Shown here in pieces: positions 1 to 64,000 of a stretch of DNA of 64,000 bases. The position numbers were made by a program, and so were the translations under genes. Numbering within the stretch: position 1 is the stretch's first letter; each line of letters opens with the position of its first letter. The notes beneath the pieces are model-generated. The model was not told where the DNA came from. It saw nothing but the letters and a program-made list of their open reading frames with translations, and made no database searches. The DNA comes from Chloroflexota bacterium (GTDB lineage Bacteria > Chloroflexota > Anaerolineae > Anaerolineales > Villigracilaceae), in NCBI GenBank assembly GCA_016213105.1, contig JACRBN010000026.1, positions 682,001 to 746,000 on the forward strand. The letters are read 5' to 3'.

Positions 1-179
1 ACGCGGTCGGCGCTTCGATCTTCCTGCTGGTCATTGTCACCGCCGTGCCCTTCCTCCAGCCGATCTTCAATACGCACTTCCCCACCCTGCGCGAGTGGGC
101 CACCATCATCGGCCTGGCGCTAATCCCTGCAGTGGCAGAGGAAATCACCAAGTTCTTCCTGCGGCGTAGCGAAGCATAA
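1..179 (+). CDS. P-type cation-transporting ATPase, C-terminal end (partial)
   Basis: Open reading frame entering from the left edge (first full codon at base 3) and ending at TAA 177-179. The 58 visible residues contain two hydrophobic stretches separated by a short polar segment (NTHFPTLREW) and a charged tail (KFFLRRSEA). This matches the last two membrane helices of the cation ATPase C-terminal domain in calcium- and sodium-type P2 ATPases. The catalytic DKTGT region would lie outside the window, so the transported ion cannot be judged. A strong terminator follows 20 bases after the stop. Confidence 0.65.
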   Translation, partial: AVGASIFLLVIVTAVPFLQPIFNTHFPTLREWATIIGLALIPAVAEEITKFFLRRSEA

Positions 180-198
180 ATCCCATACCAAAAGTTTA

Positions 199-231
199 GG
201 CGGCAGTGTGCAACTGCCGCCTTTTTTATTT
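199..231 (+). terminator. Rho-independent terminator after the P-type ATPase
   Basis: Perfect 9-bp stem GGCGGCAGT (199-207) / ACTGCCGCC (213-221) followed by a T-rich tract from 222. It closes the transcript of the truncated ATPase gene. Confidence 0.9.
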
Positions 232-301
232 CTTGATTTGCAACGCCAACGATGGGAGTCATTGACTCCACATGCTACAATTGCCTTACTACGGAGGTCG
301 C

Positions 302-1075
302 ATGGATTTACAGTTATCAGGAAAAGTAGCCATCGTCACAGGCGCAAGCCGCGGAATTGGACGCGCCCTCGCTGAGACGCTCTCCGCCGAGGGCATGCGT
401 CTCGTCCTTGCCGCGCGCTCACGCGAAGCATTGGAATCCCTCTCCGCTGCGCTGCCGACCGAGAGCCTGGTCCAGGCCATCGACCTGCGCCTGCCCGAGT
501 CGGCGGGACTCGTCGTCCAGGCGGCGCTCGAACGCTTTGGTCAGATCGACCTGCTGGTCAATAACGCAGGCGCCACCCAGCGCGGCGACTTCCTCACGCT
601 GACCGACGATCAATGGGCCGAGGGCTATGCCCTGAAATTCTTCGGCGCCATGAGATTGTGCCGCGCCGCGTGGACTCACCTGCAAGTCCGCCGCGGGAGC
701 ATCGTCAACATCATCGGCATCGGCGGGCGGACAGGCAGCGCCGAGTTCGCCATCGGCGGCACGGTCAACGCCGCGCTGATGAACCTGACCAAGGTCCTCG
801 CCGACCGCGGCATCCAGGACGGCGTGCGCGTCAACGCGGTCAACCCCGGCTCGATCGCCACCGAAAGACTGCAAGTCCGCATCCGCGCGTTGATGCAGGA
901 AAAGAACCTCAGCGAAGAGCAATCCACACGCCAGATGGCATCCAAACTGGGTATCGCCCGCTTCGGCCAGCCTGCGGAAATCGCCCGCGCCGTGGCCTAC
1001 CTCGCCTCCCCACAGGCGGAGTACATTCAAGGCGCGATTCTGGATGTGGATGGCGGGGCGACAAGGACGTTGTGA
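302..1075 (+). CDS. SDR-family protein with a degenerate active site
   Basis: A 257-aa Rossmann-fold protein of the short-chain dehydrogenase family. The start at 302 is preferred over an in-frame ATG at 272 because GGAGG (293-297) lies just upstream and the family core begins at once. Visible motifs are the nucleotide-binding TGASRGIG (residues 13-20), NNAG (87-90) and a C-terminal DVDGG. The catalytic Ser-Tyr-Lys triad seems absent: where SDRs have Ser, then YxxxK, this protein reads IIGIGG and then GGTVNAALMNLTK, so Tyr aligns with Gly and Lys with Asn. The cofactor probably still binds, but ordinary carbonyl/alcohol redox chemistry is doubtful. It stands alone, transcribed away from the ATPase terminator. 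The substrate is unknown. Confidence 0.8.
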   Translation: MDLQLSGKVAIVTGASRGIGRALAETLSAEGMRLVLAARSREALESLSAALPTESLVQAIDLRLPESAGLVVQAALERFGQIDLLVNNAGATQRGDFLTLTDDQWAEGYALKFFGAMRLCRAAWTHLQVRRGSIVNIIGIGGRTGSAEFAIGGTVNAALMNLTKVLADRGIQDGVRVNAVNPGSIATERLQVRIRALMQEKNLSEEQSTRQMASKLGIARFGQPAEIARAVAYLASPQAEYIQGAILDVDGGATRTL

Positions 1076-1157
1076 AACCGCCTCACGAAGTCGGCGAAAG
1101 GTTTATACTTGGGAAGATCGATCACTCCTCAATACATATCACCTCTGGGAGGAATTA

Positions 1158-2891
1158 ATGAAGATATTTTACGTTTCTCGAAGTATCAAAATCAATCACC
1201 TGTTTTATTTTCTTGTTGTTGCGGTGCCAGCAGGTTGGTTCATTTTTTTTGCTTTCAACTGGTTTTCCATATCTGAGCCTCCTTTTGCCGATATCTTCAT
1301 GGGGGGCTTCTTTCTTTTCGTGGGTTTGATCTTTTTGTCCATGACAAGTTGGTTGGGCTTGATGTTATATGCCGTTCAAAAGGCGAGGCTGACATTGGAT
1401 CAAGAATCGATGCAGTTTATGTCTGTTTCTCCCAGACTGAATGGTATCCTGCCATCCTGGCTTCATTCTTTTTCCATTCGTTATGGATACATCAAATGGG
1501 TGGAACGCGGCACGCTGCCGGGATCGCTATTTATTACAGGCACAAACGGCAAAACAATGCGATTCTTCACTTCCCTATTTGGCAAAAATTACGGCGAAGA
1601 AATCCTGGTTGAATTGAAAAGCCACCTGTCTGCCGAATGTCTGGACAAGAATATCGAACTTCGATTCAAGTGGACGAAAGCTGAAGTAGTCCACCAAATT
1701 GTCCAATTATCCATTTCGCTTGTTTTGCTCATAACCCTGGTTTTTGATCCCACCATTCCCTATATCGGTGGTTGGTACCTCAAAGACTGGCATATGGAGA
1801 ACCGTTTCTCCTGGCTGGAAAATGCGGATGTGTATTCAGTACCGGCAGCCGATGAGTACTGGGTTGTAACCGAAACCTTCGTGCCCAAACGCATCCTGCA
1901 TGGCAATCATGGAAAAGTACAAGAGTGGGACGTGCCCGAACTGTCAGCAGATGAGCGGATTAGTTTTATCAGCGGGGACTCAAATCAAAATCCCATCCTC
2001 TGGCTGGATGATAGGATTTTGCATTTTGACGGCCAGTGGGAAACCATTCGATATCAGGACAATGCCATTTTTGAACTGCTGAAATATCAAGGTCGGGTTC
2101 AGGGGGAGACGGCGCTTTTTATAAAGGACACGAACCGCAGTCTTGTACGCATCGATGCCCCCACGGGGAGTTGGGAGGAGATTGTCCCGCCCCCAACCGC
2201 CATGCAGCAACAGCTATTGCCGCGCCGGATAAGGCTGACCCCGCAAGGAGATTTCCTGGTTTTGATGAGTTCCGAACAGGCAAGCCGTATCTTCATTTTT
2301 TCAAAGGATGGTTGGAGACCCGAGGAGTATAGTATCGACAACCACCAGGACATTTTTGTTGTCGATATTACCCTGGATGCCAACAACGCTGTTTGGGTTC
2401 TGTTTCAGAACCATATAAACGCCTCCGATTATTTTGCGATGAAAATCGCTCTTGCTGATGGGTCATCTACCACGCGTCTTCCACTGCTTGTCAATACACA
2501 AAGACAAATGCGATACGAGAAATTGTATATCGATGTCCATGGTCGTATCTGGGGTTATGGAAGCTATCCCGAGTTCATGGCCGTATTTTCCCCCGTCTGG
2601 CAGGGCGATGCGCTGGTCATGGAGCAGTACACCAAGGGTAACTCGAATTTTCCGCACAGCCTTTCGGAAGCGCCCATCATGTCCCCGGATGGCTTGATTT
2701 GGGCCTTCGATGACACAATTGTCAAAATGGACACAAGCCTGGCAGACCTGCCTGCGCCCCTGCCCTTTAGTTTGACAAGCGTGGAATGGGGTGTAATTAG
2801 GCTTGTCATTATAGGCGTTCAATTGCCTTATCTTTTTTATTATATGAACCGCTCCAAACCGCGCAAACCCGCAAACAGGACGGCAGGATAA
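1158..2891 (+). CDS. Membrane protein with propeller-like soluble region
   Basis: A 577-aa protein of unknown function. ATG 1158 follows GGGAGGA (1147-1153). Hydrophobic segments lie at about residues 13-34, 41-70 and 187-205, and a last one about 25 residues from the C-terminus, so the central ~330 residues form one large soluble domain. That domain carries recurrent short motifs typical of beta-propellers and two-component-regulator propellers (NNAVWVLFQN, HGRIWGYG, DGLIWAF, NPILWLDD). The coding sequence looks clearly more AT-rich than its neighbours, which could mean separate ancestry. It overlaps the next gene by one base (TAATG), suggesting coupled translation. A sensor-like role is a guess. 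Confidence 0.7.
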   Translation: MKIFYVSRSIKINHLFYFLVVAVPAGWFIFFAFNWFSISEPPFADIFMGGFFLFVGLIFLSMTSWLGLMLYAVQKARLTLDQESMQFMSVSPRLNGILPSWLHSFSIRYGYIKWVERGTLPGSLFITGTNGKTMRFFTSLFGKNYGEEILVELKSHLSAECLDKNIELRFKWTKAEVVHQIVQLSISLVLLITLVFDPTIPYIGGWYLKDWHMENRFSWLENADVYSVPAADEYWVVTETFVPKRILHGNHGKVQEWDVPELSADERISFISGDSNQNPILWLDDRILHFDGQWETIRYQDNAIFELLKYQGRVQGETALFIKDTNRSLVRIDAPTGSWEEIVPPPTAMQQQLLPRRIRLTPQGDFLVLMSSEQASRIFIFSKDGWRPEEYSIDNHQDIFVVDITLDANNAVWVLFQNHINASDYFAMKIALADGSSTTRLPLLVNTQRQMRYEKLYIDVHGRIWGYGSYPEFMAVFSPVWQGDALVMEQYTKGNSNFPHSLSEAPIMSPDGLIWAFDDTIVKMDTSLADLPAPLPFSLTSVEWGVIRLVIIGVQLPYLFYYMNRSKPRKPANRTAG

Positions 2892-3286
2892 TGTCCCCAA
2901 TCACCGATCACTTCACCCCCCTCCACTTCTACGACCAGATCATCGAACCCATCTTCGATGTGCCGCCTGCGCTCGAAAAATCGCCTACCTGCCCGAACGG
3001 ATTCATCTGGGAGGGACGCGCCTACCGCGTGACCGAAATGCTGGCCGAGTGGAGCGACTTCACCCGCCGCGGACGGACGGCGCGCAACATGCGTCCCAGC
3101 CACGCATCCGCGGCGGCCACGCGCGGGTCGCTGGGCGTGGGCCGCTTCCACTTCCGCGTGCGCACGGACTCAAGTCAGGTTTTCGATCTCTACTACGACC
3201 GCGCCCCGCAGGATGCCGACCGCAGGAAGGGGCAGTGGTTCCTGTATCGGGAGTTGGCGGAAGCCGCGGCGGGCGGCGAATCCTAG
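2891..3286 (+). CDS. DUF6504-like small protein
   Basis: A 131-aa protein whose ATG shares one base with the upstream stop. The middle has the pattern GFIWEGRAYRV followed by LAEW and, near the end, an aromatic QVFDLYYDRAP...WFLYRE stretch. I associate this arrangement with the small DUF6504 family of actinobacteria and Chloroflexota. No catalytic motif is visible and the role is unknown. It converges with the cyclic-di-AMP receptor gene on the other strand, the two ends overlapping by four bases, so the transcripts are partly antisense to each other. Confidence 0.55.
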   Translation: MSPITDHFTPLHFYDQIIEPIFDVPPALEKSPTCPNGFIWEGRAYRVTEMLAEWSDFTRRGRTARNMRPSHASAAATRGSLGVGRFHFRVRTDSSQVFDLYYDRAPQDADRRKGQWFLYRELAEAAAGGES

Positions 3287-3543
3287 ACCTGCTCGAAGCG
3301 CTCGACCGGCACGACGAATAACGTGGCGCGCGGCTGGGCCGAGCTCGACCCCAGTTTGGCGCGCATCAGGCCCACGGCCTGCTCCACCTGGCTGTCGTCC
3401 ACGCCCACCAGCAGGGTGGCCACCCCGCTGCGCAGGAATCCGCCCGTCGAGGCGATGCGCGTCACGCGGAAGGCTCCGCCGGTCAGCGCCTGGGTCAGGG
3501 CGTCAGCGTCCTGGTCCTTTACGATCACAATGATCATCTTCAT
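3283..3543 (-). CDS. Cyclic-di-AMP receptor, DarA/PstA type
   Basis: An 86-aa P-II-like protein. The start at 3543 is supported by GAGGAGA seven bases upstream; a longer reading frame exists but lacks similarity. The N-terminus (MKMIIVIVKDQDAD) and the loop STGGFLRSG...TLLVGV (residues 32-49) are hallmarks of the DarA/PstA family, trimeric proteins that bind c-di-AMP. It is the last gene of a four-gene operon with a second receptor paralogue, a P-II-like protein and a cation/proton antiporter. Known family biology links c-di-AMP to potassium and osmotic balance, so it plausibly modulates the antiporter. The binding partner is inferred only from gene order. Confidence 0.82.
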   Translation of the reverse strand: MKMIIVIVKDQDADALTQALTGGAFRVTRIASTGGFLRSGVATLLVGVDDSQVEQAVGLMRAKLGSSSAQPRATLFVVPVERFEQV

Positions 3544-3545
3544 GG

Positions 3546-3887
3546 TCAAATCTCCTCGAAGTATTCGACAGGTAAAACGAAAACGGTTGCGCCGCCCACC
3601 GTGACGGGCACGGGCGCGGGCATCGGCATGGGCGAACCCTCCAGCGGCAGGGTCATATACTCCACACGCTGGCGGCAGGTTTTCTGCAGCGTATCCAGCA
3701 CCGCCTGTTCGCGGCCTTCGGGCAGGCCGACCAGCAGGGTGGCATTCCGCCGCCCCAGAAAACCGCCCGAACTGGAAAGATTTACAACCGATGCGTTCAA
3801 CGCCTCCACGGCGCGTACGGCTGCATCCTGATCCTGCTCCTGAACCACCGCCAAAACCAGGGATCGAATCGTAGTGTCCTTGCTCAT
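3546..3887 (-). CDS. Second cyclic-di-AMP receptor-like protein
   Basis: A 113-aa paralogue of the neighbouring DarA-type protein, with the same core loop SSSGGFLGRRNATLLVG at residues 38-54 and a closing VFVLPVEYFEEI that mirrors the other's VVPVERFEQV. It has about 25 extra residues between core and end, rich in Pro and Met (PMPMPAPVPV), so the large loop differs. Two bases separate it from the downstream receptor gene, and its start overlaps the upstream P-II-like gene by four bases (ATGA). The pair may form hetero-oligomers or sense different ranges of c-di-AMP; the sequence does not decide. Confidence 0.75.
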   Translation of the reverse strand: MSKDTTIRSLVLAVVQEQDQDAAVRAVEALNASVVNLSSSGGFLGRRNATLLVGLPEGREQAVLDTLQKTCRQRVEYMTLPLEGSPMPMPAPVPVTVGGATVFVLPVEYFEEI

Positions 3888-4243
3888 GCGGGCCTCCCTT
3901 TCTGTAAACCATATGCTTCCAGGACGGGCATGACCAATAGCAGGCCCGTATCTGGATCTTCCAAATTGCCCACCACCCGGCGGGTGGCGGTCACCAATGC
4001 ATCCACCAGCGCATGATCCTGCACGGTTGTGAACAGGGTGCGGCTGAGGTCATCGGGCGCTTCGTAGAAATCCTCCAGCGAGGGCATCAACGGGATGTCG
4101 TCGCGCATGGCGCTCTTCTGGCGGATGCGTCCCAGCCCGGTGCTGAACAGGACCGTCACGCCGCGCACCCCCTCCGCCTCCCAGGCGGCCAGCAGTTCGT
4201 CCAGGTAATCGGGATCGTGCAAAACGAACAGGATGAGGTACAT
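3884..4243 (-). CDS. P-II-like regulatory protein
   Basis: A 119-aa protein with the alternating beta/alpha pattern of P-II-like folds: MYLILFVLHDPDYLDELLAAW at the start, GVTVLFSTGLG in the middle and LLLVMPVLEAYG at the end. It lacks the T-loop sequence of GlnB/GlnK, so it is not a nitrogen P-II protein proper. Its ATG shares one base with the stop of the antiporter gene and its stop overlaps the first receptor gene, so translation is probably coupled. Stand-alone P-II-like proteins next to transporters commonly gate them; that role is inferred here. Confidence 0.6.
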   Translation of the reverse strand: MYLILFVLHDPDYLDELLAAWEAEGVRGVTVLFSTGLGRIRQKSAMRDDIPLMPSLEDFYEAPDDLSRTLFTTVQDHALVDALVTATRRVVGNLEDPDTGLLLVMPVLEAYGLQKGRPA

Positions 4244-5499
4244 CAGGAAGTTTCCTCCTTGGGTGGGATCGCCTGGACCCTGGTCGGGTCCCGTTTCACG
4301 GTTTGACCCGCCGCTGCGGCATGGGAGCGCGCAAACAGCGCCCGCAGGATGGGCGGCGTGACCAGGGTGCTGACCAGCACCGTCGCCACAATGGACGAAA
4401 ATTCCGCGCCCGACACCAGTCCCTCATGCACGCCCACGCTCGCCACGATCAGCCCGACCTCGCCGCGCGAGATCATGCCCGCGCCCAACTGCGTGGATTC
4501 GGGCAGGGAGAGGCCTCCCAGCCGCGCGCCCAGGCCGGCCCCCAGCCACTTGCCGAGAACGGCGGCCGCGATGATAACCAGCGTCATCCAGTACGCATCC
4601 GTTTGCAGGGCGCGCACATTCACAGTCAGGCCAATGTTGACGAAGAAAATCGGCACGAACAGCCCATAGGCCAGCGCGTGGAAACCGCTTTCGATGCGTT
4701 CCTTCTCGGGCACGCGCGCCATCATCAGGCCGGCCAGGAAGGCGCCCGTGATGGCCGCCATGCCGCCCACCAATTCCGCGGCCAGGCCGTAGGCCAGCAT
4801 GACCACCAGCGCCAGCGTCAGCACGCCCTGGCTGACCGGCAGGTGCGCGATGCGGCGCATCAACCACGGCAAAGCCCACAGACCGAAGGCCATCGAAAGC
4901 GCCAGGAAGGCGATCATGCGCGCGGCGATCAGGCCCACGCCCGCCAGGCTGCCCGCTCCGCTTTGCAGTGCCAGGAATAGCGAGAGCAGCAGGATGACCA
5001 GGATGTCGTCGAAAACCGCCGCGCCGAGCAGGCTGAGTCCCACGCGGCTGCGCAGGACTTTCAACTCGATCAGGGTCTGGGCCGAGATGCTCACGCTGGT
5101 GGCGCCCAGCGTCAACCCGAGGAAGATGGCTGCGGCCTGGTCCATTCCGAAGAGTGACCCGACGCCCCAGCCCAGCAGGACCGGCACGACCACGCCCAGC
5201 GTCCCCGCGAAAGCCGAGACGCGCAGGTTGCGGGTCAACTCGTGCAGGTGCAATTCCATGCCCGCCAGGAACATGAGCAGCAGCACGCCCATCTCGCCCA
5301 GCTTGGCGATGAACTCCGCCATCTCCGCATCCAGGAAGGACAGGTGCATCACGTTGAACAGGGAGGGACCCAGCGCCACGCCCACCAGCAGTTCGCCCAG
5401 CACCGAGGGCTGGCCGAAACGAATGCTCACATAGCCCGCCATCTTGGCCGACAGCAGGAGGATCGAGAGCAGGAAGGCGAATTGCAGGAAGGCGGTCAT
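4243..5499 (-). CDS. Cation:proton antiporter (CPA2 family)
   Basis: A 418-aa polytopic membrane protein with about 12 hydrophobic helices. Diagnostic stretches are GQPSVLGELLVGVALGPSL near residue 30, LGEMGVLLLMFLAGMELH near 67, GATSVSISAQTLIEL, the acidic pair in GAAVFDDILVILLL, and GMISRGEVGLIVASVG near the end. These identify the Kef/NhaS-like CPA2 group exchanging K+ or Na+ for H+. There is no C-terminal TrkA-N/RCK domain, which fits regulation by separate soluble proteins encoded just downstream. First gene of the operon. A TATACT box at 5510-5515 lies only ten bases before the ATG and there is no Shine-Dalgarno sequence, so the mRNA may be nearly leaderless. Confidence 0.88.
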   Translation of the reverse strand: MTAFLQFAFLLSILLLSAKMAGYVSIRFGQPSVLGELLVGVALGPSLFNVMHLSFLDAEMAEFIAKLGEMGVLLLMFLAGMELHLHELTRNLRVSAFAGTLGVVVPVLLGWGVGSLFGMDQAAAIFLGLTLGATSVSISAQTLIELKVLRSRVGLSLLGAAVFDDILVILLLSLFLALQSGAGSLAGVGLIAARMIAFLALSMAFGLWALPWLMRRIAHLPVSQGVLTLALVVMLAYGLAAELVGGMAAITGAFLAGLMMARVPEKERIESGFHALAYGLFVPIFFVNIGLTVNVRALQTDAYWMTLVIIAAAVLGKWLGAGLGARLGGLSLPESTQLGAGMISRGEVGLIVASVGVHEGLVSGAEFSSIVATVLVSTLVTPPILRALFARSHAAAAGQTVKRDPTRVQAIPPKEETS

Positions 5500-5659
5500 C
5501 TGGGTCCAGAGTATACACGCATTTTTTCAGAAGCGGACCAGATTTTGGAATATTTTTCGGGGATGGCATCCCGCCAAAAAAAAGGTTGATATTTCAGTCT
5601 TATATTTGAGCGTGATATACTCAAACTGACTCACCAAAAAGTAACCAGGGAATGACGAT

Positions 5660-6217
5660 ATGCGCATTCAGAAGACCCTTCGATCCGATCAGGAAACCAT
5701 CACCCGCTTTCTTAATGTATTGGGGAGTGCAGCAAGCATCCTGAGTTCCAACAAGTATGCCCGTCCGGCCTTCTTTCTTCAGGCCGGGGAATTCATCCAG
5801 GGTTATATCGAGAAAGGCTTCTTTGTAAAGGAAGATGTGCTCATCCGCACGCTGGCAGAGGGGGGCTTCCCCGAAGAGGAGGGTCCCATCCACGGCATTC
5901 GCAGCGACCAGCAGAAGAGCCGCGAGGCCGCCGGGATCCTGCTCCGCGCGGCGCAGCACTGGCAGGAGGGGGACGAGGATGCGCGTGTGGATGTGGGCTG
6001 GGCGACCAGCCTCTACAACACCGCCATTCGTCAGCACCTGGAACGCCTCAAGAACCTGATCTTTCCCCTGCTGGAACAGACCATCACCATCGACGAGGAG
6101 CACAAGGTCTCGGACGACATCAACAGCCTGACCTTCGAGCCCGACTATCAAAACGGCGGCGAAAAATACCTGCGCCTGATCGAAACGCTGGAAGATATGT
6201 TGAGCGACTGGCGCTAA
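5660..6217 (+). CDS. Hemerythrin domain protein
   Basis: A 185-aa, mostly helical protein with the spaced ligands of a hemerythrin-like four-helix bundle: E in FFLQAGEFIQGY, H in PIHGIRSDQQ, H in YNTAIRQHLERL, E in PLLEQTI and H in DEEHKVSDD. Such proteins bind a di-iron centre and act in O2, NO or redox sensing or in iron handling. It is divergent from the antiporter operon with about 160 bases between. Only weak ribosome-binding sequence (CAGGG) precedes ATG 5660. No partner is visible nearby. Confidence 0.75.
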   Translation: MRIQKTLRSDQETITRFLNVLGSAASILSSNKYARPAFFLQAGEFIQGYIEKGFFVKEDVLIRTLAEGGFPEEEGPIHGIRSDQQKSREAAGILLRAAQHWQEGDEDARVDVGWATSLYNTAIRQHLERLKNLIFPLLEQTITIDEEHKVSDDINSLTFEPDYQNGGEKYLRLIETLEDMLSDWR

Positions 6218-6386
6218 ACGGTCGGCGCGAAAACCATTGATATCAGGCGGCTGGGGGCAAAGGGTTGCAGGGACTCTAATCAAAAACTCCTGCATCCTTA
6301 CGTTCTTGCGTTAAAAAATCCACCCTGTTCGCAACCCGGGAAAATAAACTGTATTTGGAAGGGGAAGTTGCCTTTTTAACGGCGTA

Positions 6387-6406
6387 CCCCGCGATTTCGC
6401 GCGGGG
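6387..6406. repeat. GC-rich hairpin downstream of the hemerythrin gene
   Basis: Stem CCCCGCG (6387-6393) / CGCGGGG (6400-6406) with a six-base loop. No T-tract follows on either strand, so a factor-independent terminator is uncertain. The rest of 6218-6476 shows nothing I can name. Confidence 0.4.
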
Positions 6407-6476
6407 CAGCCTTTGACCAACTCAGAGGGAGGAGAGAGAGTATTTAAGGGGCAAATCGGAGGAGAAGTGCCCTCTT

Positions 6477-6695
6477 TTACACCGGTTCGTAATTTGGATT
6501 GGTACCGCACCAGGCGCAGGCAGGCTTGTCCAGCATGTTGCATTCAGCGGAGTTCGAGCAGCGATGAGCCAGCACGCGCGGAGCCTGTTCGGGCAGGTGT
6601 TCGGCGGGAAGAACCACTTCGGTTTCCAGCGCGATCTCGTGCCCAGCATGTTCACAATACTTGATCTTTTCAACCTGCCAAGTTCTAAGGGTCAT
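6477..6695 (-). CDS. Small cysteine-rich protein
   Basis: A 72-aa protein starting at 6695, with GGAGG five bases upstream (complement of 6701-6705); the ATG 12 bases earlier lacks such a site. It contains five cysteines, in YCEHAGHE, HRCSNSAECNM and PACAWCGTNP, spaced like a small metal-binding knuckle, probably zinc or iron. It is isolated between the hemerythrin and dehydrogenase genes. Function unknown. Confidence 0.65.
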   Translation of the reverse strand: MTLRTWQVEKIKYCEHAGHEIALETEVVLPAEHLPEQAPRVLAHRCSNSAECNMLDKPACAWCGTNPNYEPV

Positions 6696-6840
6696 GGGTA
6701 CCTCCAAGTTACAATCGTAGTTTACGATATGTCAGACAAGTCTGCCAGTGACAGGCGTCACAAATTGGCGTGACAAAGCGCTTATTTTGGACGGAGTAAC
6801 CCCAATTTGTCCTGATAAATTTGCAAGGTTCCCCACATAC

Positions 6841-6884
6841 ACAAAGCCTTGTGAAGATCATCGAAAATCTTCACAAGGCTTTGT
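6841..6884. terminator. Long perfect hairpin at the 3' end of the dehydrogenase gene
   Basis: Perfect 18-bp inverted repeat: ACAAAGCCTTGTGAAGAT (6841-6858), an eight-base loop, and its complement (6867-6884). On the plus strand it is followed by GTTTATTTT; on the minus strand, where the adjacent gene ends at 6887, the tail is not U-rich. It may work in both directions or only protect RNA ends. Confidence 0.6.
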
Positions 6885-6886
6885 GT

Positions 6887-8138
6887 TTATTTTCGCATCA
6901 GGCGCAGGATGGAGCCTTGCAGGTCGGCGACGTACAGCTCCCCAGCCTCGTCCACGCCGAAGGAACTGATCCTCAGCCCCGTCTGGAACATGACCTGCGA
7001 CTGCCAGCCCTGCCCGGAGCGCACCACACCCCAGATGCTGCCCGAGCAATAATCGCCGAACAGGTAGACGCCCTGCCACTCGGGCAGTTCCGCGCCGCGA
7101 TAGACGTATCCGCCCGTGACAGAACAGCCGCCCCCGGCATGGCTGTACTCGGTCAGCGGCAGGAGCAGGCCGGGCTGGGCATCGCCTTCGTAGGGGTGAT
7201 TGCCCTCCATGAGATTCCAACCGAAGTTGGCGCCGCCGGGGGGAACCGGCCGGCAGGATGTCGATCTCTTCCCATTCGCCCTGGCCCACGTCGCCGATCC
7301 ACAAATCGCCTGTTCGGCTGTCGAAGGAAATGCGCCACGGGTTGCGCAGGCCGTAGGCCCAGACCTCGCTGCCAAATGGATTGTCGCTTGGGATGGCGTA
7401 CGGTTCGCCCGAGTCCACGTCCAGGCGCAGGATCTTGCCGAGCAGGGTATCGGTCTTCTGTCCATTGCCGAGCGGATCTCCGCCCGAGCCGCCATCGCCG
7501 AGACCGGCGTAGAGATAACCGTCAGGGCCAAAGGCCAGCCCGCCGCCGTTGTGATTCTCGTAGGGCTGCTCCACGTACAGCAGGCGCGTCTCGCTGGCCG
7601 GGTCGGCCAGGTCAGGGTCGGCGGAGACGTGGAAGCGGGCGATGACGGTATTGCCGCGGCGGTCGGTGTAGTTGACGAAGAACAGGCCATTCTCCACGTA
7701 ACGCGGATGAAAGGCCAGGCCGAGCAGGCCCTGCTCGTTGCCCGCGCTGCCGACCTGGTCGATGATGTTCAGGAAGGGCGTGGGCAGGACGCGCCCATTT
7801 TTATGGATCAGGATGCGCCCGGCCTGCTCCACCACGAACAGCCTGCCCGAACCGTCGTTCGCGTTCTGGATGTCGACCGGGCGCAGGAATCCCGCAGCCA
7901 CGGGCACCCACTGGAACTCATCCGCGTTGGGCAGGAGCGTTGCATCTGCCACGGGCGTGGAGGTGAGGGCGGGCGCCTCGGTGGGCGAGTTGGCGGTATC
8001 CGTTGGGGGCGGGGGGAGGGTTGCGGTAACGGGGACAGGCGGGGGCGTCAGAGTGGGGGGTGGGGTGGCGGCCGGGGCGCAGGCGGAAATCAGAACACAA
8101 AGGGCGGCCGCCAGGATCCAGGGGATTCGTCTTCTCAT
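6887..8138 (-). pseudogene. PQQ-type sugar (sorbosone) dehydrogenase lipoprotein, frameshifted
   Basis: About 416 residues in two frames. The first frame has a lipoprotein signal peptide (LISAC, Cys20), a Pro/Thr-rich spacer and the glucose/sorbosone dehydrogenase propeller (GLLGLAFHP, NHNGGGLAFGPDGYLY, YGLRNPWRISFD). At 7238-7243 a run of six G (six C on the coding strand) shifts the frame. The second frame then continues seamlessly with GGANFGWNLMEGNHPYEG and ends LRLMRK at 6887. Removing one base of that run joins DILPAGSP to GGANFGWN and gives an intact family member. It is either a real inactivating indel or a homopolymer error. The intact product would be an extracytoplasmic lipoprotein oxidising sugars. 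Confidence 0.8.
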
Positions 8139-8142
8139 GCGC

Positions 8143-8508
8143 CTATTTATCGTCAGTCACGTCGGTGGTCTCGGCATCCACGATGTCGGTGGAGCCTGAT
8201 GATCCCGACTCGGCCGTGAGCTGGTTCATGTGTTCCTGCACCACCGTGGGCGGACAGAGTTCCACGAAGAGATAGGCGCCCAACGAAACGATGGCCACAT
8301 CGTCCAGCGCACTAATGCCCGGGATCATGGAGATCATGTCGAAGGGGAAGAACAGGTACACCAGCGAAGCGACCGGCAGCGCCTTGAGGAGAATATTGAC
8401 GCGGCCATCGCCCATCAGGCGCAGGATTAGTTTGAGACGCACCACCAGATCGTGGATCATGCCGCCTTTGGCAGGCACCATCAGGTTGTTCGGTTTTTTG
8501 TCAGCCAT
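8143..8508 (-). CDS. DUF1232 (YkvA-like) membrane-associated protein
   Basis: A 121-aa protein. ATG 8508 (MADKKPNN) is chosen over one six bases upstream because AAGGAG directly abuts the earlier ATG but lies six bases from the later one. The core LKALPVASLVYLFFPFDMISMIPGISALDDVAIVSLG is the DUF1232 signature, normally PxDLIPD; here it reads PFDMISMIPG. Two hydrophobic segments and an acidic Ser/Thr-rich tail follow. Family function is unknown. It lies four bases upstream of the frameshifted dehydrogenase gene on the same strand, so the two are likely co-transcribed. Confidence 0.75.
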   Translation of the reverse strand: MADKKPNNLMVPAKGGMIHDLVVRLKLILRLMGDGRVNILLKALPVASLVYLFFPFDMISMIPGISALDDVAIVSLGAYLFVELCPPTVVQEHMNQLTAESGSSGSTDIVDAETTDVTDDK

Positions 8509-8573
8509 GTCCATCTCCTTGAAAAGTTGGATTGGTTAGGTGGGTAGTCGAAAGAAATTAGAAAAAGGGCTGT

Positions 8574-8664
8574 CGTCATTGCGAGGAGGGTGATCTTCCT
8601 GAAAAAGCAATCTCCCACAAAATCTGAGATTGCTTCGCTGCAACGAACGCAGCTCGCAATGACG
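8574..8664. repeat. Palindromic intergenic repeat, CGTCATTGCGAG type
   Basis: Terminal inverted repeats CGTCATTGCGAG (8574-8585) and CTCGCAATGACG (8653-8664), with an internal pair around AAGCAATCTC and GAGATTGCTTCG. A second copy with the same termini sits at 53624-53706. It is the size and shape of a non-autonomous mobile repeat; no transposase is present. Confidence 0.8.
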
Positions 8665-8723
8665 GAATTCCAATTATTTAGGATCGACTGCTTTGATTGT
8701 AACTGATAAGTTTGAAAGCGCGC

Positions 8724-9665
8724 TTAGAAATCGGAATGAATGCCGCCCTGCGGAATCTCGCGCGGGTCGTAGGGGGTCACTTGATATACGTAATAATTCA
8801 GCCAATTGGTGTAAAGCAGGTTGGCGTGTCCGCGCCAGCGCACGTTGGGCAGGCGGGAGGGATCGTTGTTTGGATAATAGTTTTTGGGCACGTGGATGGG
8901 CAGGCCCTTGTGTACGTCACGGTCGTATTCGGTTTTGAGGGTCAGCGGGTCGTATTCGGAGTGCCCGGTGACGAAGATATGCCGCCCGTCGCGCGAGCCG
9001 ACGATGTAGACGCCCGCCTCGTCCGACTCGGCCAGGATCTGGATATCTGGAATTTGTTCGATGTCCGCGTGGCGCACCTCGGTGTGGCGCGAGTGCGGGG
9101 CCAGGAAGACATCATCGAAGCCGCGCAGCAGGCGCTCGGTCGGCGCGAGGACGCGGTGCTCGAAGACACCGAACATCTTGCGCGGCAGGCCGTACTTTGG
9201 GATGCCGTAGCGGTGATGGAGCGCGGCCTGCGCGCCCCAACAAATATAGAAATTGGACAGGACGTTGGTCTCGGCCCAGTCGAGGATGCAGGTCAGTTCG
9301 GGCCAGTAATCGACCTCCTCGAAGTCCATCTGTTCGACAGGCGCGCCTGTGATGATCAGGCCGTCGAATTTTTCGGCCTTCACATCCTCGAAGGTGGAAT
9401 AGTGATTGAGCAGGTGCTCGGCGTCCACATTTTTCGAATCATGCGTGGCGGTGTGCAGCAGGGTCACGTCCACCTGCAGGGCTGAGTTGCCCAGCAGACG
9501 CAGGAGCTGCGTCTCGGTGGCGATCTTGGTCGGCATCAGGTTGAGGATGGCCACGCGCAGCGGGCGGATGTCCTGGTGGTCGGCGCGTTCCTCGCCCATG
9601 ATGAAGACGTTCTCGCCTTCGAGCGTGGCGCGGGCGGGCAGGGTGGTTGGGATTTTTACGGGCAT
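8724..9665 (-). CDS. metA: Homoserine O-acyltransferase MetA, predicted acetyl-CoA type
   Basis: A 313-aa enzyme that activates homoserine for methionine synthesis. The start at 9665 gives the canonical MPVKIP N-terminus; a longer frame adds residues encoded by an intergenic repeat. Catalytic residues fall at the family positions: Cys142 in ICWGAQA, His235 and Glu237 in TGHSEYD. Residue 111, in GAPVE, is Glu. In characterised MetA proteins Glu111 gives acetyl-CoA preference and Gly111 succinyl-CoA preference, so O-acetylhomoserine is the expected product. That is the substrate of the O-acetylhomoserine sulfhydrylase encoded just upstream in the same operon. The pair is controlled by the SAM-I riboswitch at 11146-11317. 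Confidence 0.92.
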
Positions 9666-9684
9666 GAGGTATCTCGCTTCCCGC

Positions 9685-9796
9685 CCTGAGCGGAGGGTCG
9701 ACCGTGTCGAGACCCGCAGTTGAAGGGCCATAACTGCGATATCTCAGTTACAGCATCCTTCGACTGCGCTGCCAAAAACGGGCGGCTCCGCTCAGG
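9685..9796. repeat. Palindromic repeat between metY and metA, CCTGAGCGGAG type
   Basis: Inverted termini CCTGAGCGGAG (9685-9695) and CTCCGCTCAGG (9786-9796) enclose imperfect inner repeats. It occupies almost the whole metY-metA gap inside the operon. Related sequence (CCTGAGCGGAGCGAAGGG) occurs at 19325-19404, and a shorter version (CTTCGCTCAGGG) near 22826-22840. Confidence 0.7.
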
Positions 9797-9807
9797 ACGA
9801 AATATCT

Positions 9808-11097
<1,290 letters not shown>

Positions 11098-11145
11098 GGA
11101 ACATCTCCTCTTAAGGTTGGATTCCACCCTTATCCAGAAGAGGAT

Positions 11146-11178
11146 AAAAAAAACCTCTTCTGGTAAGCTAAGAAGAGG
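11146..11178 (-). terminator. Riboswitch terminator hairpin upstream of metY
   Basis: On the minus strand, stem CCTCTTCT / AGAAGAGG (complement of 11171-11178 and 11154-11161) is followed by eight T (complement of 11146-11153). It is the expression platform of the SAM-I riboswitch. Part of the first arm (CTCTTC) could alternatively pair with aptamer-side sequence. Confidence 0.9.
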
Positions 11179-11196
11179 CTGCGCGCATAGACCTTC

Positions 11197-11317
11197 CTCT
11201 CATCTTCCAGAAACGAATAGCCAATGGCTATCCTAACTTGCCGGAATTGGCACCTTGACTCTGGGTCAGGTTGCCGAGGCTTCGCAGGGCCGGTCCCTCC
11301 GCCTCTCTGGATAAGAG
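11197..11317 (-). promoter_or_regulatory. SAM-I (S-box) riboswitch aptamer
   Basis: Read on the minus strand, this leader has the closing helix CTCTTATC / GATGAGAG (ends 11317 and 11197), the conserved GCGGAGGGACCGGCCC, the CTCGGCAACC segment and AAGGTGCCAATTCC, in S-box order. It lies 100 bases before metY with a terminator in between. Binding of S-adenosylmethionine should favour termination and shut off metY-metA. Confidence 0.96.
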
Positions 11318-11340
11318 CGTTATTGGGTTGTTAGCGGCGG

Positions 11341-11369
11341 TTTATATCATGCCGAAAGTGGAGTGTCAA
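11341..11369 (-). promoter_or_regulatory. Sigma-70-type promoter of the metY-metA operon
   Basis: Minus-strand -35 TTGACA (complement of 11364-11369), 17-base spacer, and -10 TATAAA (complement of 11341-11346). Transcription would start near 11334, just ahead of the riboswitch. Confidence 0.8.
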
Positions 11370-11378
11370 GGGCGGATT

Positions 11379-12401
11379 TCAGCGCGGACCGATGGGGTCG
11401 ATGCGGCCTTCGACCAGGTCGAGCAGCACCTGTTCCACCAGGCGCTGTTTGCCGGGTGTGAGCAGGCCCGAATCCACGCCCGTCAACCCGAGCGGCGACT
11501 GGACGTTGACTCCGCCCACGCCCGCGACCAGGTTTGGCCAGGCGGCCTGGATGGCCTTGATCGTGTCGGGCTGCATGGCCATCACGAAGCCGGCCGGCCG
11601 CTGCAGGGGCAGGCCGTCGGCGATGCTCCACACGCCCGTGGTGCCGATATAGGTCAGCAGATCGTTGGTGACCACGTCGGGGTGAACGTAGATCATGCCG
11701 ACCTTGCGCTGGAGGATGAGCACGTCGGCGTAGGCCGTGTAGGTGGCCGGGTCCGCGTCGCTGGGGATTTCGATGTACTGCGGATAGGTCCATTCCGAAA
11801 AATAGAACGGGCGGCACAACCCGCAATAGTAGATCATGCCGTTGTAGAAGGCGACCAGGGAGCGCTGTGCCTCGGCATTATCCTTGGGGATGATCATGCC
11901 GATCTTGTATTCCTCGGTCAGCATGGCCGAGACGTAGCCCGCCAGAAAAGCGGACATATCCAGGTTGGCGCTGTTCGCCAGCACGCTGATATTTCCGCCC
12001 GCGGCCACGTCGGGCATGTTGATGGTCATGAACTGGGTTTGCGGGGCGGCGGCGGCCAGCGCGGCGATGCCCGGGTCGGGCGGCAGGGCAATGACCACCT
12101 TGAGGGTCTGGTCGGCCACGTCGACTGCGCTCAACGTGTTGCGCACCTGGAAGCGGAAGCCCGAGGCCTGCGCCAGGTCGTAGACCGTCTTCTGGTACAG
12201 ATCGGAGAGTTCCTTGTCCATGTCAGGGGGGATGACGAGGATGGCCAGGGACGTGCTTGGGGTCGGACTCGGGGTGGGGACGGGGGAGGGCGTCTCGCTG
12301 GGAACGACCGTTGGGACTTGCGGGGTTTCTTGTCCGCAGGCGCCCAACAACAGGGCGACAGCAAGAAGAATCAACAGGGAAAGTTTGGCTCGCACGGGCA
12401 T
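11379..12401 (-). CDS. BMP-family substrate-binding-like lipoprotein
   Basis: A 340-aa lipoprotein: signal peptide, lipobox LLLGAC with Cys22, then a Thr/Pro/Ser spacer typical of this genome. The rest resembles the basic membrane protein (PnrA-like) periplasmic-binding fold: a first lobe with DKELSDLYQKTVYDLAQASG and GYVSAMLTEEYKIGMIIP, and a second lobe with VWSIADGLP and DLVEGRIDPIGPR. Relatives bind nucleosides or drive ABC importers, but no permease or ATPase gene is adjacent, so it is an orphan. GGAG precedes ATG 12401 and a TATAAT box lies at the complement of 12423-12428. The ligand is unknown. Confidence 0.7.
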   Translation of the reverse strand: MPVRAKLSLLILLAVALLLGACGQETPQVPTVVPSETPSPVPTPSPTPSTSLAILVIPPDMDKELSDLYQKTVYDLAQASGFRFQVRNTLSAVDVADQTLKVVIALPPDPGIAALAAAAPQTQFMTINMPDVAAGGNISVLANSANLDMSAFLAGYVSAMLTEEYKIGMIIPKDNAEAQRSLVAFYNGMIYYCGLCRPFYFSEWTYPQYIEIPSDADPATYTAYADVLILQRKVGMIYVHPDVVTNDLLTYIGTTGVWSIADGLPLQRPAGFVMAMQPDTIKAIQAAWPNLVAGVGGVNVQSPLGLTGVDSGLLTPGKQRLVEQVLLDLVEGRIDPIGPR

Positions 12402-12463
12402 GGCTCCATTTTTGGAATTCCCGAATTATACCCAGCGCGGGCATTAACTTGTGGGATCAAAAA

Positions 12464-12497
12464 TCGGAAGCCCGCCCGGTTTGGGGTAGGCTTCCGA
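12464..12497 (-). terminator. Terminator after the hsp20 gene
   Basis: Minus-strand hairpin TCGGAAGCC / GGCTTCCGA (complement of 12489-12497 and 12464-12472) followed by TTTTTGA. It lies 20 bases after the hsp20 stop. Confidence 0.8.
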
Positions 12498-12518
12498 CTT
12501 TGGTGCGGACGCCGTGAA

Positions 12519-12896
12519 CTAATTCACGTTGACTTTGATCTTGCGCGGGCGGGCCGATTCAGCCTTGGGCAGGCGCAGGGTCAGCACGCCGTTGGTGATG
12601 TCCGCCTCGACCTGCTCCGCTTCGATGGCGGTGGGCAGGCGCAGGGTGCGCGTGAAGACGCCGTGGGGCAGTTCGCGCATCAGGTAGGCGCTTTCATCCG
12701 CCTTGTATACGCCCTCGATGCGGACAACGTCCTCGAGCACCTGGATGTTGAGATCGTCGGCGCTCAGGCCGGGCACGAGGGCCGAAAGCAGGTAGGCTTC
12801 GTCCTCTTCGCGGATGTTGACGTTGAGGCTGCGGGGCTGGGCGGCCCAACGGCGGGCCATGTGACGGGCAGGGTAGGTTTGCAGATAGAGGGTCAT
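12519..12896 (-). CDS. Hsp20 / alpha-crystallin small heat-shock protein
   Basis: A 125-aa chaperone. The alpha-crystallin domain fills residues about 25-115 with the expected strands: NVNIREEDEAYLLSALVPGL, then YLMRELPHGVFTRTLRLP, and the closing ADITNGVLTLRLPKA with the A-x-x-x-G-V-L-x-L motif. The tail KIKVNV is a variant of the I-x-I/V anchor used for oligomer assembly. The N-terminal arm is short. AAAGGAG lies just before ATG 12896. It should hold unfolded proteins under stress. No CIRCE element or other heat-shock operator was seen upstream. Confidence 0.92.
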   Translation of the reverse strand: MTLYLQTYPARHMARRWAAQPRSLNVNIREEDEAYLLSALVPGLSADDLNIQVLEDVVRIEGVYKADESAYLMRELPHGVFTRTLRLPTAIEAEQVEADITNGVLTLRLPKAESARPRKIKVNVN

Positions 12897-13024
12897 GTCG
12901 TTTCTCCTTTTACGTGTAAGTCAATGCGCCTATCTTATCGGGCAGGCATAAGAAAAATACATGCGGCGCATCAAAATTCCGTTAGAGTTCCAGGCGCTCC
13001 GTCCCCGCGGGTATAATCGCGCCC

Positions 13025-13720
13025 ATGCATAAAAAATTCGTGTTGATCGCTTTCCTGGTGGCCCTGGTAACGGCGGGCGCCTACCTGTATTTCACACTGC
13101 GTCCATCCAGCAAGCGCGCGGTGCAGGTCTTCAACTGGTTCCGCGATCCCTCTTCGCGCCCCGAGTTGATGATGGAGACTGGAACGCGCTGCGGCGGGGC
13201 CCCGTTCATCTTCCCGACGCGCGGGCTGATCGGCTTCATCTGGGACGATTCCTTCCGCCCCGGGCATCGCCACCAGGGCATCGACATCTTCGGCGGCACA
13301 GACGTCGGCATTACGCCGGTCAATATGGCGTATCCCGGCTACCTGACCCGCCTGTCAGACTGGAAGTCGACCGTTATCATCCGCGTGCCCGATGACCCGC
13401 TGCAGCCTGGCCGCCAGGTTTGGGTGTATTACACGCACATGGCCGACAGCAACGGGAATTCGTATGTCTCGTCTGCGTTTCCGCCCGGCACCTCGGAGGT
13501 GTACGTGGAGGCGGGCACCTTCCTGGGCTATCAGGGCAATTACTCGGGCGATCCCAATAACCCGACCGGCGTACATCTGCACATTTCCATTGTGAAGGAC
13601 GACGGCTTCGGCCATTTCTTGAACGAACTGGAGATCGACAACACCTACGACCCCTCGCCCTACCTTGGGCTGCCGTTGAATGCACACGTCAATCCCGACA
13701 CAATACCGGTGTGCCAATGA
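13025..13720 (+). CDS. M23 family metallopeptidase, membrane-anchored
   Basis: A 231-aa protein with a signal anchor at residues 5-25 and one extracytoplasmic domain. Zinc ligands of the LytM/M23 class are visible: H83 and D87 in HRHQGIDIF, H184 and H186 in GVHLHISIV, plus H138 in YTHMAD. It probably cuts peptidoglycan cross-bridges. TATAAT at 13012-13017 lies seven bases before the ATG and there is no Shine-Dalgarno sequence, so the mRNA is probably leaderless. Its stop overlaps the start of the next gene by four bases (ATGA), coupling the two. Confidence 0.85.
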   Translation: MHKKFVLIAFLVALVTAGAYLYFTLRPSSKRAVQVFNWFRDPSSRPELMMETGTRCGGAPFIFPTRGLIGFIWDDSFRPGHRHQGIDIFGGTDVGITPVNMAYPGYLTRLSDWKSTVIIRVPDDPLQPGRQVWVYYTHMADSNGNSYVSSAFPPGTSEVYVEAGTFLGYQGNYSGDPNNPTGVHLHISIVKDDGFGHFLNELEIDNTYDPSPYLGLPLNAHVNPDTIPVCQ

Positions 13721-14337
13721 AGCGGGAATTTGCAGGCCGGGTGGTGGTAATCACGGGCGCGGGCAAGGGCGCGGGGGCCGCTTTGGCCGAGGCCTTTGCA
13801 GCGCGCGGCGCGCAGGTGGCGCTCAACGATATTTCCCCAATCAACGTGGATAACGTGGCGGCGCGCATCGTCTCCAGCGGCGGGCAAGCCCGCGTGTACC
13901 TGCACGATGTGGCCAAAAAGGTCGGCGTGCAGGCGCTCATCAAGCAGGTCGAGGGGGAATGGGGCCGCGTGGATATTCTGATCCAGCATGCGGCGGTCCA
14001 GCCGCGCACCCCGCTGCTCGACCTGGACGAATGGGACTGGCACCGTACCCTCGACGTCAACCTGACGGGAGCCTTTCTCGTGCTCCAGTCGCTGGGACGG
14101 GTGATGCGCGCCCAGGGCGGCGGAATCATCGTCAACCTGGCGGCAGGCGCGGAATCTGCGGAGCAGGCGGGCGCATACGAGGCCAGCATGGCCGGCCTGC
14201 GCGGACTGAGTCTGGCCGCGGCGCGGGAACTGGCTCCCTTTGGGGTAAAAGTTTACCTGGTGGAATTGGGGCCGGGCGCGCTCGAACGAGTGCTGGAACT
14301 TTGCAGCCGGGACCCCTCCGAATATCCCCGCCCCTGA
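13717..14337 (+). CDS. SDR-family protein with altered YxxxK motif
   Basis: A 206-aa protein of the short-chain dehydrogenase fold; ATG 13717 overlaps the M23 stop. The glycine motif is TGAGKGAG (13-20), where the last GIG has become GAG, and NNAG is replaced by HAAV (91-94). In the active-site helix Tyr154 is kept, but the lysine four residues later is Met158 (YEASM), and the catalytic Ser position reads Ala. Nucleotide binding may persist while hydride transfer is unlikely to be normal. It is slightly shorter than typical SDRs (about 245 aa), ending soon after the PG motif. Co-transcription with a peptidoglycan peptidase gives no obvious pathway link. Confidence 0.75.
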   Translation: MKREFAGRVVVITGAGKGAGAALAEAFAARGAQVALNDISPINVDNVAARIVSSGGQARVYLHDVAKKVGVQALIKQVEGEWGRVDILIQHAAVQPRTPLLDLDEWDWHRTLDVNLTGAFLVLQSLGRVMRAQGGGIIVNLAAGAESAEQAGAYEASMAGLRGLSLAAARELAPFGVKVYLVELGPGALERVLELCSRDPSEYPRP

Positions 14338-14341
14338 GTCG

Positions 14342-15070
14342 TTACCAGGCCAGGTTGTTCCCGCCCTTGTGCTTGGCCTTGTACAGCGCCAGGTCGGCCT
14401 TTTCGAGGATGGCATCCAGGGTGCTGCTCCTGGGTCCATACGTGTGCATGCCGATGCTGATGCGCGGATCGATGACGTGGCCGTCCTTCTCGAAGGTCAG
14501 CTCCGCGACTTTTTGGAGGATGCGCGCCAGACATTCGCGCGCCGCCTCCGCATCCGTCTCGGGGAACAGAAAGACAAATTCGTCGCCGCCGTAGCGGGCA
14601 AAGATGTCGGTTTCGCGGATGTTTTCGCGGCAGACGCGGCTGACCTCGCGCAGGGCCTGATCTCCCACCAAATGACCGTAGCGGTCATTGATTTTTTTAA
14701 GGTCGTCCAGGTCCATCAGCGCGATGCTAAAGCAGCTTTCGTACCGCTGGGCGCGCTCCAGTTCGGTGGCGGCCAGGCTGAGGAAGTGGCGGCGATTGTA
14801 GGCATCCGTCAACTCGTCCATGGTGGAAAGGATGTTCAGGCGGCGTTCCGTTTCGTCGAGGTGGGCGAGCAGGTTGAAGACCATGAAGCTGAAGATCGGC
14901 GCAATGATGGTGGGGGCAAGAATTGCGATCACCACGCTAAAGATTGGAACCCCATATCCCATTACGAGATTGGCTCCCATGGTGATCAACACGGAAAGCA
15001 GGATGGCCGTCAGCGTGGTTCCCAGCGTGACCCCAAAAACCCCAAATTGCCTGATCAACTGTCGCAGCAT
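14342..15070 (-). CDS. Diguanylate cyclase (GGDEF) with membrane domain
   Basis: A 242-aa protein: hydrophobic segments at about residues 12-35 and 42-68, then a GGDEF domain. The active-site loop GGDEF is intact (161-165), and the inhibitory I-site RETD lies at 152-155, exactly five residues upstream. LTDAYNRRHF and MDLDDLKKINDRYGHLVGD match the nucleotide- and metal-binding regions. It should make c-di-GMP with product feedback. No sensory domain other than the two-helix membrane part is present. GGGAG precedes ATG 15070. It converges with the SDR gene with only four bases between stops. Confidence 0.92.
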   Translation of the reverse strand: MLRQLIRQFGVFGVTLGTTLTAILLSVLITMGANLVMGYGVPIFSVVIAILAPTIIAPIFSFMVFNLLAHLDETERRLNILSTMDELTDAYNRRHFLSLAATELERAQRYESCFSIALMDLDDLKKINDRYGHLVGDQALREVSRVCRENIRETDIFARYGGDEFVFLFPETDAEAARECLARILQKVAELTFEKDGHVIDPRISIGMHTYGPRSSTLDAILEKADLALYKAKHKGGNNLAW

Positions 15071-15089
15071 TTTGACTCCCTATGTTATG

Positions 15090-15716
15090 TCAGGTCGGAT
15101 GAGCCTGTGCGGCGGGTTTCCTCCCGCGCGAGAAGCGGGCGAAACCGGGCCCAACCCGCAGAACAGATTCCGCCAAGATCAACCCGGCCTCCGCGAAAAG
15201 CGCCCCCGTTTCGCTTTCTGTCCAGCGCGCGTGCTCTTCGGCATTGCGCGCCCATCCCAGCAGGGATTCACGAGAAGCCCCGTCGAGTTTTCGTTCCTGT
15301 GCTATTGTACCCGCTGATGCCAGACTCAAACAGTCGGATGGATTGAGCAGGCACAGACTTCCGCCTGGTCTGAGGATGCGCGCCCATTCGCGCAGAGCCG
15401 CGGCGGGATCGTCGAGCAGGAACAGCACGTTGCTGGCCGTGACCAGGTCGAAGGCTTCAGCGGGGAAGGGCAGGCGCAGCGCACCCGCCTGGGCCAGGTT
15501 GGGGGCCAGACGCGCGGCGAGCAGGCCGAAGTCCAGATCCACGCCCAGGGAACGGGACCCGCTTTGAGCAAGGAGCAGCGGAAGCAGGCCCGGGCCGCAG
15601 CCGACATCCAGGATAACGGAATCAGGCGGCGGGGCGCAAAAGTCGGCGAAGTCGGCCAGGGTGCGCCCCCAGGGCGTTCGCGTCTGCACCTCCAGGAAAT
15701 TCGAGAAGTCGGGCAT
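15090..15716 (-). CDS. Class I SAM-dependent methyltransferase
   Basis: A 208-aa protein. SAM-binding motif I is VILDVGCGPGLLPLLLA, the acidic loop is LGVDLDFGLL, and motif IV/post-motif regions are FDLVTASNVLFLLDDP and LRPGGSLCLLNPSD, as in the Methyltransf_11 (UbiE-like) group. The substrate cannot be told. ATG 15716 is chosen because TACAAT (complement of 15724-15729) lies seven bases upstream, implying a leaderless transcript; an upstream in-frame ATG at 15737 would fall before the predicted transcription start. It diverges from the first GT39 gene across an inverted repeat (15741-15787). Confidence 0.8.
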   Translation of the reverse strand: MPDFSNFLEVQTRTPWGRTLADFADFCAPPPDSVILDVGCGPGLLPLLLAQSGSRSLGVDLDFGLLAARLAPNLAQAGALRLPFPAEAFDLVTASNVLFLLDDPAAALREWARILRPGGSLCLLNPSDCLSLASAGTIAQERKLDGASRESLLGWARNAEEHARWTESETGALFAEAGLILAESVLRVGPGFARFSRGRKPAAQAHPT

Positions 15717-15740
15717 GGGGTCTATTGTATACCGCACTCG

Positions 15741-15787
15741 GTTGAAAATTGCGCTTTTTTTTGAGGGTGGAAAGCGCCATTTTCAAC
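15741..15787. promoter_or_regulatory. Inverted repeat between divergent methyltransferase and GT39 promoters
   Basis: GTTGAAAATTGCGCTTT (15741-15757) and AAAGCGCCATTTTCAAC (15771-15787) are complementary at 16 of 17 positions. It sits just upstream of both predicted -10 boxes (complement of 15724-15729, and 15799-15804), where an operator or a structured element could act on both genes. Confidence 0.5.
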
Positions 15788-15798
15788 CGCGGGTATTA

Positions 15799-15811
15799 TA
15801 TAATCCACCCG
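15799..15811 (+). promoter_or_regulatory. -10 box placed for leaderless transcription of the first GT39 gene
   Basis: TATAAT at 15799-15804 is followed by seven bases and then ATG 15812. Normal spacing puts the transcription start at or next to the A of the ATG. No ribosome-binding sequence lies in between. Confidence 0.6.
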
Positions 15812-17473
15812 ATGAAACGCAAATGGACGGATGTGATGCTTTACGCTGGACTGGCGCTGGCCCTGCTGCTGCCGCGCCTGCCCGCGCTGGATGCGTTTGC
15901 CACAGGCGACGAGCCGTACTGGTTGAGCATGGGTGCGAATTTCTATTATGCGCTCGGCCAGCGCGAGTTCGAGAATACCATCTACGAATACCAGCCGGCC
16001 GTGACGACCATGTGGGTGGTGACGGGCGCGATGCTGGTTTCCTTCCCCGAGTATCGCGGGCTGGGACAGGGCTACCTCGAATTCGAGAAGGGCCTGCTCG
16101 ACCCGTTCCTGCTCGAACAGGGCAGGGATCCGCTGGTGCTGCTGCGCGATGCGCGGCTGATCCAGGTGCTGCTGGTCACGGGCCTGCTGCTGCTGGCGTT
16201 TTACCTGTTGCAGCGTTTGATCGAGCGCAGGCTGGCGGCCTTTGCCATCCTGCTGGCGGGCTTCGACCCGTTCTTCCTCGGTCAGTCGCGCCTGCTCGAT
16301 CACGAAGCCATGCTGGCCTGTTTCGTGCTGGTCTCCGTGCTGGCGCTGGTCGTCTACCTGCGACAGGGACGGCGATTCATTTTTCTGCTGATCTCCGCGG
16401 CGGCGGCGGGACTGGCGCAGCTGACCAAGTCCTCGGCCATCGCGGTGCTGGCGCCCGTCGGCGCCTTCCTGTTGTTCGAAATCTTCGAGCGCCGCGCCGA
16501 GTGGAAAAAGGCGTTTTTCAACGCGGTGAAAATTTTCGTGCTGTGGTTCCTCCTGCTGGCGCTGACCTATGTACTCTTCTGGCCTGGGATGTGGGTGGCC
16601 CCCGCCAAAATGCTGGGGAACGTGTACGGCAACGCCTTCAGTTATGCCTTCCAGGGCGCGCGCGTGATCGCGCTGGAGGATGCCGAAACTGCGCCTCTCA
16701 AACTGGACACCAGCCTGGGAAGTTTCTTCCAACTGGCGGGCGTGATCCTGTGGCGCACCACACCCCTGACCTGGCTCGGCATCCTGATGGGACTCCTGCT
16801 GCCCTTCACGCGGACCTGGAGGCAGGTCCCGCCTGCGACGAAGCATGTTGCCGCCCTGACGGGAGGCACGGCGCTGGCCTTCATCCTGATGTTCGCGCTG
16901 GCCAAGGGACGCAATTCCCCGCATTACACGCTGACCAGTTACCTGATGCTCAACCTGCTGGCGGGCATCGGCTGGACCGTCTTCCTGCGCTGGCTCACCA
17001 CGCGGACGAACCGCGCCTGGATTCCAGGTACAATCCTGGCGCTGGTGCTGGTCTTGCAGGCGGGCAGCGGCTTGATGAAGTACCCGTATTACTTCACGTA
17101 CCAGAATCCACTGGCGCCGCGCGGCGATAAGCCTGCCTTTCCCTACGGCGAAGGATTGGAACTGGCGGCGCAGTATCTTGCCGCCCAGCCGGATGCAGGG
17201 GAGGCGGTGGCGCTGGTCTATTACAGCCGCGGCTGCTTCTCGTATTTCTACCCTGGCCCTGTGGAGCGCTTCAAACCCTACTTTGTGGATGCGGGCCACG
17301 AGTCCGATTTGCAGAATGCCCTCGACGGCGCGGATTATCTGGTGCTCTACTACGCCATCCAGGGCCATCTCGACAAGTACCAGCCGCTACTCGACTCGCT
17401 GGCGGACGTCACGCCTGAAAAGGAAATCTGGCTGGATGGCTACAAGTACGCGGTCATCTATCGTCTGAAATAA
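15812..17473 (+). CDS. GT39-type membrane glycosyltransferase (first of two)
   Basis: A 553-aa polytopic protein of the dolichyl/polyprenyl-phosphate mannosyltransferase superfamily. The acidic motif of the first outer loop is ATGDEPYW, expected to take part in sugar transfer from a lipid-phosphate donor. It is followed by FANT-like and PAVTTMWV segments and QLTKSSAI in a later helix. About 11 membrane helices are visible, with a soluble C-terminal domain of about 110 residues. It is similar along its whole length to the next gene, so the pair is a tandem duplication. Probably glycosylates cell-surface proteins or polymers; the acceptor is unknown. Leaderless start. Confidence 0.82.
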   Translation: MKRKWTDVMLYAGLALALLLPRLPALDAFATGDEPYWLSMGANFYYALGQREFENTIYEYQPAVTTMWVVTGAMLVSFPEYRGLGQGYLEFEKGLLDPFLLEQGRDPLVLLRDARLIQVLLVTGLLLLAFYLLQRLIERRLAAFAILLAGFDPFFLGQSRLLDHEAMLACFVLVSVLALVVYLRQGRRFIFLLISAAAAGLAQLTKSSAIAVLAPVGAFLLFEIFERRAEWKKAFFNAVKIFVLWFLLLALTYVLFWPGMWVAPAKMLGNVYGNAFSYAFQGARVIALEDAETAPLKLDTSLGSFFQLAGVILWRTTPLTWLGILMGLLLPFTRTWRQVPPATKHVAALTGGTALAFILMFALAKGRNSPHYTLTSYLMLNLLAGIGWTVFLRWLTTRTNRAWIPGTILALVLVLQAGSGLMKYPYYFTYQNPLAPRGDKPAFPYGEGLELAAQYLAAQPDAGEAVALVYYSRGCFSYFYPGPVERFKPYFVDAGHESDLQNALDGADYLVLYYAIQGHLDKYQPLLDSLADVTPEKEIWLDGYKYAVIYRLK

Positions 17474-17477
17474 TTTC

Positions 17478-17527
17478 GGAGTGCAGACTTCAGTCTGCCA
17501 AACAAAGCGGACTGAAGTCCACACTCC
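17478..17527. repeat. Short palindromic repeat between the GT39 genes
   Basis: GGAGTGCAGACTTCAGTC (17478-17495) pairs with GACTGAAGTCCACACTCC (17510-17527) at 16 of 18 positions, with a 14-base loop. No T-tract follows, so a repeat is more likely than a terminator. Confidence 0.65.
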
Positions 17528-17538
17528 CACATACCCCT

Positions 17539-19242
17539 ATGCAAAAAATAAAACTTCCACTCTGGTTATCCATCCTTCTGTTACTCGCGCTGATCGTGCC
17601 TTCGCACCTGGTCGGCCTGGACAAGTTCGCCACCCTCGACGAGCCGTGGTGGGCCATCTCGGGCTCGAACTACTACTACGCCCTCACGCACCGCGACTTT
17701 GCCAATACCATCTACGATTATCATCCCGCCGTGACCACCACCTGGGTCGTGACCGCGGGCATGTTGACCGTCTTCCCTGAGTACCGCGGATTCGGCCAGG
17801 GCTATTTCGATGTGCGCAAGCCCAACTACGACGAGTTTCTCCAGGAACATGACGTCCGCACGCTGGATGTGCTGCGCAACAGCCGCATCATCCAATCCGT
17901 GCTGCTGATCGGCCTGGCCCTGCTGGCCTTTTTCCTTTTGCAGCTTTTCATCGACCGTCCGCTGGCGCTGGCGGCGGTGGCCTTTGCTTTCGATGCGCCC
18001 TTCTTCCTCGGCCACTCGCGCCTGATTAACCACGAGGGCATGTTGACCCTGTTCGTGGCGATCTCGATCCTGGGCGCGTACGTGTACGTCAATGTGCAGC
18101 GCAAACCCGTATACCTGCTGCTTTCGGGCGCGGCCTTCGGCCTGGCCCAGTTGACCAAGTCCCCGTCCATTGTGGTGATGGGCATCGTCGGGTTGATGTT
18201 GTTTGTCGGCCTGTTCGAGCGTGGAAAGCCCTTCGGCGCCAAGTTGTGGGATGCGGTCAAGGTCATGGCGATTTGGCTGGGCGCGGCCCTGCTGGTCTAC
18301 GTCGCGTTGTGGCCGGGCATGTGGGTGGCTGCCAATAAAATGTTCTACGAAGTGTACGGCAACGCCTTCAGCTACGCCTTCCAGGGCGCGCGCCTGGATG
18401 TGACCCAGGAACTGGAACCGCGCAGTTTCGATCTCGACAACGGCCTGAGCGGGGTGACGCTCTATTTGCAGCGACTTGGGCTGCGCACCACGCCGCTCAC
18501 CTGGCTGGGACTGCTGCTGGCCGTCCCGTCGCTGTTCATGTCCAGGGTCAAGCCCGTGGTCAAGACCTTGATCGGTTATCTTGTCCTGACCTCGGCCCTG
18601 TTCATTCTCATGTTCGGTATCGCCAAGGGCCGCGACTCGGCGCATTACATCCTGACCAGTTTCTTCCTGCTGGATCTGATCGCCGCGCTGGGCTGGGGGG
18701 CGGGGCTGTCCTGGCTGGGGGAACGCTGGTCGAGGCTGGGTCAGACGCGGGTTCAGGGTGGTTTGCTCGCGCTGCTCGTGCTGGCGCAGCTTGCCGTCGG
18801 CTTGTCCTTTTATCCATACTATTTCACCTATGGCAATCCGCTGGTTGCCCGCACCCCCGCGGACTATGCCTCGGGCTACGGTGAGGGACTCGATCAGGCC
18901 GCCGCCTACCTCGCGCAAAAACAGGATGCCGATGGCCTGCGCGTCTTCGCCTACAGCGGCATGGGGCCTTTTTCGTACTTTTTCCCCGGCCGCACCGAGG
19001 TGATGAAGAAGGCCTACTTCTGGGAACCTGGCATCCCCTCGGTGGTCAGCGGGATGCGCTGGTCTGAGTATGTGGTGGTGTATGCCGTCGTGCAGGAGAA
19101 CCTGCCCGAGTGTGCCGCCTTCCTTGAAGCCATGCAGAGCGTGGAGCCTGAACACGTGGTCACGATCCACGGCATGGAATATGCCCGCATCTATCGCAGC
19201 GCGGACATCCCCGAAAGCGTATACGAGGCGCTGTCGAAATAA
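17539..19242 (+). CDS. GT39-type membrane glycosyltransferase (second of two)
   Basis: A 567-aa paralogue of the preceding protein. Matching landmarks are ATLDEPWW (ATGDEPYW in the first), SNYYYALTHRDFANTIYDYHPA, QLTKSPSI, WPGMWVAANKMFYEVYGNAFSYAFQGA and KGRDSAHYILTS, all at similar positions. The signature acidic pair is kept, so both copies are probably active. No clear Shine-Dalgarno sequence precedes ATG 17539, and a palindromic repeat fills the 65-base gap, so it depends on read-through or its own start. The divergent C-terminal domains may give the two enzymes different acceptors. Confidence 0.82.
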   Translation: MQKIKLPLWLSILLLLALIVPSHLVGLDKFATLDEPWWAISGSNYYYALTHRDFANTIYDYHPAVTTTWVVTAGMLTVFPEYRGFGQGYFDVRKPNYDEFLQEHDVRTLDVLRNSRIIQSVLLIGLALLAFFLLQLFIDRPLALAAVAFAFDAPFFLGHSRLINHEGMLTLFVAISILGAYVYVNVQRKPVYLLLSGAAFGLAQLTKSPSIVVMGIVGLMLFVGLFERGKPFGAKLWDAVKVMAIWLGAALLVYVALWPGMWVAANKMFYEVYGNAFSYAFQGARLDVTQELEPRSFDLDNGLSGVTLYLQRLGLRTTPLTWLGLLLAVPSLFMSRVKPVVKTLIGYLVLTSALFILMFGIAKGRDSAHYILTSFFLLDLIAALGWGAGLSWLGERWSRLGQTRVQGGLLALLVLAQLAVGLSFYPYYFTYGNPLVARTPADYASGYGEGLDQAAAYLAQKQDADGLRVFAYSGMGPFSYFFPGRTEVMKKAYFWEPGIPSVVSGMRWSEYVVVYAVVQENLPECAAFLEAMQSVEPEHVVTIHGMEYARIYRSADIPESVYEALSK

Positions 19243-19273
19243 TTCACTCCAGTCGACTGCAAGGAAACAACAA

Positions 19274-19442
19274 GGGAAAGAGCTTCTAGGGTTTTCTCAA
19301 AGTAGCTTGACAATCTCCGAGTGTGTCGCCCTGAGCGGAGCGAAGGGTCTCTAACACGGCGAAGAGACTCTTCGGTCGGGACAAGCACGCTCCCTCAGAG
19401 CGACATAAATTGGACTTTGAGAAAGCCGTAAAAGAGCTTCCC
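19274..19442. repeat. Nested composite inverted repeat upstream of corA
   Basis: Outer arms containing TTTTCTCAAAGT (19292-19303) and ACTTTGAGAAAG (19414-19425), extending to GGGAAAGAGCTT / AAGAGCTTCCC at the edges. They enclose a second inverted repeat with ends GTCGCCCTGAG (19325) and CTCAGAGCGAC (to 19404), related to the repeat at 9685-9796. It looks like one repeat inserted within another. Confidence 0.65.
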
Positions 19443-19499
19443 AATTTGGTTGTGTGATTTTCTCAACGGGCGTACAATTGACCCGCTTATATTGGCAAG

Positions 19500-19660
19500 G
19501 ATATGATGATGATTCAACCGGATGAGAGTGATCTAGGTTCCACAGAAAGTCAGCCGCCTAGTACACGGCGCAGGCGGTGCGCGCATTTTTTCAAGTCTAT
19601 CTGCATCACGTAGAGGCATGCGTGTCTCCTGCGTGATGTGATTTCACGCTTAGGAGGCTA
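19500..19660 (+). promoter_or_regulatory. Candidate structured leader of corA
   Basis: The 160 bases before corA hold no gene but can fold. CCGCC (19555-19559) can pair with GGCGG about 14 bases later, followed by TGCGCGCATTTTTTC, which resembles a terminator. After it, CATCACG can pair with CGTGATG around 19606-19640, just upstream of the AGGAGG ribosome site. I could not match it to the M-box, the c-di-AMP riboswitch or another class I know. Regulation by attenuation is only a possibility. Confidence 0.35.
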
Positions 19661-19662
19661 CC

Positions 19663-20592
19663 ATGCTCAACATCTACAAGAACACCGAGCAGGGGTTGGA
19701 AAGGCTGGAAGCAGCCGTGAACGGCGCCTGGGTCAATGCGGTCGACCCGACGCCCGAGGAAATCCAAAAACTGATCAACTGGGGGATCGAGGCTGATTAC
19801 ATCAATTATTCGCTTGACCAGGACGAAATGGCGCGTATGGAACGGGATGAGGAGTACACCTTCATCCTGTTGCGCATTCCCTATTTCCAGGGCGACACCT
19901 CCGACATCCCCTACATCACTGTTCCTCTTGGAATTTATATCCTGGGCAACCTGGTTTTTACGATCTGCCGCTACGAGAGCGACATCTTCAAGGTGCTCAC
20001 CAACGGAAAATATCGCGGGCTCAAAACGGGCAAACGCTACCGCCTGGCCTTGTACATATTTCTCGAAACGGCTGTGCGTTACCTCAACTGCCTGCGCGAC
20101 ATCAACAAGACCACCGAAATCATCGAAGACCAGCTCCAGAAGTCCACGCGCAACCGCGAGGTGCTGGAACTGCTCAAACAGCAAAAGAGCCTCACCTACT
20201 TCGCCACCGCCCTGCGCTCGAACGAAGTGATGATGGAACGCGTCCAAAAAACCCAGCTCTTCAATTACTACGAGGAGGATCAGGACCTGCTCGAAGACGT
20301 GCTGACCGAAAACCAGCAGGCCATCCAGATGACCAGCATCGCCGCCGAAATTCTCTCGGGCATGATGGACGCCTTCGCCTCGATCATCTCCAACAACCTT
20401 AACGCCGTCATGAAAGCCCTGGCCGCCCTGACGATCATCCTGAACCTGCCTGCCATCGTGGCGGCCTTCTATGGCATGAACGTGCGCCTGCCCGGCGAGG
20501 ACCATCCGCTGGCCTTCCTGCTGGTTTTCGCCATCTCGATTGCCATCACGGCCATCGCCACCTTCGTCTTCTACAAACGGGATTGGTTCTAA
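19663..20592 (+). CDS. corA: CorA-type divalent metal ion transporter
   Basis: A 309-aa channel protein for Mg2+ (and possibly Co2+/Ni2+). The large cytoplasmic N-terminal region is followed by a long helix and two membrane spans at the end. The first span ends in the invariant pore motif YGMN (AAFYGMNVRLPG), and the protein closes with a charged FYKRDWF tail on the inner face, as in the family. AGGAGG precedes ATG 19663. Its stop shares one base with the start of the SMP-30-like gene. Confidence 0.92.
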   Translation: MLNIYKNTEQGLERLEAAVNGAWVNAVDPTPEEIQKLINWGIEADYINYSLDQDEMARMERDEEYTFILLRIPYFQGDTSDIPYITVPLGIYILGNLVFTICRYESDIFKVLTNGKYRGLKTGKRYRLALYIFLETAVRYLNCLRDINKTTEIIEDQLQKSTRNREVLELLKQQKSLTYFATALRSNEVMMERVQKTQLFNYYEEDQDLLEDVLTENQQAIQMTSIAAEILSGMMDAFASIISNNLNAVMKALAALTIILNLPAIVAAFYGMNVRLPGEDHPLAFLLVFAISIAITAIATFVFYKRDWF

Positions 20593-21443
20593 TGCAAACC
20601 GAACTGCTGCTCGACGCCCGCGCCGAACTCGGCGAAGGTCCCTTCTGGGATGCGCGCACCCAAACGCTGTACTGGCTGGACGTTCTCAACAAACGCGTCT
20701 ACGCGGACCTGGAAGTATTCGCCCAACTGGATGAATTCGTGGGATGCGCCGCCCCGCGCCGCGACGGCGGCCTGATCCTGGCCCTCAAAAGTTCCATCGT
20801 GGACCTGCTGCCTGGCTCCGCCAAACCGACCGTCCTGGCCGCCCTGGCCGAACCCGTCAACAACCGCTTCAACGACGGCAAATGCGACCCTGCCGGGCGC
20901 TTCCTGGCGGGCAGCATGGACCATAACGAGGTGGAGGCCAGCGGCGCCTTCTACTCCTACGATGGTAAAACGGTCACGACCCTGCTAACCGGCATCCGCA
21001 TCTCCAACGGCCTGACGTGGAGTCCCGACCACAAAACCTTCTATTACATCGACACGCCCACCCGCCAGGTGACCGCCTTCGACTATGATCTGGCCACGTG
21101 CCAGATTGCGGAGCCGCGCGCCGCCGTCCGCATCCCCGACGGCATGGGCTGGCCCGACGGCATGACCTCCGACACGGACGGGAACCTGTGGATCGCCATG
21201 TGGGGCGGCGCCCAGGTCACGAAATGGGACCCGCGCACGGGCGGACTGCTCGAACGGATTCCCGTCCCCGCCCTGCAAACCTCCTCCTGCATCTTTGGCG
21301 GCGCGGATTTGAACGAGCTGTACATCACCTCCGCGCGCAAGGGCATGAGCCAGGCTGACCTGCAAAAATATCCGCTCTCGGGCGGACTGTTCAAGGTGGT
21401 CACAAGCGTCACAGGTATGCCGACCTTCGCGTTTGCGGGGTAG
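20592..21443 (+). CDS. SMP-30/gluconolactonase-like lactonase
   Basis: A 283-aa six-bladed propeller enzyme; ATG 20592 overlaps the corA stop (TAATG). Metal ligands of the family are present: the first Glu in ELGEGPFWD, Asn in EPVNNRFNDGK, Asn in GIRISNGLTWSPD and Asp in GWPDGMTSD. These hold Ca2+ or Zn2+ in gluconolactonases and regucalcin. It likely hydrolyses a sugar lactone. The tight link to corA is odd metabolically and may reflect metal dependence or chance. Confidence 0.87.
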   Translation: MQTELLLDARAELGEGPFWDARTQTLYWLDVLNKRVYADLEVFAQLDEFVGCAAPRRDGGLILALKSSIVDLLPGSAKPTVLAALAEPVNNRFNDGKCDPAGRFLAGSMDHNEVEASGAFYSYDGKTVTTLLTGIRISNGLTWSPDHKTFYYIDTPTRQVTAFDYDLATCQIAEPRAAVRIPDGMGWPDGMTSDTDGNLWIAMWGGAQVTKWDPRTGGLLERIPVPALQTSSCIFGGADLNELYITSARKGMSQADLQKYPLSGGLFKVVTSVTGMPTFAFAG

Positions 21444-21466
21444 TGTGGCGCCCTGCCGCAGAATCA

Positions 21467-21500
21467 AACGACCGCCTGTGATGGCGGTCGTTGCATTTTA
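21467..21500 (+). terminator. Terminator after the SMP-30-like gene
   Basis: AACGACCGCC (21467-21476), a six-base loop, GGCGGTCGTT (21483-21492), then GCATTTTA. It ends the corA transcript and could also serve the opposing gene that stops at 21515. Confidence 0.75.
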
Positions 21501-21514
21501 TGGAGGGCTTGCGG

Positions 21515-22003
21515 TTACTCGGGCAGCGGCGCGGGCGGGGGGCTGGAGGTCTTGCGCAACTGCTCATCTTCCAGTTTGCGGATGCCGTTCCGCACCTGAC
21601 CGCTGATCTTGTCCAATTCATTTTGCAACTGGGTCAGGCTGTCGAGCACGTAATTGTCCGCATCGGCGCGAGTGTTCTCGGCGTCGATCAGCGCCTGGGC
21701 CTTGATCTGCTCGGCGCGGCGCTGGGCCTCGACCGCGATGCTGTCCTTTTGGGTCAACGCGTCAGCCTTTTCACGAGCCAACGCCAGGGTGCGGTTGGCC
21801 TCCTCCTGCGCCTGGGCCATCACGCGGTCGCGCTGGGCGATCAGTTGCTGGGCCTTCTTCACCTCTTCGGGGATGGCAATGCGCATCTGGTCGATCAATT
21901 CCAGCATGCGGTCCTCATCCACCATCACGTTGTGCGTGAACGGAAAGGCCTTGCTTTCGTTGAAGAGTTCTTCGAGCCGGTCAATGAGCTGCAGTATGTC
22001 CAT
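21515..22003 (-). CDS. Coiled-coil protein of unknown function
   Basis: A 162-aa, soluble, mostly helical protein. Residues about 30-140 form a long charged heptad-rich helix (AQQLIAQRDRVMAQAQEEAN, REKADALTQ, EAQRRAEQIKAQALIDAENT) resembling ATP synthase subunit b or DivIVA-like proteins but without a membrane anchor. The tail is Pro-rich. In my recollection a protein like this often sits beside coaD and recG in Chloroflexota; that placement holds here. Function unknown. Confidence 0.6.
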   Translation of the reverse strand: MDILQLIDRLEELFNESKAFPFTHNVMVDEDRMLELIDQMRIAIPEEVKKAQQLIAQRDRVMAQAQEEANRTLALAREKADALTQKDSIAVEAQRRAEQIKAQALIDAENTRADADNYVLDSLTQLQNELDKISGQVRNGIRKLEDEQLRKTSSPPPAPLPE

Positions 22004-22028
22004 GGGATTCTCGCTGGTTTACAGAATA

Positions 22029-22244
22029 CTAAGCCGCAACGGAGATGTACTCGGCGAACGTGTGGGACTTGGGAATGGGTAACTTGTCCTCGACCATGCC
22101 CTGCACGTGTAACTCAATGGCCTCGTGCATGTTTTGGGCTGTCTCCTCGCGGGTATGCCCCGTGGCAATACAACCCGGCAGGTCGGGGGAATAGGCTGAA
22201 TAATTTCGGCCTGTTTTTTCTATTACCACCAAAAAACGATGCAT
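22029..22244 (-). CDS. HicB-family small protein, no HicA partner
   Basis: A 71-aa protein with the HicB core: RFLVVIEKTGRNYSAYSPDLPGC, the sequence ATGHTREETAQNMHEAIELHV and a short tail. There is no C-terminal DNA-binding domain and no HicA gene on either side, so it is not evidently a toxin-antitoxin pair. TAGAAT (complement of 22251-22256) is six bases upstream of ATG 22244, with no Shine-Dalgarno sequence, suggesting a leaderless mRNA. Confidence 0.75.
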   Translation of the reverse strand: MHRFLVVIEKTGRNYSAYSPDLPGCIATGHTREETAQNMHEAIELHVQGMVEDKLPIPKSHTFAEYISVAA

Positions 22245-22263
22245 ACGATAATTCTAGCACATA

Positions 22264-22782
22264 TTAATCACGCAGCGCATTGGGCGGACTGTGCTTCTCG
22301 GTCATTTCGCTCAACTTTTGCTTGAGCGCCGCGTTCACGTGCGGCGGGACCATGCTCGACACGTCGCCGTTCAGCATGGCAATCTCGCGCACCGTGCTGG
22401 AGGAGAGGAAGGTGTGCTGCTCGGCGGTGATCAACGCCACGGTCTCGATGTCCGTGGCGAGACGCTGATTGGCCAGCGCCATGCGGAACTCGAATTCGAA
22501 ATCCGAGAAAACGCGCAGACCGCGCACGATGACCTGCGCGTTGATCTTGCGCGCAAAGTCGATGGTCAGGCCGCTGTATCCTGTCACCTTGATCTTGGGA
22601 TTGTCCTTGATGGCCTCGGTGACCAGGGCAATGCGCTCCTCGGGGGAGAACATCAGACTCTTGAGCGGTTTATCGTACACAGCCAGGATCACCTCGTCGA
22701 ACAGGCGCGCCGCGCGCCCTGCAATGTCCATGTGGCCGTAGTGAATGGGGTCGAACGTGCCGGGAAATAAGGCTCGAACCAT
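22264..22782 (-). CDS. coaD: Phosphopantetheine adenylyltransferase
   Basis: A 172-aa nucleotidyltransferase catalysing the fourth step of coenzyme A synthesis. The substrate motif GTFDPIHYGHMDI contains the T/HxGH elements. VRGLRVFSDFEFEFRMALANQ (core: GLRVFSDFEFEFRMA) binds pantetheine, and LSSSTVREI is the C-terminal ISSTxxR motif. Length and order match the family. GGAG precedes the ATG. It follows recG on the same strand across a 62-base gap that contains a piece of the CCTGAGCGGAG repeat family. Confidence 0.96.
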   Translation of the reverse strand: MVRALFPGTFDPIHYGHMDIAGRAARLFDEVILAVYDKPLKSLMFSPEERIALVTEAIKDNPKIKVTGYSGLTIDFARKINAQVIVRGLRVFSDFEFEFRMALANQRLATDIETVALITAEQHTFLSSSTVREIAMLNGDVSSMVPPHVNAALKQKLSEMTEKHSPPNALRD

Positions 22783-22844
22783 TACATCTCCAATTTTTTC
22801 GTCCCTCGACTTCGCCGCTGTCGCGGCTTCGCTCAGGGCGGTGA

Positions 22845-25337
22845 TTAACTTACGTCACCCTTGCCCGTCAGACCCCAGAAGCGGCCAAAGGCCTCGGACA
22901 ACAGGGCATGTTCGGGCTGGGAGAGGTCGGCATCCCGCTCGAAGAGGGATTGGGCCTGCGTGCGCGCCTTCTCGATCAGGGCCACGTCGGTCAGGCTGGC
23001 CATGCGCAGACCGCTGGCATACCCCGACTGACGCGTGCCGAGGAACTCGCCCGGGCCGCGCTGCTGCAGGTCGCATTCGGCCAGCACAAAACCGTCATTG
23101 GTTTCGGCCATGGCCTGCAGGCGCTCGTTCTCCGTCGCGTCCTCGTGGGTGGGGATGAGCAGGCAGTACGACTGCGCCGATCCGCGTCCCACGCGCCCGC
23201 GCAACTGATGCAGCTGCGCCAGGCCGAAACTGTCCGCTCCTTCGATCAGCATCACGGTCGCGTTGGGAATATCCACGCCTACTTCAACGACAGTGGTCGA
23301 GACCAGGATGTGATATTCGCCGTCGCGGAACTTGAGCATGGCCTCATCCTTTTCGGCGGGCTTCATGCGTCCATGCAGCAATCCCAGGCTGAGGTCGGGG
23401 AAGATTTCCTTCGAGAGCTTCTCGTAATCGTCGACCGCGGCGCGGGCTTCGATCTTTTCGCTTTCCTCGATCAGCGGATAAATGATGAAGGCCTGTTTGC
23501 TGTCCTTGATCTGTGAGCGGATGAGCGTGAAGGCGCGCTCACGTTCCTGCGGTCGCAGCACGTAGGTGTTGACCGGCTGCCGCCCGGCGGGCATCTCATC
23601 CATGATCGAGAGGTCGAGGTCGCCGTACAGCGTCAGGGCCAGCGAGCGCGGAATGGGCGTGGCGGTCATCACCAGCAGGTGCGGATTGTTTCCCTTTTGG
23701 CGCAGCGCCGCGCGCTGGTCCACGCCGAAGCGGTGCTGCTCGTCGATGACGGCAAACTGCAAATCCTGGAAGGTCACCGGATCCTCGATCAGCGAGTGGG
23801 TGCCGATGATGATCTTGATCTCGCCCGCCGCCAGCTTCTCGTTGATCTCGTTCTTCTCGGCCTCGGGCGTATCGCCCACCAACAGGCGCACCTGACCCTC
23901 GTGCAGGAGTCCGTTTTCACCCGCCAGTAATTTGGTGAAATTACGATAATGCTGTTCGGCCAGAATTGCGGTGGGCGCCATGATGGCTGCCTGCGCGCCC
24001 GACTGGACGATCATGGCGGCGGCCATGGCCGCGACCACGGTCTTGCCCGAACCGACGTCGCCTTGCAGCAGGCGGTTCATGGGTTTGCCCGATTTCAAGT
24101 CGTTGCGGATGTCGGCCACGGCGTGTTGCTGCGCCTCGGTCAGCATGAAGGGCAGGGCGGAGATGTGTGTTCCCATCCAGGCATTGTCCACTTCGAAGAC
24201 GCGCGCCTCGACCGATTTCCAGTCGCGTTTCTGGCGCAGGACGCCGACCTGTAAATAGAAGATTTCATCGAAGGCCAGACGCGCGCGCGCCGCCTTGAGG
24301 TTTTCCTGGGTTTTGGGGAAGTGCGCCTGGATCAGCGCCTCGCCCAGCGGCATCAGTCCACCTGCCTTGCGCACGCTTTCGGGCAGCGGGTCGGCCACGG
24401 ACGGCGCCCAGTAGGTAATCACCTGGCTCATCAAATTGCGCAGCCACTTCTGCGTGATCTTCTCGGCCAGCGGATAGATCGGGACGATGCGATTGGTGTG
24501 CAGATTCTCGGCTTCGACCGGCTCGAAGTCGGGGTTGTTCATGACTAGTTTGCCGAGGTACTGCTCGACCTTGCCCGAGACGGTGATCTGGTCGCCATCC
24601 TGCAAGCGGTTCGCGATCCAGGGTTGGTTGAACCAGGTCAGGCGCAGCGCGCCCGTGCCGTCAGTGAGGATGGCTTCCACGACCTGGGCCTTGCCGCCGC
24701 GAATGGGACGGGTGACCACGTTCTGAACCATGCCGAGCACGGTCAACTGGTCGCCGTACCACACGGATTTGATCGGTTTGAGCTGGCTGTAATCCTCGTA
24801 GCGGCGCGGGAAGTAGTACAGCATGTCACCCAGGGTGTGCATGCCCAGCTGTTTCAGCGTCTCGGCGTGGCGCGGACCGACGCCCTGCAGCACCGTCAGC
24901 GCGGCATTCAGGGCCACGGGTGTGGCGGAGGTCTTTGCGCCAGGCACCGAGTCGGAGCGGGCGGGGGCCGCCGGGCGGGGTCGGTGCTGCGGCTGGGGCT
25001 GGGCCTCGGCCGGTTTATCGGGAGCAGGCTTCGGGGCGGGGCGCGGCGTGGTGGGGGAGGGAGCTTGTTGTTTCTGTCCCACTTCGGGGTAGGTTTCCCC
25101 GATCCGCTTCCACAGGCCTTTGAGGGCATCGGCGCGCGATGGGGGGGTGAGGCTCTCGTAGGAGCGCAGGCGCTGAACGACAGCCTGGATGACTTCCTCG
25201 GTTAGACCGTCTGTGCGGGCCTCCCCTTCCCAATAATCGAGCATTTTGGCGAGGCCGCCGATGATGGCTGTATTGTTATAACCGTTTCCGTGTTCGAGAC
25301 GGAAGAATTTTCTGAGTTTTTCCAGGGATGGCTGCAT
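22845..25337 (-). CDS. recG: ATP-dependent DNA helicase RecG
   Basis: An 830-aa helicase that remodels stalled replication forks and Holliday junctions. After a lineage-specific N-terminal region of about 165 residues ending in a Pro-rich linker come LQGVGPRHAETLKQLGMHTLGDML, an OB wedge domain (ITVSGKVEQYLGKLVMNNPDFE), the helicase motifs GDVGSGKTVVA (Walker A), VIDEQHRFG (motif II), TATPIP (motif III) and STTVVEVGVDIPNAT, and finally QLRGRVGRG (motif VI). ATG 25337 is preferred to an earlier in-frame start because TAAAAT (complement of 25345-25350) lies seven bases upstream; the longer frame would precede transcription. Confidence 0.94.
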   Translation of the reverse strand: MQPSLEKLRKFFRLEHGNGYNNTAIIGGLAKMLDYWEGEARTDGLTEEVIQAVVQRLRSYESLTPPSRADALKGLWKRIGETYPEVGQKQQAPSPTTPRPAPKPAPDKPAEAQPQPQHRPRPAAPARSDSVPGAKTSATPVALNAALTVLQGVGPRHAETLKQLGMHTLGDMLYYFPRRYEDYSQLKPIKSVWYGDQLTVLGMVQNVVTRPIRGGKAQVVEAILTDGTGALRLTWFNQPWIANRLQDGDQITVSGKVEQYLGKLVMNNPDFEPVEAENLHTNRIVPIYPLAEKITQKWLRNLMSQVITYWAPSVADPLPESVRKAGGLMPLGEALIQAHFPKTQENLKAARARLAFDEIFYLQVGVLRQKRDWKSVEARVFEVDNAWMGTHISALPFMLTEAQQHAVADIRNDLKSGKPMNRLLQGDVGSGKTVVAAMAAAMIVQSGAQAAIMAPTAILAEQHYRNFTKLLAGENGLLHEGQVRLLVGDTPEAEKNEINEKLAAGEIKIIIGTHSLIEDPVTFQDLQFAVIDEQHRFGVDQRAALRQKGNNPHLLVMTATPIPRSLALTLYGDLDLSIMDEMPAGRQPVNTYVLRPQERERAFTLIRSQIKDSKQAFIIYPLIEESEKIEARAAVDDYEKLSKEIFPDLSLGLLHGRMKPAEKDEAMLKFRDGEYHILVSTTVVEVGVDIPNATVMLIEGADSFGLAQLHQLRGRVGRGSAQSYCLLIPTHEDATENERLQAMAETNDGFVLAECDLQQRGPGEFLGTRQSGYASGLRMASLTDVALIEKARTQAQSLFERDADLSQPEHALLSEAFGRFWGLTGKGDVS

Positions 25338-25489
25338 GGAGAGTATTTTATCATGGGGAGGACGGGCAGGGAAAACGGGGATTTGTGAGTTGACGCAGTT
25401 TTTTACCGATTGAGAAGAAAAATCCACGGCTTTAAAAAAGATGGGCATATCATCCTGCTGAATTCCCGTCCAATATTGGAAAATGACAG

Positions 25490-25518
25490 TTGCTTTTTTT
25501 GTGCGGCCATGCTACAGT
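25490..25518 (+). promoter_or_regulatory. Possible promoter of the Flp pilin gene
   Basis: TTGCTT (25490-25495), a 17-base spacer and TACAGT (25513-25518). The -10 box is a modest match. The start would be near 25525, 44 bases before the pilin's TTG. Confidence 0.4.
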
Positions 25519-25568
25519 ACCCTTGGAAGAACAATTTACACATCCTCACATGAAAGGAGGTGAAACAA

Positions 25569-25724
25569 TTGCAAAAGCATGCCCTTGACCGGGCGCAGGG
25601 CCTTGTTGAATACGCATTGATCCTTGTTTTGGTAGTACTTGTCGTTTTTGTGACATTGCTTCTCTTTGGCCCCATGCTCGGAAACATCTTCAGCGGCATA
25701 AACAGCACTCTTTCTGCCACCTAA
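25569..25724 (+). CDS. Flp/Fap-type IVb pilin-like small protein (TTG start)
   Basis: A 51-aa protein beginning at TTG 25569, eight bases after a strong GGAGG (25556-25560), and ending at TAA 25722. The sequence is a short basic leader MQKHALDRAQ, then GLVEYALILVLVVLVVFVTL, a hydrophobic helix with the G-x3-E-Y-A-L pattern of Flp pilins, then GPMLGNIFSGINSTLSAT. Glu four residues after the Gly is the pre-pilin processing hallmark. It is easily missed because no ATG is available. No secretion ATPase, TadB/C or prepilin peptidase gene is nearby, so assembly genes must be elsewhere. A perfect terminator follows. Confidence 0.85.
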   Translation: MQKHALDRAQGLVEYALILVLVVLVVFVTLLLFGPMLGNIFSGINSTLSAT

Positions 25725-25730
25725 AGATGG

Positions 25731-25760
25731 AACTCCCGCCCCGGCGGGAGTTCTTCTTGT
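25731..25760 (+). terminator. Terminator of the Flp pilin gene
   Basis: AACTCCCGCC (25731-25740), a two-base loop, GGCGGGAGTT (25743-25752), then CTTCTTGTT. It also lies next to the end of the convergent Nudix gene. Confidence 0.85.
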
Positions 25761-25771
25761 TAAGGGAACCG

Positions 25772-26206
25772 TCAAAGCCGTTCCAGCAGGCCGTCGGGGT
25801 ACAGGATGGCCCTGCCGTCGCCGAATTCATCCACCCGCATCCAGCGCGCCCGCATCGGCGCCTTGCGGAACGGATCGTACTCCGGCCCTTCGATCACCTC
25901 ACGTTCGTACAGGCTTTCATCGCTCAGGCGGCCGTCGTAGACCAGCACAATCTCGTGGCCGCGCCCCCCGTTGAAGGTGAAAATGTTCTCCAGCGTAAAC
26001 AGGTAGTGGATGTCCTGCGCCTCGGCCTGGATCTCCTCCAGGAGTTCGCGCTGGACTGTTTCCTGGCCCCGTTCCCCAAACTCAATGCCGCCCCCCAGCG
26101 GACGAAAGAACTGTTCCCGTTTCGTTGGGTCATACCCCTCCATGACGAGGATCCGTTCCCCCCGCCGAAACAGGCAGATCGCCAGCGGACGAATCTTCTC
26201 TTCCAT
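25772..26206 (-). CDS. Nudix hydrolase
   Basis: A 144-aa Mg-dependent pyrophosphohydrolase. ATG 26206 follows GGAGG at six bases; longer upstream frames run through repeats. The Nudix box spans residues 39-61 with G39, E45, R53-E54 and E57-E58 all present, but the glycine near its end is Gln60. The catalytic Glu pair is intact, so activity is expected. The domain ends with MRARWMRVDEFGDG. The substrate is unknown; nucleotide or NDP-sugar clean-up is usual. Confidence 0.87.
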   Translation of the reverse strand: MEEKIRPLAICLFRRGERILVMEGYDPTKREQFFRPLGGGIEFGERGQETVQRELLEEIQAEAQDIHYLFTLENIFTFNGGRGHEIVLVYDGRLSDESLYEREVIEGPEYDPFRKAPMRARWMRVDEFGDGRAILYPDGLLERL

Positions 26207-26240
26207 AATTGCCTCCATTTGTTGCGTAAACCTGTAACGC

Positions 26241-26260
26241 AAAATGCCATTTTGCGCTGC
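26241..26260. repeat. Small palindrome upstream of the Nudix gene
   Basis: CGCAAAATG (26239-26247) pairs with CATTTTGCG (26249-26257) around one central base, directly before the repeat cluster at 26269-26364. It may be part of the same composite element. Confidence 0.45.
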
Positions 26261-26268
26261 ATAAAAAA

Positions 26269-26364
26269 GCGGCGGATCTGCAAATCCGCCGCAAGCAAAA
26301 TGCTCCCGCTGGATTTGTAATCCAGCGGCTGCCATGAGCCAGCGGCGGATTACAAATCCGCCGC
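26269..26364. repeat. Cluster of three GGCGGATTxCAAATCCGCC palindromes
   Basis: Unit 1 is 26269-26292 (GCGGCGGAT...ATCCGCCGC), unit 2 is 26307-26327 (CGCTGGATT...AATCCAGCG), unit 3 is 26342-26364. The same core recurs inside the 87-base repeats at 60021 and 62633. Unit 3 enters the miaB gene and supplies its stop codon. Confidence 0.8.
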
Positions 26365-27693
26365 GAGCACTACAGGCTGTTTGAGCAGCCTGGCCTGCAT
26401 CGACCAGGGCCCCGTCCACGTGACCGTGACGGGCAGCAGTTTGCCGCGCAGGTCCTCCTCCGATTCGACAAAGACCAGCTTGTTGGTGGGGGTGCGCCCG
26501 CGCCAGCGTCCCTTGACCTTTTCCTCGAACAGGACTTCCACCTGTTCGCCCAGATGTTTCCTGTTGATCCCGCCGACGACTTTCTCCTGCAATTCTTCGA
26601 GCAGACGGAAGCGGCGCATCTTCTCTTCATCGGTCACGTTGTCGTCCATGCGGCGGGTGGCGACGGTGCCCTCGCGGGTGGAGTAACGGGCCAGGTGGGC
26701 CACATCCAGCTTGAGGTCGGCCAGCACCTGATAGGTCTGCATGAACTGTTCCTCGGTCTCACCGGGGAAGCCCACGATGATGTCCGTGGCAATGGAGCAA
26801 TCGGGCAGGCGCGCGCGGATTTTGGCCACCAAGTCGCGGTAGTCCCGCTGGGTGTAGCCGCGTTTCATATTCGAAAGCACCTCGTCATCGCCCGCCTGGA
26901 TGGGCAGTTCGATGTGCGGCATGACGCGCGGCAACTCGGCGATGGCCTCGATCAGGTCGTCGCCGAAGTAATTGGGGTGTGAGGTCAGGAAGCGGATGCG
27001 TTCGATGCCTTCCACTTCATGGACCAGTCGCAGCAGGCTTGCCAGGTTGGGCCCGTCGGGGACGTCCTTGCCGTAGCGGTCAACGATCTGCCCGAGCAGG
27101 GTGATTTCCTTGACGCCCTGTTTCGCCAGCGAACGCACCTCGGCTACAATGTCGCCGACGGGGCGCGAACGTTCGATGCCGCGCTTGTAGGGGATGATGC
27201 AGAAGGTGCAGGCGTGCGAACAGCCGTAGACGATGGGCACGTGCGCGCTGATCAGCCTGCCCTGCTCGGCCCGCGGCAGGATCAATTCCTCGTCCATCAT
27301 CAGGAAACGGCGCGCCGTCTCGGCATCCTCCAGGGAACGCACCTCACCCTGGGTCAGGTGCGAGATCAACGGTCCCGGGTCGGAGGGCGGGGAGAAAACA
27401 TCCACGAAGGGCAGTTTCTGCTTCAACTTCTCCGCGCTGCGCACGCCGACCAGGCAGCCCATCAGGTTGATGATGAGGTTGGGGTTCTTCTGCTTGAGCG
27501 GCTTCAGGGACGACAAGCGGCCGTAGGCCTTATCCTCGGCAGACTGGCGCACCACGCAGGTGTTGAGGACGATCACGTCGGCTTCTTCGGGTCTATCGGT
27601 AAAGGTATAGCCGAGATGCTCCAGCGACGAGCCGACCCGCTGCGAGTCGGCCACGTTCATCTGGCAGCCTTCGGTCCAAATGTGATATTTCAT
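26350..27693 (-). CDS. miaB: tRNA-2-methylthio-N6-dimethylallyladenosine synthase MiaB
   Basis: A 447-aa radical-SAM methylthiotransferase acting on A37 of tRNAs that read UNN codons. AAGGAG lies four bases before ATG 27693. The N-terminal cluster cysteines are C10, C46 and C80 (EGCQMN, NTCVVR, MGCLVG). The radical-SAM triad is C158, C162 and C165 in YGCSHACTFC. A TRAM domain ends the protein (GEQVEVLFEEKVKG to TGPWSMQARL). The final residues LAADL and the stop are encoded by palindrome unit 3 of the adjacent repeat cluster, so the original 3' end was probably overwritten. The two tRNA-Ser genes lie divergently just upstream; the UGA-anticodon one is a natural substrate. Confidence 0.94.
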   Translation of the reverse strand: MKYHIWTEGCQMNVADSQRVGSSLEHLGYTFTDRPEEADVIVLNTCVVRQSAEDKAYGRLSSLKPLKQKNPNLIINLMGCLVGVRSAEKLKQKLPFVDVFSPPSDPGPLISHLTQGEVRSLEDAETARRFLMMDEELILPRAEQGRLISAHVPIVYGCSHACTFCIIPYKRGIERSRPVGDIVAEVRSLAKQGVKEITLLGQIVDRYGKDVPDGPNLASLLRLVHEVEGIERIRFLTSHPNYFGDDLIEAIAELPRVMPHIELPIQAGDDEVLSNMKRGYTQRDYRDLVAKIRARLPDCSIATDIIVGFPGETEEQFMQTYQVLADLKLDVAHLARYSTREGTVATRRMDDNVTDEEKMRRFRLLEELQEKVVGGINRKHLGEQVEVLFEEKVKGRWRGRTPTNKLVFVESEEDLRGKLLPVTVTWTGPWSMQARLLKQPVVLAADL

Positions 27694-27765
27694 GCTGCTC
27701 CTTGCCATAGGGGCAGAATTATACCAATTTTGTCCGTGATTTTTTATGGTAAAATCGTTTCTCTC

Positions 27766-27853
27766 GGAGGGATGACCGAGCGGCCGAAGGTGCTTGTCTT
27801 GAAAACAAGTTAGGGTCACACCTACGTGGGTTCGAATCCCACTCCCTCCGCCA
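27766..27853 (+). tRNA. tRNA-Ser, anticodon TGA
   Basis: Acceptor GGAGGGA (27766-27772) pairs with TCCCTCC (27843-27849). The anticodon loop is CTTGAAAA with TGA, a long class-II variable arm follows, the T-loop is GGGTTCGAATCCC, the discriminator is G and CCA is encoded (27851-27853). Reads UCA and related serine codons. Confidence 0.96.
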
Positions 27854-27945
27854 GCCGATTTACAATTGATGATTTACGATTGATGCTTTTCGATTTACAA
27901 TTGCAACTCGAAAATCGTCAGTCTTGGATCGAAAAAGATTGAACT

Positions 27946-28035
27946 GGGGAGGTGCCAGAGTGGCTGAATGGGCTCGCCTGCTAAGTGAGTGCCGGGGTAA
28001 CTCGGTCGCGGGTTCGAATCCCGCCCTCCCCGCCA
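27946..28035 (+). tRNA. tRNA-Ser, anticodon GCT
   Basis: Acceptor GGGGAGG (27946-27952) pairs with CCTCCCC (28025-28031). The anticodon stem is CTCGC/GTGAG with loop CTGCTAA (GCT). A long variable arm, T-loop GGGTTCGAATCCC, discriminator G and encoded CCA follow. Reads AGC/AGU serine codons. Confidence 0.96.
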
Positions 28036-28039
28036 CAAG

Positions 28040-28070
28040 AAAACGCGTCTGCAAAGGCGCGTTTTTGTTT
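28040..28070 (+). terminator. Terminator after the tRNA-Ser genes
   Basis: AAAACGCG (28040-28047) and CGCGTTTT (28058-28065) with ten bases between, followed by TGTTTTC. Confidence 0.8.
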
Positions 28071-28163
28071 TCGGTCGCGTGCCCCTTGATAAGTTTGACC
28101 ACCCAGGGCAGGTTCAGGAATCGTGTTTGCGGGTTGGGCCAAACCAGTCTCCATTTCCCGCGA

Positions 28164-28190
28164 TTGAAATCCAGAGAATTATTGTATAAT
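28164..28190 (+). promoter_or_regulatory. Possible promoter of the CHAT-SIR2/nSTAND operon
   Basis: TTGAAA (28164-28169), a 15-base spacer and a perfect TATAAT (28185-28190). The spacer is short for the usual sigma-70 promoter. A leader of about 255 bases would precede the first large gene. A small hairpin (CCCCCA/TGGGGG, about 28198-28217) follows. Confidence 0.5.
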
Positions 28191-28249
28191 TTCCTTACCC
28201 CCACCGATGCTATGGGGGATTGTGTTCTTATCCATATTTTGGAGGTAGG

Positions 28250-28468
28250 ATGGCCGTGCTTGGACAGTTCTCGCACCATGACCCCGAACGCAGAGGCGGT
28301 TTGCCCGGGTTGACGAGATTGCCATCAGGGAGTGGGGATGTTTCGCCCATGCGCCAAATCGATTCTCAAAATCAGTCCTGCCATGATCTTTCCAAATCGA
28401 ATCGTTGCAAGCCCGGCCGCAGGTTGAGATCGTTTTTATCAGGAGACCAAATTGACAGAATTTGCTGA
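28250..28468 (+). CDS. Possible small protein upstream of the conflict operon
   Basis: A 72-codon open frame from ATG 28250, one base after GGAGGTAGG (28241-28249), to TGA 28466-28468, overlapping the start of the CHAT-SIR2 gene by 17 bases. The sequence is polar and basic, with Cys residues at the end (HDLSKSNRCKPGRRLRSFLS), and has no recognisable domain. The strong ribosome site and overlap suggest a leader peptide or coupled small gene, but it could be chance. It is the only coding candidate in 28036-28451. Confidence 0.3.
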   Translation: MAVLGQFSHHDPERRGGLPGLTRLPSGSGDVSPMRQIDSQNQSCHDLSKSNRCKPGRRLRSFLSGDQIDRIC

Positions 28469-30512
28469 TCTCGAACTGGGTCTGCACCAGCGTGAAGCAG
28501 GCTTGTTCACGGTCGAAATGCGTTACAGCCAACCCAACAGCGACGCGGATATTCGTGTCGGGCAGGGACATCCCATCGCGGTGCAGTTCAATTTCCAGGA
28601 ACTGTTGATGAAGATTGTCGACCCGGCCGCCTATGGCGCGATGTTGACCCAATCTCTCTTCGCTGACAAGGATCTGCTGGCGGCTTTCTCGAAGGCGCGC
28701 GCCAGCGCCCAGACCGGCCAGTCGCCGTTGCGCATCCGCCTGATCATCGGGCCGAGTGCGCCCGAACTGAACGGCCTGTTTTGGGAAACCCTGCGCGACC
28801 CGGAGAACGACAAGGCCACCCTGTTCACGGGCGAGCAGGTCTACTTCTCACGCTACCTCAGCAGCCTGGACTGGCGTCCCGTCAAACTGCGCTCGAAGGG
28901 CAGCCTCAAGGTGTTGGTGGCCGTGGCCAACCCGGGCGGATTGGACCAGTACTCGCTGGCGCCCGTGGATGTGCCCGCTGAGCTGGCCCGCGCCCAGGCG
29001 GCGCTCAAGGATATTCCCGTCATGGCGCTGCCCTCCAAGCCTGAAGAGCGCTGTACCCTGCAGGGCATCATCGACCATTTACGCGCGGGCTGCGATATTC
29101 TCTATCTTGCGGCGCATGGTTCCTTCGTCAAGGAGGAGCCCTGGCTGTGGCTGGAGGATGAGCAGGGCGGGGTGGCGCGCGTCTCGGGCTATGACCTGGT
29201 CACGCGTATTCGCGAACTGGATGTGCAGCCGCGCCTGGTCGTGTTGGCCTCCTGTCAGAGTGCGGGTAAAGGCGCGGGGGCGGCGCTGCAGGCCCTCGGT
29301 CCGAAACTGGCGGAGGGCGGCGTGCCCGCCGTGGTCGCCATGCAGGGCAACATCAGCATGGATTCGGTCGCGCGTTTCATGCCCGTCTTCTTTTCCGAAC
29401 TGCAACAGGATGGTCAGGTGGATCGCGCCATGTCGGTGGCGCGCGGCGTGGTGCGGGATGCCTCCGATTTCTGGATGCCCGTCCTGTTCATGCGCCTGCG
29501 CAGCGGCCGCGTCTGGTACACGCCCGGCTTTGGCGGGGAGGCCGATTTCAAGAAGTGGCCCTCGCTGTTGACCAGCCTGCAAGTGGGCAAGTGTACCCCC
29601 ATCATCGGCGCGGGTCTGTATGAGGCCCTGCTGGGTTCGTGGCGCGACCTGGCCCTCAGCCTGGCGGAAAAGTATCGCTATCCGCTGGCGCATTTCTATC
29701 GCGATGCGCTCCCGCAGGTGACGCAATTCCTTTCGGTCGACCAGTCTGCCAGCACGCTGCTGCTCGAATTGGAGAACGTCATTCGCGAGCGTGTCCAGAA
29801 TCGCCTGGCCGCCGACCTGCCCGATACCTTGAAAGGGGCGCAGGCGTCGCTCATCGACCTGATCTCGTTTGGCGGGCAGAAACTGCGCTCGGTCGATGAA
29901 CTGGAACAGCACCGCGTGCTGGCCGGCTTGAAGCTGCCCATTTACGTCACCACCAACTACGACAACATGATGACCGATGCGCTCAAGGAGGCGGGTGTCG
30001 ACCCACAGATGGTCATCTGCCCCTGGAGTGAACGTTTCAGCGCGAGCTCCATTTACGACAAGGAACCCGAGTATCGCCCCAGCGCGGAGCGGCCGCTCGT
30101 GTATCATCTCTTCGGACATTTCAGCGTGCCCGATTCCCTGGTGCTGACCGAGGACGACTACTTCGAATTCCTGATCGGCGTGACCAGCAACAAGGATCTG
30201 ATCCCCACGGTGGTGCGGCGGGCCCTTACCGATACCGCGCTGATGTTCCTGGGCTTCCAGCTCGATGACTGGGCCTTTCGCATTTTCTTCCGCTCGATCA
30301 TGGACCTGCAGGGAGGCGGACGGCGCAGCAAGTATGCCCACATTGCCGTGCAGGTCGACCCCGATGAAATCCGCAACTACGATCCGCGCCGCGCGCGCGA
30401 ATATCTCGAGGATTACTTCGAAGACGACTCGATCAGCATCTATTGGGGTCAGTCGGCGGATTTCATTCGTGAGCTGGTGGCGCAGCGAACCGCGAATGGG
30501 AAGGAGAGTTGA
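28452..30512 (+). CDS. CHAT protease fused to SIR2-like domain
   Basis: A 686-aa protein; TTG 28452 is the only start in frame after a stop at 28425, with AGGAG six bases upstream. Residues 1-140 are an N-terminal region. Residues about 150-345 form a CHAT (caspase-HetF) peptidase domain with the catalytic dyad H222 (LAAHGSF) and C268 (VLASCQSA). Residues about 375-675 form a SIR2-like domain: IIGAGLYEALLGSW (385 on), TTNYDNMM with N502 and D504, and LVYHLFGHF...VLTEDDYFEF. Such SIR2 domains in defence proteins are NADases. Where many have HG, this one has FG, with H552 and H556 as neighbours, so activity needs testing. It lies two bases upstream of the nSTAND gene. Confidence 0.88.
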   Translation: MTEFADLELGLHQREAGLFTVEMRYSQPNSDADIRVGQGHPIAVQFNFQELLMKIVDPAAYGAMLTQSLFADKDLLAAFSKARASAQTGQSPLRIRLIIGPSAPELNGLFWETLRDPENDKATLFTGEQVYFSRYLSSLDWRPVKLRSKGSLKVLVAVANPGGLDQYSLAPVDVPAELARAQAALKDIPVMALPSKPEERCTLQGIIDHLRAGCDILYLAAHGSFVKEEPWLWLEDEQGGVARVSGYDLVTRIRELDVQPRLVVLASCQSAGKGAGAALQALGPKLAEGGVPAVVAMQGNISMDSVARFMPVFFSELQQDGQVDRAMSVARGVVRDASDFWMPVLFMRLRSGRVWYTPGFGGEADFKKWPSLLTSLQVGKCTPIIGAGLYEALLGSWRDLALSLAEKYRYPLAHFYRDALPQVTQFLSVDQSASTLLLELENVIRERVQNRLAADLPDTLKGAQASLIDLISFGGQKLRSVDELEQHRVLAGLKLPIYVTTNYDNMMTDALKEAGVDPQMVICPWSERFSASSIYDKEPEYRPSAERPLVYHLFGHFSVPDSLVLTEDDYFEFLIGVTSNKDLIPTVVRRALTDTALMFLGFQLDDWAFRIFFRSIMDLQGGGRRSKYAHIAVQVDPDEIRNYDPRRAREYLEDYFEDDSISIYWGQSADFIRELVAQRTANGKES

Positions 30513-30514
30513 GC

Positions 30515-33500
30515 ATGGTATCTTCCAACAGCCAGTTACGTGCCGGTTCCAATCCCTACGTGGGTCCGCGCTCCTTCATCACCGGCGAGACGATCTACGG
30601 CCGTTCGCGCGAAGGCGCCGAATTGCTGGACCTGCTGATCGCCGAGCGCATTGTCCTGCTCCATTCCCCTTCGGGTGCGGGCAAGAGTTCGCTGATCAAT
30701 GCCAGCCTCGTCCCGCAAATGCGTGAGCAGGGCTTCTGGACCCTGCGTACGGTGCGCGTGAACATGGATCCGCCCGATGGGTTTGCCGAAAAGCCGGGTT
30801 TTAATCGTTACTCCTTTAGCGTCCTGCGTTCCCTGGAAGGGGAATTCCCCGCCCGCGAGCAGCACTCCCCGAAGGAACTGGCAGGCATGACCCTGCCGCA
30901 GTACATGCAGGCATATCCTGAACGCGGCGTGCAGCACATCAAGAATTTCGACCCGGATGCCTCGCGTTTCATTATCTTCGATCAGTTCGAGGAGTTGGTG
31001 CGCGTCAGCGCCGTGGACCGCGATGCCAAGATCGAGTTCTTCAACCAGGTCGGCGAGATGCTCAGGGATCGCAACCTGTGGGCCCTGTTCGCCCTGCGCG
31101 AGGATTACCTGGCGGCCATCGAGCCGTATACGCGCCCGATCCCCAACCGCCTGACCGTCACCTACCGCCTCGATTTCCTGGATGCGCGTTCGGCCATCGA
31201 AGCCATCCAAAACCCCGCACGGGACAGCGGCGTGGAGTTCGAGGATGCGGCCGCCTCCCGCCTGGTGGATGACCTGCGCCGCATCCGCGTCCAGCAAACG
31301 GACGGCACCGCCCTCGAACAGCTTGGCCTGTACGTCGAGCCGGTGCAGTTGCAGGTGGTTTGCCGCCGCCTGTGGGCCACGCTGGGGGGCCGCAAGACAC
31401 TCACCGTGGATGACGTGGCCAAGGCGGGCAATATCGACGACGCCCTGGGCGATTATTACGCCTTCCATGTCAGCAGTGTGGCCGCCAGCTCGAACGTGAG
31501 CGAGCGCCAGGTGCGCGAGTGGTTCGACCGTAAACTCATCACCGTGAACGGCATCCGCGGCCAGGTGCTGATGGAGCCGGACGCCAGCGGGGGACTCCCG
31601 AACCCGACCATCAAGGCCCTGCAGGAAGCCTATCTCGTCCGCGCGGATAAACGCGGCAACGCGGTGTGGTTCGAGCTGGCCCACGACCGCCTCACGCGTC
31701 CCATTCGGCGCAACAATGCCGCCTGGTTCGTCGAGAACCTGAACGTCTTCCAGCGCCAGGCCGACCTGTGGAACAACCAGGGCCGCCCCGATTCGCTCCT
31801 GCTGCACGGCAACGCCTACCTCGACGCGGTGGAGTGGTCCAAGGCTCACGCCGAAAGCCTCCAGCCGGCCGAACAGGAATTCCTGGATGCCTGCCGCAGC
31901 GAGTATCTGACCAGCCAGCGCGAACGCCGCACGAATCTGCTCATTCGCTGGGCGGCGGTGCTCATGGCCGTCCTGACCGTGGCCGCGATCTTTTTCTTCT
32001 TCCAGGCCCAGGCCGAGGCGGCCCGCGCCACCCAGGAGGAGGTCAAGGCCAACGCGGAAGCCGAACGCGCCAACCAGCAGGAGGCCAAGGCCAAGGCGCA
32101 GGAGGCCATCGCCAAGGAACAGGAAGCCCTGGCTTATCAAAAGGAACAGATCGCCAACATCAACCTGCAGATCGCCCAGTTGCGCGAGCTGGCCGCCAAG
32201 TCGGTCAGCAACCTGACGGTCGACCCCGAGTTGAGCATCCGCCTGGCCTTGCAGGCCATTCAGGGCGTCGACCTGACGCAGCCCGAAATGGAGGGCGCCA
32301 TCAACCAGGCGGAGGATGCCCTGCGCCAGGCATTACCCGCCATGCGTGCGGAACACGTTCTGCGCGACCCGCTCATTTCCAGCACCGATTCCTTCACCCA
32401 CTCGGGAACGGTCTGGGGCGCCTCCTTCAGCCTGAGCGGACAGCGGCTTGCCACAGTGGGCAGTGACGGCACGCTCAAGATCTGGGATACGATCACCGGC
32501 CATCTGTTGCGCACCATCACCGTGCTTGCGCCCACTCAAGGTGACTATGGCGTGACCAACGTGATCTTCAGCCCGAACGGCAAGCAGCTTGCGGCCGCGA
32601 CCGGCGACGGCCGCGTCCTGTTGTATGACGCCACCACCTGGGGGCTGATCGACTCCCGCCAGGTGCAGGAGGGAGTCGTCTGGGGGCTGGCCTTCAGCCC
32701 GGACAGCACGCTCCTGGTGAGCGGCGGCGAGAAGGGTGTGGCGGTCGTGTGGCGTTTGGCCGATAATGTCATTCAACCCCTGCTGGGCGGCCACAGCGGC
32801 GACATTCAGTCCGTGGCCTTCAGCCCCGATGGAACGCGCATCGCCACCGCGGGTTCGGACTCGCTCGCCATCGTGTGGGACGCCGGCACGCGCCGTCCGC
32901 TTCACCGCCTGGAGGGTCATACCGGCTACGTCAACAGCGTGGCCTTCAGCCCTGACGGCAAACGCCTGGCGACGGCCGGCGAGGATCGCGCCATCATCCT
33001 GTGGGACATCAGTGTCCCCGCCGCGCCCCAGTCGCTGGTTATCACTGGTCACCGGGATTGGATCTACGCCGTGGCCTTCACCCGCGACGGTTCGAATCTC
33101 ATCTCCGTCAGCGCCGACCGCACCATCCGTTTTTGGGACACGACCTACGGGCGTCCGGGCTTTGTGCTGGTCGGCCACAAGGATCAGATCTACAACCTGG
33201 CCCTCAGCACGGATGGCAAACGCATTGCCACGAGCAGCAAGGACAATACCGTGCGCCTGTGGAACATCGCGCCCGAAGGCAGCCGTGAGATGATCACGTT
33301 CGATAATCACGCCATCGTGTACGATATTGCCGTCAGCCCGGATGGGACCCGACTGGTCGGCGCGGGCGGCGACAGCATCCTGCGGGTGTGGGATACCGTC
33401 TCGGGACGCATGGTCACCCCCATCCAGACCGGGCATAGCGGCATCGTGGACGGCGTTGCATTCAGCCCCGACGGGAGTCTCATCGCCACCTGCGGCCGCG

Positions 33501-35110
33501 ACGGCACGGCCCGCATCTGGAATATTTCCAAAGGCGTCGAACAGCTTGTCTTCGAGCAGCATCAAAGCCCGTTGTCGGCCATCGACTTCGGCCCGGACGG
33601 CAGGAGCGTGGCCAGCGGCGGAAAGGATGGAACCGTCAAGGTCTGGGACGCCGAAACGGGCGCAACTTCCCTGGACCTGGTTTCCGAGTGGGGCGCGGTC
33701 TTTTCGCTGAAATTCAGCCCCAATGGCTCCATCCTGGCCGTGGGGTATGAAGACCAGGTCATCGTGCTGTGGGATGCAAAGAGCGGCGCCCGCCAGGCCG
33801 TCCTCGCCGGCCATACCGACATCGTTCAAACCGTGACCTTCGACCCGGATGGAAAGTGGCTGGCTTCGAGTGGGGACGACGGCAGCATCATCCTTTGGGA
33901 TATGGACCCGGACCGCCTGGGTGAGCCGCAGGCGCCCATGCGTGGACGCGGAGATACCATCTTCAGCCTGGCCTTCAGCGCCGACGGGAAATTCCTGTAC
34001 AGCGGCGGCGCCGATGGCGTCGGCATCCTGTGGAACCTGGAGGACCGCACCACGGAATTCCAAACCTACGGGCACACCGACCGCATCTACGCGGTCAACG
34101 TCAACCCGAACGGGAAATACCTGTACAGCGCCGGGCGTGACGGCACGGTGCGCGCCTTTGTCTTCGGCCTGGAGGAATTGATCACCCTGGCCGGTCAGCG
34201 CACCACCCGCGAGTTCACCGAGGAGGAGTGCCGCCAGTACCTGAATGCGGCCTGCCCGACCGACTCGGGCGCGCCGGTGGTCGACCCGCCCGGACCTTCC
34301 GCGGCTGCGCTCAAACGCCCGGGCGAAGCGCCCATCGCGGCCGACAGCCAGATGAATGACATCGACTCCTCGTCTTCTGCCAGCGAGCTGCGCGCCGTGG
34401 GCGGCGACGAGTTCGACCTCAATTTGTTCGAGCGTCCGTTCAACGGCGGCGAGATGAACATTTACTACCCGGACGTGGACATCATCCACGCCTCCTCCGC
34501 GGAGGACAAGGACTGGTTGTATTTCTCGATCACCCTGGCCGGGCCGCGCGGGGATGGGTTGTACGGCAATTACGGCATCGAGCTTGACCTGGATGCAGAC
34601 GGCCGCGGCGATTACTTCGTCTCCACCCTGACGCCCGGCAAGGAATGGTCCACCAGCGGCGTGCGCATCTGGTTCGACAAGAACGGCGACGTCGGCAACG
34701 CCATTGCCTACGTGTCCGATCCGCCGCAGGAGGGGAACGGCTACGAGGTCCTGGTGTTCGACCAGGGCACCGGTGACGCCCCCGACCTGGCCTGGGCGCG
34801 CGTCGATCCGCTCGACGCGAATCGCGTCCAGATTGCATTCCAGCGCGGCGTCATCGCCAGCGACCCGGTCTATGCCTGGCTGGCCTGGGCCAGCCGCGAC
34901 CCGTTCAAACCGGCCTGGTTCGATTACAACGATCATTTCACGCTCGAGCAGGCGGGTTCGCCGCTGAGATTTTTGACCAGGTATTATCCGCTCAAGGACC
35001 TGGCGGGTGTGGATAACACCTGCCACGCCCCGGTCGGATTTACCGCCCCCGGGCAGGCGGTCTTCTGCCAGCCCGACCGCGCCAAGAACAACAATTCGAC
35101 TGCACCATGA
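30515..35110 (+). CDS. nSTAND NTPase with membrane span, coiled coil and 14 WD40 repeats
   Basis: A 1531-aa protein starting at ATG 30515 behind AAGGAG. Residues 12-30 have NPYVGPRSF, typical before nSTAND P-loops. Walker A is SPSGAGKSS (51-59), Walker B RFIIFDQFEE (151-160), and a winged-helix-like region runs to about 460. One membrane helix lies at 475-497, then an Ala/Glu/Lys-rich coiled coil to about 560. Fourteen WD40 repeats (about 620-1235, each with F-S-P-D-G and W-D/N motifs) make two seven-bladed propellers. The last ~260 residues form an unrecognised domain with a DLDADGRGDYF metal-binding-like loop. Expected to be an NTP-driven switch; the propellers would sense the trigger. By simple topology the propellers lie across the membrane from the NTPase. 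Confidence 0.9.
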   Translation: MVSSNSQLRAGSNPYVGPRSFITGETIYGRSREGAELLDLLIAERIVLLHSPSGAGKSSLINASLVPQMREQGFWTLRTVRVNMDPPDGFAEKPGFNRYSFSVLRSLEGEFPAREQHSPKELAGMTLPQYMQAYPERGVQHIKNFDPDASRFIIFDQFEELVRVSAVDRDAKIEFFNQVGEMLRDRNLWALFALREDYLAAIEPYTRPIPNRLTVTYRLDFLDARSAIEAIQNPARDSGVEFEDAAASRLVDDLRRIRVQQTDGTALEQLGLYVEPVQLQVVCRRLWATLGGRKTLTVDDVAKAGNIDDALGDYYAFHVSSVAASSNVSERQVREWFDRKLITVNGIRGQVLMEPDASGGLPNPTIKALQEAYLVRADKRGNAVWFELAHDRLTRPIRRNNAAWFVENLNVFQRQADLWNNQGRPDSLLLHGNAYLDAVEWSKAHAESLQPAEQEFLDACRSEYLTSQRERRTNLLIRWAAVLMAVLTVAAIFFFFQAQAEAARATQEEVKANAEAERANQQEAKAKAQEAIAKEQEALAYQKEQIANINLQIAQLRELAAKSVSNLTVDPELSIRLALQAIQGVDLTQPEMEGAINQAEDALRQALPAMRAEHVLRDPLISSTDSFTHSGTVWGASFSLSGQRLATVGSDGTLKIWDTITGHLLRTITVLAPTQGDYGVTNVIFSPNGKQLAAATGDGRVLLYDATTWGLIDSRQVQEGVVWGLAFSPDSTLLVSGGEKGVAVVWRLADNVIQPLLGGHSGDIQSVAFSPDGTRIATAGSDSLAIVWDAGTRRPLHRLEGHTGYVNSVAFSPDGKRLATAGEDRAIILWDISVPAAPQSLVITGHRDWIYAVAFTRDGSNLISVSADRTIRFWDTTYGRPGFVLVGHKDQIYNLALSTDGKRIATSSKDNTVRLWNIAPEGSREMITFDNHAIVYDIAVSPDGTRLVGAGGDSILRVWDTVSGRMVTPIQTGHSGIVDGVAFSPDGSLIATCGRDGTARIWNISKGVEQLVFEQHQSPLSAIDFGPDGRSVASGGKDGTVKVWDAETGATSLDLVSEWGAVFSLKFSPNGSILAVGYEDQVIVLWDAKSGARQAVLAGHTDIVQTVTFDPDGKWLASSGDDGSIILWDMDPDRLGEPQAPMRGRGDTIFSLAFSADGKFLYSGGADGVGILWNLEDRTTEFQTYGHTDRIYAVNVNPNGKYLYSAGRDGTVRAFVFGLEELITLAGQRTTREFTEEECRQYLNAACPTDSGAPVVDPPGPSAAALKRPGEAPIAADSQMNDIDSSSSASELRAVGGDEFDLNLFERPFNGGEMNIYYPDVDIIHASSAEDKDWLYFSITLAGPRGDGLYGNYGIELDLDADGRGDYFVSTLTPGKEWSTSGVRIWFDKNGDVGNAIAYVSDPPQEGNGYEVLVFDQGTGDAPDLAWARVDPLDANRVQIAFQRGVIASDPVYAWLAWASRDPFKPAWFDYNDHFTLEQAGSPLRFLTRYYPLKDLAGVDNTCHAPVGFTAPGQAVFCQPDRAKNNNSTAP

Positions 35111-35126
35111 TCCGGAGAGGTGACTG

Positions 35127-36563
35127 ATGAGCGAGGAACTGTTTTTCAACGGTATCGATGCGACCACGGGGGAGTATCTCATTCCGCCCGTGGCGCCGGA
35201 GACCATGGCGGCCGCCATCAGCGGCCAGCCGCGCGACCCGGCTGAGGCGCAGGCGTTGAAGGATTGGTGGAGCAAGTACGCCGATACGAACAAGGAAAAG
35301 ATCGTGGACATGACCGCCAAGGAGGGCACCGATTACCTCGACCTGTCCTCCGCGGGCTGGGGCGTCATCTTCCCCCACAATGTCGATCCCACCATCGTCA
35401 AGGCGCTCAGGCCGCTGCTCGACTGGCGCAAATCGCAGGCGGGCAAACGCTACCATGAATATACCGGCAGCGAAGGCTATCGATTCAAGCCGAACGAAAA
35501 GTACGAAACCAAGGATGAATGGCTCGTCCGCCACGGCGCGGGCCCGGGCCCTGTCGACCCCGATATTGTGCCCTACTACATGCTCCTGGTGGGCGACCCC
35601 GAGCAGATCCCCTACAACTTCCAGATCCAGTTGGATGTTCAGCATGCGGTCGGCAGGATCTTTTTCGACAAGCCCGAGGATTACTGGAATTACGCCAACA
35701 GTGTGGTCAGCGCCGAGAAGAAGAAGCTGTCGCTCGGCAGGACGGCCGCCTTCTTCGGCGTTGCGAACCATGACGATGTGGCCACCAACATGAGCGCCGA
35801 ACAACTTGTCAAGCCCCTGGCCGCCTCCTTCGCGAAGGAAGCGGGCTGGAAGATCGGGAAGATGGCCGCCGAGAAGGCCACCAAGTCCGACCTGTCCAAC
35901 GTGTTGGGTGGAAAGGATACTCCCGCTCTGTTGTTTGCCGCCAGCCACGGCATGGGTTTCCCCAACGGCGATGCCTTGCAGCTCAACAACCAGGGCGCCC
36001 TGCTTTGCCAGGATTGGCCCGGGCCCAAGGAATGGCGCAAGCCCATCGGCAAGGATTTTTATTTTGCCGCAGACGACCTGGCGGACAATGCCAACGTCTT
36101 CGGCCTGGTGGCGTTCTTCTTCGCCTGTTATGGCGCGGGCACGCCCAAACTGGACGAGTTCTCGAAGCAGGCCTTCAAACGGCGCGGCGAGATCGCCCCG
36201 AAGAACTTCATCGCCAAACTGCCCCAACGCTTGTTATCCCATCCCAGGGGCGGCGCGCTGGCGGTCATCGGCCACGTGGAGCGCGCCTGGGGCTACTCCT
36301 TCACCTGGGGCAAGGCCGGCCCGCAGCTGGCTGTCTTCGAGTCGGCGATCAAACGACTGTTCGACGGCTGGCCGGTCGGATATGCCTTCGAGTATTTCAA
36401 CGGCCGCTATGCCGAGCTCGCCTCTGAACTGGCCTACACCCTGGGCGAGATGGAGTACGACTTAAAGGTCGCGCCCACCGATCTGGCGGGCATGTGGACC
36501 GCCACCAACGACGCCCGCAACTACGTGGTGCTGGGCGATCCCTTTGTAAAACTGATGGCTTGA
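35127..36563 (+). CDS. Caspase-fold (C25/gingipain-like) cysteine peptidase-like protein
   Basis: A 478-aa soluble protein, 16 bases after the nSTAND gene, with a ribosome site GGAGAGG. The caspase-fold layout is visible: VPYYMLLVGDPEQIPYNFQ (148 on), where peptidase C25-like proteins have LVGD, then the His strand LLFAASHGMGF (H274), and the Cys strand LVAFFFACYGAGTP (C334). H and C are 60 residues apart, as in the CHAT/caspase class. GALAVIGHVERAWGYSF follows as the strand after the dyad, and YVVLGDPFVKL ends it. It is a likely protease effector or processing enzyme of the operon, distinct from the CHAT domain of the first gene. Confidence 0.75.
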   Translation: MSEELFFNGIDATTGEYLIPPVAPETMAAAISGQPRDPAEAQALKDWWSKYADTNKEKIVDMTAKEGTDYLDLSSAGWGVIFPHNVDPTIVKALRPLLDWRKSQAGKRYHEYTGSEGYRFKPNEKYETKDEWLVRHGAGPGPVDPDIVPYYMLLVGDPEQIPYNFQIQLDVQHAVGRIFFDKPEDYWNYANSVVSAEKKKLSLGRTAAFFGVANHDDVATNMSAEQLVKPLAASFAKEAGWKIGKMAAEKATKSDLSNVLGGKDTPALLFAASHGMGFPNGDALQLNNQGALLCQDWPGPKEWRKPIGKDFYFAADDLADNANVFGLVAFFFACYGAGTPKLDEFSKQAFKRRGEIAPKNFIAKLPQRLLSHPRGGALAVIGHVERAWGYSFTWGKAGPQLAVFESAIKRLFDGWPVGYAFEYFNGRYAELASELAYTLGEMEYDLKVAPTDLAGMWTATNDARNYVVLGDPFVKLMA

Positions 36564-36577
36564 GAAAGGATTGCGAT

Positions 36578-37093
36578 ATGAGCAAACCCCGTCCCACTGC
36601 GGATATCCCGGCAATGCCCGATTTCTCGAAGGATGAAACGCCCGTTCCCTCCGCGCCCGAGCCTGCTCCCGTGCCCCAGGCCGAGTCTGCGCCGGTGGCC
36701 AACTACGGCTGGTTCGACGCCGAAAGCCAGGGCAAGCTGGCCGATTCCACCCAGAATTTCATCCAGAAATTGGGCAGCTTCCTGAGTAAGGCGCTCGATG
36801 ACGCCCTGACCCTTGACGTGCGCACCTACGTCAGCGAGGACATCGGCTCGGTCACCTACGACAAGGAAAAGTCAGAGTTGGTGGGCAGCGTCCAACTGCG
36901 CGCCATGACCTACGTCAAGATCGATGGCGATACCCTGGTGTGCGTGCCCGAAACCGACGGCGAGCTCGACACCGCCGTATGGGCCGTCCACATGGATATG
37001 GTCAACCAGGCTCGCGAGAGCCGCGCCGAGTTGATGAAAGCCATCGTCTCCACGGCGGGCAGCCTGGCGAGTGTCTTCACGCCGAAATCCTGA
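36578..37093 (+). CDS. Small operon protein, paralogue of the 37906 gene product
   Basis: A 171-aa protein; AAAGGA precedes ATG 36578, 14 bases after the peptidase gene. Residues 1-45 are a Pro/Ala/Glu-rich unstructured tail. Residues about 50-160 form a compact domain: helix FIQKLGSFLSKALDDAL, strand VRTYVSEDIGSVTYD, strand LRAMTYVKIDGDTLVCVP, and a final helix HMDMVNQARESRAELMKAIV. The same order appears in the 105-aa product of the gene at 37906 (VETSYVELGAASFDG, ARTEINLDGDSKNVIP, VHQQNVSAAIEYRTKMMNSL). No known family recognised. It may be an adaptor that links sensor and effector. Confidence 0.65.
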   Translation: MSKPRPTADIPAMPDFSKDETPVPSAPEPAPVPQAESAPVANYGWFDAESQGKLADSTQNFIQKLGSFLSKALDDALTLDVRTYVSEDIGSVTYDKEKSELVGSVQLRAMTYVKIDGDTLVCVPETDGELDTAVWAVHMDMVNQARESRAELMKAIVSTAGSLASVFTPKS

Positions 37094-37103
37094 ACCATCC
37101 AGC

Positions 37104-37913
37104 ATGCCTGCGATCTTCGAACTTACCCTTCCTGAGGAAGAACCCATCGGCCTGGTCGGCCCGTGGGAGTCGCAGGCTGCGCCCGTCTCGTATGCGCTGG
37201 GGGAGGCGGAGGCAGATCCCGCCGCGCCCGTCTGGAAGGTGAGCCTGCCCGCCGACCCGTTCGAAGCGGAGCAGGCCCTGGCCCAGGCCGAAGCGCAGGT
37301 CGCCGAGGCGGAGTCTGCGCTCGCGACCGTCCCCGCCCGCCTGGACGCGCTCACCGCGTCCGCGCCGCGTGGGGCGGCGGTCTCGTTCGAGGTGGTCTCC
37401 TACGGCTTCGAAGCGGAGACCCCTGAGGCGGAGATGTTCAGCCTGCTCGAACAGGCGCGTCAATTGGAGCAGGGACGCGGGGTGGAGTCCTATGCCATTG
37501 GCGACGCGGCCTATGCGGCCTGGGAGCAGGCGCGTATCCAGTTCGAGACCTTCACCGGCCAGCTCCAGCGCGAGGTGATGCACTTTGCCTGGGTCGAAAC
37601 CAACGTCGCAGGCCACCTCCTGGCGCGGACGACCGTCGGCTGGAGCGGCGATAGCGATACCGTCTGGCTGGTGGATCTGGATGCACAGCAGATCGCGCTG
37701 CATCGGCGTTCGCTGCAAGTGGCCGTCAAGACGCGCGCGCTGCGTATGCGCATGTTCTCCACGGTGACGGGCGGCGCCGCGAAATTATCCATGTTGTTAA
37801 CCACCCCAGCGGGAGCCTTGTTGGCCCTGCCCGCGGCGTGGAAGTATGTAACCGAAATTCTTGCTTTGATCAAAACCCATCAAAACCTGACCCAAGGAGA
37901 GACTCATGGCTAG
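37104..37913 (+). CDS. Operon protein with coiled coil and C-terminal membrane segment
   Basis: A 269-aa protein, ATG 37104, ten bases after the preceding stop and without a clear ribosome site, so probably translationally coupled. An Ala/Glu-rich helix (AEQALAQAEAQVAEAESALA, residues about 64-83) precedes a mixed domain with VSFEVVSYGFEAETPEAEMF and VETNVAGHLLARTTVGWSGD. The C-terminal part has a hydrophobic stretch KLSMLLTTPAGALLALPAAW (about 232-251), which may be a membrane anchor. No family recognised. Its stop overlaps the next gene by eight bases. Confidence 0.6.
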   Translation: MPAIFELTLPEEEPIGLVGPWESQAAPVSYALGEAEADPAAPVWKVSLPADPFEAEQALAQAEAQVAEAESALATVPARLDALTASAPRGAAVSFEVVSYGFEAETPEAEMFSLLEQARQLEQGRGVESYAIGDAAYAAWEQARIQFETFTGQLQREVMHFAWVETNVAGHLLARTTVGWSGDSDTVWLVDLDAQQIALHRRSLQVAVKTRALRMRMFSTVTGGAAKLSMLLTTPAGALLALPAAWKYVTEILALIKTHQNLTQGETHG

Positions 37914-38223
37914 TGAATTGCGCGAAGCGATCAAGACCTCGGCAAACCGCATTGCGGAGTACGTGAAAGACGTTTCCCAGATGGTCGTCGAAACCTCCTA
38001 CGTGGAGCTCGGCGCGGCCTCGTTCGATGGGGCCAAACTGGCGGCGCGCACCGAGATCAACCTGGACGGCGACAGCAAGAACGTCATCCCGATGCAGCAG
38101 GGCGAGTCCAAGCTCGAAGTGGACATGGCTGTTTTCGAGGTACACCAGCAGAACGTGTCGGCCGCCATCGAGTACCGCACCAAGATGATGAACTCGCTCC
38201 TGAGCCTGCTGCGCGGGGAGTAG
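37906..38223 (+). CDS. Small operon protein related to the 36578 gene product
   Basis: A 105-aa protein; ATG 37906 overlaps the upstream gene and is preceded by AAGGAGAG. It is all domain: helix ELREAIKTSANRIAEYVKDV, two strands (TSYVELGAASFDG, LAARTEINLDGDS), then SKLEVDMAVFEVHQQNVSAA and a closing helix. The order matches residues about 50-165 of the 36578 product by eye. It is the last gene of the six-gene cluster, followed by a strong hairpin. Function unknown; it has some general likeness to the small trypsin-co-occurring domains described in conflict systems, not enough to assign. Confidence 0.6.
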   Translation: MASELREAIKTSANRIAEYVKDVSQMVVETSYVELGAASFDGAKLAARTEINLDGDSKNVIPMQQGESKLEVDMAVFEVHQQNVSAAIEYRTKMMNSLLSLLRGE

Positions 38224-38247
38224 CGCCCAGCGGATCGGAATCAAACC

Positions 38248-38279
38248 ACGGGCAGGTGGGTGCGCACCCGCCTGCCCGT
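38248..38279. terminator. Strong hairpin at the end of the conflict operon
   Basis: ACGGGCAGGTGGGTGC (38248-38263) and GCACCCGCCTGCCCGT (38264-38279) pair at 15 of 16 positions with a GT wobble. There is no T-tract, so it may slow polymerase or protect the mRNA end. Confidence 0.55.
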
Positions 38280-38349
38280 ATGGTCTGACATCCATCCTAT
38301 TTTGGCCGAATGAATTTCTTAATTCCTGCCCCGAGCCTGCCAAAGGGGT

Positions 38350-38377
38350 TTGATTTTCAAATCCACTCCACTATAAT
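38350..38377 (+). promoter_or_regulatory. Promoter of the winged-helix gene
   Basis: TTGATT (38350-38355), a 16-base spacer and perfect TATAAT (38372-38377). Transcription would start near 38384, about 80 bases before ATG 38464. It separates this gene from the upstream operon. Confidence 0.65.
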
Positions 38378-38463
38378 TGGTTGCAGCCTGTGGAGAGATC
38401 GGGCGCTTGTCTCAGCGTATTTTGTCTTCATCCCGATTTGATTTTCCTGCACGAGAGAGCCTC

Positions 38464-38805
38464 ATGGATCAAAAGCAATTCGACGAAGTCTGCAAGCAGT
38501 TACGCGACCGAAAGGATGACCTGCGTCCCACGGACGTGAATGTCTTCCCCGAGCCGCTGCTTTCCACCCTGCATTATGCGCTGCGGGTGGGACGCATTTC
38601 CTTTTCAGAGCTTATGAAGCGGCTGGATGTCAAACCCGAGCAGGCGCGCGCGTTGGCCGACCTGCTGGTCAAACGCAACCTGTTCCAGATCTCGGCGTTT
38701 TCCCAGACGGACGATGTCTTTTACGAGACCCGTTTGTCCACCTCGACCCGCCCGCTGATGCGCCCCAAATTGGGGGTGTGGAAGAATACAGACGAAGGCA
38801 AATGA
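38464..38805 (+). CDS. Small winged-helix-like protein
   Basis: A 113-aa protein; ATG 38464 is chosen because conserved-looking sequence starts there. Residues about 30-80 look like a winged helix: LLSTLHYALRVGRISFSELM, then KRLDVKPEQARALADLLVKR and the turn NLFQISAF, a pattern shared with MarR/PadR-like and effector-associated wHTH domains. The N-terminus is charged. It follows the conflict operon by 240 bases under its own promoter and is closed by a terminator. It might regulate the operon or be unrelated. Confidence 0.6.
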   Translation: MDQKQFDEVCKQLRDRKDDLRPTDVNVFPEPLLSTLHYALRVGRISFSELMKRLDVKPEQARALADLLVKRNLFQISAFSQTDDVFYETRLSTSTRPLMRPKLGVWKNTDEGK

Positions 38806-38810
38806 TGCGA

Positions 38811-38836
38811 GAGCCAGGCCAGCGCCTGGCTCTTTT
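38811..38836 (+). terminator. Terminator after the winged-helix gene
   Basis: GAGCCAGGC (38811-38819), four-base loop, GCCTGGCTC (38824-38832), then TTTT. A second inverted repeat CTGTCCCGC / GCGGGACAG lies at 38842-38873. Confidence 0.85.
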
Positions 38837-38935
38837 CAAATCTGTCCCGCCAGGGGCGCGCTTTGCGGGACAGACAGGCGAAACGAATCGGGGCCATTTC
38901 TGTTATCATAGCAGAACCATTTTACGGAGATAGTC

Positions 38936-39913
38936 ATGAAAAAACCAAAAGTGTTTGTAACCCGCGCCATCCCCAACCGTGGATTGGATTTGGTGCTTGA
39001 ATTCTGCGACGCCGATGTCTGGCCTGGGGAGCTTCCGCCCAGCCGCGAAGAACTGCTCGAACGTGTGCGCGGCGTGGACGGGCTGGTCACGTTGTTGACC
39101 GACAGGATCGACAGCGAGGTCATGGACGCCGCGGGTCCACAGTTGAAGGTCATCAGCAACCAGGCGGTCGGCTTCGACAACATCGACGTGCCCGCCGCCA
39201 CCCAGCGCGGCCTGCCCGTGGGCAACACGCCCGATGTGCTGACTGATGCCACCGCCGACTTCGCCTTTGCCTTGATGATGACGGCCGGCCGCCGCATTGC
39301 GGAAGGCGAACGCTACGTGCGCGCAGGCAAGTGGAAGACCTGGAGCCCGTCTCTGTTGTTGGGTGTGGATTTCAAGGGCGCCACGTTGGGGCTGGTCGGC
39401 TTTGGGCGCATCGGCAAGGCCATGGCGCGCCGCGCGTCGGGCTTCGACATGCGCGTCATCTACTACGATCCGCTGGAGACCAGGCCGCCCGCCGAGATCA
39501 AGGCCACCCACGTCGATCTGGATACCCTGTTCGAAGAGTCGGATTTCATCTCGCTGCATACCCCGCTGACGGCGGATACCCGTCACCTGATCAACGCCGC
39601 CCACCTGGCGCTGATGAAGCCCACCGCTGTGCTGGTCAACACCTCGCGCGGCCCCGTCGTGGACCTGGACGCCCTGTACGAGGCCTTGAAGGCAAAACGC
39701 ATCTTTGCCGCCGCCCTGGACGTGACCGAACCCGAGCCCCTGCCGATGGATCATCCCCTGCTCACGCTCGACAACGCGCTGATCGTCCCGCATATCGCCA
39801 GCGCCAGCAAGACCACGCGCGACAAAATGGCCTGGATGGCGGCGCAAAATTTGATTGCAGGCTTGAAGGGGGAGCACCTGCCGAATTGTGTCAACCCGCA
39901 GGTGTACAAGTAA
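38936..39913 (+). CDS. D-2-hydroxyacid dehydrogenase (glyoxylate/hydroxypyruvate reductase type)
   Basis: A 325-aa NAD(P)-dependent enzyme. ATG 38936 follows CGGAG. The Rossmann motif is [14 protein letters not shown], the substrate loop [18 protein letters not shown], the catalytic Arg lies in [10 protein letters not shown], Glu in DVTEPEPLP and the catalytic His in [10 protein letters not shown]. This pattern is that of GyaR/GRHPR glyoxylate reductases. It may take part in glycerate or sugar-acid metabolism beside the oxidoreductase and transporter genes on the other strand, with which it converges. Confidence 0.9.
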
Positions 39914-39969
39914 GGAAAGACGAAAGAGGAAATAGAAAGGGCATCGAGATGATCTCGGCGCCCTTTGAT

Positions 39970-40953
39970 TTATAGCGAGACCGGTCTGCCGCTTCGGGCT
40001 GATTCGAGCAAGGCCAGGATGGCGGCGAGGTTGGCGCGGCTGTCGGCCAGGGTGATGCGCGGGGAACGGCCGAACAGGATAGCGTCGCACAGATCGTCCA
40101 CTTCCCCCATGTACAGGTCCGTGCTTGAAAATATCCTGATCTTCTCGACCTGGTCACCGCGGGTCAGTGTGATCTGTTCCCTGCGGCCGGGTTTGTACGG
40201 GCTGGCTACGTGTAAAACAGCCTCCGAGCCGACGATTTCCATGTAGGAGCGGGACGGGAATTTGAATCCACAATCGATCTGGGCGTGGATGCCGCCCTCG
40301 AAACGCATCTGTCCGACGAAGGTCTCATCGATTCCGCTCGGACCCTGGACCTGCCAGCCAAACACCTCGAGCGGTTCCGCGCCGACGAGGGTGCGCGCGT
40401 AGCTGATGGGATAACAGCCCACGTCCCAGATGCTGCCGCCGCCCATCCGCGCATCCAGCCGATAGCTGTCCAGGCGGGTGATGATGTAGGAGAAGGCGCC
40501 GCGAATGAATTGCAATTTGCCAAGCGCGCCGCTTGCAACGATTTCCTGCGCCTTCAGGGTCTGCGGGTGATGACGGTACATGAAGGCCTCGGCCACCATC
40601 TTCCCCGTCTCGTTTGCGGCGGAGAGGATCCCGTCCATTTCGGCCAGGCTGAGCGCCATGGGCTTCTCGCACAACACGTGCTTGCCCGCGCGCAGGGCCC
40701 TGACCGTCCACTCGGCATGCATGTGGTTCGGCAGGGAGTTGTAGATCACGTCGATCTCGGGGTCGGCCAGCAGGGCCTCGTAGCTGCCGAGGGCGCGGGG
40801 AATCTTCCACTCGCGGGCGTAGGCCTCAGCCGAGTCCAGGCTTCTCGAAGCGACGGCCAGCAGGCGGGTCCGTTTGGATTTGTGAAGCGGCTTGATCAGG
40901 GCGCGGTTGATCCGCGCGGTGGAGAGTAATCCCCAGTTAAGCGGTTGTGTCAT
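39970..40953 (-). CDS. Gfo/Idh/MocA family oxidoreductase
   Basis: A 327-aa NAD(P)-dependent sugar or cyclitol oxidoreductase. ATG 40953 follows AAGGAAG. The N-terminal Rossmann start is WGLLSTARINRALI, with the variant STARIN in place of GxGxxG. The hallmark CEKPMALSLAEM is present (the EKP lysine), as is the active-site helix GGGSIWDVGCYPISYAR with Asp and Tyr. The C-terminal beta-sheet domain completes it. Its start overlaps the MFS gene by 17 bases, so the two are co-expressed. The substrate is unknown. Confidence 0.9.
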   Translation of the reverse strand: MTQPLNWGLLSTARINRALIKPLHKSKRTRLLAVASRSLDSAEAYAREWKIPRALGSYEALLADPEIDVIYNSLPNHMHAEWTVRALRAGKHVLCEKPMALSLAEMDGILSAANETGKMVAEAFMYRHHPQTLKAQEIVASGALGKLQFIRGAFSYIITRLDSYRLDARMGGGSIWDVGCYPISYARTLVGAEPLEVFGWQVQGPSGIDETFVGQMRFEGGIHAQIDCGFKFPSRSYMEIVGSEAVLHVASPYKPGRREQITLTRGDQVEKIRIFSSTDLYMGEVDDLCDAILFGRSPRITLADSRANLAAILALLESARSGRPVSL

Positions 40954-42118
40954 GCGGTCTTCCTTTCCACAGAGTGTAAATCGAACCAAGAGTCAGCAGG
41001 GCCAGGACAAGGATGATGGCAAATCCCGTGTGCAGGCCCAACAGGTCGATGCCCCAGCCTGTCAGCCACGGGCCGAGCAGCGCGCCAATGCCTGCAAAGG
41101 TGTAGAGCACGCCCAGCACGGTATTGATGTTTTCGGTGTGCGCATCCGAGACGGCGGCGGTGATGGTGGGGAAGATGATCGAGAAGAACAGGCCCGTCGA
41201 CGGCAGGAGGAAGGACAGATTGTCCGGCCCGAAGAGTCCCGCCGTCAGGCAGACTAGCGCGCCGATGGATGCGAAGAGGATCGAGCGCAGGTAGCCGATG
41301 CGATGCACCACAAAGCCGCCCAGAAGCCGCCCGACCATGAGCATGGCGAAGAAGAACGAGAGCGCCTGGCTGCTGGCCGTCACGGAGAAGCCGTGCGCTC
41401 CTTGCAGGAACGTGACCAGCCAGGAGGCCATACCGATCTCGGCGGCCACGTAAAAACCGATGGCCGCATAGAACCAGGGCATTTGTCCCTTGAAAGCCAC
41501 GCGCGGGATCTCGCGGAAGTCGAGGGTGGCTTTTTCCTGGCTGCGCGGAAAACGCAGGAAGACAAAAACCAGAACAAAGGCCGCAATCAGGAGCAGATCC
41601 CAGCGGTAGATGCTGCGCCAGGAAATGCTGATGCTGAGCAGCGCACCCGCGACCAGCGGGGCGATCATGGAACCCAGCCCGTGCATGACAGCCATCAGGT
41701 TGAGGAACAGGCCCTTGCGCTTGTGGTGCAGGCTGACGATGATGGCATTCGGGCCGAGTTCGAGGGCGCCCAGTCCCAATCCCAGCACGAACAGCGCAGC
41801 GGAAAGCAGCCAGGTGGAGGTGAATGTGCTGTATCCGCCCACACCCAGGAACATGCTGATGCCCGCCAGAATGATAACGATCTTGAGGCCGAACTTATCC
41901 GCGAGGATGCCTGTGACCAGGGTGGCGATGATAAACCCGAGGTATTCGCCGAAGAAGACGTTGCCGCCTACGCCGGGGTTGATGCGCATTTCGGTTAGCA
42001 TGGCGGGCAGGGTGACGCCTTTGAGGTTGTCGGTAAAGCCAAAGACGAAAAAGGCCAGGAAACAACCTGCGGTCAGAAAAACAATGGTGGTGTTGGAAGG
42101 TCGTTGCATGGGCGTCAT
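40937..42118 (-). CDS. MFS transporter, sugar-type
   Basis: A 393-aa, 12-helix transporter. TAGCFLAFFVFGFTDNLKGVTLP opens helix 1 (shown in part: FFVFGFTDNLKG), and LADKFGLKIVIILA between helices 2 and 3 is the MFS loop motif. LELGPNAIIVSLHHKRKG and MHGLGSMIAPLVAG resemble the fucose/glucose permease group (FucP/GlcP-like). It is downstream of the ABC sugar operon, beyond a terminator, and shares a transcript with the oxidoreductase gene. Probably takes up a monosaccharide or related polyol. Confidence 0.82.
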   Translation of the reverse strand: MTPMQRPSNTTIVFLTAGCFLAFFVFGFTDNLKGVTLPAMLTEMRINPGVGGNVFFGEYLGFIIATLVTGILADKFGLKIVIILAGISMFLGVGGYSTFTSTWLLSAALFVLGLGLGALELGPNAIIVSLHHKRKGLFLNLMAVMHGLGSMIAPLVAGALLSISISWRSIYRWDLLLIAAFVLVFVFLRFPRSQEKATLDFREIPRVAFKGQMPWFYAAIGFYVAAEIGMASWLVTFLQGAHGFSVTASSQALSFFFAMLMVGRLLGGFVVHRIGYLRSILFASIGALVCLTAGLFGPDNLSFLLPSTGLFFSIIFPTITAAVSDAHTENINTVLGVLYTFAGIGALLGPWLTGWGIDLLGLHTGFAIILVLALLTLGSIYTLWKGRPHDTTA

Positions 42119-42196
42119 TATATATTACCCACGCACACAAAGTGCTTTTTCCCATCCTTGAAAAAAAGCCATTTGTGCGCGCGCCGGGTATAAAGC

Positions 42197-42226
42197 AACA
42201 GGCCCGGCGATAAGGCCGGGCCTGTT
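42197..42226. terminator. Terminator after the sugar ABC operon
   Basis: Perfect 12-bp stem AACAGGCCCGGC (42197-42208) / GCCGGGCCTGTT (42215-42226) with six bases of loop. On the minus strand GCTTTAT follows. It ends the operon whose last gene stops at 42248. Confidence 0.8.
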
Positions 42227-42247
42227 CAGTGATATTGGAATGGCCGA

Positions 42248-43435
42248 TTATTTGCCGCGGTTGCGGGTGGTTACGTCGAAGATCACGGCCGCCGCGAGCA
42301 CCGCGCCTCTGGCAATGTATTGGTAGGAAATGCCGATGCCCATCAGGTTCATGCCGCTGGTCAATGACAACATCACCAGCGCGCCGATGATCGACCCGGC
42401 CACCTTGCCGATGCCGCCCGCGGGCGATACGCCGCCGATGAAGGCCGCGGCAATGGCGTCCAATTCCCACAGGGATCCGGCTGTCGTGGTGGCAGACTGC
42501 AAGCGCGACGCGAACAGGATGCCCGACAAAGCCGACAGCATGCCCATCGACCCAAAAACGATATAGGTGATTTTCTTTACGTTGATGCCGCTCAACTCGG
42601 CCGCTTCCGGGTTGCCGCCGACGGCGTAGATATGCCTGCCGAGCACGGTCTGGGTCGTGATGAAATGATAGATGATCACCACCACCAGCACCACCACCGC
42701 CGTCCAGGAGAGGCCCTGATAGCCCGCGAGCAGCCAGGTGATGCCGCCCACCAGGGACGCCATGAAAATCAATTTAATGATGAACATGTCGTTCGGCAGC
42801 ACTTCGAAGTTATAAGCTTCCTTCTTTTTTCGGCTGTTGATCTCACTGATGACAAACAGGATGATGGCGATGATCCCGATGATCAGGGTCAATTTATGCA
42901 CACCCGGTAAAAACGCTTCCAGGCCTGGAATATCGGGAATGAAGCCGTTTCCAATGGCATTGAAGGTCTCATCGGGAATTACGATCGTGCCGGTGCTTTC
43001 CGTCACAACCAGGATGGCTCCGCGATAGATCAACCAGCCGGCCAGCGTTGCCACAAAGGCGGGGATTTTCATCTGCGCCACCAGAAAAGCGGTGATGAGC
43101 CCAGCCAGGATCCCGAGCGCCAGGGTCAGAGGGATGGCCGCATATACGGGAAAATGCCACTGCACCATGGCGATGGCCGCCACCGCGCCGAGAAAACCGC
43201 CGAGAAAGCCGACCGACAAGTCGATGTGGCGGATGATGATGACCAGCGTCATGCCGACCGCCAGCACGGCGATATATCCCGTCTGGTTCACCAGGTTGAC
43301 GATGTTACGCGACGAGATGAAGGTGCCGCCCGTCGTGATCGTAAATATGGCCATGATCACAAATAGGGCAATGTACATACCGTATTCGCGAATGTTCTGC
43401 TGCAGTACGGTTTTTGCATTATTGAAAAAAGACAT
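42248..43435 (-). CDS. Monosaccharide ABC permease, GguB/MmsB type (CUT2)
   Basis: A 395-aa permease with about 10-12 hydrophobic helices of the ribose/xylose/ChvE-system class. Marks are AVGMTLVIIIRHIDLSVG (a variant of the GMTLVIITGGIDLSVG motif), VATLAGWLIYRGA, the loop YAVGGNPEAAELSGINV and AAFIGGVSPAGGIGKVAGS. It forms homodimers with the ATPase encoded 12 bases upstream. This CUT2 pair belongs with the ChvE-like half of the fused binding protein at the head of the operon, although two CUT1-type permease genes are inserted between. Confidence 0.92.
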   Translation of the reverse strand: MSFFNNAKTVLQQNIREYGMYIALFVIMAIFTITTGGTFISSRNIVNLVNQTGYIAVLAVGMTLVIIIRHIDLSVGFLGGFLGAVAAIAMVQWHFPVYAAIPLTLALGILAGLITAFLVAQMKIPAFVATLAGWLIYRGAILVVTESTGTIVIPDETFNAIGNGFIPDIPGLEAFLPGVHKLTLIIGIIAIILFVISEINSRKKKEAYNFEVLPNDMFIIKLIFMASLVGGITWLLAGYQGLSWTAVVVLVVVIIYHFITTQTVLGRHIYAVGGNPEAAELSGINVKKITYIVFGSMGMLSALSGILFASRLQSATTTAGSLWELDAIAAAFIGGVSPAGGIGKVAGSIIGALVMLSLTSGMNLMGIGISYQYIARGAVLAAAVIFDVTTRNRGK

Positions 43436-43446
43436 GGTTCTGCCTC

Positions 43447-44967
<1,521 letters not shown>

Positions 44968-45017
44968 GAATGACTCCGGAAGGAAAATTATGTTTGCAGG
45001 ATGGGACAGGCCCAGCC

Positions 45018-45881
45018 TTAGCCTTTGAGAGAACCCGCCAGCAGGCCGCGCAGGAAGTAGCGGCCCAGGAAGATGTACACCAGCAGGGTGGGCAGGGCGG
45101 CCAGCAGGGAGCCGGCCATTTGCACGTTCCAGGCAATAATCTGACTGCCAGCCATGTTATTGAGTGCCACCGTGATGGGCCAGTCGCTGTTACCCGTTAA
45201 TACCACCGCAAAAAGGAAGTCGTTCCAGGCAGAGGTGAACTGCCAGATCAACACCACCACGAAACTGGGCAGAGAGATCGGCAGCAGGATCCAGCGGTAG
45301 ATGCCGAGCATGTCCGCGCCGTCGATCTTGGCGGCTTCGAGCAGCTCCTGCGGCAGGCTGGCATAGTAGTTGCGAAAAGTAAGCGTGGTGATGGGGATGC
45401 CGTAGATGATGTGCGCCAGCGCAAGAGCAGCCAGGCTGACAGGGAAATCGATCCCGACACTTTGAAAGAACGCCCCCACCGGCATCGTAATGGTGCGCAT
45501 GAACACCACCAGCGGGATCAGGATGCTTTGATAAGGGATGAACATGCCGAACAGGATGAACGGGAAGATCACATCTGCGCCGCGGAATTTCCACTTGGCA
45601 AGGATAAATCCGTTCAATGACCCCAGCGCAGAGGAAATCAGGGCAGCCGGGATCACCATCAAAAAACTATTCCACAGGTGCGGAGACAACTTGGAGAAGG
45701 CCTCGATGAAGTTGTCGAAATGAATGCCCGAGGGCAGGTTCCACATCGTCTTCAGGTCGATCTCGGCGAAGCTCTTGAAGCCCGTCACCAGCATGACGTA
45801 CATGGGAATTAGGTAGAAGACCGCCATCAGAATGAGCGGCACGTACAACCAGTTTTTGGCAAGACGGGATTTCATTTTCAT
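45018..45881 (-). CDS. Carbohydrate ABC permease, MalG type (CUT1)
   Basis: A 287-aa, six-helix inner-membrane permease. The EAA loop that contacts the ATPase reads YASLPQELLEAAKIDGADMLGIYRWI (core: EAAKIDGADMLGIYRWI), followed by LPISLPSFVVVLIWQF. It ends in the family's usual LAGSLKG. Start overlaps the MalF-type stop by four bases. It forms a heterodimer with the 45878 product. The paired C-terminal half of the fused binding protein is its expected partner. Confidence 0.92.
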   Translation of the reverse strand: MKMKSRLAKNWLYVPLILMAVFYLIPMYVMLVTGFKSFAEIDLKTMWNLPSGIHFDNFIEAFSKLSPHLWNSFLMVIPAALISSALGSLNGFILAKWKFRGADVIFPFILFGMFIPYQSILIPLVVFMRTITMPVGAFFQSVGIDFPVSLAALALAHIIYGIPITTLTFRNYYASLPQELLEAAKIDGADMLGIYRWILLPISLPSFVVVLIWQFTSAWNDFLFAVVLTGNSDWPITVALNNMAGSQIIAWNVQMAGSLLAALPTLLVYIFLGRYFLRGLLAGSLKG

Positions 45882-46765
45882 GCTTCAGTCTCCGTCTTCA
45901 AGGTGTAGCGGATGTAGGGGATAATCAGCACGGCCACGCTGAGCAGCAGCAGGATGCCGATCGCCGCGCCGCGCCCGTAGAACAGGCCGTCGAAGGTGGT
46001 CTGCCACATGTAAATGGCGGGCACGTCCAGTGGAAGTTGTTTGCCCGCAATGGCGATGATCAGGTCGAAAACCTTGAGCGACATGTGACCGAGGATAATC
46101 AGGGCGCTCAGGGTCACGGGTGAAAGCAGGGGCAGCATGATGTAGCGATAGATCTGAAATTCGGTCGCGCCATCGATCTGGGCCGCCTCACGCAATTCCA
46201 CGGGAATGGAGCGCAGGCCCGCCAGGTAGAGCGCCATGGTGTACCCAGACATCTGCCAGATGGCCGCCAGCGCAATCGCGGCGATACCCCAATAGGGCGT
46301 GGTGTGCCAGGCATTTTGCAGGAAATCAAGATGAAGATTGGAAAATAGCAGGTTCAAGCCGCTGGTGCGCGATCCGCTGGCAGGGTTCATCAACCAGCGC
46401 CAGACCACGCCCGTGACAATGTATGAGATCGCCATTGGGAAAAGGAACAGACTGCGGAAAAAACTTTCGCCCTTCAGACCCTGGTCGAGCATGACTGCCA
46501 GGAGGAAGCCGAGCAGGATGCTTCCGATTACGAAGACCCCCGTAAAGATCAACGTGTTGCGCACATCCACGGCAAAGCGCGGATCGGAAAACAGGTTTAG
46601 ATAATTTTGGATGCCATTCCAGGTGTAATCGGCGTTGAGGCCCTTCCATTTGCTCAGAGATACCCGCACCGACCAGGCGATGAATCCGTAGACGAAAATC
46701 AACACCGCCAGGATGGACGGTGATATCAGCAGAATGGATAAGTATCGGTCTTTATCTCTCAGCAT
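45878..46765 (-). CDS. Carbohydrate ABC permease, MalF type (CUT1)
   Basis: A 295-aa permease starting at 46765 behind AGAGG; six helices. The EAA loop is VELREAAQIDGATEFQIYRYI, with LPLLSPVTLSALIILG after it, as in MalF/UgpA/GtsB-type subunits. It is separated from the binding-protein gene by a terminator-like hairpin, which would lower permease synthesis relative to the binding protein. Confidence 0.92.
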   Translation of the reverse strand: MLRDKDRYLSILLISPSILAVLIFVYGFIAWSVRVSLSKWKGLNADYTWNGIQNYLNLFSDPRFAVDVRNTLIFTGVFVIGSILLGFLLAVMLDQGLKGESFFRSLFLFPMAISYIVTGVVWRWLMNPASGSRTSGLNLLFSNLHLDFLQNAWHTTPYWGIAAIALAAIWQMSGYTMALYLAGLRSIPVELREAAQIDGATEFQIYRYIMLPLLSPVTLSALIILGHMSLKVFDLIIAIAGKQLPLDVPAIYMWQTTFDGLFYGRGAAIGILLLLSVAVLIIPYIRYTLKTETEA

Positions 46766-46785
46766 CGGAACCTCTTTTGTGTTGC

Positions 46786-46823
46786 AAAAAAGGATTGGGG
46801 CTCCACTTGCGCGGAGCCCCAAT
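46786..46823 (-). terminator. Intercistronic attenuator between binding protein and permeases
   Basis: On the minus strand ATTGGGGCTCC / GGAGCCCCAAT (complement of 46813-46823 and 46794-46804) is followed, after CC, by TTTTTT (complement of 46786-46791). Partial termination here would make the binding protein more abundant than the permeases. Confidence 0.8.
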
Positions 46824-46837
46824 GATTCTACACTACT

Positions 46838-49159
46838 TTACTTGCACGGGCCCGAGGCAGTACAAGCCGCAACCAGCGCAGCCTGGAAAGCTTCCACGTT
46901 GCCGTCGGCGATGAAGAGGCCGAGGGCGGTGTCGATCTCGGACTTCCAGGAGTCGTTGGCCACCACGCCGTGGGTCAGCGAGCCGACCACCACGTTGCTG
47001 GACCAGTCATCCATGGCAGACTGGAGATATTCACCGAAGAGGGTCTTGTCGCAGTCGGTGCGGGCGCAGATGGAGCCCTTGACGGGGTTGAAGGCTTCCT
47101 GACCAGCCTTGGAGCCGGCGATCTTCAGCCAGGCCATCGCACCCTCGGCATCCGGGGCGCCAACAGCTAGCACGAAGGAGTCGGACAGGAACTGGAAGAC
47201 GCCCACGGTACCGGGCACAGGCGCCCAGCCGTAATCGGTCATCGGGGCCTTGCCGAGTTCGCGGAAGTAGCCTTCGGCCCAGTCGCCCATCACGTTGAAG
47301 GCGGCGTCGCCGTTGACCACGAGCTGGGCGGCATCCTGCCAGGACAGCGAAGCGGAATCGGTGTTGGCATAGGTCAGGACCTTGGCGTAGTTCTCGAGGG
47401 CGGTGGTGACCTCAGGGGAAGCCCAGTCGGTCGTGCCATCCCACAAGCCGTTGTAGGCATCGGCGCCGAGGGTGCCGAGCATGACGGTTTCCATCAGGTG
47501 CATCTTGGTCCACTGTTCACCCAGGGCGAGCGGCTGAACGCCGGCGGCCTGGAGGGTGTCCATGGCGGCAAACCATTCATCCATGGTGGTGGGGACGGTC
47601 ACGCTGTTGGCTTCGAGCACGGCCGGGTTGTACCACAGCACGTTTGCGCGATGGATGTTGACCGGCACGGAGTAGATGTTGCCATCCTGCGAGATGAGCG
47701 GGATGAGGGTTTCGGGCATGACCGCGAGCCAGCCTTCGGCTTCGTACAGGTCATTCAGCGGTTCGATCTGGCCGCCGGCCACGTAGGTGCCGATCAGTTC
47801 CTGACCAGCATGGCCCTGCCAGCTATCGGGCGGGTCGCCAGCTTGCAGGCGGGTGGCGAGCACGGCGCGCGCATTGGTGCCGGCGCCGCCAGCGACGGCA
47901 GCATTCACGAACTCAACCTCGGGATAGTCGGCGCTGAAGATCTTGATCATGGCCTCGAGGCCGGCAGCTTCGCCGCCGCCCGTCCACCACGAGAAGACTT
48001 CCACCTTGCCCGCGGTCGCGGGGGCTTCGGTCGGGGCAGCACCTTCACCGAGACCGGTGAAGTCGCTGGCGGAATAGTACTCGGAATCGATCAGGGCAGA
48101 CTGGACGTTGTCCTTGTCCACGGTGATGACGACGGAAGGATTGGCGGGAACGTCAACCTTGCCGTTGTTGTAGGAGGTGGTGGAAGTGGGGGTCTTGTCC
48201 TGAAGGAAGGAGACGGCCGCGGTGATGGCATCATTGACCAGCGTGCGGACATCCTTGAAGACGGTCATGGACTGCTTGCCGTCGATGATGTACTGGACGG
48301 AGGCCTTTTCGGCATCCTGGCCGGTGACATAGTAGCTGGTGACATCCTTGTCGGCGCCGAAGGCATCGGCAATCGCGCGGGCGGTGCCATCGTTCGGGGC
48401 GAGGATGAAGACGTCGCCCTTATCGGCAGCGGCGGCGGCGGTCAGGTTGGCTTCAGCCAGGCTCTTGGCGGTGTTGAAGTCCCAGTTGGTGGTGACCTGT
48501 CCGATGATCGCGGCCTGTTCGTCGCGGGTCAGGGTGGCCTTGTCCTGGAGTTTCACGGCTTCGGCGGAGTTCTTGATGACGAAGGTGCCGTCGGCGATCT
48601 TGGGCTGGAGGACATTCCAGGCGCCTTCGAAGAACAGGAAGGCGTTGTTGTCGGAGGCAGCGCCGGCAAACAGGTAGAGCGGGTTGTCGGAGCCGGAGGC
48701 ATGATCGACCAGGTACTGGGCCTGGGCTTCGCCCACGGAGACGCTGTCGAAGGTGACGTAGAAGTCGACGGCATCGGTGTCGCGGATGAGGCGGTCATAG
48801 GAAATGACCTTCACACCGGCGGCCTTGGCGGCTTCAGCAGCGGCGCCGGCAGCGGTTCCATCCTGCGGGCAGATGATGAGGACTTTGATGCCCTGGCTGA
48901 TCAACGCTTCGACGTTGGCCTTTTCCTTGGCGGAATCGCCCTGGCTGAAGAGGATCTGGACTTCATAGCCGGCGGAGGTCAGGGCGTCCTTGAAGCGGGT
49001 TTCGTCCTGTATCCAGCGGGGCTCGTCCTTGGTGGGGAGCACGATACCGACAGCGATCTTGCTGCCGGCGGTTTCTGTCGCCTTGGGGCCGCAGGCCGAA
49101 AGAACGGTGGCCGCGATCACGAGGAGGGACAGGAGGGTGAATAAAACTTTCTTGGACAT
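46838..49159 (-). CDS. Fused sugar-binding lipoprotein: ChvE-type plus MalE-type domains
   Basis: A 773-aa lipoprotein (lipobox LSAC, Cys23), about twice the usual length. Residues 30-368 are a complete ChvE/multiple-monosaccharide binding protein: KIAVGIVLPTKDEPRWIQD, YDRLIRDTDAVDFYVTFD, GQDAEKASVQYIIDGKQSMT, ending DSEYYSASDF. A linker at 369-384 (GLGEGAAPTEAPATAG) resembles a post-lipobox spacer. Residues 385-773 are a complete family 1 extracellular binding protein like glucose/mannose binders: KVEVFSWWTGGGEAAGLEAM, NAAVAGGAGTNARAVLATRL, AFNVMGDWAEGY, VKGSICARTDCD. The frame is continuous. It heads an operon containing permeases of both classes, so the fusion matches its surroundings. Signal peptide and anchor are shared. 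Confidence 0.92.
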   Translation of the reverse strand: MSKKVLFTLLSLLVIAATVLSACGPKATETAGSKIAVGIVLPTKDEPRWIQDETRFKDALTSAGYEVQILFSQGDSAKEKANVEALISQGIKVLIICPQDGTAAGAAAEAAKAAGVKVISYDRLIRDTDAVDFYVTFDSVSVGEAQAQYLVDHASGSDNPLYLFAGAASDNNAFLFFEGAWNVLQPKIADGTFVIKNSAEAVKLQDKATLTRDEQAAIIGQVTTNWDFNTAKSLAEANLTAAAAADKGDVFILAPNDGTARAIADAFGADKDVTSYYVTGQDAEKASVQYIIDGKQSMTVFKDVRTLVNDAITAAVSFLQDKTPTSTTSYNNGKVDVPANPSVVITVDKDNVQSALIDSEYYSASDFTGLGEGAAPTEAPATAGKVEVFSWWTGGGEAAGLEAMIKIFSADYPEVEFVNAAVAGGAGTNARAVLATRLQAGDPPDSWQGHAGQELIGTYVAGGQIEPLNDLYEAEGWLAVMPETLIPLISQDGNIYSVPVNIHRANVLWYNPAVLEANSVTVPTTMDEWFAAMDTLQAAGVQPLALGEQWTKMHLMETVMLGTLGADAYNGLWDGTTDWASPEVTTALENYAKVLTYANTDSASLSWQDAAQLVVNGDAAFNVMGDWAEGYFRELGKAPMTDYGWAPVPGTVGVFQFLSDSFVLAVGAPDAEGAMAWLKIAGSKAGQEAFNPVKGSICARTDCDKTLFGEYLQSAMDDWSSNVVVGSLTHGVVANDSWKSEIDTALGLFIADGNVEAFQAALVAACTASGPCK

Positions 49160-49229
49160 TTGGTTCTTCTCCTTTTGAATTGTGGAAAAAACTTGCGAGG
49201 CTGACTTGCGGTGTCGCGACCCCTGTTCC

Positions 49230-50459
49230 TCACCTCCTTTCGATTTGGGTTGGATGAGACATGATGTCGTCTACAACGAGGGCTACTGCGCCGATCAAAC
49301 TCGCGTCAGGGCCGAACTGTGATAATTCCACGCTCACCTTTTTGCCGATTTCAGGCAGGCAATGCCGCGTAACGGCACTGCTGATGGACGGAAGCATGTG
49401 GGGGGCGGCGATGGTCAGCGGCCCGCCGAGGATGATCTTCTCTGGATTCAGGAAGTTGATGATGGTCGAAAGGCCCTGGCCCAGGGCCGAGCCTGCCTCG
49501 GAGAAGGAGCCGAGGGCTTCCACGTCCCCGGCGTCTGCCGCTTGTTTAATCAACGGCAGCGAAAGCGGAGCATTCTGTTCCGCCATCAGGGCTGGAATGA
49601 TACTGCTCCGCTTGACATCGAGACGGGCCTGGACCCGCTGAATAATCGAATATTGATTGGCATAGGTTTCCCAGCAGCCGCGATTTCCGCAGTGACAGGG
49701 AGCCTGGATCGGCTCGACCATGATGGGGGAGTGGCCGATCTCGCCGGCGTACCCGTTCTTGCCGCGGTACAACTCCCCGTTCAGGAAGAAACCTCCGCCG
49801 ATGCCCACCCCCGCAAACACGAAAATGTAGTCCGTGCTCTGGCGGGCAATGCCAAAAAGGTGTTCCGCCACGGCAGCGGCATTGGCATCGTTTTCGACGA
49901 AGACCTTCAGGCCGGTCCGTTCGGCAAAGACCTTCCGCAGCGGGACGTTGTGCCAGTGCAGGTTGGGGGCAAAGATCAACATGCCTTCGTTCAGGTCGAC
50001 CGTGCCGGGTGTGGCCAGGCCGAGTCCCAGCAAAGGCAGGGACATCTCGCGGCTGGCATTGATCGCCTCCTGTGTCAGGTGGAAGAGCTGGTTGAGGGTC
50101 TTCTCGTAGGCGGGATCGGCGCTGGCATTCTTGCGCCACAGGATCTTTCCAAGAAAATCGGTGAGAGCCACTGCAACAAAATCGACCCCCAACTCGATCC
50201 CGAGGATGCCGCCCACATGGCGGTTGATCTCCAGCAGGGTGGCGGGACGTCCCGCTCCGACCGAATTCTGGCCGGTTTCGCGGATCAAGTCCAGCGCCAT
50301 CAACTCTTCGACCAAACTGGAGACAGTGGATTTGTTCAGGCCGGTCTCCACCGCGATCTGGGCGCGCGAAAGCGGCGCTTCGTTATGAATTCTTCGAAGC
50401 ACAAGCGAGAGATTCATCTCCCGCATTAGGGCCTGGTCCGCGGTGGTCTTGAGTTCCAT
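49230..50459 (-). CDS. ROK-family transcriptional repressor (XylR-like)
   Basis: A 409-aa regulator: N-terminal winged helix (residues about 15-75, with SRAQIAVETGLNKSTVSSLV as the recognition helix region) followed by a ROK sugar-kinase-like domain with GVGIGGGFFLNGELYRG and the zinc motif CHCGNRGCWET. The start is set at 50459 (MELKTTAD), as the longer frame runs through the promoter. A XylR-type operator lies 9 bases upstream, so it autoregulates. Its gene is 70 bases upstream of the binding-protein gene on the same strand; one promoter seems to serve the whole sugar operon. The inducer is probably one of the transported sugars. Confidence 0.9.
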   Translation of the reverse strand: MELKTTADQALMREMNLSLVLRRIHNEAPLSRAQIAVETGLNKSTVSSLVEELMALDLIRETGQNSVGAGRPATLLEINRHVGGILGIELGVDFVAVALTDFLGKILWRKNASADPAYEKTLNQLFHLTQEAINASREMSLPLLGLGLATPGTVDLNEGMLIFAPNLHWHNVPLRKVFAERTGLKVFVENDANAAAVAEHLFGIARQSTDYIFVFAGVGIGGGFFLNGELYRGKNGYAGEIGHSPIMVEPIQAPCHCGNRGCWETYANQYSIIQRVQARLDVKRSSIIPALMAEQNAPLSLPLIKQAADAGDVEALGSFSEAGSALGQGLSTIINFLNPEKIILGGPLTIAAPHMLPSISSAVTRHCLPEIGKKVSVELSQFGPDASLIGAVALVVDDIMSHPTQIERR

Positions 50460-50467
50460 GGGGATAC

Positions 50468-50492
50468 TTAGTATGTTGGGGCAACCAACTAA
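50468..50492. promoter_or_regulatory. XylR-like operator of the ROK/sugar operon
   Basis: A 25-base imperfect palindrome: TTAGTATGTTG (50468-50478), GGG, CAACCAACTAA (50482-50492), halves matching at 9 of 11. It closely resembles the Bacillus XylR operator (TTAGTTTGTT...GGGCAACAAACTAA). It covers the predicted transcription start. A weaker similar site may lie at 50563-50587. Confidence 0.75.
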
Positions 50493-50496
50493 ACTT

Positions 50497-50524
50497 ATTA
50501 TATAACTTTGGAATAGCATGTCAA
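50497..50524 (-). promoter_or_regulatory. Promoter of the ROK/sugar ABC operon
   Basis: Minus strand TTGACA (complement of 50519-50524), a 16-base spacer, TATAAT (complement of 50497-50502). Both hexamers are perfect. The start falls inside the operator. Confidence 0.8.
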
Positions 50525-50614
50525 TAGGCAGATTCCAAATTTGAGCCTTTATAAGCGAATACTTAGTTTTATTGTCAAACAAATAGGGGTAAATTTCATG
50601 GATATAATCTACAT

Positions 50615-51472
50615 ATGGACTCTTCTCCTCGTTTCCACTTGTGGACCCGTCACAGCAGCATCCTGTTGGGCGGATTCCTCTTGACCGTTTTCCTGATCGT
50701 GTACATCTGGTGGCCGCTGGCCGAGGAATACCTGGCCTACGTGGATTGGAACGGTCCCTGGTGGCTGTACATGGACTGGCTATTGCTGGGGGTTTTCTTT
50801 TTCATGTCCCTGACCATCGTCGTCCGCGCGGACTTGAAGGTGGACGGGTTGATTGTCTTCGTGGGCATCTTCGGCGGACTCGCCATTGAAAGTTGGGGCA
50901 CGCAGACCAACCTGTGGCACTACTACACCGCCGAACGCCCGCCATTGTGGATCATTCCTGCCTGGCCGATTGCGAGTTTGTCCATTGACCGCATCACGCG
51001 CTTGATAAATTGGGCGCTCGGAAAAATAACCACGGAGCACACGGAGAGCGCAGAGAAAAACCTTTTTAAATTCTCTATGGACTCCGTGAACTCTGTGGTG
51101 AAAATTTTGTATTGGTTGACCTTTGCGATTTTTATTTCGCTCATGCTGGTTTTTGTTTCCCCCACGTTTGACAAATCCTACACGTGGCTTGCGACCATTT
51201 TGTGTGTGCTGCTCATCCTTACGCCGACGGATCATCGCTACGCGTTCCTGACCTTCGCCGCGGGCGCGGGGTTGGGATACTTCCTCGAATTGTGGGGCAC
51301 GACGCGCGAGTGCTGGACGTATTACACACTTCAAACTCCGCCGTTGTTTGCGGTGCTGGCGCATGGCATGGCCGCGGTCGCATTCTGGCGGACGGGACTG
51401 ATCTTGAAAAAGGTTGGGGGCAGAATCCGCGGGAGGTGGCCCGAGCAAGCCAGGGTCAAGGAAGAAGCGTAA
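50615..51472 (+). CDS. Membrane protein with internal duplication and in-frame repeat insertion
   Basis: A 285-aa protein with about eight hydrophobic segments. Two related halves share an E-x-W-G-T motif: AIESWGTQTNLWHYYTAERPPLWIIPAWPIA (about 91-121; core ESWGTQTNLWHYYT) and FLELWGTTRECWTYYTLQTPPLF (about 229-251; core ELWGTTRECWTYYT). Between them residues about 139-163 (TTEHTESAEKN...MDSVNSVVK) are encoded by a palindromic repeat at 51030-51099 without breaking the frame. Family unknown to me. TATAAT at 50603-50608 is six bases before the ATG, so the transcript is probably leaderless. It diverges from the ROK operon. Confidence 0.7.
   Translation: MDSSPRFHLWTRHSSILLGGFLLTVFLIVYIWWPLAEEYLAYVDWNGPWWLYMDWLLLGVFFFMSLTIVVRADLKVDGLIVFVGIFGGLAIESWGTQTNLWHYYTAERPPLWIIPAWPIASLSIDRITRLINWALGKITTEHTESAEKNLFKFSMDSVNSVVKILYWLTFAIFISLMLVFVSPTFDKSYTWLATILCVLLILTPTDHRYAFLTFAAGAGLGYFLELWGTTRECWTYYTLQTPPLFAVLAHGMAAVAFWRTGLILKKVGGRIRGRWPEQARVKEEA
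51030..51099. repeat. Palindromic repeat inside the 50615 coding sequence
   Basis: Left arm CCACGGAGCACACGGAGAG (51030-51048) and right arm ending TCCGTGAACTCTGTGG (to 51098) are imperfectly complementary. It has the look of the CACGGAG...CTCTGTGG repeats common in some Chloroflexota genomes. Its length keeps the reading frame open. Confidence 0.7.
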
Positions 51473-51494
51473 AGCGCTTTGGAAGGGGAGCCTA

Positions 51495-51523
51495 TTGACA
51501 TCGTCAAGTGTCTGACATATAAT
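51495..51523 (+). promoter_or_regulatory. Consensus promoter of the TetR-type regulator
   Basis: TTGACA (51495-51500), exactly 17 bases, TATAAT (51518-51523): a perfect sigma-70-type promoter. Start expected near 51530, inside the operator. Confidence 0.9.
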
Positions 51524-51529
51524 TCTAAT

Positions 51530-51552
51530 AATAAACCGACGGTCGGTTTATT
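51530..51552. promoter_or_regulatory. Perfect palindromic operator before the TetR gene
   Basis: AATAAACCGAC (51530-51540), one base, GTCGGTTTATT (51542-51552): perfect 11-bp half-sites. Its position over the transcription start and its ACCGAC-GTCGGT core fit an autoregulatory TetR-family site. Confidence 0.88.
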
Positions 51553-51564
51553 GAAGAGGAATGT

Positions 51565-52251
51565 ATGCCACGCGTTGTTAAAGAAGAAGATTACGCCGCT
51601 CGGCGCAATGAGATTTTGGATGTCGCCCGCCAGTTGGTGTATACCAAGGGCTACGAGCAGATGTCCATCCAGGATATTTTGGATGCGATGAACATCTCGA
51701 AGGGGGCGTTTTACCACTACTTTGATTCCAAACAGGCATTGATGGACGGCTTGATCGACCGCATGCTCGATGATGCGGAATTGATCCTGCGCCCTATTGC
51801 AGACAACCCCGAACTCTCTGCCATCGAAAAATTGCGCTCTTATTTCGAGGCGGGCGGACGTTGGAAGGTGGCACAGAAAGCGTTCATGCTCGACCTGTTG
51901 CGCATCTGGCGTTCGGACACGAACGCGCTTATGCGCCAGAAGCAGGAAGCCGCGGCGATGAAGCGCATCGCGCCCGTGCTGGCGGGGATCATCCGCCAGG
52001 GGATCGCGGAGGGAGTTTTCTCCACGAAGTATCCCGAGCAATTCGGGAGCATGTTATTGGGGCTTTCGCGCGGCTTCGAGGATTCGGTGGCGAACCTGTT
52101 GCTGGCCGATCATCCCCCGCCCGACGCGCTGGAACAATTGGACGCGGCCATCGGCGCGTATTCCGATTCGATGGAACGAATCCTCGGCGCGCCCGCAGGT
52201 TCCTTGCCATTGGCCGATATCGAAGTCTTGAAAGAATGGTTATCCGTTTAG
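51565..52251 (+). CDS. TetR/AcrR-family regulator
   Basis: A 228-aa repressor. The DNA-binding region is at residues 14-60: RNEILDVARQLVYTKGYEQMS, then IQDILDAMNISKGAFYHYFD with the invariant K-G-x-F/L-Y-x-Y/H-F. The C-terminal ligand domain is all-helical. GAAGAGGA precedes ATG 51565. It sits directly behind its palindromic operator and ahead of the exporter genes on the same strand, so it probably controls itself and the MacAB-like pump in response to a compound the pump removes. Confidence 0.92.
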   Translation: MPRVVKEEDYAARRNEILDVARQLVYTKGYEQMSIQDILDAMNISKGAFYHYFDSKQALMDGLIDRMLDDAELILRPIADNPELSAIEKLRSYFEAGGRWKVAQKAFMLDLLRIWRSDTNALMRQKQEAAAMKRIAPVLAGIIRQGIAEGVFSTKYPEQFGSMLLGLSRGFEDSVANLLLADHPPPDALEQLDAAIGAYSDSMERILGAPAGSLPLADIEVLKEWLSV

Positions 52252-52255
52252 CACA

Positions 52256-52336
52256 CAGTACCGCACACTTGCCCTGGCGGGCAGTGCCAGGGAGATTTAT
52301 CTTGCGATTACAGGCAACATAAATGTTGCGGTACTG
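52256..52336. repeat. Palindromic repeat between the TetR and first permease genes
   Basis: Outer arms CAGTACCGCA (52256-52265) and TGCGGTACTG (52327-52336), with an inner hairpin CCCTGGC/GCCAGGG at about 52272-52292. It fills most of the gap. Confidence 0.7.
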
Positions 52337-52354
52337 CGTAACAAGGAGAAAAGA

Positions 52355-53617
52355 ATGCAACTCTACCTGCGCCTTGCATGGCGCAACATCTGGCGGCACA
52401 AACGCCGCACCATCAACATCATCCTCGCCATGAGTTTAAGTCTTGGCTTGATGATGTGGTACGACGGTCTCATCGATGGTTTCAACAACGCCATCTACGG
52501 GAACGCCATCCGCGTGCTGGGCGGCAATATCCAGATTCACGCGGGGGGCTACCGTGAAAAAGTGGACAGCAACCCGCTGCTCCCGTTGGCGGATGACGCG
52601 GCGGTCGTCCAGGCTGCGCTTGCCCACCCCGATGTCATCTCGGCCACGCGCCGCATCCAGACGGGCGGCCTGCTCAGCAACCGTGAGGGCGCCTTCGGCG
52701 TCAGCATCATCGGCATCGACCCCGATGCGGAGGCCGCGCTGATTACAGAAGGCAACGATGCGGGCAAACCGCTCAGCCTGATCGCGCAAAACATTAAAGA
52801 GGGCGCCTGGCTGACCGCCGACGGCGGCGACGTGATCCTGATCGGGCGCGGCATGGCAGACGTGATGGATGTGAAGGTTGGCGACCGCATCACGATGGTC
52901 GGCAGCGACATCCATAAGCAGAACCGCCAGCGCACGATGACGGTGGTCGGCATCTACGATATCGGCATCTCCAGCCTTGAACGGCAGATGGCCTACATCC
53001 CGCTGGCCGAAGCGCAGGCCTTGTTCGGTCTCGATGGACAGTCCACCGAGATCCAGATCAACATCAAGCGGCTTGGCGAAGAGGATAAGGTGGTATCCGC
53101 GCTGGCGCCAGCCCTGCCTGGCTATGAGGTCGAGTCGTGGAACAAGAATTATCCCGAACTGGAAACCGCCATCAACAGCAAGGGCGCGGCGATGACCGTC
53201 TTCGGCATCATCATCATCTCCATCGCAGCCATCGGCATTTTGAACCTGCTGCTGATGGCCGTCTACGAGCGGACGCGTGAGATCGGCCTGCTCGGCGCGC
53301 TGGGAATGAAGCCGCGCGAGATCGCGACGTTGTTCGTGCTCGAAGGCGCGCTGATCGGACTGGTCGGCGCGGCCGCGGGCGTGGTGGTCGGATTGATCAT
53401 CAACGGCATCTCCGCCCAGGTCGGGCTGGATTACACCAGTTATGCTTCCATGAGCGATTACATGGCGTTGATCAACAGCCGCATCTATCCCTCGATGGGA
53501 TTGCAGAACCTGGGCTGGCGCGCTGGCACTGTGGTGATCATCTCCACGCTGGCCGCCTTCATCCCCGCCCGCGAAGCCTCGCACCGCGAACCCGCGGAGG
53601 CGTTGCATTACGTGTAG
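52355..53617 (+). CDS. ABC exporter permease, FtsX/MacB type (first)
   Basis: A 420-aa permease: N-terminal span (LYLRLAWRNIWRHKRRT then NIILAMSLSLGLMMW), a large extracytoplasmic MacB-like domain of about 220 residues, and three C-terminal helices with the FtsX signature YERTREIGLLGALGMKPREIATLF and the closing PAREASHREPAEALHYV. Together with a similar permease encoded downstream it should form the membrane part of a MacB/LolCE-like transporter. AAGGAG precedes ATG 52355. Confidence 0.9.
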   Translation: MQLYLRLAWRNIWRHKRRTINIILAMSLSLGLMMWYDGLIDGFNNAIYGNAIRVLGGNIQIHAGGYREKVDSNPLLPLADDAAVVQAALAHPDVISATRRIQTGGLLSNREGAFGVSIIGIDPDAEAALITEGNDAGKPLSLIAQNIKEGAWLTADGGDVILIGRGMADVMDVKVGDRITMVGSDIHKQNRQRTMTVVGIYDIGISSLERQMAYIPLAEAQALFGLDGQSTEIQINIKRLGEEDKVVSALAPALPGYEVESWNKNYPELETAINSKGAAMTVFGIIIISIAAIGILNLLLMAVYERTREIGLLGALGMKPREIATLFVLEGALIGLVGAAAGVVVGLIINGISAQVGLDYTSYASMSDYMALINSRIYPSMGLQNLGWRAGTVVIISTLAAFIPAREASHREPAEALHYV

Positions 53618-53623
53618 TTGTCT

Positions 53624-53706
53624 CCGTCATTGCGAGGCGGTGTTCTCCCGCCGAAGCAATCCCCGTGTTGACAGAGGAGATTGCTTCGCTTTGCTCGCAA
53701 TGACGG
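53624..53706. repeat. Palindromic repeat between the two permease genes, CGTCATTGCGAG type
   Basis: Ends CCGTCATTGCGAG (53624-53636) and CTCGCAATGACGG (53694-53706) with an inner pair AAGCAATC / GATTGCTT. Same family as 8574-8664. Confidence 0.82.
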
Positions 53707-53738
53707 AATGAAACAACCACAATCGAAAGAGACATAAA

Positions 53739-54962
53739 ATGTACCAACTCTTCAAAATGGCTTTCCGCGATCTGGGACGCAACAAGCGCCGCACGCTCCT
53801 CTCGGCGCTGGCAGTGACGGTGGGATTGGGCATGCTCATCATGATGTCGGGCGTGCTGGTCGGAGAAATGCAAGGCGCGCTGAAGAACACCATCCAACTG
53901 TTCAGCGGACATCTCCAGATCCGCGGTTTGAATTACGATGAAAACAAGATTAGCCTGAAATGGGAAGACCTGATCGAATCCCCGCAGGCGCTGGCCGACA
54001 CGGTCAAGGGACAGTATCCGCAGATCGTGGACGCGACCCCGCGCCTCGTCGCGAGCGGGATCGTGACGCGCGGTGAAAACTCCCGCGGCGTGCAGGTCAT
54101 CGGCATCGATCCCGACGCGCAGGCGAACCAGGTTTATCGTCAAGGCGTGATCGAGGGCGACTTCCTCGCCGCCGCCGACCGTGAGGGCATCCTCATCGGT
54201 CAGCCGCTGGCAGAGAAGTTGAGTCTCGCCGTCGGCGATCAGATCAACCTCCTGGTCAACACCTCGAACGGTGACGTGCAGGAGCAGTTGTTCACCATCC
54301 GCGGCATCTACACCACCAATACGTTCGGCTACGATGAAAGCACGGTCTTCCTGCCGATTGCCAAGGCGCAGACCATCACAGGCGCGGAGGATCGCGCCAG
54401 CCTGATCTTCATTGTATTAAAGGATAAAGAGCAGGCGGAGACGGTCGCCGCGGCGCTGCAATCGCCGGACTACACGGTGGTGACCTGGCGTGACATGAAC
54501 GCGATGATCGTCCAGGTGGAGGATTTCGCCGGCGCCTACATGACCATCTTCTATCTGATTGTGTTGGGCATTACCGCCACCGTCGTCTCGAACACGCTGG
54601 TTATGTCCGTCTTCGAGCGCACGCGCGAGATCGGCATCCTGGCCGCCATCGGCATGAAGGGACGCCGCATTCTGGCGCAGTTCCTGCTCGAGGCCGCGCT
54701 CATCGCCACCCTCGGCGTCATCGGCGGCATCATCTTCGGCGGTGCGATCACGTATTACTTTGGCGTCACCGGTTTCCCGATGGACATCAGCAAGATGGGC
54801 CTCACGGGCATATTGATCGAAAACAGGATCTACACCGTGCTGACCCTCGACAATGTCATCTATCTGAGCGTTCTCACCTACATCGTCACGCTCGTCGCCT
54901 CATTCGCCCCCGCCCGCATGGCCTCCCGTATGGAGCCGGTGGAAGCATTACACGGAAAATAG
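53739..54962 (+). CDS. ABC exporter permease, FtsX/MacB type (second)
   Basis: A 407-aa paralogue of the preceding permease: MYQLFKMAFRDLGRNKRRT, a periplasmic-type domain with GIDPDAQANQVYRQG like GIDPDAEAALITEG in the first, then FERTREIGILAAIGMKGRRI and PARMASRMEPVEALHGK. The two differ enough to suggest a heterodimer rather than a recent copy. No clear ribosome site is seen beyond GAAAGAG. Confidence 0.9.
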   Translation: MYQLFKMAFRDLGRNKRRTLLSALAVTVGLGMLIMMSGVLVGEMQGALKNTIQLFSGHLQIRGLNYDENKISLKWEDLIESPQALADTVKGQYPQIVDATPRLVASGIVTRGENSRGVQVIGIDPDAQANQVYRQGVIEGDFLAAADREGILIGQPLAEKLSLAVGDQINLLVNTSNGDVQEQLFTIRGIYTTNTFGYDESTVFLPIAKAQTITGAEDRASLIFIVLKDKEQAETVAAALQSPDYTVVTWRDMNAMIVQVEDFAGAYMTIFYLIVLGITATVVSNTLVMSVFERTREIGILAAIGMKGRRILAQFLLEAALIATLGVIGGIIFGGAITYYFGVTGFPMDISKMGLTGILIENRIYTVLTLDNVIYLSVLTYIVTLVASFAPARMASRMEPVEALHGK

Positions 54963-54968
54963 CAGCCG

Positions 54969-55064
54969 AGACCTGACAGGTTTTCGCAGAGCCTTGATTG
55001 ACCGGCTAGATTGCGGTTTACGGAATCCTGATCTGCCAGAGCCATGATGAAACCTGTCAGGTCT
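54969..55064. repeat. Palindromic repeat between second permease and ATPase genes
   Basis: Perfect 15-bp arms AGACCTGACAGGTTT (54969-54983) and AAACCTGTCAGGTCT (55050-55064). A third repeat family in the same operon. The ATPase ribosome site AAAGGAG lies directly after it. Confidence 0.8.
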
Positions 55065-55079
55065 TAAAGGAGAAATAAC

Positions 55080-55772
55080 ATGGAAGTCGCAAATATCTCA
55101 AACGTCACTCGCAATTTCACCATTGGCAAAGTGGAAACGCGCGCCCTGCGCGGTGTGAATCTCAAGGTTCAATCAGGCGAGTTCACCGCCCTGGTCGGGC
55201 CTTCAGGTTCGGGCAAGACCACCCTGCTGCAGATCATCGGCTGTCTCGACCAGCCCAGCTCGGGCTCGGTCGTCATCAACGGGCAGGATGTAACCAAACT
55301 CAACCGCAACCAGCGCGCCGACCTGCGCAAGGGCTCGCTTGGCTTCGTATTCCAGTTCTTCGCGCTCATTCCCACGCTCAACGCCTACGAGAACGTGGAA
55401 ATGCCCCTGCTCCTCGGCGGGCAGAAGAACGGCACGCGCAAACAGCGCGTCATGGAATTGCTGGATGCCGTCGGCCTGGCTGACCGCGCCAACCATCGCC
55501 CTGATCAACTCAGCGGCGGCGAGCAGCAGCGCGTTGCCGTGGCCCGCGCCCTCGTCACCCGCCCGGTCATCGTCCTTGCGGATGAGCCCACCGCCAACCT
55601 CGACACCGAGAACGGCAAACAGGTGATGGAGATCATCGCCAAGTTGAACCGGGAAACAGGCGTGACCTTCGTTTTTGCCACCCACGATCCGCGCGTCATC
55701 CATTACGCCCGACGAATTGTCACCCTGCGCGACGGTGTGATAGAAAAAGATAGTCCTGCGGACGCACAATAG
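55080..55772 (+). CDS. ABC exporter ATPase, LolD/MacB type
   Basis: A 230-aa ATP-binding subunit. Walker A is GPSGSGKTT, the Q-loop lies in [22 protein letters not shown], the signature is [15 protein letters not shown] and Walker [14 protein letters not shown], followed by the H-loop [11 protein letters not shown]. This is the typical LolD-like mechanotransmission ATPase pairing with FtsX-type permeases. AAAGGAG precedes ATG 55080; an adaptor gene follows 19 bases downstream. Confidence 0.95.
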
Positions 55773-55791
55773 CGGCCCGTTAGGAGAGAAC

Positions 55792-56589
55792 ATGAAAAGA
55801 AACCTTTGGATCCTTGTGTTGATTTTGTCATTGGCGCTCAGCGCCTGCGGCCAGTTGGCCGCCACCCCCACACCCCTGCCGACCGTCGCGTTGGATGCGC
55901 CCGTAAACGGAAGCAACTCCACATCCACAGAGGCGGTGGCATCGGGTGAGGTTGTCCCCGCGCAGATTGTCAAACTCAGCTTCCCGTTGACGGGCGTCGT
56001 CACGGCGGTCAACGTCGCGGAGGGCGACAGGGTCACGCCGGGGCAGGTCGTTGCCCAGCTCGACACCACCATCCTCGCAGCGCAGGTCGCCCAGGCGAAA
56101 GCCAGCCTGACCACCGCCGAGACTCAGGTCAAGTATCTCAAACGCGTCGGCACCAGCCAGGAATATCTCGACTCGGCGATTGCGGATGTGGATCGACTCA
56201 CCGCCGCTGTTCAGGCCGCCGAAGCCCAACTGGCTCAGGCCACGCTGACGGCGCCCATTGCCGCGACGGTCATCTCCGTGGATGTGGCCCCCGCTGAGGT
56301 TGCCACGCCGGGTCTGGTCGTCATCACGCTGGCCGACCTGGGCAGCTTCCAGATCCAGACCACCGACATGAGCGAACGCGACATCCTCAAGGTGCAGATC
56401 GGCGCTCCCGCCACTGTCTTTATCGAAGCGCTCGACCAGGAGTTCAGCGGCACGGTGGTGGACATCGCGCGCGTCTCCCAGACCGTGGGCGGCGACGTGG
56501 TCTTCAAGGTCACCGTCGAGCTGGACGAACAGCCCGCGGGTCTGCGCTGGGGCATGAGCACCGAAGTCCGCGTCCAGAGCGGGGAATAG
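55792..56589 (+). CDS. HlyD/MacA-like adaptor lipoprotein (first)
   Basis: A 265-aa lipoprotein (LALSAC, Cys19). The lipoyl-like halves are FPLTGVVTAVNVAEGDRVTPGQVVAQLD and ATLTAPIAATVISVDVAPAEVATPG, separated by a helical hairpin of about 55 residues. A beta-barrel region follows (DMSERDILKVQIGAPATVFIE) and the C-terminal LRWGMSTEVRV. This is a MacA/HlyD adaptor architecture but short and anchored by lipid. In a cell without a canonical outer membrane it would hand substrate from the pump to the outside. It is near-identical in layout to the next gene. Confidence 0.88.
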   Translation: MKRNLWILVLILSLALSACGQLAATPTPLPTVALDAPVNGSNSTSTEAVASGEVVPAQIVKLSFPLTGVVTAVNVAEGDRVTPGQVVAQLDTTILAAQVAQAKASLTTAETQVKYLKRVGTSQEYLDSAIADVDRLTAAVQAAEAQLAQATLTAPIAATVISVDVAPAEVATPGLVVITLADLGSFQIQTTDMSERDILKVQIGAPATVFIEALDQEFSGTVVDIARVSQTVGGDVVFKVTVELDEQPAGLRWGMSTEVRVQSGE

Positions 56590-56600
56590 CGGAGGCGCCC

Positions 56601-57398
56601 ATGAAACGCCTTTTGTGGACGGGCCTGCTGGTTTTATCCGTGCTGCTCAGCGCGTGCGGAACCCTCGCCCCGACGCCTGCCCCCGTTCCGACCGCCACTC
56701 CCGCCGCTGGGACGAGTCCGTTGAGCGTCCCGGGCGACGTAGTGGCCTCGGGCCTCGTTGCGCCTGTGCAGGTGACCGAGATCGCCTTCGTCATCCCCGG
56801 TACCGTCACGGAAGTGGCGGTCAAGGAAGGCGACCTGGTCAACGCGGGACAACTGCTGGCCAAACTCGACTCGACCGCGCTTGCCTCCGCCGTGGTTCAG
56901 GCCGAGGCCAACTTGAGAGGACAGCAGCGCGAGTACGAATTCTGGCTGCCCTCGCGCAAGGGCGAGAATCCCGAGCGCCGCTGGCTGGAGGAGACCAAGG
57001 TCGAGACTGCCAAGGCCGCGCTCGCAGTGGCCCAGGCCCAACTGGCCCAGGCCGAGATCCATGCCCCCGTCGCCGCCACCGTGATTTCAGTCAAGGTCAA
57101 GGTCGGTGAATACGCCCAGCCTGGACAGGTGGTCATCACACTGGCCGCGCTGGATCACCTGCGCGTCGAGACCACCGACTTGAGCGAGCGCGACATCCCT
57201 GTCGTGCAGGTCGGTCAGGCAGTCACGGTCTTCGTCGAAGCCCTCGACCAGGAGTTGACCGGCAGGGTCGTCGCCATCGCCCCCAAAGCCGACACCGTCG
57301 GCGGGGACGTGGTCTTCAAAGTCACCATCGAATTGGATGACCAGCCTGAATCCCTGCGCTGGGGCATGAGCGCCGAAGTCAACATCAACACAGAATAA
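56601..57398 (+). CDS. HlyD/MacA-like adaptor lipoprotein (second)
   Basis: A 265-aa paralogue with the same length and lipobox (LLSAC, Cys19). Matching parts are FVIPGTVTEVAVKEGDLVNAGQLLAKLDST, the helical hairpin, HAPVAATVISVKVKVGEYAQPGQ, TDLSERDIPVVQVGQAVTVFVEALDQEL and LRWGMSAEV. The hairpin has its own segment (EFWLPSRKGENPERRWLEET) not in the first. GGAGG precedes ATG 56601, 11 bases after the previous stop. It is probably the partner subunit of a mixed adaptor ring. Confidence 0.88.
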   Translation: MKRLLWTGLLVLSVLLSACGTLAPTPAPVPTATPAAGTSPLSVPGDVVASGLVAPVQVTEIAFVIPGTVTEVAVKEGDLVNAGQLLAKLDSTALASAVVQAEANLRGQQREYEFWLPSRKGENPERRWLEETKVETAKAALAVAQAQLAQAEIHAPVAATVISVKVKVGEYAQPGQVVITLAALDHLRVETTDLSERDIPVVQVGQAVTVFVEALDQELTGRVVAIAPKADTVGGDVVFKVTIELDDQPESLRWGMSAEVNINTE

Positions 57399-57419
57399 CG
57401 ATGGCATGACTGTCATCTG

Positions 57420-57456
57420 ATTCCGCCCGCAGACGAAATGCGGGCGGAATTTTTTT
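57420..57456 (+). terminator. Terminator of the exporter operon
   Basis: Perfect 12-bp stem ATTCCGCCCGCA (57420-57431) / TGCGGGCGGAAT (57439-57450) followed by TTTTTT. Confidence 0.95.
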
Positions 57457-57587
57457 ATGTTGGAGTCCAAAGCCCCTGGCTTTGGATATGTTTCCAGCTT
57501 GCCCAGGCAATTGACAAAGCGGCGTTCCCTTCTATAATAATTCTATACCGCACACGCTTCACGTCATGAGTTACAAGGGAGCAGATC

Positions 57588-58442
57588 ATGTCAAAGAAGA
57601 AGAAAAAAGAGAAAGCCGAAGAAAAAAAGTCCAAACCTCCCGTCCCCGAGGCGGGTGAACCGCGCAGGAAGTTGGAGGAGAAGGACTACCTCAAGGAATT
57701 GCGCAGACTGCAGCTGGAAATGGTCAAATTGCAGGAATGGGTCAAGGCCAAGGGTTTGAAGGTGATCGTCATCTTCGAGGGGCGGGATGCGGCCGGCAAG
57801 GGCGGCGTGATCAAGCGCATCACCGAATGCCTCAATCCGCGCATTTGCCGCGTGGCGGCCCTGCCCGCTCCCACCGAGCGCGAGCGAACGCAGTGGTACT
57901 TTCAACGCTACGTGTCCCACCTGCCCGCCGCGGGAGAGATCGTGCTCTTCGACCGCTCCTGGTACAACCGCGCCGGCGTCGAGCGGGTGATGGGCTTCTG
58001 CACTGAGGCGGAGTATGGCGAGTTCATGCGTTCCTGTCCCGAGTTCGAACGCATGTTGGTGCATTCAGGCATCATCCTGGTCAAGTACTGGTTCTCGGTC
58101 AGCAACGATGAACAGGAACGCCGCTTCCAGGCCCGCATCGACGATCCCACCAAACGCTGGAAACTCAGCCCGATGGATTTGCAGTCTCGTTCGCGCTGGG
58201 TCGAATACTCACGCGCCAAGGATGAGATGTTCAAGTACACCGACACCCGCCAGTCGCCCTGGTACGTGGTCAACTCGGACGACAAGAAGCGCGCCCGCCT
58301 GAACTGCATGGCGCACCTGTTGAGCCTGATCCCCTTCGAAGACCTGACGCCCGAACCAATCAAACTGCCGCCGCGCCAGGAGGATACGGGCTACGTCCGC
58401 CCGCCCATCAGCGACCAGAACTTCGTCCCTGAAATCTATTAA
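57588..58442 (+). CDS. ppk2: Polyphosphate kinase 2
   Basis: A 284-aa kinase moving phosphate between polyphosphate and nucleotides. After a Lys/Glu-rich tail come Walker A GRDAAGKGG (65-73), the lid-side motif RTQWYFQRYVSHLPAAGE, Walker B FDRSWYNRAGVE and the lid RRFQARIDDPTKRWKLSPMD. One PPK2 domain; class I-like by motif and length. GGGAG precedes ATG 57588. Closed by its own terminator; no ppk1 or ppx gene nearby. Confidence 0.94.
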   Translation: MSKKKKKEKAEEKKSKPPVPEAGEPRRKLEEKDYLKELRRLQLEMVKLQEWVKAKGLKVIVIFEGRDAAGKGGVIKRITECLNPRICRVAALPAPTERERTQWYFQRYVSHLPAAGEIVLFDRSWYNRAGVERVMGFCTEAEYGEFMRSCPEFERMLVHSGIILVKYWFSVSNDEQERRFQARIDDPTKRWKLSPMDLQSRSRWVEYSRAKDEMFKYTDTRQSPWYVVNSDDKKRARLNCMAHLLSLIPFEDLTPEPIKLPPRQEDTGYVRPPISDQNFVPEIY

Positions 58443-58457
58443 CGGATTTCGAAGCAG

Positions 58458-58496
58458 CGCCTCCAGCCGTTTTCATATGGCTGGAGGCGTTATTCT
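58458..58496 (+). terminator. Terminator of ppk2
   Basis: CGCCTCCAGCC (58458-58468) / GGCTGGAGGCG (58479-58489) then TTATTCTT. Confidence 0.88.
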
Positions 58497-58556
58497 TATT
58501 GTCAGACGGTGGTATAGTCGGTCAACGCATTCAAACCACCCTATGGACAATATCCC

Positions 58557-59951
58557 ATGACCCTTCCAACCACCATCACTGTCATCGGCGCGGGCAGCGC
58601 CTCTTTTGGCGAGAATACCCTCGCCGCCCTGATGCGCTCCAAAAAACTGCGCGGCTCGACCCTGCGCCTGGTGGATCGCAACACTCAAAGCCTGGACATC
58701 GTTCAGCGCCTCGCCAATCGACTCAACGCTGAGTGGGACGCAGGCATGCACATCAGCGTCCACGCGCATCACCAGGATGCGCTCGACGGCGCGCGGTTCG
58801 TCGTCAACGCCATCGAGGTCGGTCCGCGCGAGGAGTTGTGGCGCAGCGATTACGAGATTCCACTCAAATATGGCGTGCGCCAGCCCTATGCCGAGAACGG
58901 CGGACCTGGCGGCTTTGCCCACGCGGCCCGCAACATTGGTCCCATCCTGCAAATCGCGCGCGACATGGAACAGGCCTGCCCCGAAGCCTGGTTCATCAAT
59001 TTCACCAATCCGATGGTGCGCATCTGTGACGCGGTCAACCGTCACAGCAAGATCAAGGCGGTGGGTCTGTGCCATCAAATCTACGTCGGCTATTGCTTTG
59101 CGGGATTGGTGCTGGGCAAAGACCTCGGTTTCGAAATCCCCGAAGGCATCCAGAACATGAACGCCGAGGTGTTGCAGCATCCCCTGCGCGAACAGGTTAT
59201 CAAACAGGCCGTGCCGCGGCTCGACATCCGCGCGGCGGGCACGAATCACTTCTCGTGGATTTTGTCCATTCATGACCGGCAGACGGGCCAGGATCTGACC
59301 CCGCTCTTTAAGGAACGCTACGCCTCCTTCGACCCCGGCTTCGAACCGTTGACCAGACGTGTATATGAAGCCTTTGGCACCTTCCCTGTGCCAGGGGACA
59401 GTCATCTGTGCGAATACCTGCCGTGGTTGTCTGATCCTGTCACGCAGCCGTGGGAGAAGTACAACATCAAGCTGTATGACTGGGACCTGATGGCTGCTCT
59501 GCGCGATTTCGGCCTCGACCGTTTGAACGACATGGCCAACGGGGACATGACCGTCGAAGGCCTGCTCGAATCCGATTCGGAGGGCGCGCTCGAAATGATC
59601 GAGAACGTCGCGGGTGCGGGCGATCATTATCATCTCGCCGCCAACCTGCCCAATGTGGGGCAGATTGCCAATTTGCCCCACGGCTCCACCGTCGAGACGC
59701 CCGTCCACGTGGATGGGGCGGGGGTTCATCCCGTGCATGTCGGCGCATTGCCCGAAGGCGTGGCCGAGTTATGTCGCCGCGAATTACAGGTTGTACAGAT
59801 GTGTGTCGACTCCGCCGTGGAAGGAGACCGTCAGAAGGCGCTGCAATGTCTCCTGCTCGATCCCGTCATTCACGATATGGATGTCGCCAGACAAATCCTC
59901 GATGATTATCTGACGGCCTACAGGGAACATCTGCCTCAATACTGGAAATAG
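58557..59951 (+). CDS. GH4 family glycosidase (alpha-galactosidase/6-phospho-glycosidase type)
   Basis: A 464-aa NAD- and Mn-dependent glycosidase. It starts with a Rossmann segment ITVIGAGSASFGENTLAALM. Family features are NAIEVGPREELWRSDYEIP (cofactor), PEAWFINFTNPM (Asn of substrate binding), VGLCHQ (metal Cys) and AAGTNHFSWIL (metal His). Size fits. Whether it acts on galactosides, glucuronides or phosphorylated sugars cannot be read. Galactokinase is encoded 1.5 kb away, which would suit release of galactose. Confidence 0.9.
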   Translation: MTLPTTITVIGAGSASFGENTLAALMRSKKLRGSTLRLVDRNTQSLDIVQRLANRLNAEWDAGMHISVHAHHQDALDGARFVVNAIEVGPREELWRSDYEIPLKYGVRQPYAENGGPGGFAHAARNIGPILQIARDMEQACPEAWFINFTNPMVRICDAVNRHSKIKAVGLCHQIYVGYCFAGLVLGKDLGFEIPEGIQNMNAEVLQHPLREQVIKQAVPRLDIRAAGTNHFSWILSIHDRQTGQDLTPLFKERYASFDPGFEPLTRRVYEAFGTFPVPGDSHLCEYLPWLSDPVTQPWEKYNIKLYDWDLMAALRDFGLDRLNDMANGDMTVEGLLESDSEGALEMIENVAGAGDHYHLAANLPNVGQIANLPHGSTVETPVHVDGAGVHPVHVGALPEGVAELCRRELQVVQMCVDSAVEGDRQKALQCLLLDPVIHDMDVARQILDDYLTAYREHLPQYWK

Positions 59952-59971
59952 ATGCACTCCGATCTTGATGA

Positions 59972-60010
59972 ACACACACAGGCGCAACTTTTTGTTGCGC
60001 CTGTGTGTGT
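59972..60010 (+). terminator. Terminator of the GH4 gene
   Basis: Perfect 17-bp stem ACACACACAGGCGCAAC (59972-59988) / GTTGCGCCTGTGTGTGT (59994-60010), loop TTTTT, then TATATC. Confidence 0.85.
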
Positions 60011-60020
60011 TATATCAACG

Positions 60021-60107
60021 CATAGCGCGGCCTCCAGCCGCAACACTCGGGTTGAGCCTGTCGAAACCAACTGCTCCCGCTGGCGGATTGCAAATCCGCC
60101 AGGAGCG
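60021..60107. repeat. 87-base repeat, copy 1
   Basis: Begins CATAGCGCGGCCTCCAGCCG and ends GCTGGCGGATT/GCAAATCCGCC/AGGAGCG. Copy 2 at 62633-62719 is the same length with only about nine differences by eye. The end contains the GGCGGATTGCAAATCCGCC palindrome also found at 26269-26364. Confidence 0.85.
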
Positions 60108-60254
60108 TAAAAGTGTTTTTATATCAACCCATAAACAACGCCGCATTGCCCGTTCATGCTGAACCTTAAAGAAAATTTTACGATTGTCATGCGTCAGCAT
60201 GGAAGTTACAACCTTAAAGTTTTTAATTCATACAAAATTATAAGCTTGCAAACC

Positions 60255-60282
60255 TTTACATAAACGATAAGAGTTATATAAT
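60255..60282 (+). promoter_or_regulatory. Promoter of the ATP-grasp ligase gene in an AT-rich region
   Basis: TTTACA (60255-60260), 16 bases, TATAAT (60277-60282). The surrounding 60112-60445 is markedly AT-rich against the genome and holds no gene. A leader of about 155 bases would precede ATG 60446, containing several TTGCAT-like words. Confidence 0.6.
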
Positions 60283-60445
60283 GCAATCAATTGCATATGA
60301 TGATTCATATTAATCATGATAACAATTCACCGCAACATCAATCATATAACCTTCATTGCATCAGACACGAGTCGCAATATGCAACCGATGCGGGAATGTT
60401 AAAGAATTGCATACCTGATCGGATCCCCTGTAAAAGAGAATAAAC

Positions 60446-61447
60446 ATGTACATCTGTGTATTGACCAGCATCCCCGACGAGAATGATCCCCCTTATGATC
60501 CTTCTCCTCACATGAATGGATATAAGTGGAAACACTATCTCGTCCATCCCAAGAATGTGGATCGACAAATCCAATCCCTCATGGATGAGGGCGTGGATGC
60601 GTTCATCAACCTGTGCGATGGCACACCCGATGACGCACTCTCAGGCATCGGTCTCGTCAAGACCATGGAGAAATTGGGCGCGGCCTTCACGGGCGCGGAC
60701 TCCAGTTTCTTCGACCCAACCCGCCAGCAGATGAAATCCGCCGCGCGCAAGTCTGGTGTGCCTGCGCCCAGCTCCGTTTTCATCGACAGCATCGAGGATG
60801 TGGACAAGGCCGTCCGCCGTTTGAAATTCCCCATGCTCACCAAGCCGCCGCACGGCTATGCCAGCATCGGCATCACCCGCGCCTCGCGCGTGCAGAACGC
60901 GGATGAGCTCAGGAAGCAGGTGGAGATTTCCCTCAAGGAATTTGGCCGCGTGCTGGTCGAGGAGTTCATCGAAGGCCGCGAGTTTACCTGCCTCGTCGCG
61001 GAAAACCCCGATGATCCCGAGCACCCCATTACGTTCAAGCCGGTCGAGTTCATCTTCCCCAAGGGCGAATCATTCAAGCACTACGACATGAAATGGGTCG
61101 AATACGAGAAGATGTCGGTGGCGGCGGTGAGCGATCCGCATATCGAGCAGGTCCTGCGCGACCAGACCGTGCGCATGTTCAAGACCCTCGAAGGCAACGG
61201 CTATGCCCGCTGCGACTACCGCATGGATTCGACGGGCACCATCTACATGCTCGAGATCAATCCGAACTGCGGCATCTTCTATTCGCCCGCGGAACCCGGG
61301 TCGGCGGATTTCTCCCTGCTCAATGACCCCGTGTTCAACCACCCCAAGTTCCTCAAGCTGATCATCCGTTCGGCCAAGAAGCGCCAGAAACAGAGTCTGC
61401 TCAAGGTGCGTGAGAAGGTCGACGAGAAGGAAATGGTGTACGCGTAA
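60446..61447 (+). CDS. ATP-grasp ligase, D-Ala-D-Ala ligase-like
   Basis: A 333-aa ATP-dependent carboxylate-amine ligase. The ATP-grasp core is seen in FPMLTKPPHGYASIGITRAS, VLVEEFIEGREFTCLV and YARCDYRMDSTGTIYMLEINPNCG, with the metal-binding E and N at the end, and DALSGIGLVKTMEKLGAAFTGAD where Ddl enzymes bind the first substrate. It lacks the usual Ddl N-terminal GGxSxExxxS motif, having YICVLTSIPDENDP. It is therefore probably not the cell-wall ligase but a relative joining another amino acid or peptide. Stands alone. Confidence 0.82.
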   Translation: MYICVLTSIPDENDPPYDPSPHMNGYKWKHYLVHPKNVDRQIQSLMDEGVDAFINLCDGTPDDALSGIGLVKTMEKLGAAFTGADSSFFDPTRQQMKSAARKSGVPAPSSVFIDSIEDVDKAVRRLKFPMLTKPPHGYASIGITRASRVQNADELRKQVEISLKEFGRVLVEEFIEGREFTCLVAENPDDPEHPITFKPVEFIFPKGESFKHYDMKWVEYEKMSVAAVSDPHIEQVLRDQTVRMFKTLEGNGYARCDYRMDSTGTIYMLEINPNCGIFYSPAEPGSADFSLLNDPVFNHPKFLKLIIRSAKKRQKQSLLKVREKVDEKEMVYA

Positions 61448-61463
61448 GTTCCAGATCTAAAAT

Positions 61464-61498
61464 AAATGCGGCGGATTCATCATCCGCCGCATTTTTAT
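61464..61498. terminator. Bidirectional terminator between ATP-grasp and galK
   Basis: AAATGCGGCGGAT (61464-61476) / ATCCGCCGCATTT (61482-61494) with T-rich sequence after it on the plus strand and A-rich (T on the minus strand) before it. Confidence 0.9.
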
Positions 61499-62635
61499 TT
61501 ACTCGACGCTGGCCCCTTCGCTGGGCTGGCAGACGTAGACTGCCGCCTCCAGTCCCGACTTGTGCCTGTAGGCCGCGCCCACAGCCCGGATGAACGCCTC
61601 GACCGAATCCTCCCGCACTAGCGCGACGGCGCATCCGCCGAAGCCCGCGCCCGTCATGCGCGCGCCGTAACACGCGGAGTGGGCCTGGGCGGCCTCCACG
61701 ATCTGGTTCAGGGCCTCGTTGGTCACTTCGAAATCATCGCGCAGGCTGGCGTGGCTGGCGTTGAATAGCTGTCCGAGCCTGCTTACATCGTTGGCGCGCA
61801 TGGCTTCCATCGCATCCAGCACGCGCTGGTTCTCGGTGATGATGTGACGGGCGCGGCGCAGAACCGCTTCATCCCCGATCTCATCCTTGCGGCGTTCGAA
61901 CTCGGCCACGCTCACGTCGCGCAGGGCCTTTACATGGAAGAAGCGCGCGCCCGCCTCACACTGCACCCGCCGTTCGTTGTAGGCGGAATCCACCAGCCCG
62001 CGCCGCGTGGACGTATCCAGCACCGCCACGGCCACGCCCTGCGGCAGGGGCGCATGTTGGATGTCGAGCGTGCGGCAGTCCATGAAGAGCGCGTGCCCCT
62101 TTTTCGAGGCGGCGCTGGCCATCTGGTCCATGATGCCGCAGTTGACGCCCACCCACTGATTCTCTGCCTTTTGCGAGAGACGCGCCATGAGTTTGGCGTC
62201 CCACTCGAAGCCCGAGGCGCAGGCAAAGGCGCGCGCCGTCGCCAACTCCACCGCGGCGGAGGAGGACAGGCCCGCTCCGCGCGGCACTTCGCCGGTCATC
62301 ACGCCCTCCCAGCCGCGCAGGGAGTAGCCCGCCTCGCGTAAGGCCCACGCGACTCCCTTGGGGTACTCGGCCCAGCCCTCGCCCTTCTCGATGCCGTCGA
62401 GCTTGAAAACGGAATCCAGCTCCAGGTCCAGGGAGTGGATGTGGACCAGGCCATCCGCGCGCGGGCGGAGCGCGATCCAGACCGCATGGTCGATTCCCAT
62501 CGGCAGGACGTAGCCGTCGTTGTAGTCGGTATGCTCCCCGATCAGGTTCACCCGCCCGGGCGCGCGGACAATCCATTCGGGTTTGGCATTAAAATGGAGT
62601 TCGAAGGCATGTTGGAGCGTTTGCGAATTTAACAT
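61499..62635 (-). CDS. galK: Galactokinase
   Basis: A 378-aa GHMP kinase making galactose-1-phosphate. Family signatures are APGRVNLIGEHTDYNDGYVLP at the sugar site, GLSSSAAVELATA as the ATP loop, NQWVGVNCGIMDQMAS with the catalytic Asp region, and RMTGAGFGGCAVALV at the end. The ATG at 62635 and its ribosome site GGGAGG lie within the adjacent 87-base repeat (copy 2). No galT or galE is beside it, so the Leloir genes are split. Confidence 0.95.
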   Translation of the reverse strand: MLNSQTLQHAFELHFNAKPEWIVRAPGRVNLIGEHTDYNDGYVLPMGIDHAVWIALRPRADGLVHIHSLDLELDSVFKLDGIEKGEGWAEYPKGVAWALREAGYSLRGWEGVMTGEVPRGAGLSSSAAVELATARAFACASGFEWDAKLMARLSQKAENQWVGVNCGIMDQMASAASKKGHALFMDCRTLDIQHAPLPQGVAVAVLDTSTRRGLVDSAYNERRVQCEAGARFFHVKALRDVSVAEFERRKDEIGDEAVLRRARHIITENQRVLDAMEAMRANDVSRLGQLFNASHASLRDDFEVTNEALNQIVEAAQAHSACYGARMTGAGFGGCAVALVREDSVEAFIRAVGAAYRHKSGLEAAVYVCQPSEGASVE

Positions 62636-62719
62636 AGCGCGGCCTCCCGCCGCAACACTTGAGTTGAGCCTGCTGAAATCAAATGCTCCCGCTGGCGGAT
62701 TGCAAATCCGCCAGGAGCG
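62633..62719. repeat. 87-base repeat, copy 2, carrying the galK start
   Basis: Same length and order as copy 1 at 60021-60107. Its first three bases (62633-62635) are the complement of the galK ATG, and GGGAGG of its reverse strand is placed as ribosome site. Confidence 0.85.
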
Positions 62720-62775
62720 CGAGTTGGAGTTTTCGCGAATTTAGCATGAAGCGATTTTATTCGATTTGAGGCCGA

Positions 62776-64000
62776 GTGGAAGACCAGGATTTGATCACAA
62801 CCTATGAGCCGGTGCTGCGTTTCGCGAAGAGCGAACGTTTTTTCCCGATGGCGGTCGAGCCGTATCTCGAAGCCTGCCAGCTTTTTCCAAGCGGGCCCGA
62901 GGCGGTGGTGGAGATCGTCACGCACATCGGGGAGGCGCTGCACAACCGCATCGGGAAATTGCAAAGTGAGCAATATTACCTGCGCTTCGTCAACGATTTG
63001 TTGAGCGACTCGGATGGCTGGGTTTGGTGGGGGGGTCTGTCTGCGCTGGGCATGGTGCTGGCGTGGTTGATCGCTGGTTTCACGGGGCTTGGCATCGCGG
63101 TGACGGCTTCGGCGCTGGCGGCGCTGGTGCTTTTCATGCTGGTCTCGCCGATCCGCCTGCGCATCATTCCCGCTATCTTTGCCGCGGTCTTTTTCATCTA
63201 TCTCGAACTGCTGCCTGTCCGCTTTTTTCTGAAGCCGTACCTGAACATCGCGGTTGAATATTTGGTGCTGCTTCCGCTTTACCTATTGGCGCTGTTCTAT
63301 CTGTCGGTGCGCACGATGAAATTCATCCTCAACCGCATCATCCCCGAGGGCCCGGGCCTGGTGATGGATATGCTTTCGCAGGCTACCGAGAAGATCGCGC
63401 AGGAAGCCTACGGGCGGTATGCCAGGCTGGTGGAGGATGACCCGCATCCCACGTATTACGCGCGCGTACTGCATGAGAACGATGCGGCTGGCGCCGCGTG
63501 GACGGTGATCCAGTATCATTTTTTCTATGCCTTCAATGACTGGAGGCTGGCCGCCAACGGCATGAACCATCACGAGGGCGATTGGGAATTGGTGGCGGTC
63601 TATCTCAAGCAGGGCGAACCCTACGCGATATTGTTTTCACAGCACGATGAGGGCGGGATGGAGTATTGGCGGGATGTGCGCAAGGTGGTCGATGCGCAGG
63701 GGCATCCCACTCTGCATCCCATCATCTATTCGGCGCTGGGATCGCACGCGAATTACAGCCGCCCGGTGGTGATCCGTTCACCGAGCCTGTACCGCACGGG
63801 ACTGGCCCAGCGCTTTTTGTTCTGGGCCGACGGCTTGATCCATTACACCTTCCTGTTATTCAATCCCAACGAAAAGGCGCGCCAGATCGCGCTCAACGAG
63901 TTGTATTCCCATCCCACCAGTTTCCTCTCCGAGGATGCGCTGGCCGGCCTGCGCGATGAGGAAGATCATTACATCATCAGCCTGCCGCTGGAGATCGCTT
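62776..64000 (+). CDS. Membrane protein with Vps62-like region (partial, runs off the end)
   Basis: At least 408 aa, continuing past the window. The start is set at GTG 62776 (VEDQDLIT), as no ATG fits; ribosome site weak. Residues 1-80 are soluble. Three or four membrane helices lie between about 82 and 180 (WVWWGGLSALGMVLAWLIAG to LLPLYLLALFYLSV). After that a soluble region has YHFFYAFNDWRLAANGMNHHEGDWELVAVYL, ILFSQHDEGGMEYW and HPIIYSALGSHANYS. This matches the Vps62-related fold (HxGDWE and GSHAxY). Function unknown. Confidence 0.75.
   Translation, partial: MEDQDLITTYEPVLRFAKSERFFPMAVEPYLEACQLFPSGPEAVVEIVTHIGEALHNRIGKLQSEQYYLRFVNDLLSDSDGWVWWGGLSALGMVLAWLIAGFTGLGIAVTASALAALVLFMLVSPIRLRIIPAIFAAVFFIYLELLPVRFFLKPYLNIAVEYLVLLPLYLLALFYLSVRTMKFILNRIIPEGPGLVMDMLSQATEKIAQEAYGRYARLVEDDPHPTYYARVLHENDAAGAAWTVIQYHFFYAFNDWRLAANGMNHHEGDWELVAVYLKQGEPYAILFSQHDEGGMEYWRDVRKVVDAQGHPTLHPIIYSALGSHANYSRPVVIRSPSLYRTGLAQRFLFWADGLIHYTFLLFNPNEKARQIALNELYSHPTSFLSEDALAGLRDEEDHYIISLPLEIA

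What the first reader, a model, noticed from the sequence alone, without database searches (positions are those of the whole stretch)
30515..35110. nSTAND NTPase whose WD40 sensor is predicted to face outside the cell
The 1531-aa protein has a single clear hydrophobic helix (residues 475-497) between the NTPase and the coiled coil plus 14 WD40 repeats. With the NTPase in the cytoplasm, the propellers and the C-terminal domain with a DxDxDG-like loop would lie outside. That suggests detection of an extracellular or surface signal rather than an intracellular phage product. Fourteen repeats would make two full seven-bladed propellers.
Basis: partly seen in the sequence, partly recalled or inferred. 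Interest (0 to 1): 0.6.

Follow-up and report, generated by a model that had tools for sequence, protein, structure and literature searches.

The report
Bacterial death-switch with outward-facing sensor
This gene encodes a membrane-anchored molecular switch, distantly like the proteins that trigger cell death in animals, whose sensing end very probably sticks out of the bacterial cell while its likely effector partners sit inside.

Summary
The ORF at 30515-35110 encodes 1531 aa: an nSTAND1 NTPase (aa 14-395), one strong hydrophobic helix (475-497), a helical linker, 14 WD40 repeats and a C-terminal domain with a conserved D-x3-DG loop. The outward topology is well supported by comparison. All 13 free-standing homologues of the C-terminal domain that I examined look like lipoproteins (11 by rule, 2 by eye). 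The helix recurs in 31 of 33 family ORFs, with more K/R on the NTPase side in 30 of 31 and no second helix at KD 1.8. Cysteines after the helix cluster in close pairs in most, not all, relatives. AlphaFold models the repeats as propellers.

The gene lies in a conserved cluster: CHAT-SIR2 protein / nSTAND1-TM-WD40 / C25-like peptidase, plus small genes; the three main genes co-occur across 249 genomes of the class. Best reading: an outward-facing STAND receptor that gates cytoplasmic caspase-like and SIR2 effectors. Orientation is very likely; ligand, clustering and a death or defence output are inferred. A helix after the NTPase is usual for nSTAND1 proteins of the phylum (20 of 21 tested), so the helix alone is ordinary. 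The papers searched did not describe this operon. New variant of a known kind.

The parts
28452..30512 (+). CHAT-SIR2 protein (686 aa, TTG start), first gene of the conserved cluster; predicted cytoplasmic protease plus SIR2 (NAD-binding, possibly NADase) effector
   Evidence: PF12770 aa 79-337 96.3 bits, PF13289 aa 497-655 88.1 bits; CHAT H222 and C268 in 15 of 15 aligned, SIR2 H552 in 11 of 15 (catalytic roles recalled); best 19-residue hydrophobic window only 1.04
30515..35110 (+). nSTAND1-TM-WD40 receptor-like protein, 1531 aa (the finding)
30554..31699 (+). nSTAND1 NTPase domain (aa 14-395), Walker A SGAGKSS at aa 53-59, acidic motif FDQFEE
   Evidence: Walker A in 28 of 29 aligned (the other gapped there), D156/E159/E160 in 29 of 29
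31937..32005 (+). single predicted transmembrane helix (aa 475-497), positive flank upstream
32006..32284 (+). charged helical, probably coiled-coil stretch after the helix (about aa 498-590)
   Evidence: read from the sequence; extent approximate, no coiled-coil program run
32387..34186 (+). 14 WD40 repeats (aa 625-1224), modelled as propellers, predicted extracytoplasmic
34187..35107 (+). C-terminal domain (aa 1225-1531), beta-sandwich with lipoprotein-like relatives; Cys pairs 1239/1247 and 1503/1518; D-x3-DG loop aa 1358-1363
35127..36563 (+). Peptidase C25-like protein (caspase-type fold as recalled), 478 aa, no signal-like N-terminus
   Evidence: PF01364 29.3 bits, cut-off 23; H274 and C334 in 14 of 14 aligned; N-terminus shown
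36578..37093 (+). g4, 171 aa, carries a small domain also found fused to the C-terminus of C25 relatives
37104..37913 (+). g5, 269 aa, no Pfam match, relatives in L003 and L082; a hydrophobic stretch near its C-terminus (KD 1.54; 1.96 in L082)
37906..38223 (+). g6, 105 aa, same small domain as g4
38464..38805 (+). g7, 113 aa, doubtful member: a relative lies in L003 at 17500, about 1.8 kb beyond g6

Best explanation
The protein is a single-pass, N-in/C-out membrane receptor of the STAND class. Outside, two WD40 propellers and a lipoprotein-type beta-sandwich domain bind an extracellular, cell-wall or cell-surface ligand. Binding is relayed through the linker and the single helix to the cytoplasmic nSTAND1 NTPase, which switches nucleotide state and clusters. 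The cluster recruits or activates the co-encoded cytoplasmic effectors: the CHAT-SIR2 protein (caspase-like protease joined to a SIR2 domain) and the C25-like peptidase, probably with the g4/g6 domain as adaptor. The likely output is proteolysis with or without NAD depletion, ending in dormancy or death of the cell. Shown by computation: domains, single helix, charge bias, lipoprotein-like family of the C-terminal domain, Cys pairing, operon conservation, conserved active-site residues. Inferred: ligand binding, clustering, effector activation, adaptor role, death outcome.
For: Topology. Free-standing C-terminal-domain homologues are lipoprotein-like in 13 of 13 (11 by an automatic rule; 2 by eye, a proline breaking the rule). 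The same rule finds 0 of 21 CHAT-SIR2 and 0 of 13 C25 relatives, and 16 of 278 mechanical ORFs of 300 aa or more in the same loci, 11 of the 16 being these homologues. A 14th homologue lies in a 1819-aa ORF, open at the contig end, with a signal-like stretch near its N-terminus and an SdrD_B domain. Helix in 31 of 33 family ORFs; K/R in the 15 residues before it exceed those after in 30 of 31 (Wilcoxon P 7e-7); no later helix at KD 1.8 or more in the 31. Of 156 Cys after the helix 90 have another within 15 residues, 34 expected; before the helix 16 of 89, 12 of them in the foreign part of a chimeric contig. C1503/C1518 in 15 of 15. Operon: of 249 class genomes 35 have the NTPase, 31 the C25, 27 the CHAT-SIR2; NTPase with C25 25 (P 7e-21), NTPase with CHAT-SIR2 26 (P 1e-26), all three 22. 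L003 keeps six genes in order at 71-83% identity. CHAT and C25 His/Cys pairs are kept in 15 of 15 and 14 of 14 aligned.
Against: No experiment. The close-Cys pattern fails in the Desulfobacteraceae-type relatives (L005 0 of 12 close, L004 2 of 9) and is absent in several others with few Cys. Five of 23 tails have no Cys and one has a single Cys. The relatives are not independent, so P values are overstated. Six of the 31 helix-bearing ORFs are cut at a contig end, so a later helix could be missed there. L008's helix candidate scores only 1.24, and L006|9 has the opposite charge bias (2 before, 3 after). The SIR2 His is replaced by Cys in 4 of 15 aligned relatives, so NAD hydrolysis may not be general. 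No ligand, clustering or killing has been shown.
Confidence: 0.6

Rival explanations
1. Outward-facing receptor with a non-lethal output: it senses wall state, surface contact or a nutrient and controls cytoplasmic proteolysis for development or envelope maintenance, not immunity or death.
For: The C-terminal model has middling matches to carbohydrate-binding CBM9-like modules and to a glucodextranase C-terminal module. In PMC2853523 most domains added to cyanobacterial caspase-family proteins, WD40 included, are called signal-transduction domains (passages). PADLOC matches were limited to the SIR2 part of the first gene (ThsA, LmuA, PDC-S25, PDC-S65) and one WD40-driven model for the second; the other five proteins had none.
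Against: A SIR2 domain and two caspase-type peptidases beside a STAND NTPase are usual parts of predicted conflict systems (family knowledge, and passages of PMC8195603). The system is patchy: 0 of 12 other sampled genomes of the same family have the NTPase at E 1e-30, more like a mobile locus than housekeeping.
Confidence: 0.25
2. Cytoplasmic sensor: the helix only tethers the protein or is a buried soluble helix, and the propellers face the cytoplasm and sense phage products as Avs proteins do.
For: The experimentally known bacterial STAND defence sensors that I recall act in the cytoplasm, and WD40 domains are mostly cytosolic. One paper predicts the nSTAND1-FGE targets of DGR 6 to be likely cytoplasmic (PMC10907252).
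Against: Lipoprotein-like family of the C-terminal domain, charge bias in 30 of 31 and no return helix seen, Cys pairs.
Confidence: 0.06
3. The helix itself is the effector: NTP-driven clustering turns the single helices into a membrane pore, and the proteases process or limit it.
For: A clustered single-pass helix could perturb the membrane; the helix is conserved across the family.
Against: It looks like an ordinary signal anchor with charged flanks, and separate predicted effectors with conserved active sites are encoded alongside.
Confidence: 0.08

Closest known systems
nSTAND1 NTPases (PF20703; clade named in PMC8195603, passages seen)
   Same: Same NTPase family by profile. In a phylum sample, 20 of 21 nSTAND1 frames with a recognised Walker A carry a helix after the NTPase; the 21 include this protein and its paralogue, so 19 of 20 without it.
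   Different: The passages seen place nSTAND1 in conflict systems and do not mention an outward WD40 sensor; effectors here are separate CHAT-SIR2 and C25 genes.
DGR-diversified STAND sensors of Thiohalocapsa (PMC10907252, passages and section 14 seen)
   Same: STAND NTPase with a C-terminal sensor; one NACHT target was predicted to be periplasmic, so outward STAND sensors have been proposed before.
   Different: There the sensor is a lectin fold diversified by a reverse transcriptase; here WD40 propellers plus a lipoprotein-type domain, and a different operon.
APAF-1 apoptosome (from a passage of PMC7159879)
   Same: STAND NTPase with C-terminal WD40 sensor leading to a caspase cascade.
   Different: APAF-1 belongs to the AP-ATPase clade and senses cytochrome c inside the cell; here a membrane helix separates switch and sensor.
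Cyanobacterial caspase-family proteins with 14 WD40 repeats (PMC2853523, passages seen)
   Same: Caspase-type protease linked to WD40 repeats, often 14; two of these proteins also have NACHT (with 13 and 15 repeats).
   Different: There fused in one chain; here separate genes with an nSTAND1 NTPase and a membrane helix.
Highly repetitive WD40 double propeller (PDB 2ymu)
   Same: 560 of 577 residues align with the 14-repeat model.
   Different: Relative orientation of the propellers differs (13.7 A rmsd); its context was not examined.

Membership tests
nSTAND1 (PF20703) | Profile match above the curated cut-off, with Walker A | tested here: met
   103.3 bits against 27.1, aa 14-395; SGAGKSS at aa 53-59
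WD40 repeat protein | Repeated PF00400 units that close propellers | tested here: met
   14 stretches; modelled as propellers
Single-pass N-in/C-out membrane protein | One helix, positive-inside flank, exported C-terminal part | tested here: met
   By prediction and comparison only
Single-pass N-in/C-out membrane protein | Experimental topology | not testable with these tools
   Needs reporter fusions or cysteine labelling
APAF-1-type AP-ATPase (NB-ARC) protein | NB-ARC profile match | tested here: not met
   No NB-ARC among Pfam matches of the NTPase region at E up to 1; nSTAND1 instead
Known anti-phage STAND systems (Avs and others) | Match of the NTPase protein to a STAND model of PADLOC | tested here: not met
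   Only a WD40-driven HEAT-ARM_XIII match for this protein (library of 2023)
Known anti-phage STAND systems (Avs and others) | Protection against phage | not testable with these tools
   Needs plaque assays
Peptidase family C25 | Profile match and catalytic His/Cys | tested here: met
   29.3 bits against 23; H274/C334 in 14 of 14 aligned (roles recalled)
Gingipain-type secreted C25 (as recalled) | Signal peptide | tested here: not met
   First 45 residues have no hydrophobic run; best 19-residue window lies at aa 324
CBM9/DOMON-like beta-sandwich (C-terminal domain) | Fold match standing clear of unrelated folds | tested here: inconclusive
   1ug9 C-terminal module Z 9.9, Sas6 9.4, 2ivf_C 8.8, 4jpq_B 8.6, 1i82 CBM9 7.8, but nanobodies reach 8.2; Foldseek best E 0.025; no Pfam match below E 0.06 in 15 members

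The most novel reading that the evidence does not exclude
A bacterial death receptor: a transmembrane counterpart of the apoptosome in which an external ligand, read by extracellular WD40 propellers, is converted by a STAND NTPase across one helix into activation of two caspase-type proteases and a SIR2 domain inside the cell. Modules after the helix are exchanged in relatives (14 or 21 WD40 repeats, FGE-sulfatase, further domains behind proline/threonine-rich linkers), so this would be a whole class of outward-looking bacterial STAND receptors.
Probability: 0.4. Interest if true: 0.82.

Novelty: new variant of a known kind. Interest (0 to 1): 0.6.

Why it matters
Bacterial STAND proteins are mostly studied as cytoplasmic alarms for phage that is already inside. 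If this family reads the outside of the cell, bacteria have receptor-triggered suicide or proteolytic signalling comparable in layout to an animal death receptor joined to an apoptosome, and the search for ligands should turn to cell walls, neighbours and adsorbing phage. The lipoprotein-type C-terminal domain and the conserved cysteine pairs make the topology testable with simple fusions in laboratory strains.

Tried and rejected
Identity of the C-terminal domain: Pfam, NCBIfam and PDB sequence search (best E 0.27) gave nothing usable; fold search gave only middling CBM9-like matches mixed with immunoglobulin folds. PDB sequence search of the NTPase: nothing better than E 0.15. g4, g5 and g6 had no Pfam or NCBIfam match of weight. 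The long ecto model left the C-terminal domain unresolved (pLDDT under 50 for its last 283 residues), hence the separate model.

Soluble-helix and cytoplasmic-sensor readings were considered and rejected as told above. In one search the signal-peptide rule also flagged two ORFs in L004 and one 100-aa ORF overlapping the NTPase end in L077; I do not count these as operon partners (the first looks from its N-terminus like a transport receptor, recalled and not tested; the others are unclear gene calls). L007 (Lysobacterales MAG) was kept in the counts although its first ~390 residues are an amino acid kinase (PF00696) joined to the NTPase at query residue 387, probably a chimeric contig; 12 of its 13 pre-helix cysteines lie at aa 11-122 in that foreign part. 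In one search, 4 of 27 rows were dropped (3 open at the 3' end, 1 with few repeats). In one search, 7 of 28 loci showed no Walker A in a long frame and were not tested; one of the 20 positives (L120) has two hydrophobic segments. Searches scored only a few candidates per genome (at most 4 to 6), so their match lists are lower bounds.

Not-in-print statements rest on paper searches (open-licence PMC only; no bioRxiv library); two searches returned mostly unrelated papers, and one search listed 12 of 21. What I saw of papers: search listings with the start of abstracts; passages by term search of PMC8195603, PMC10907252, PMC5587647, PMC7159879 and PMC2853523; section 14 of PMC10907252; abstract and outline of PMC7159879. 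None was read whole.

Full report
What is there. The ORF at 30515-35110 encodes 1531 aa: nSTAND1 NTPase (aa 14-395), a single hydrophobic helix (best window 475-493, KD 2.34; next best anywhere in the protein 1.37), a charged helical stretch, 14 WD40 repeats and a 307-aa C-terminal part without Pfam match. It is the second gene of a tight cluster on the + strand: CHAT-SIR2 (28452-30512), this gene, a C25-like peptidase (35127-36563), g4, g5 and g6.

Is the sensor outside? The strongest evidence is the C-terminal domain. A search of 249 genomes of the class found it in 8 genomes, 15 places. Apart from this protein and its near relatives L003 and L007, 14 homologous ORFs were examined. Thirteen are 339-385 aa free-standing proteins with a hydrophobic run and a lipobox-type cysteine near the start; 11 pass an automatic rule, and the other two (L086|23, L088) carry a proline in the window and were accepted by eye. 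The same rule finds 0 of 21 CHAT-SIR2 and 0 of 13 C25 relatives, and 16 of 278 mechanical ORFs of at least 300 aa in the same loci, 11 of which are these homologues. The 14th is part of a 1819-aa ORF, open at the contig end, with a signal-like stretch near its N-terminus and an SdrD_B domain. The domain keeps two invariant cysteines (C1503, C1518 here) and the D-x3-DG-x-GD loop in all or nearly all of 15 aligned sequences.

The helix is a family trait. Of 33 NTPase-family ORFs (32 relatives plus the target), 31 have the helix after the NTPase. The two without are a 146-aa contig-edge fragment that stops before it, and L008, a fragment whose candidate scores only 1.24. K+R in the 15 residues before the helix exceed those after it in 30 of 31 (exception L006|9), Wilcoxon P 7e-7. 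None of the 31 has a later helix at KD 1.8 or more; L073 has one segment of 1.54 in its WD40 region; 6 of the 31 are open at a contig end. After the helix 90 of 156 cysteines have another within 15 residues against 34 expected from shuffled positions; before it 16 of 89, 12 of which lie in the foreign part of the chimeric L007. The tail after the last propeller has exactly two cysteines in 17 of 23 proteins, none in 5 and one in 1. The Desulfobacteraceae-type relatives do not follow the close-pair pattern (L005 0 of 12, L004 2 of 9). In three relatives' loci an apparently exported protein is encoded just downstream of an NTPase gene: L067 (lipoprotein-like, overlapping by about 10 bases), L068 (532 aa with PPC domains) and two in L069; competing frames make some of these gene calls uncertain. 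The relatives are not independent samples, so the P values are guides only.

Is this helix unusual? No. In a sample of 121 genomes of the phylum 28 nSTAND1 matches were listed. Of the 28 loci, 21 showed a Walker A in a long frame, and 20 of these 21 carry a hydrophobic helix after the NTPase; the 21 include the target and its paralogue, and the other 7 were not tested. So a helix behind nSTAND1 is usual in this phylum. What follows it varies among relatives: WD40, FGE-sulfatase (L074, L079), 21 WD40 repeats (L004, L005), proline/threonine-rich linkers with a further domain (L064-L067, L072).

Structure. With 23 aligned ectodomains the WD40 part is modelled with confidence (ten-residue block means mostly 72-97, one at 47) and shows 54 strands of three or more residues where 14 blades would need 56; the C-terminal domain was not resolved there. 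The second propeller superposes on a seven-bladed bacterial WD40 structure (5yzv, 288 residues, 1.3 A, Z 46.7), and the double propeller 2ymu aligns over 560 of 577 residues with 13.7 A rmsd. The C-terminal domain alone (pLDDT 69) is a beta-sandwich whose best matches are a glucodextranase C-terminal module, a starch-adherence protein, an ethylbenzene dehydrogenase subunit and carbohydrate-binding proteins, at Z 7.8-9.9, close to the nanobody background of about 8; this is suggestive only.

The operon. Among 249 class genomes the NTPase is found in 35 (E 1e-30), the C25-like protein in 31 (1e-20) and the CHAT-SIR2 protein in 27 (1e-40). NTPase with C25: 25 genomes, P 7e-21; NTPase with CHAT-SIR2: 26, P 1e-26; all three: 22. 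Of 20 regions fetched around the best NTPase hits, 13 have a two-domain CHAT-SIR2 relative on the same strand directly or within about 1.1 kb upstream of an NTPase gene, and 4 more have a relative of the SIR2 half there; the other 3 are short contigs or contig ends. In L003 the six genes are kept in order at 71-83% identity. CHAT His/Cys are kept in 15 of 15 aligned and C25 His/Cys in 14 of 14; the SIR2 His in 11 of 15 (relatives covering at least 70% of the query). None of the five partner proteins in the window has its most hydrophobic window at the N-terminus; g5 has a moderately hydrophobic stretch near its C-terminus. The family is patchy: 0 of 12 other sampled genomes of the same taxonomic family have the NTPase at E 1e-30, while 6 of these 12 have the lipoprotein-like C-terminal-domain homologues. 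The closest relative in a named collection is a Chloroflexi MAG (L003), so the host is probably a Chloroflexota bacterium (inference).

How it most likely works. An external ligand binds the propellers or the C-terminal domain; the signal crosses one helix; the NTPase switches and clusters; the cytoplasmic proteases and the SIR2 domain are activated. The anatomy up to the orientation is supported; everything after that is inference from the known behaviour of STAND proteins, CHAT/C25 peptidases and SIR2 effectors. The full conservation of the two protease His/Cys pairs compared with the looser SIR2 His suggests that proteolysis is the essential output.

Known or new. The nSTAND1 clade and STAND conflict systems are known (PMC8195603, PMC7159879, passages). 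A periplasmic STAND sensor has been predicted for a DGR target (PMC10907252). Caspase-family proteins with 14 WD40 repeats are known in cyanobacteria (PMC2853523). I found no description of the CHAT-SIR2 / nSTAND1-TM-WD40 / C25 operon or of outward WD40 sensors on STAND proteins in the searches, which cover open-licence papers only. I therefore call it a new variant of a known kind.

Noticed in passing
window 36578-37093 and 37906-38223: g4 and g6 share a small domain that in L005, L008 and L082 is fused to the C-terminus of the C25-like peptidase; it may be an adaptor domain, and it matched no Pfam family in g4 and only noise in g6.
   Followed up: partly
L007:6831-11102: The Lysobacterales MAG contig joins an amino acid kinase (PF00696) to the nSTAND protein at query residue 387, probably a chimeric assembly.
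   Followed up: yes
L084-L095: A lipoprotein-like family in genomes of the window's own taxonomic family shares the C-terminal domain; the window's own genome has one too (G000:C28:14535-15317).
   Followed up: yes
L074:4381-6921 and L079:7502-10174: Relatives carry an FGE-sulfatase domain after the membrane helix instead of WD40, so FGE-type sensors on nSTAND1 proteins may also face outside.
   Followed up: partly
L067:10256-10978, L068:17369-18967, L069:6382-7143, L069:12904-14448: Signal-peptide or lipoprotein-like ORFs directly downstream of the NTPase gene in relatives; possible external partners, some gene calls uncertain.
   Followed up: partly
L097:4579-9450 (G000:C2:330578-335449): A second large nSTAND1-TM-WD40 protein in the same genome, 1623 aa, with about 390 aa before the NTPase and a helix of KD 3.06.
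   Followed up: partly
window 27766-28035: Two tRNA-Ser genes lie just upstream of the operon; the upstream neighbourhood seems to differ from that of L003, so the locus may have been inserted near the tRNAs.
   Followed up: no
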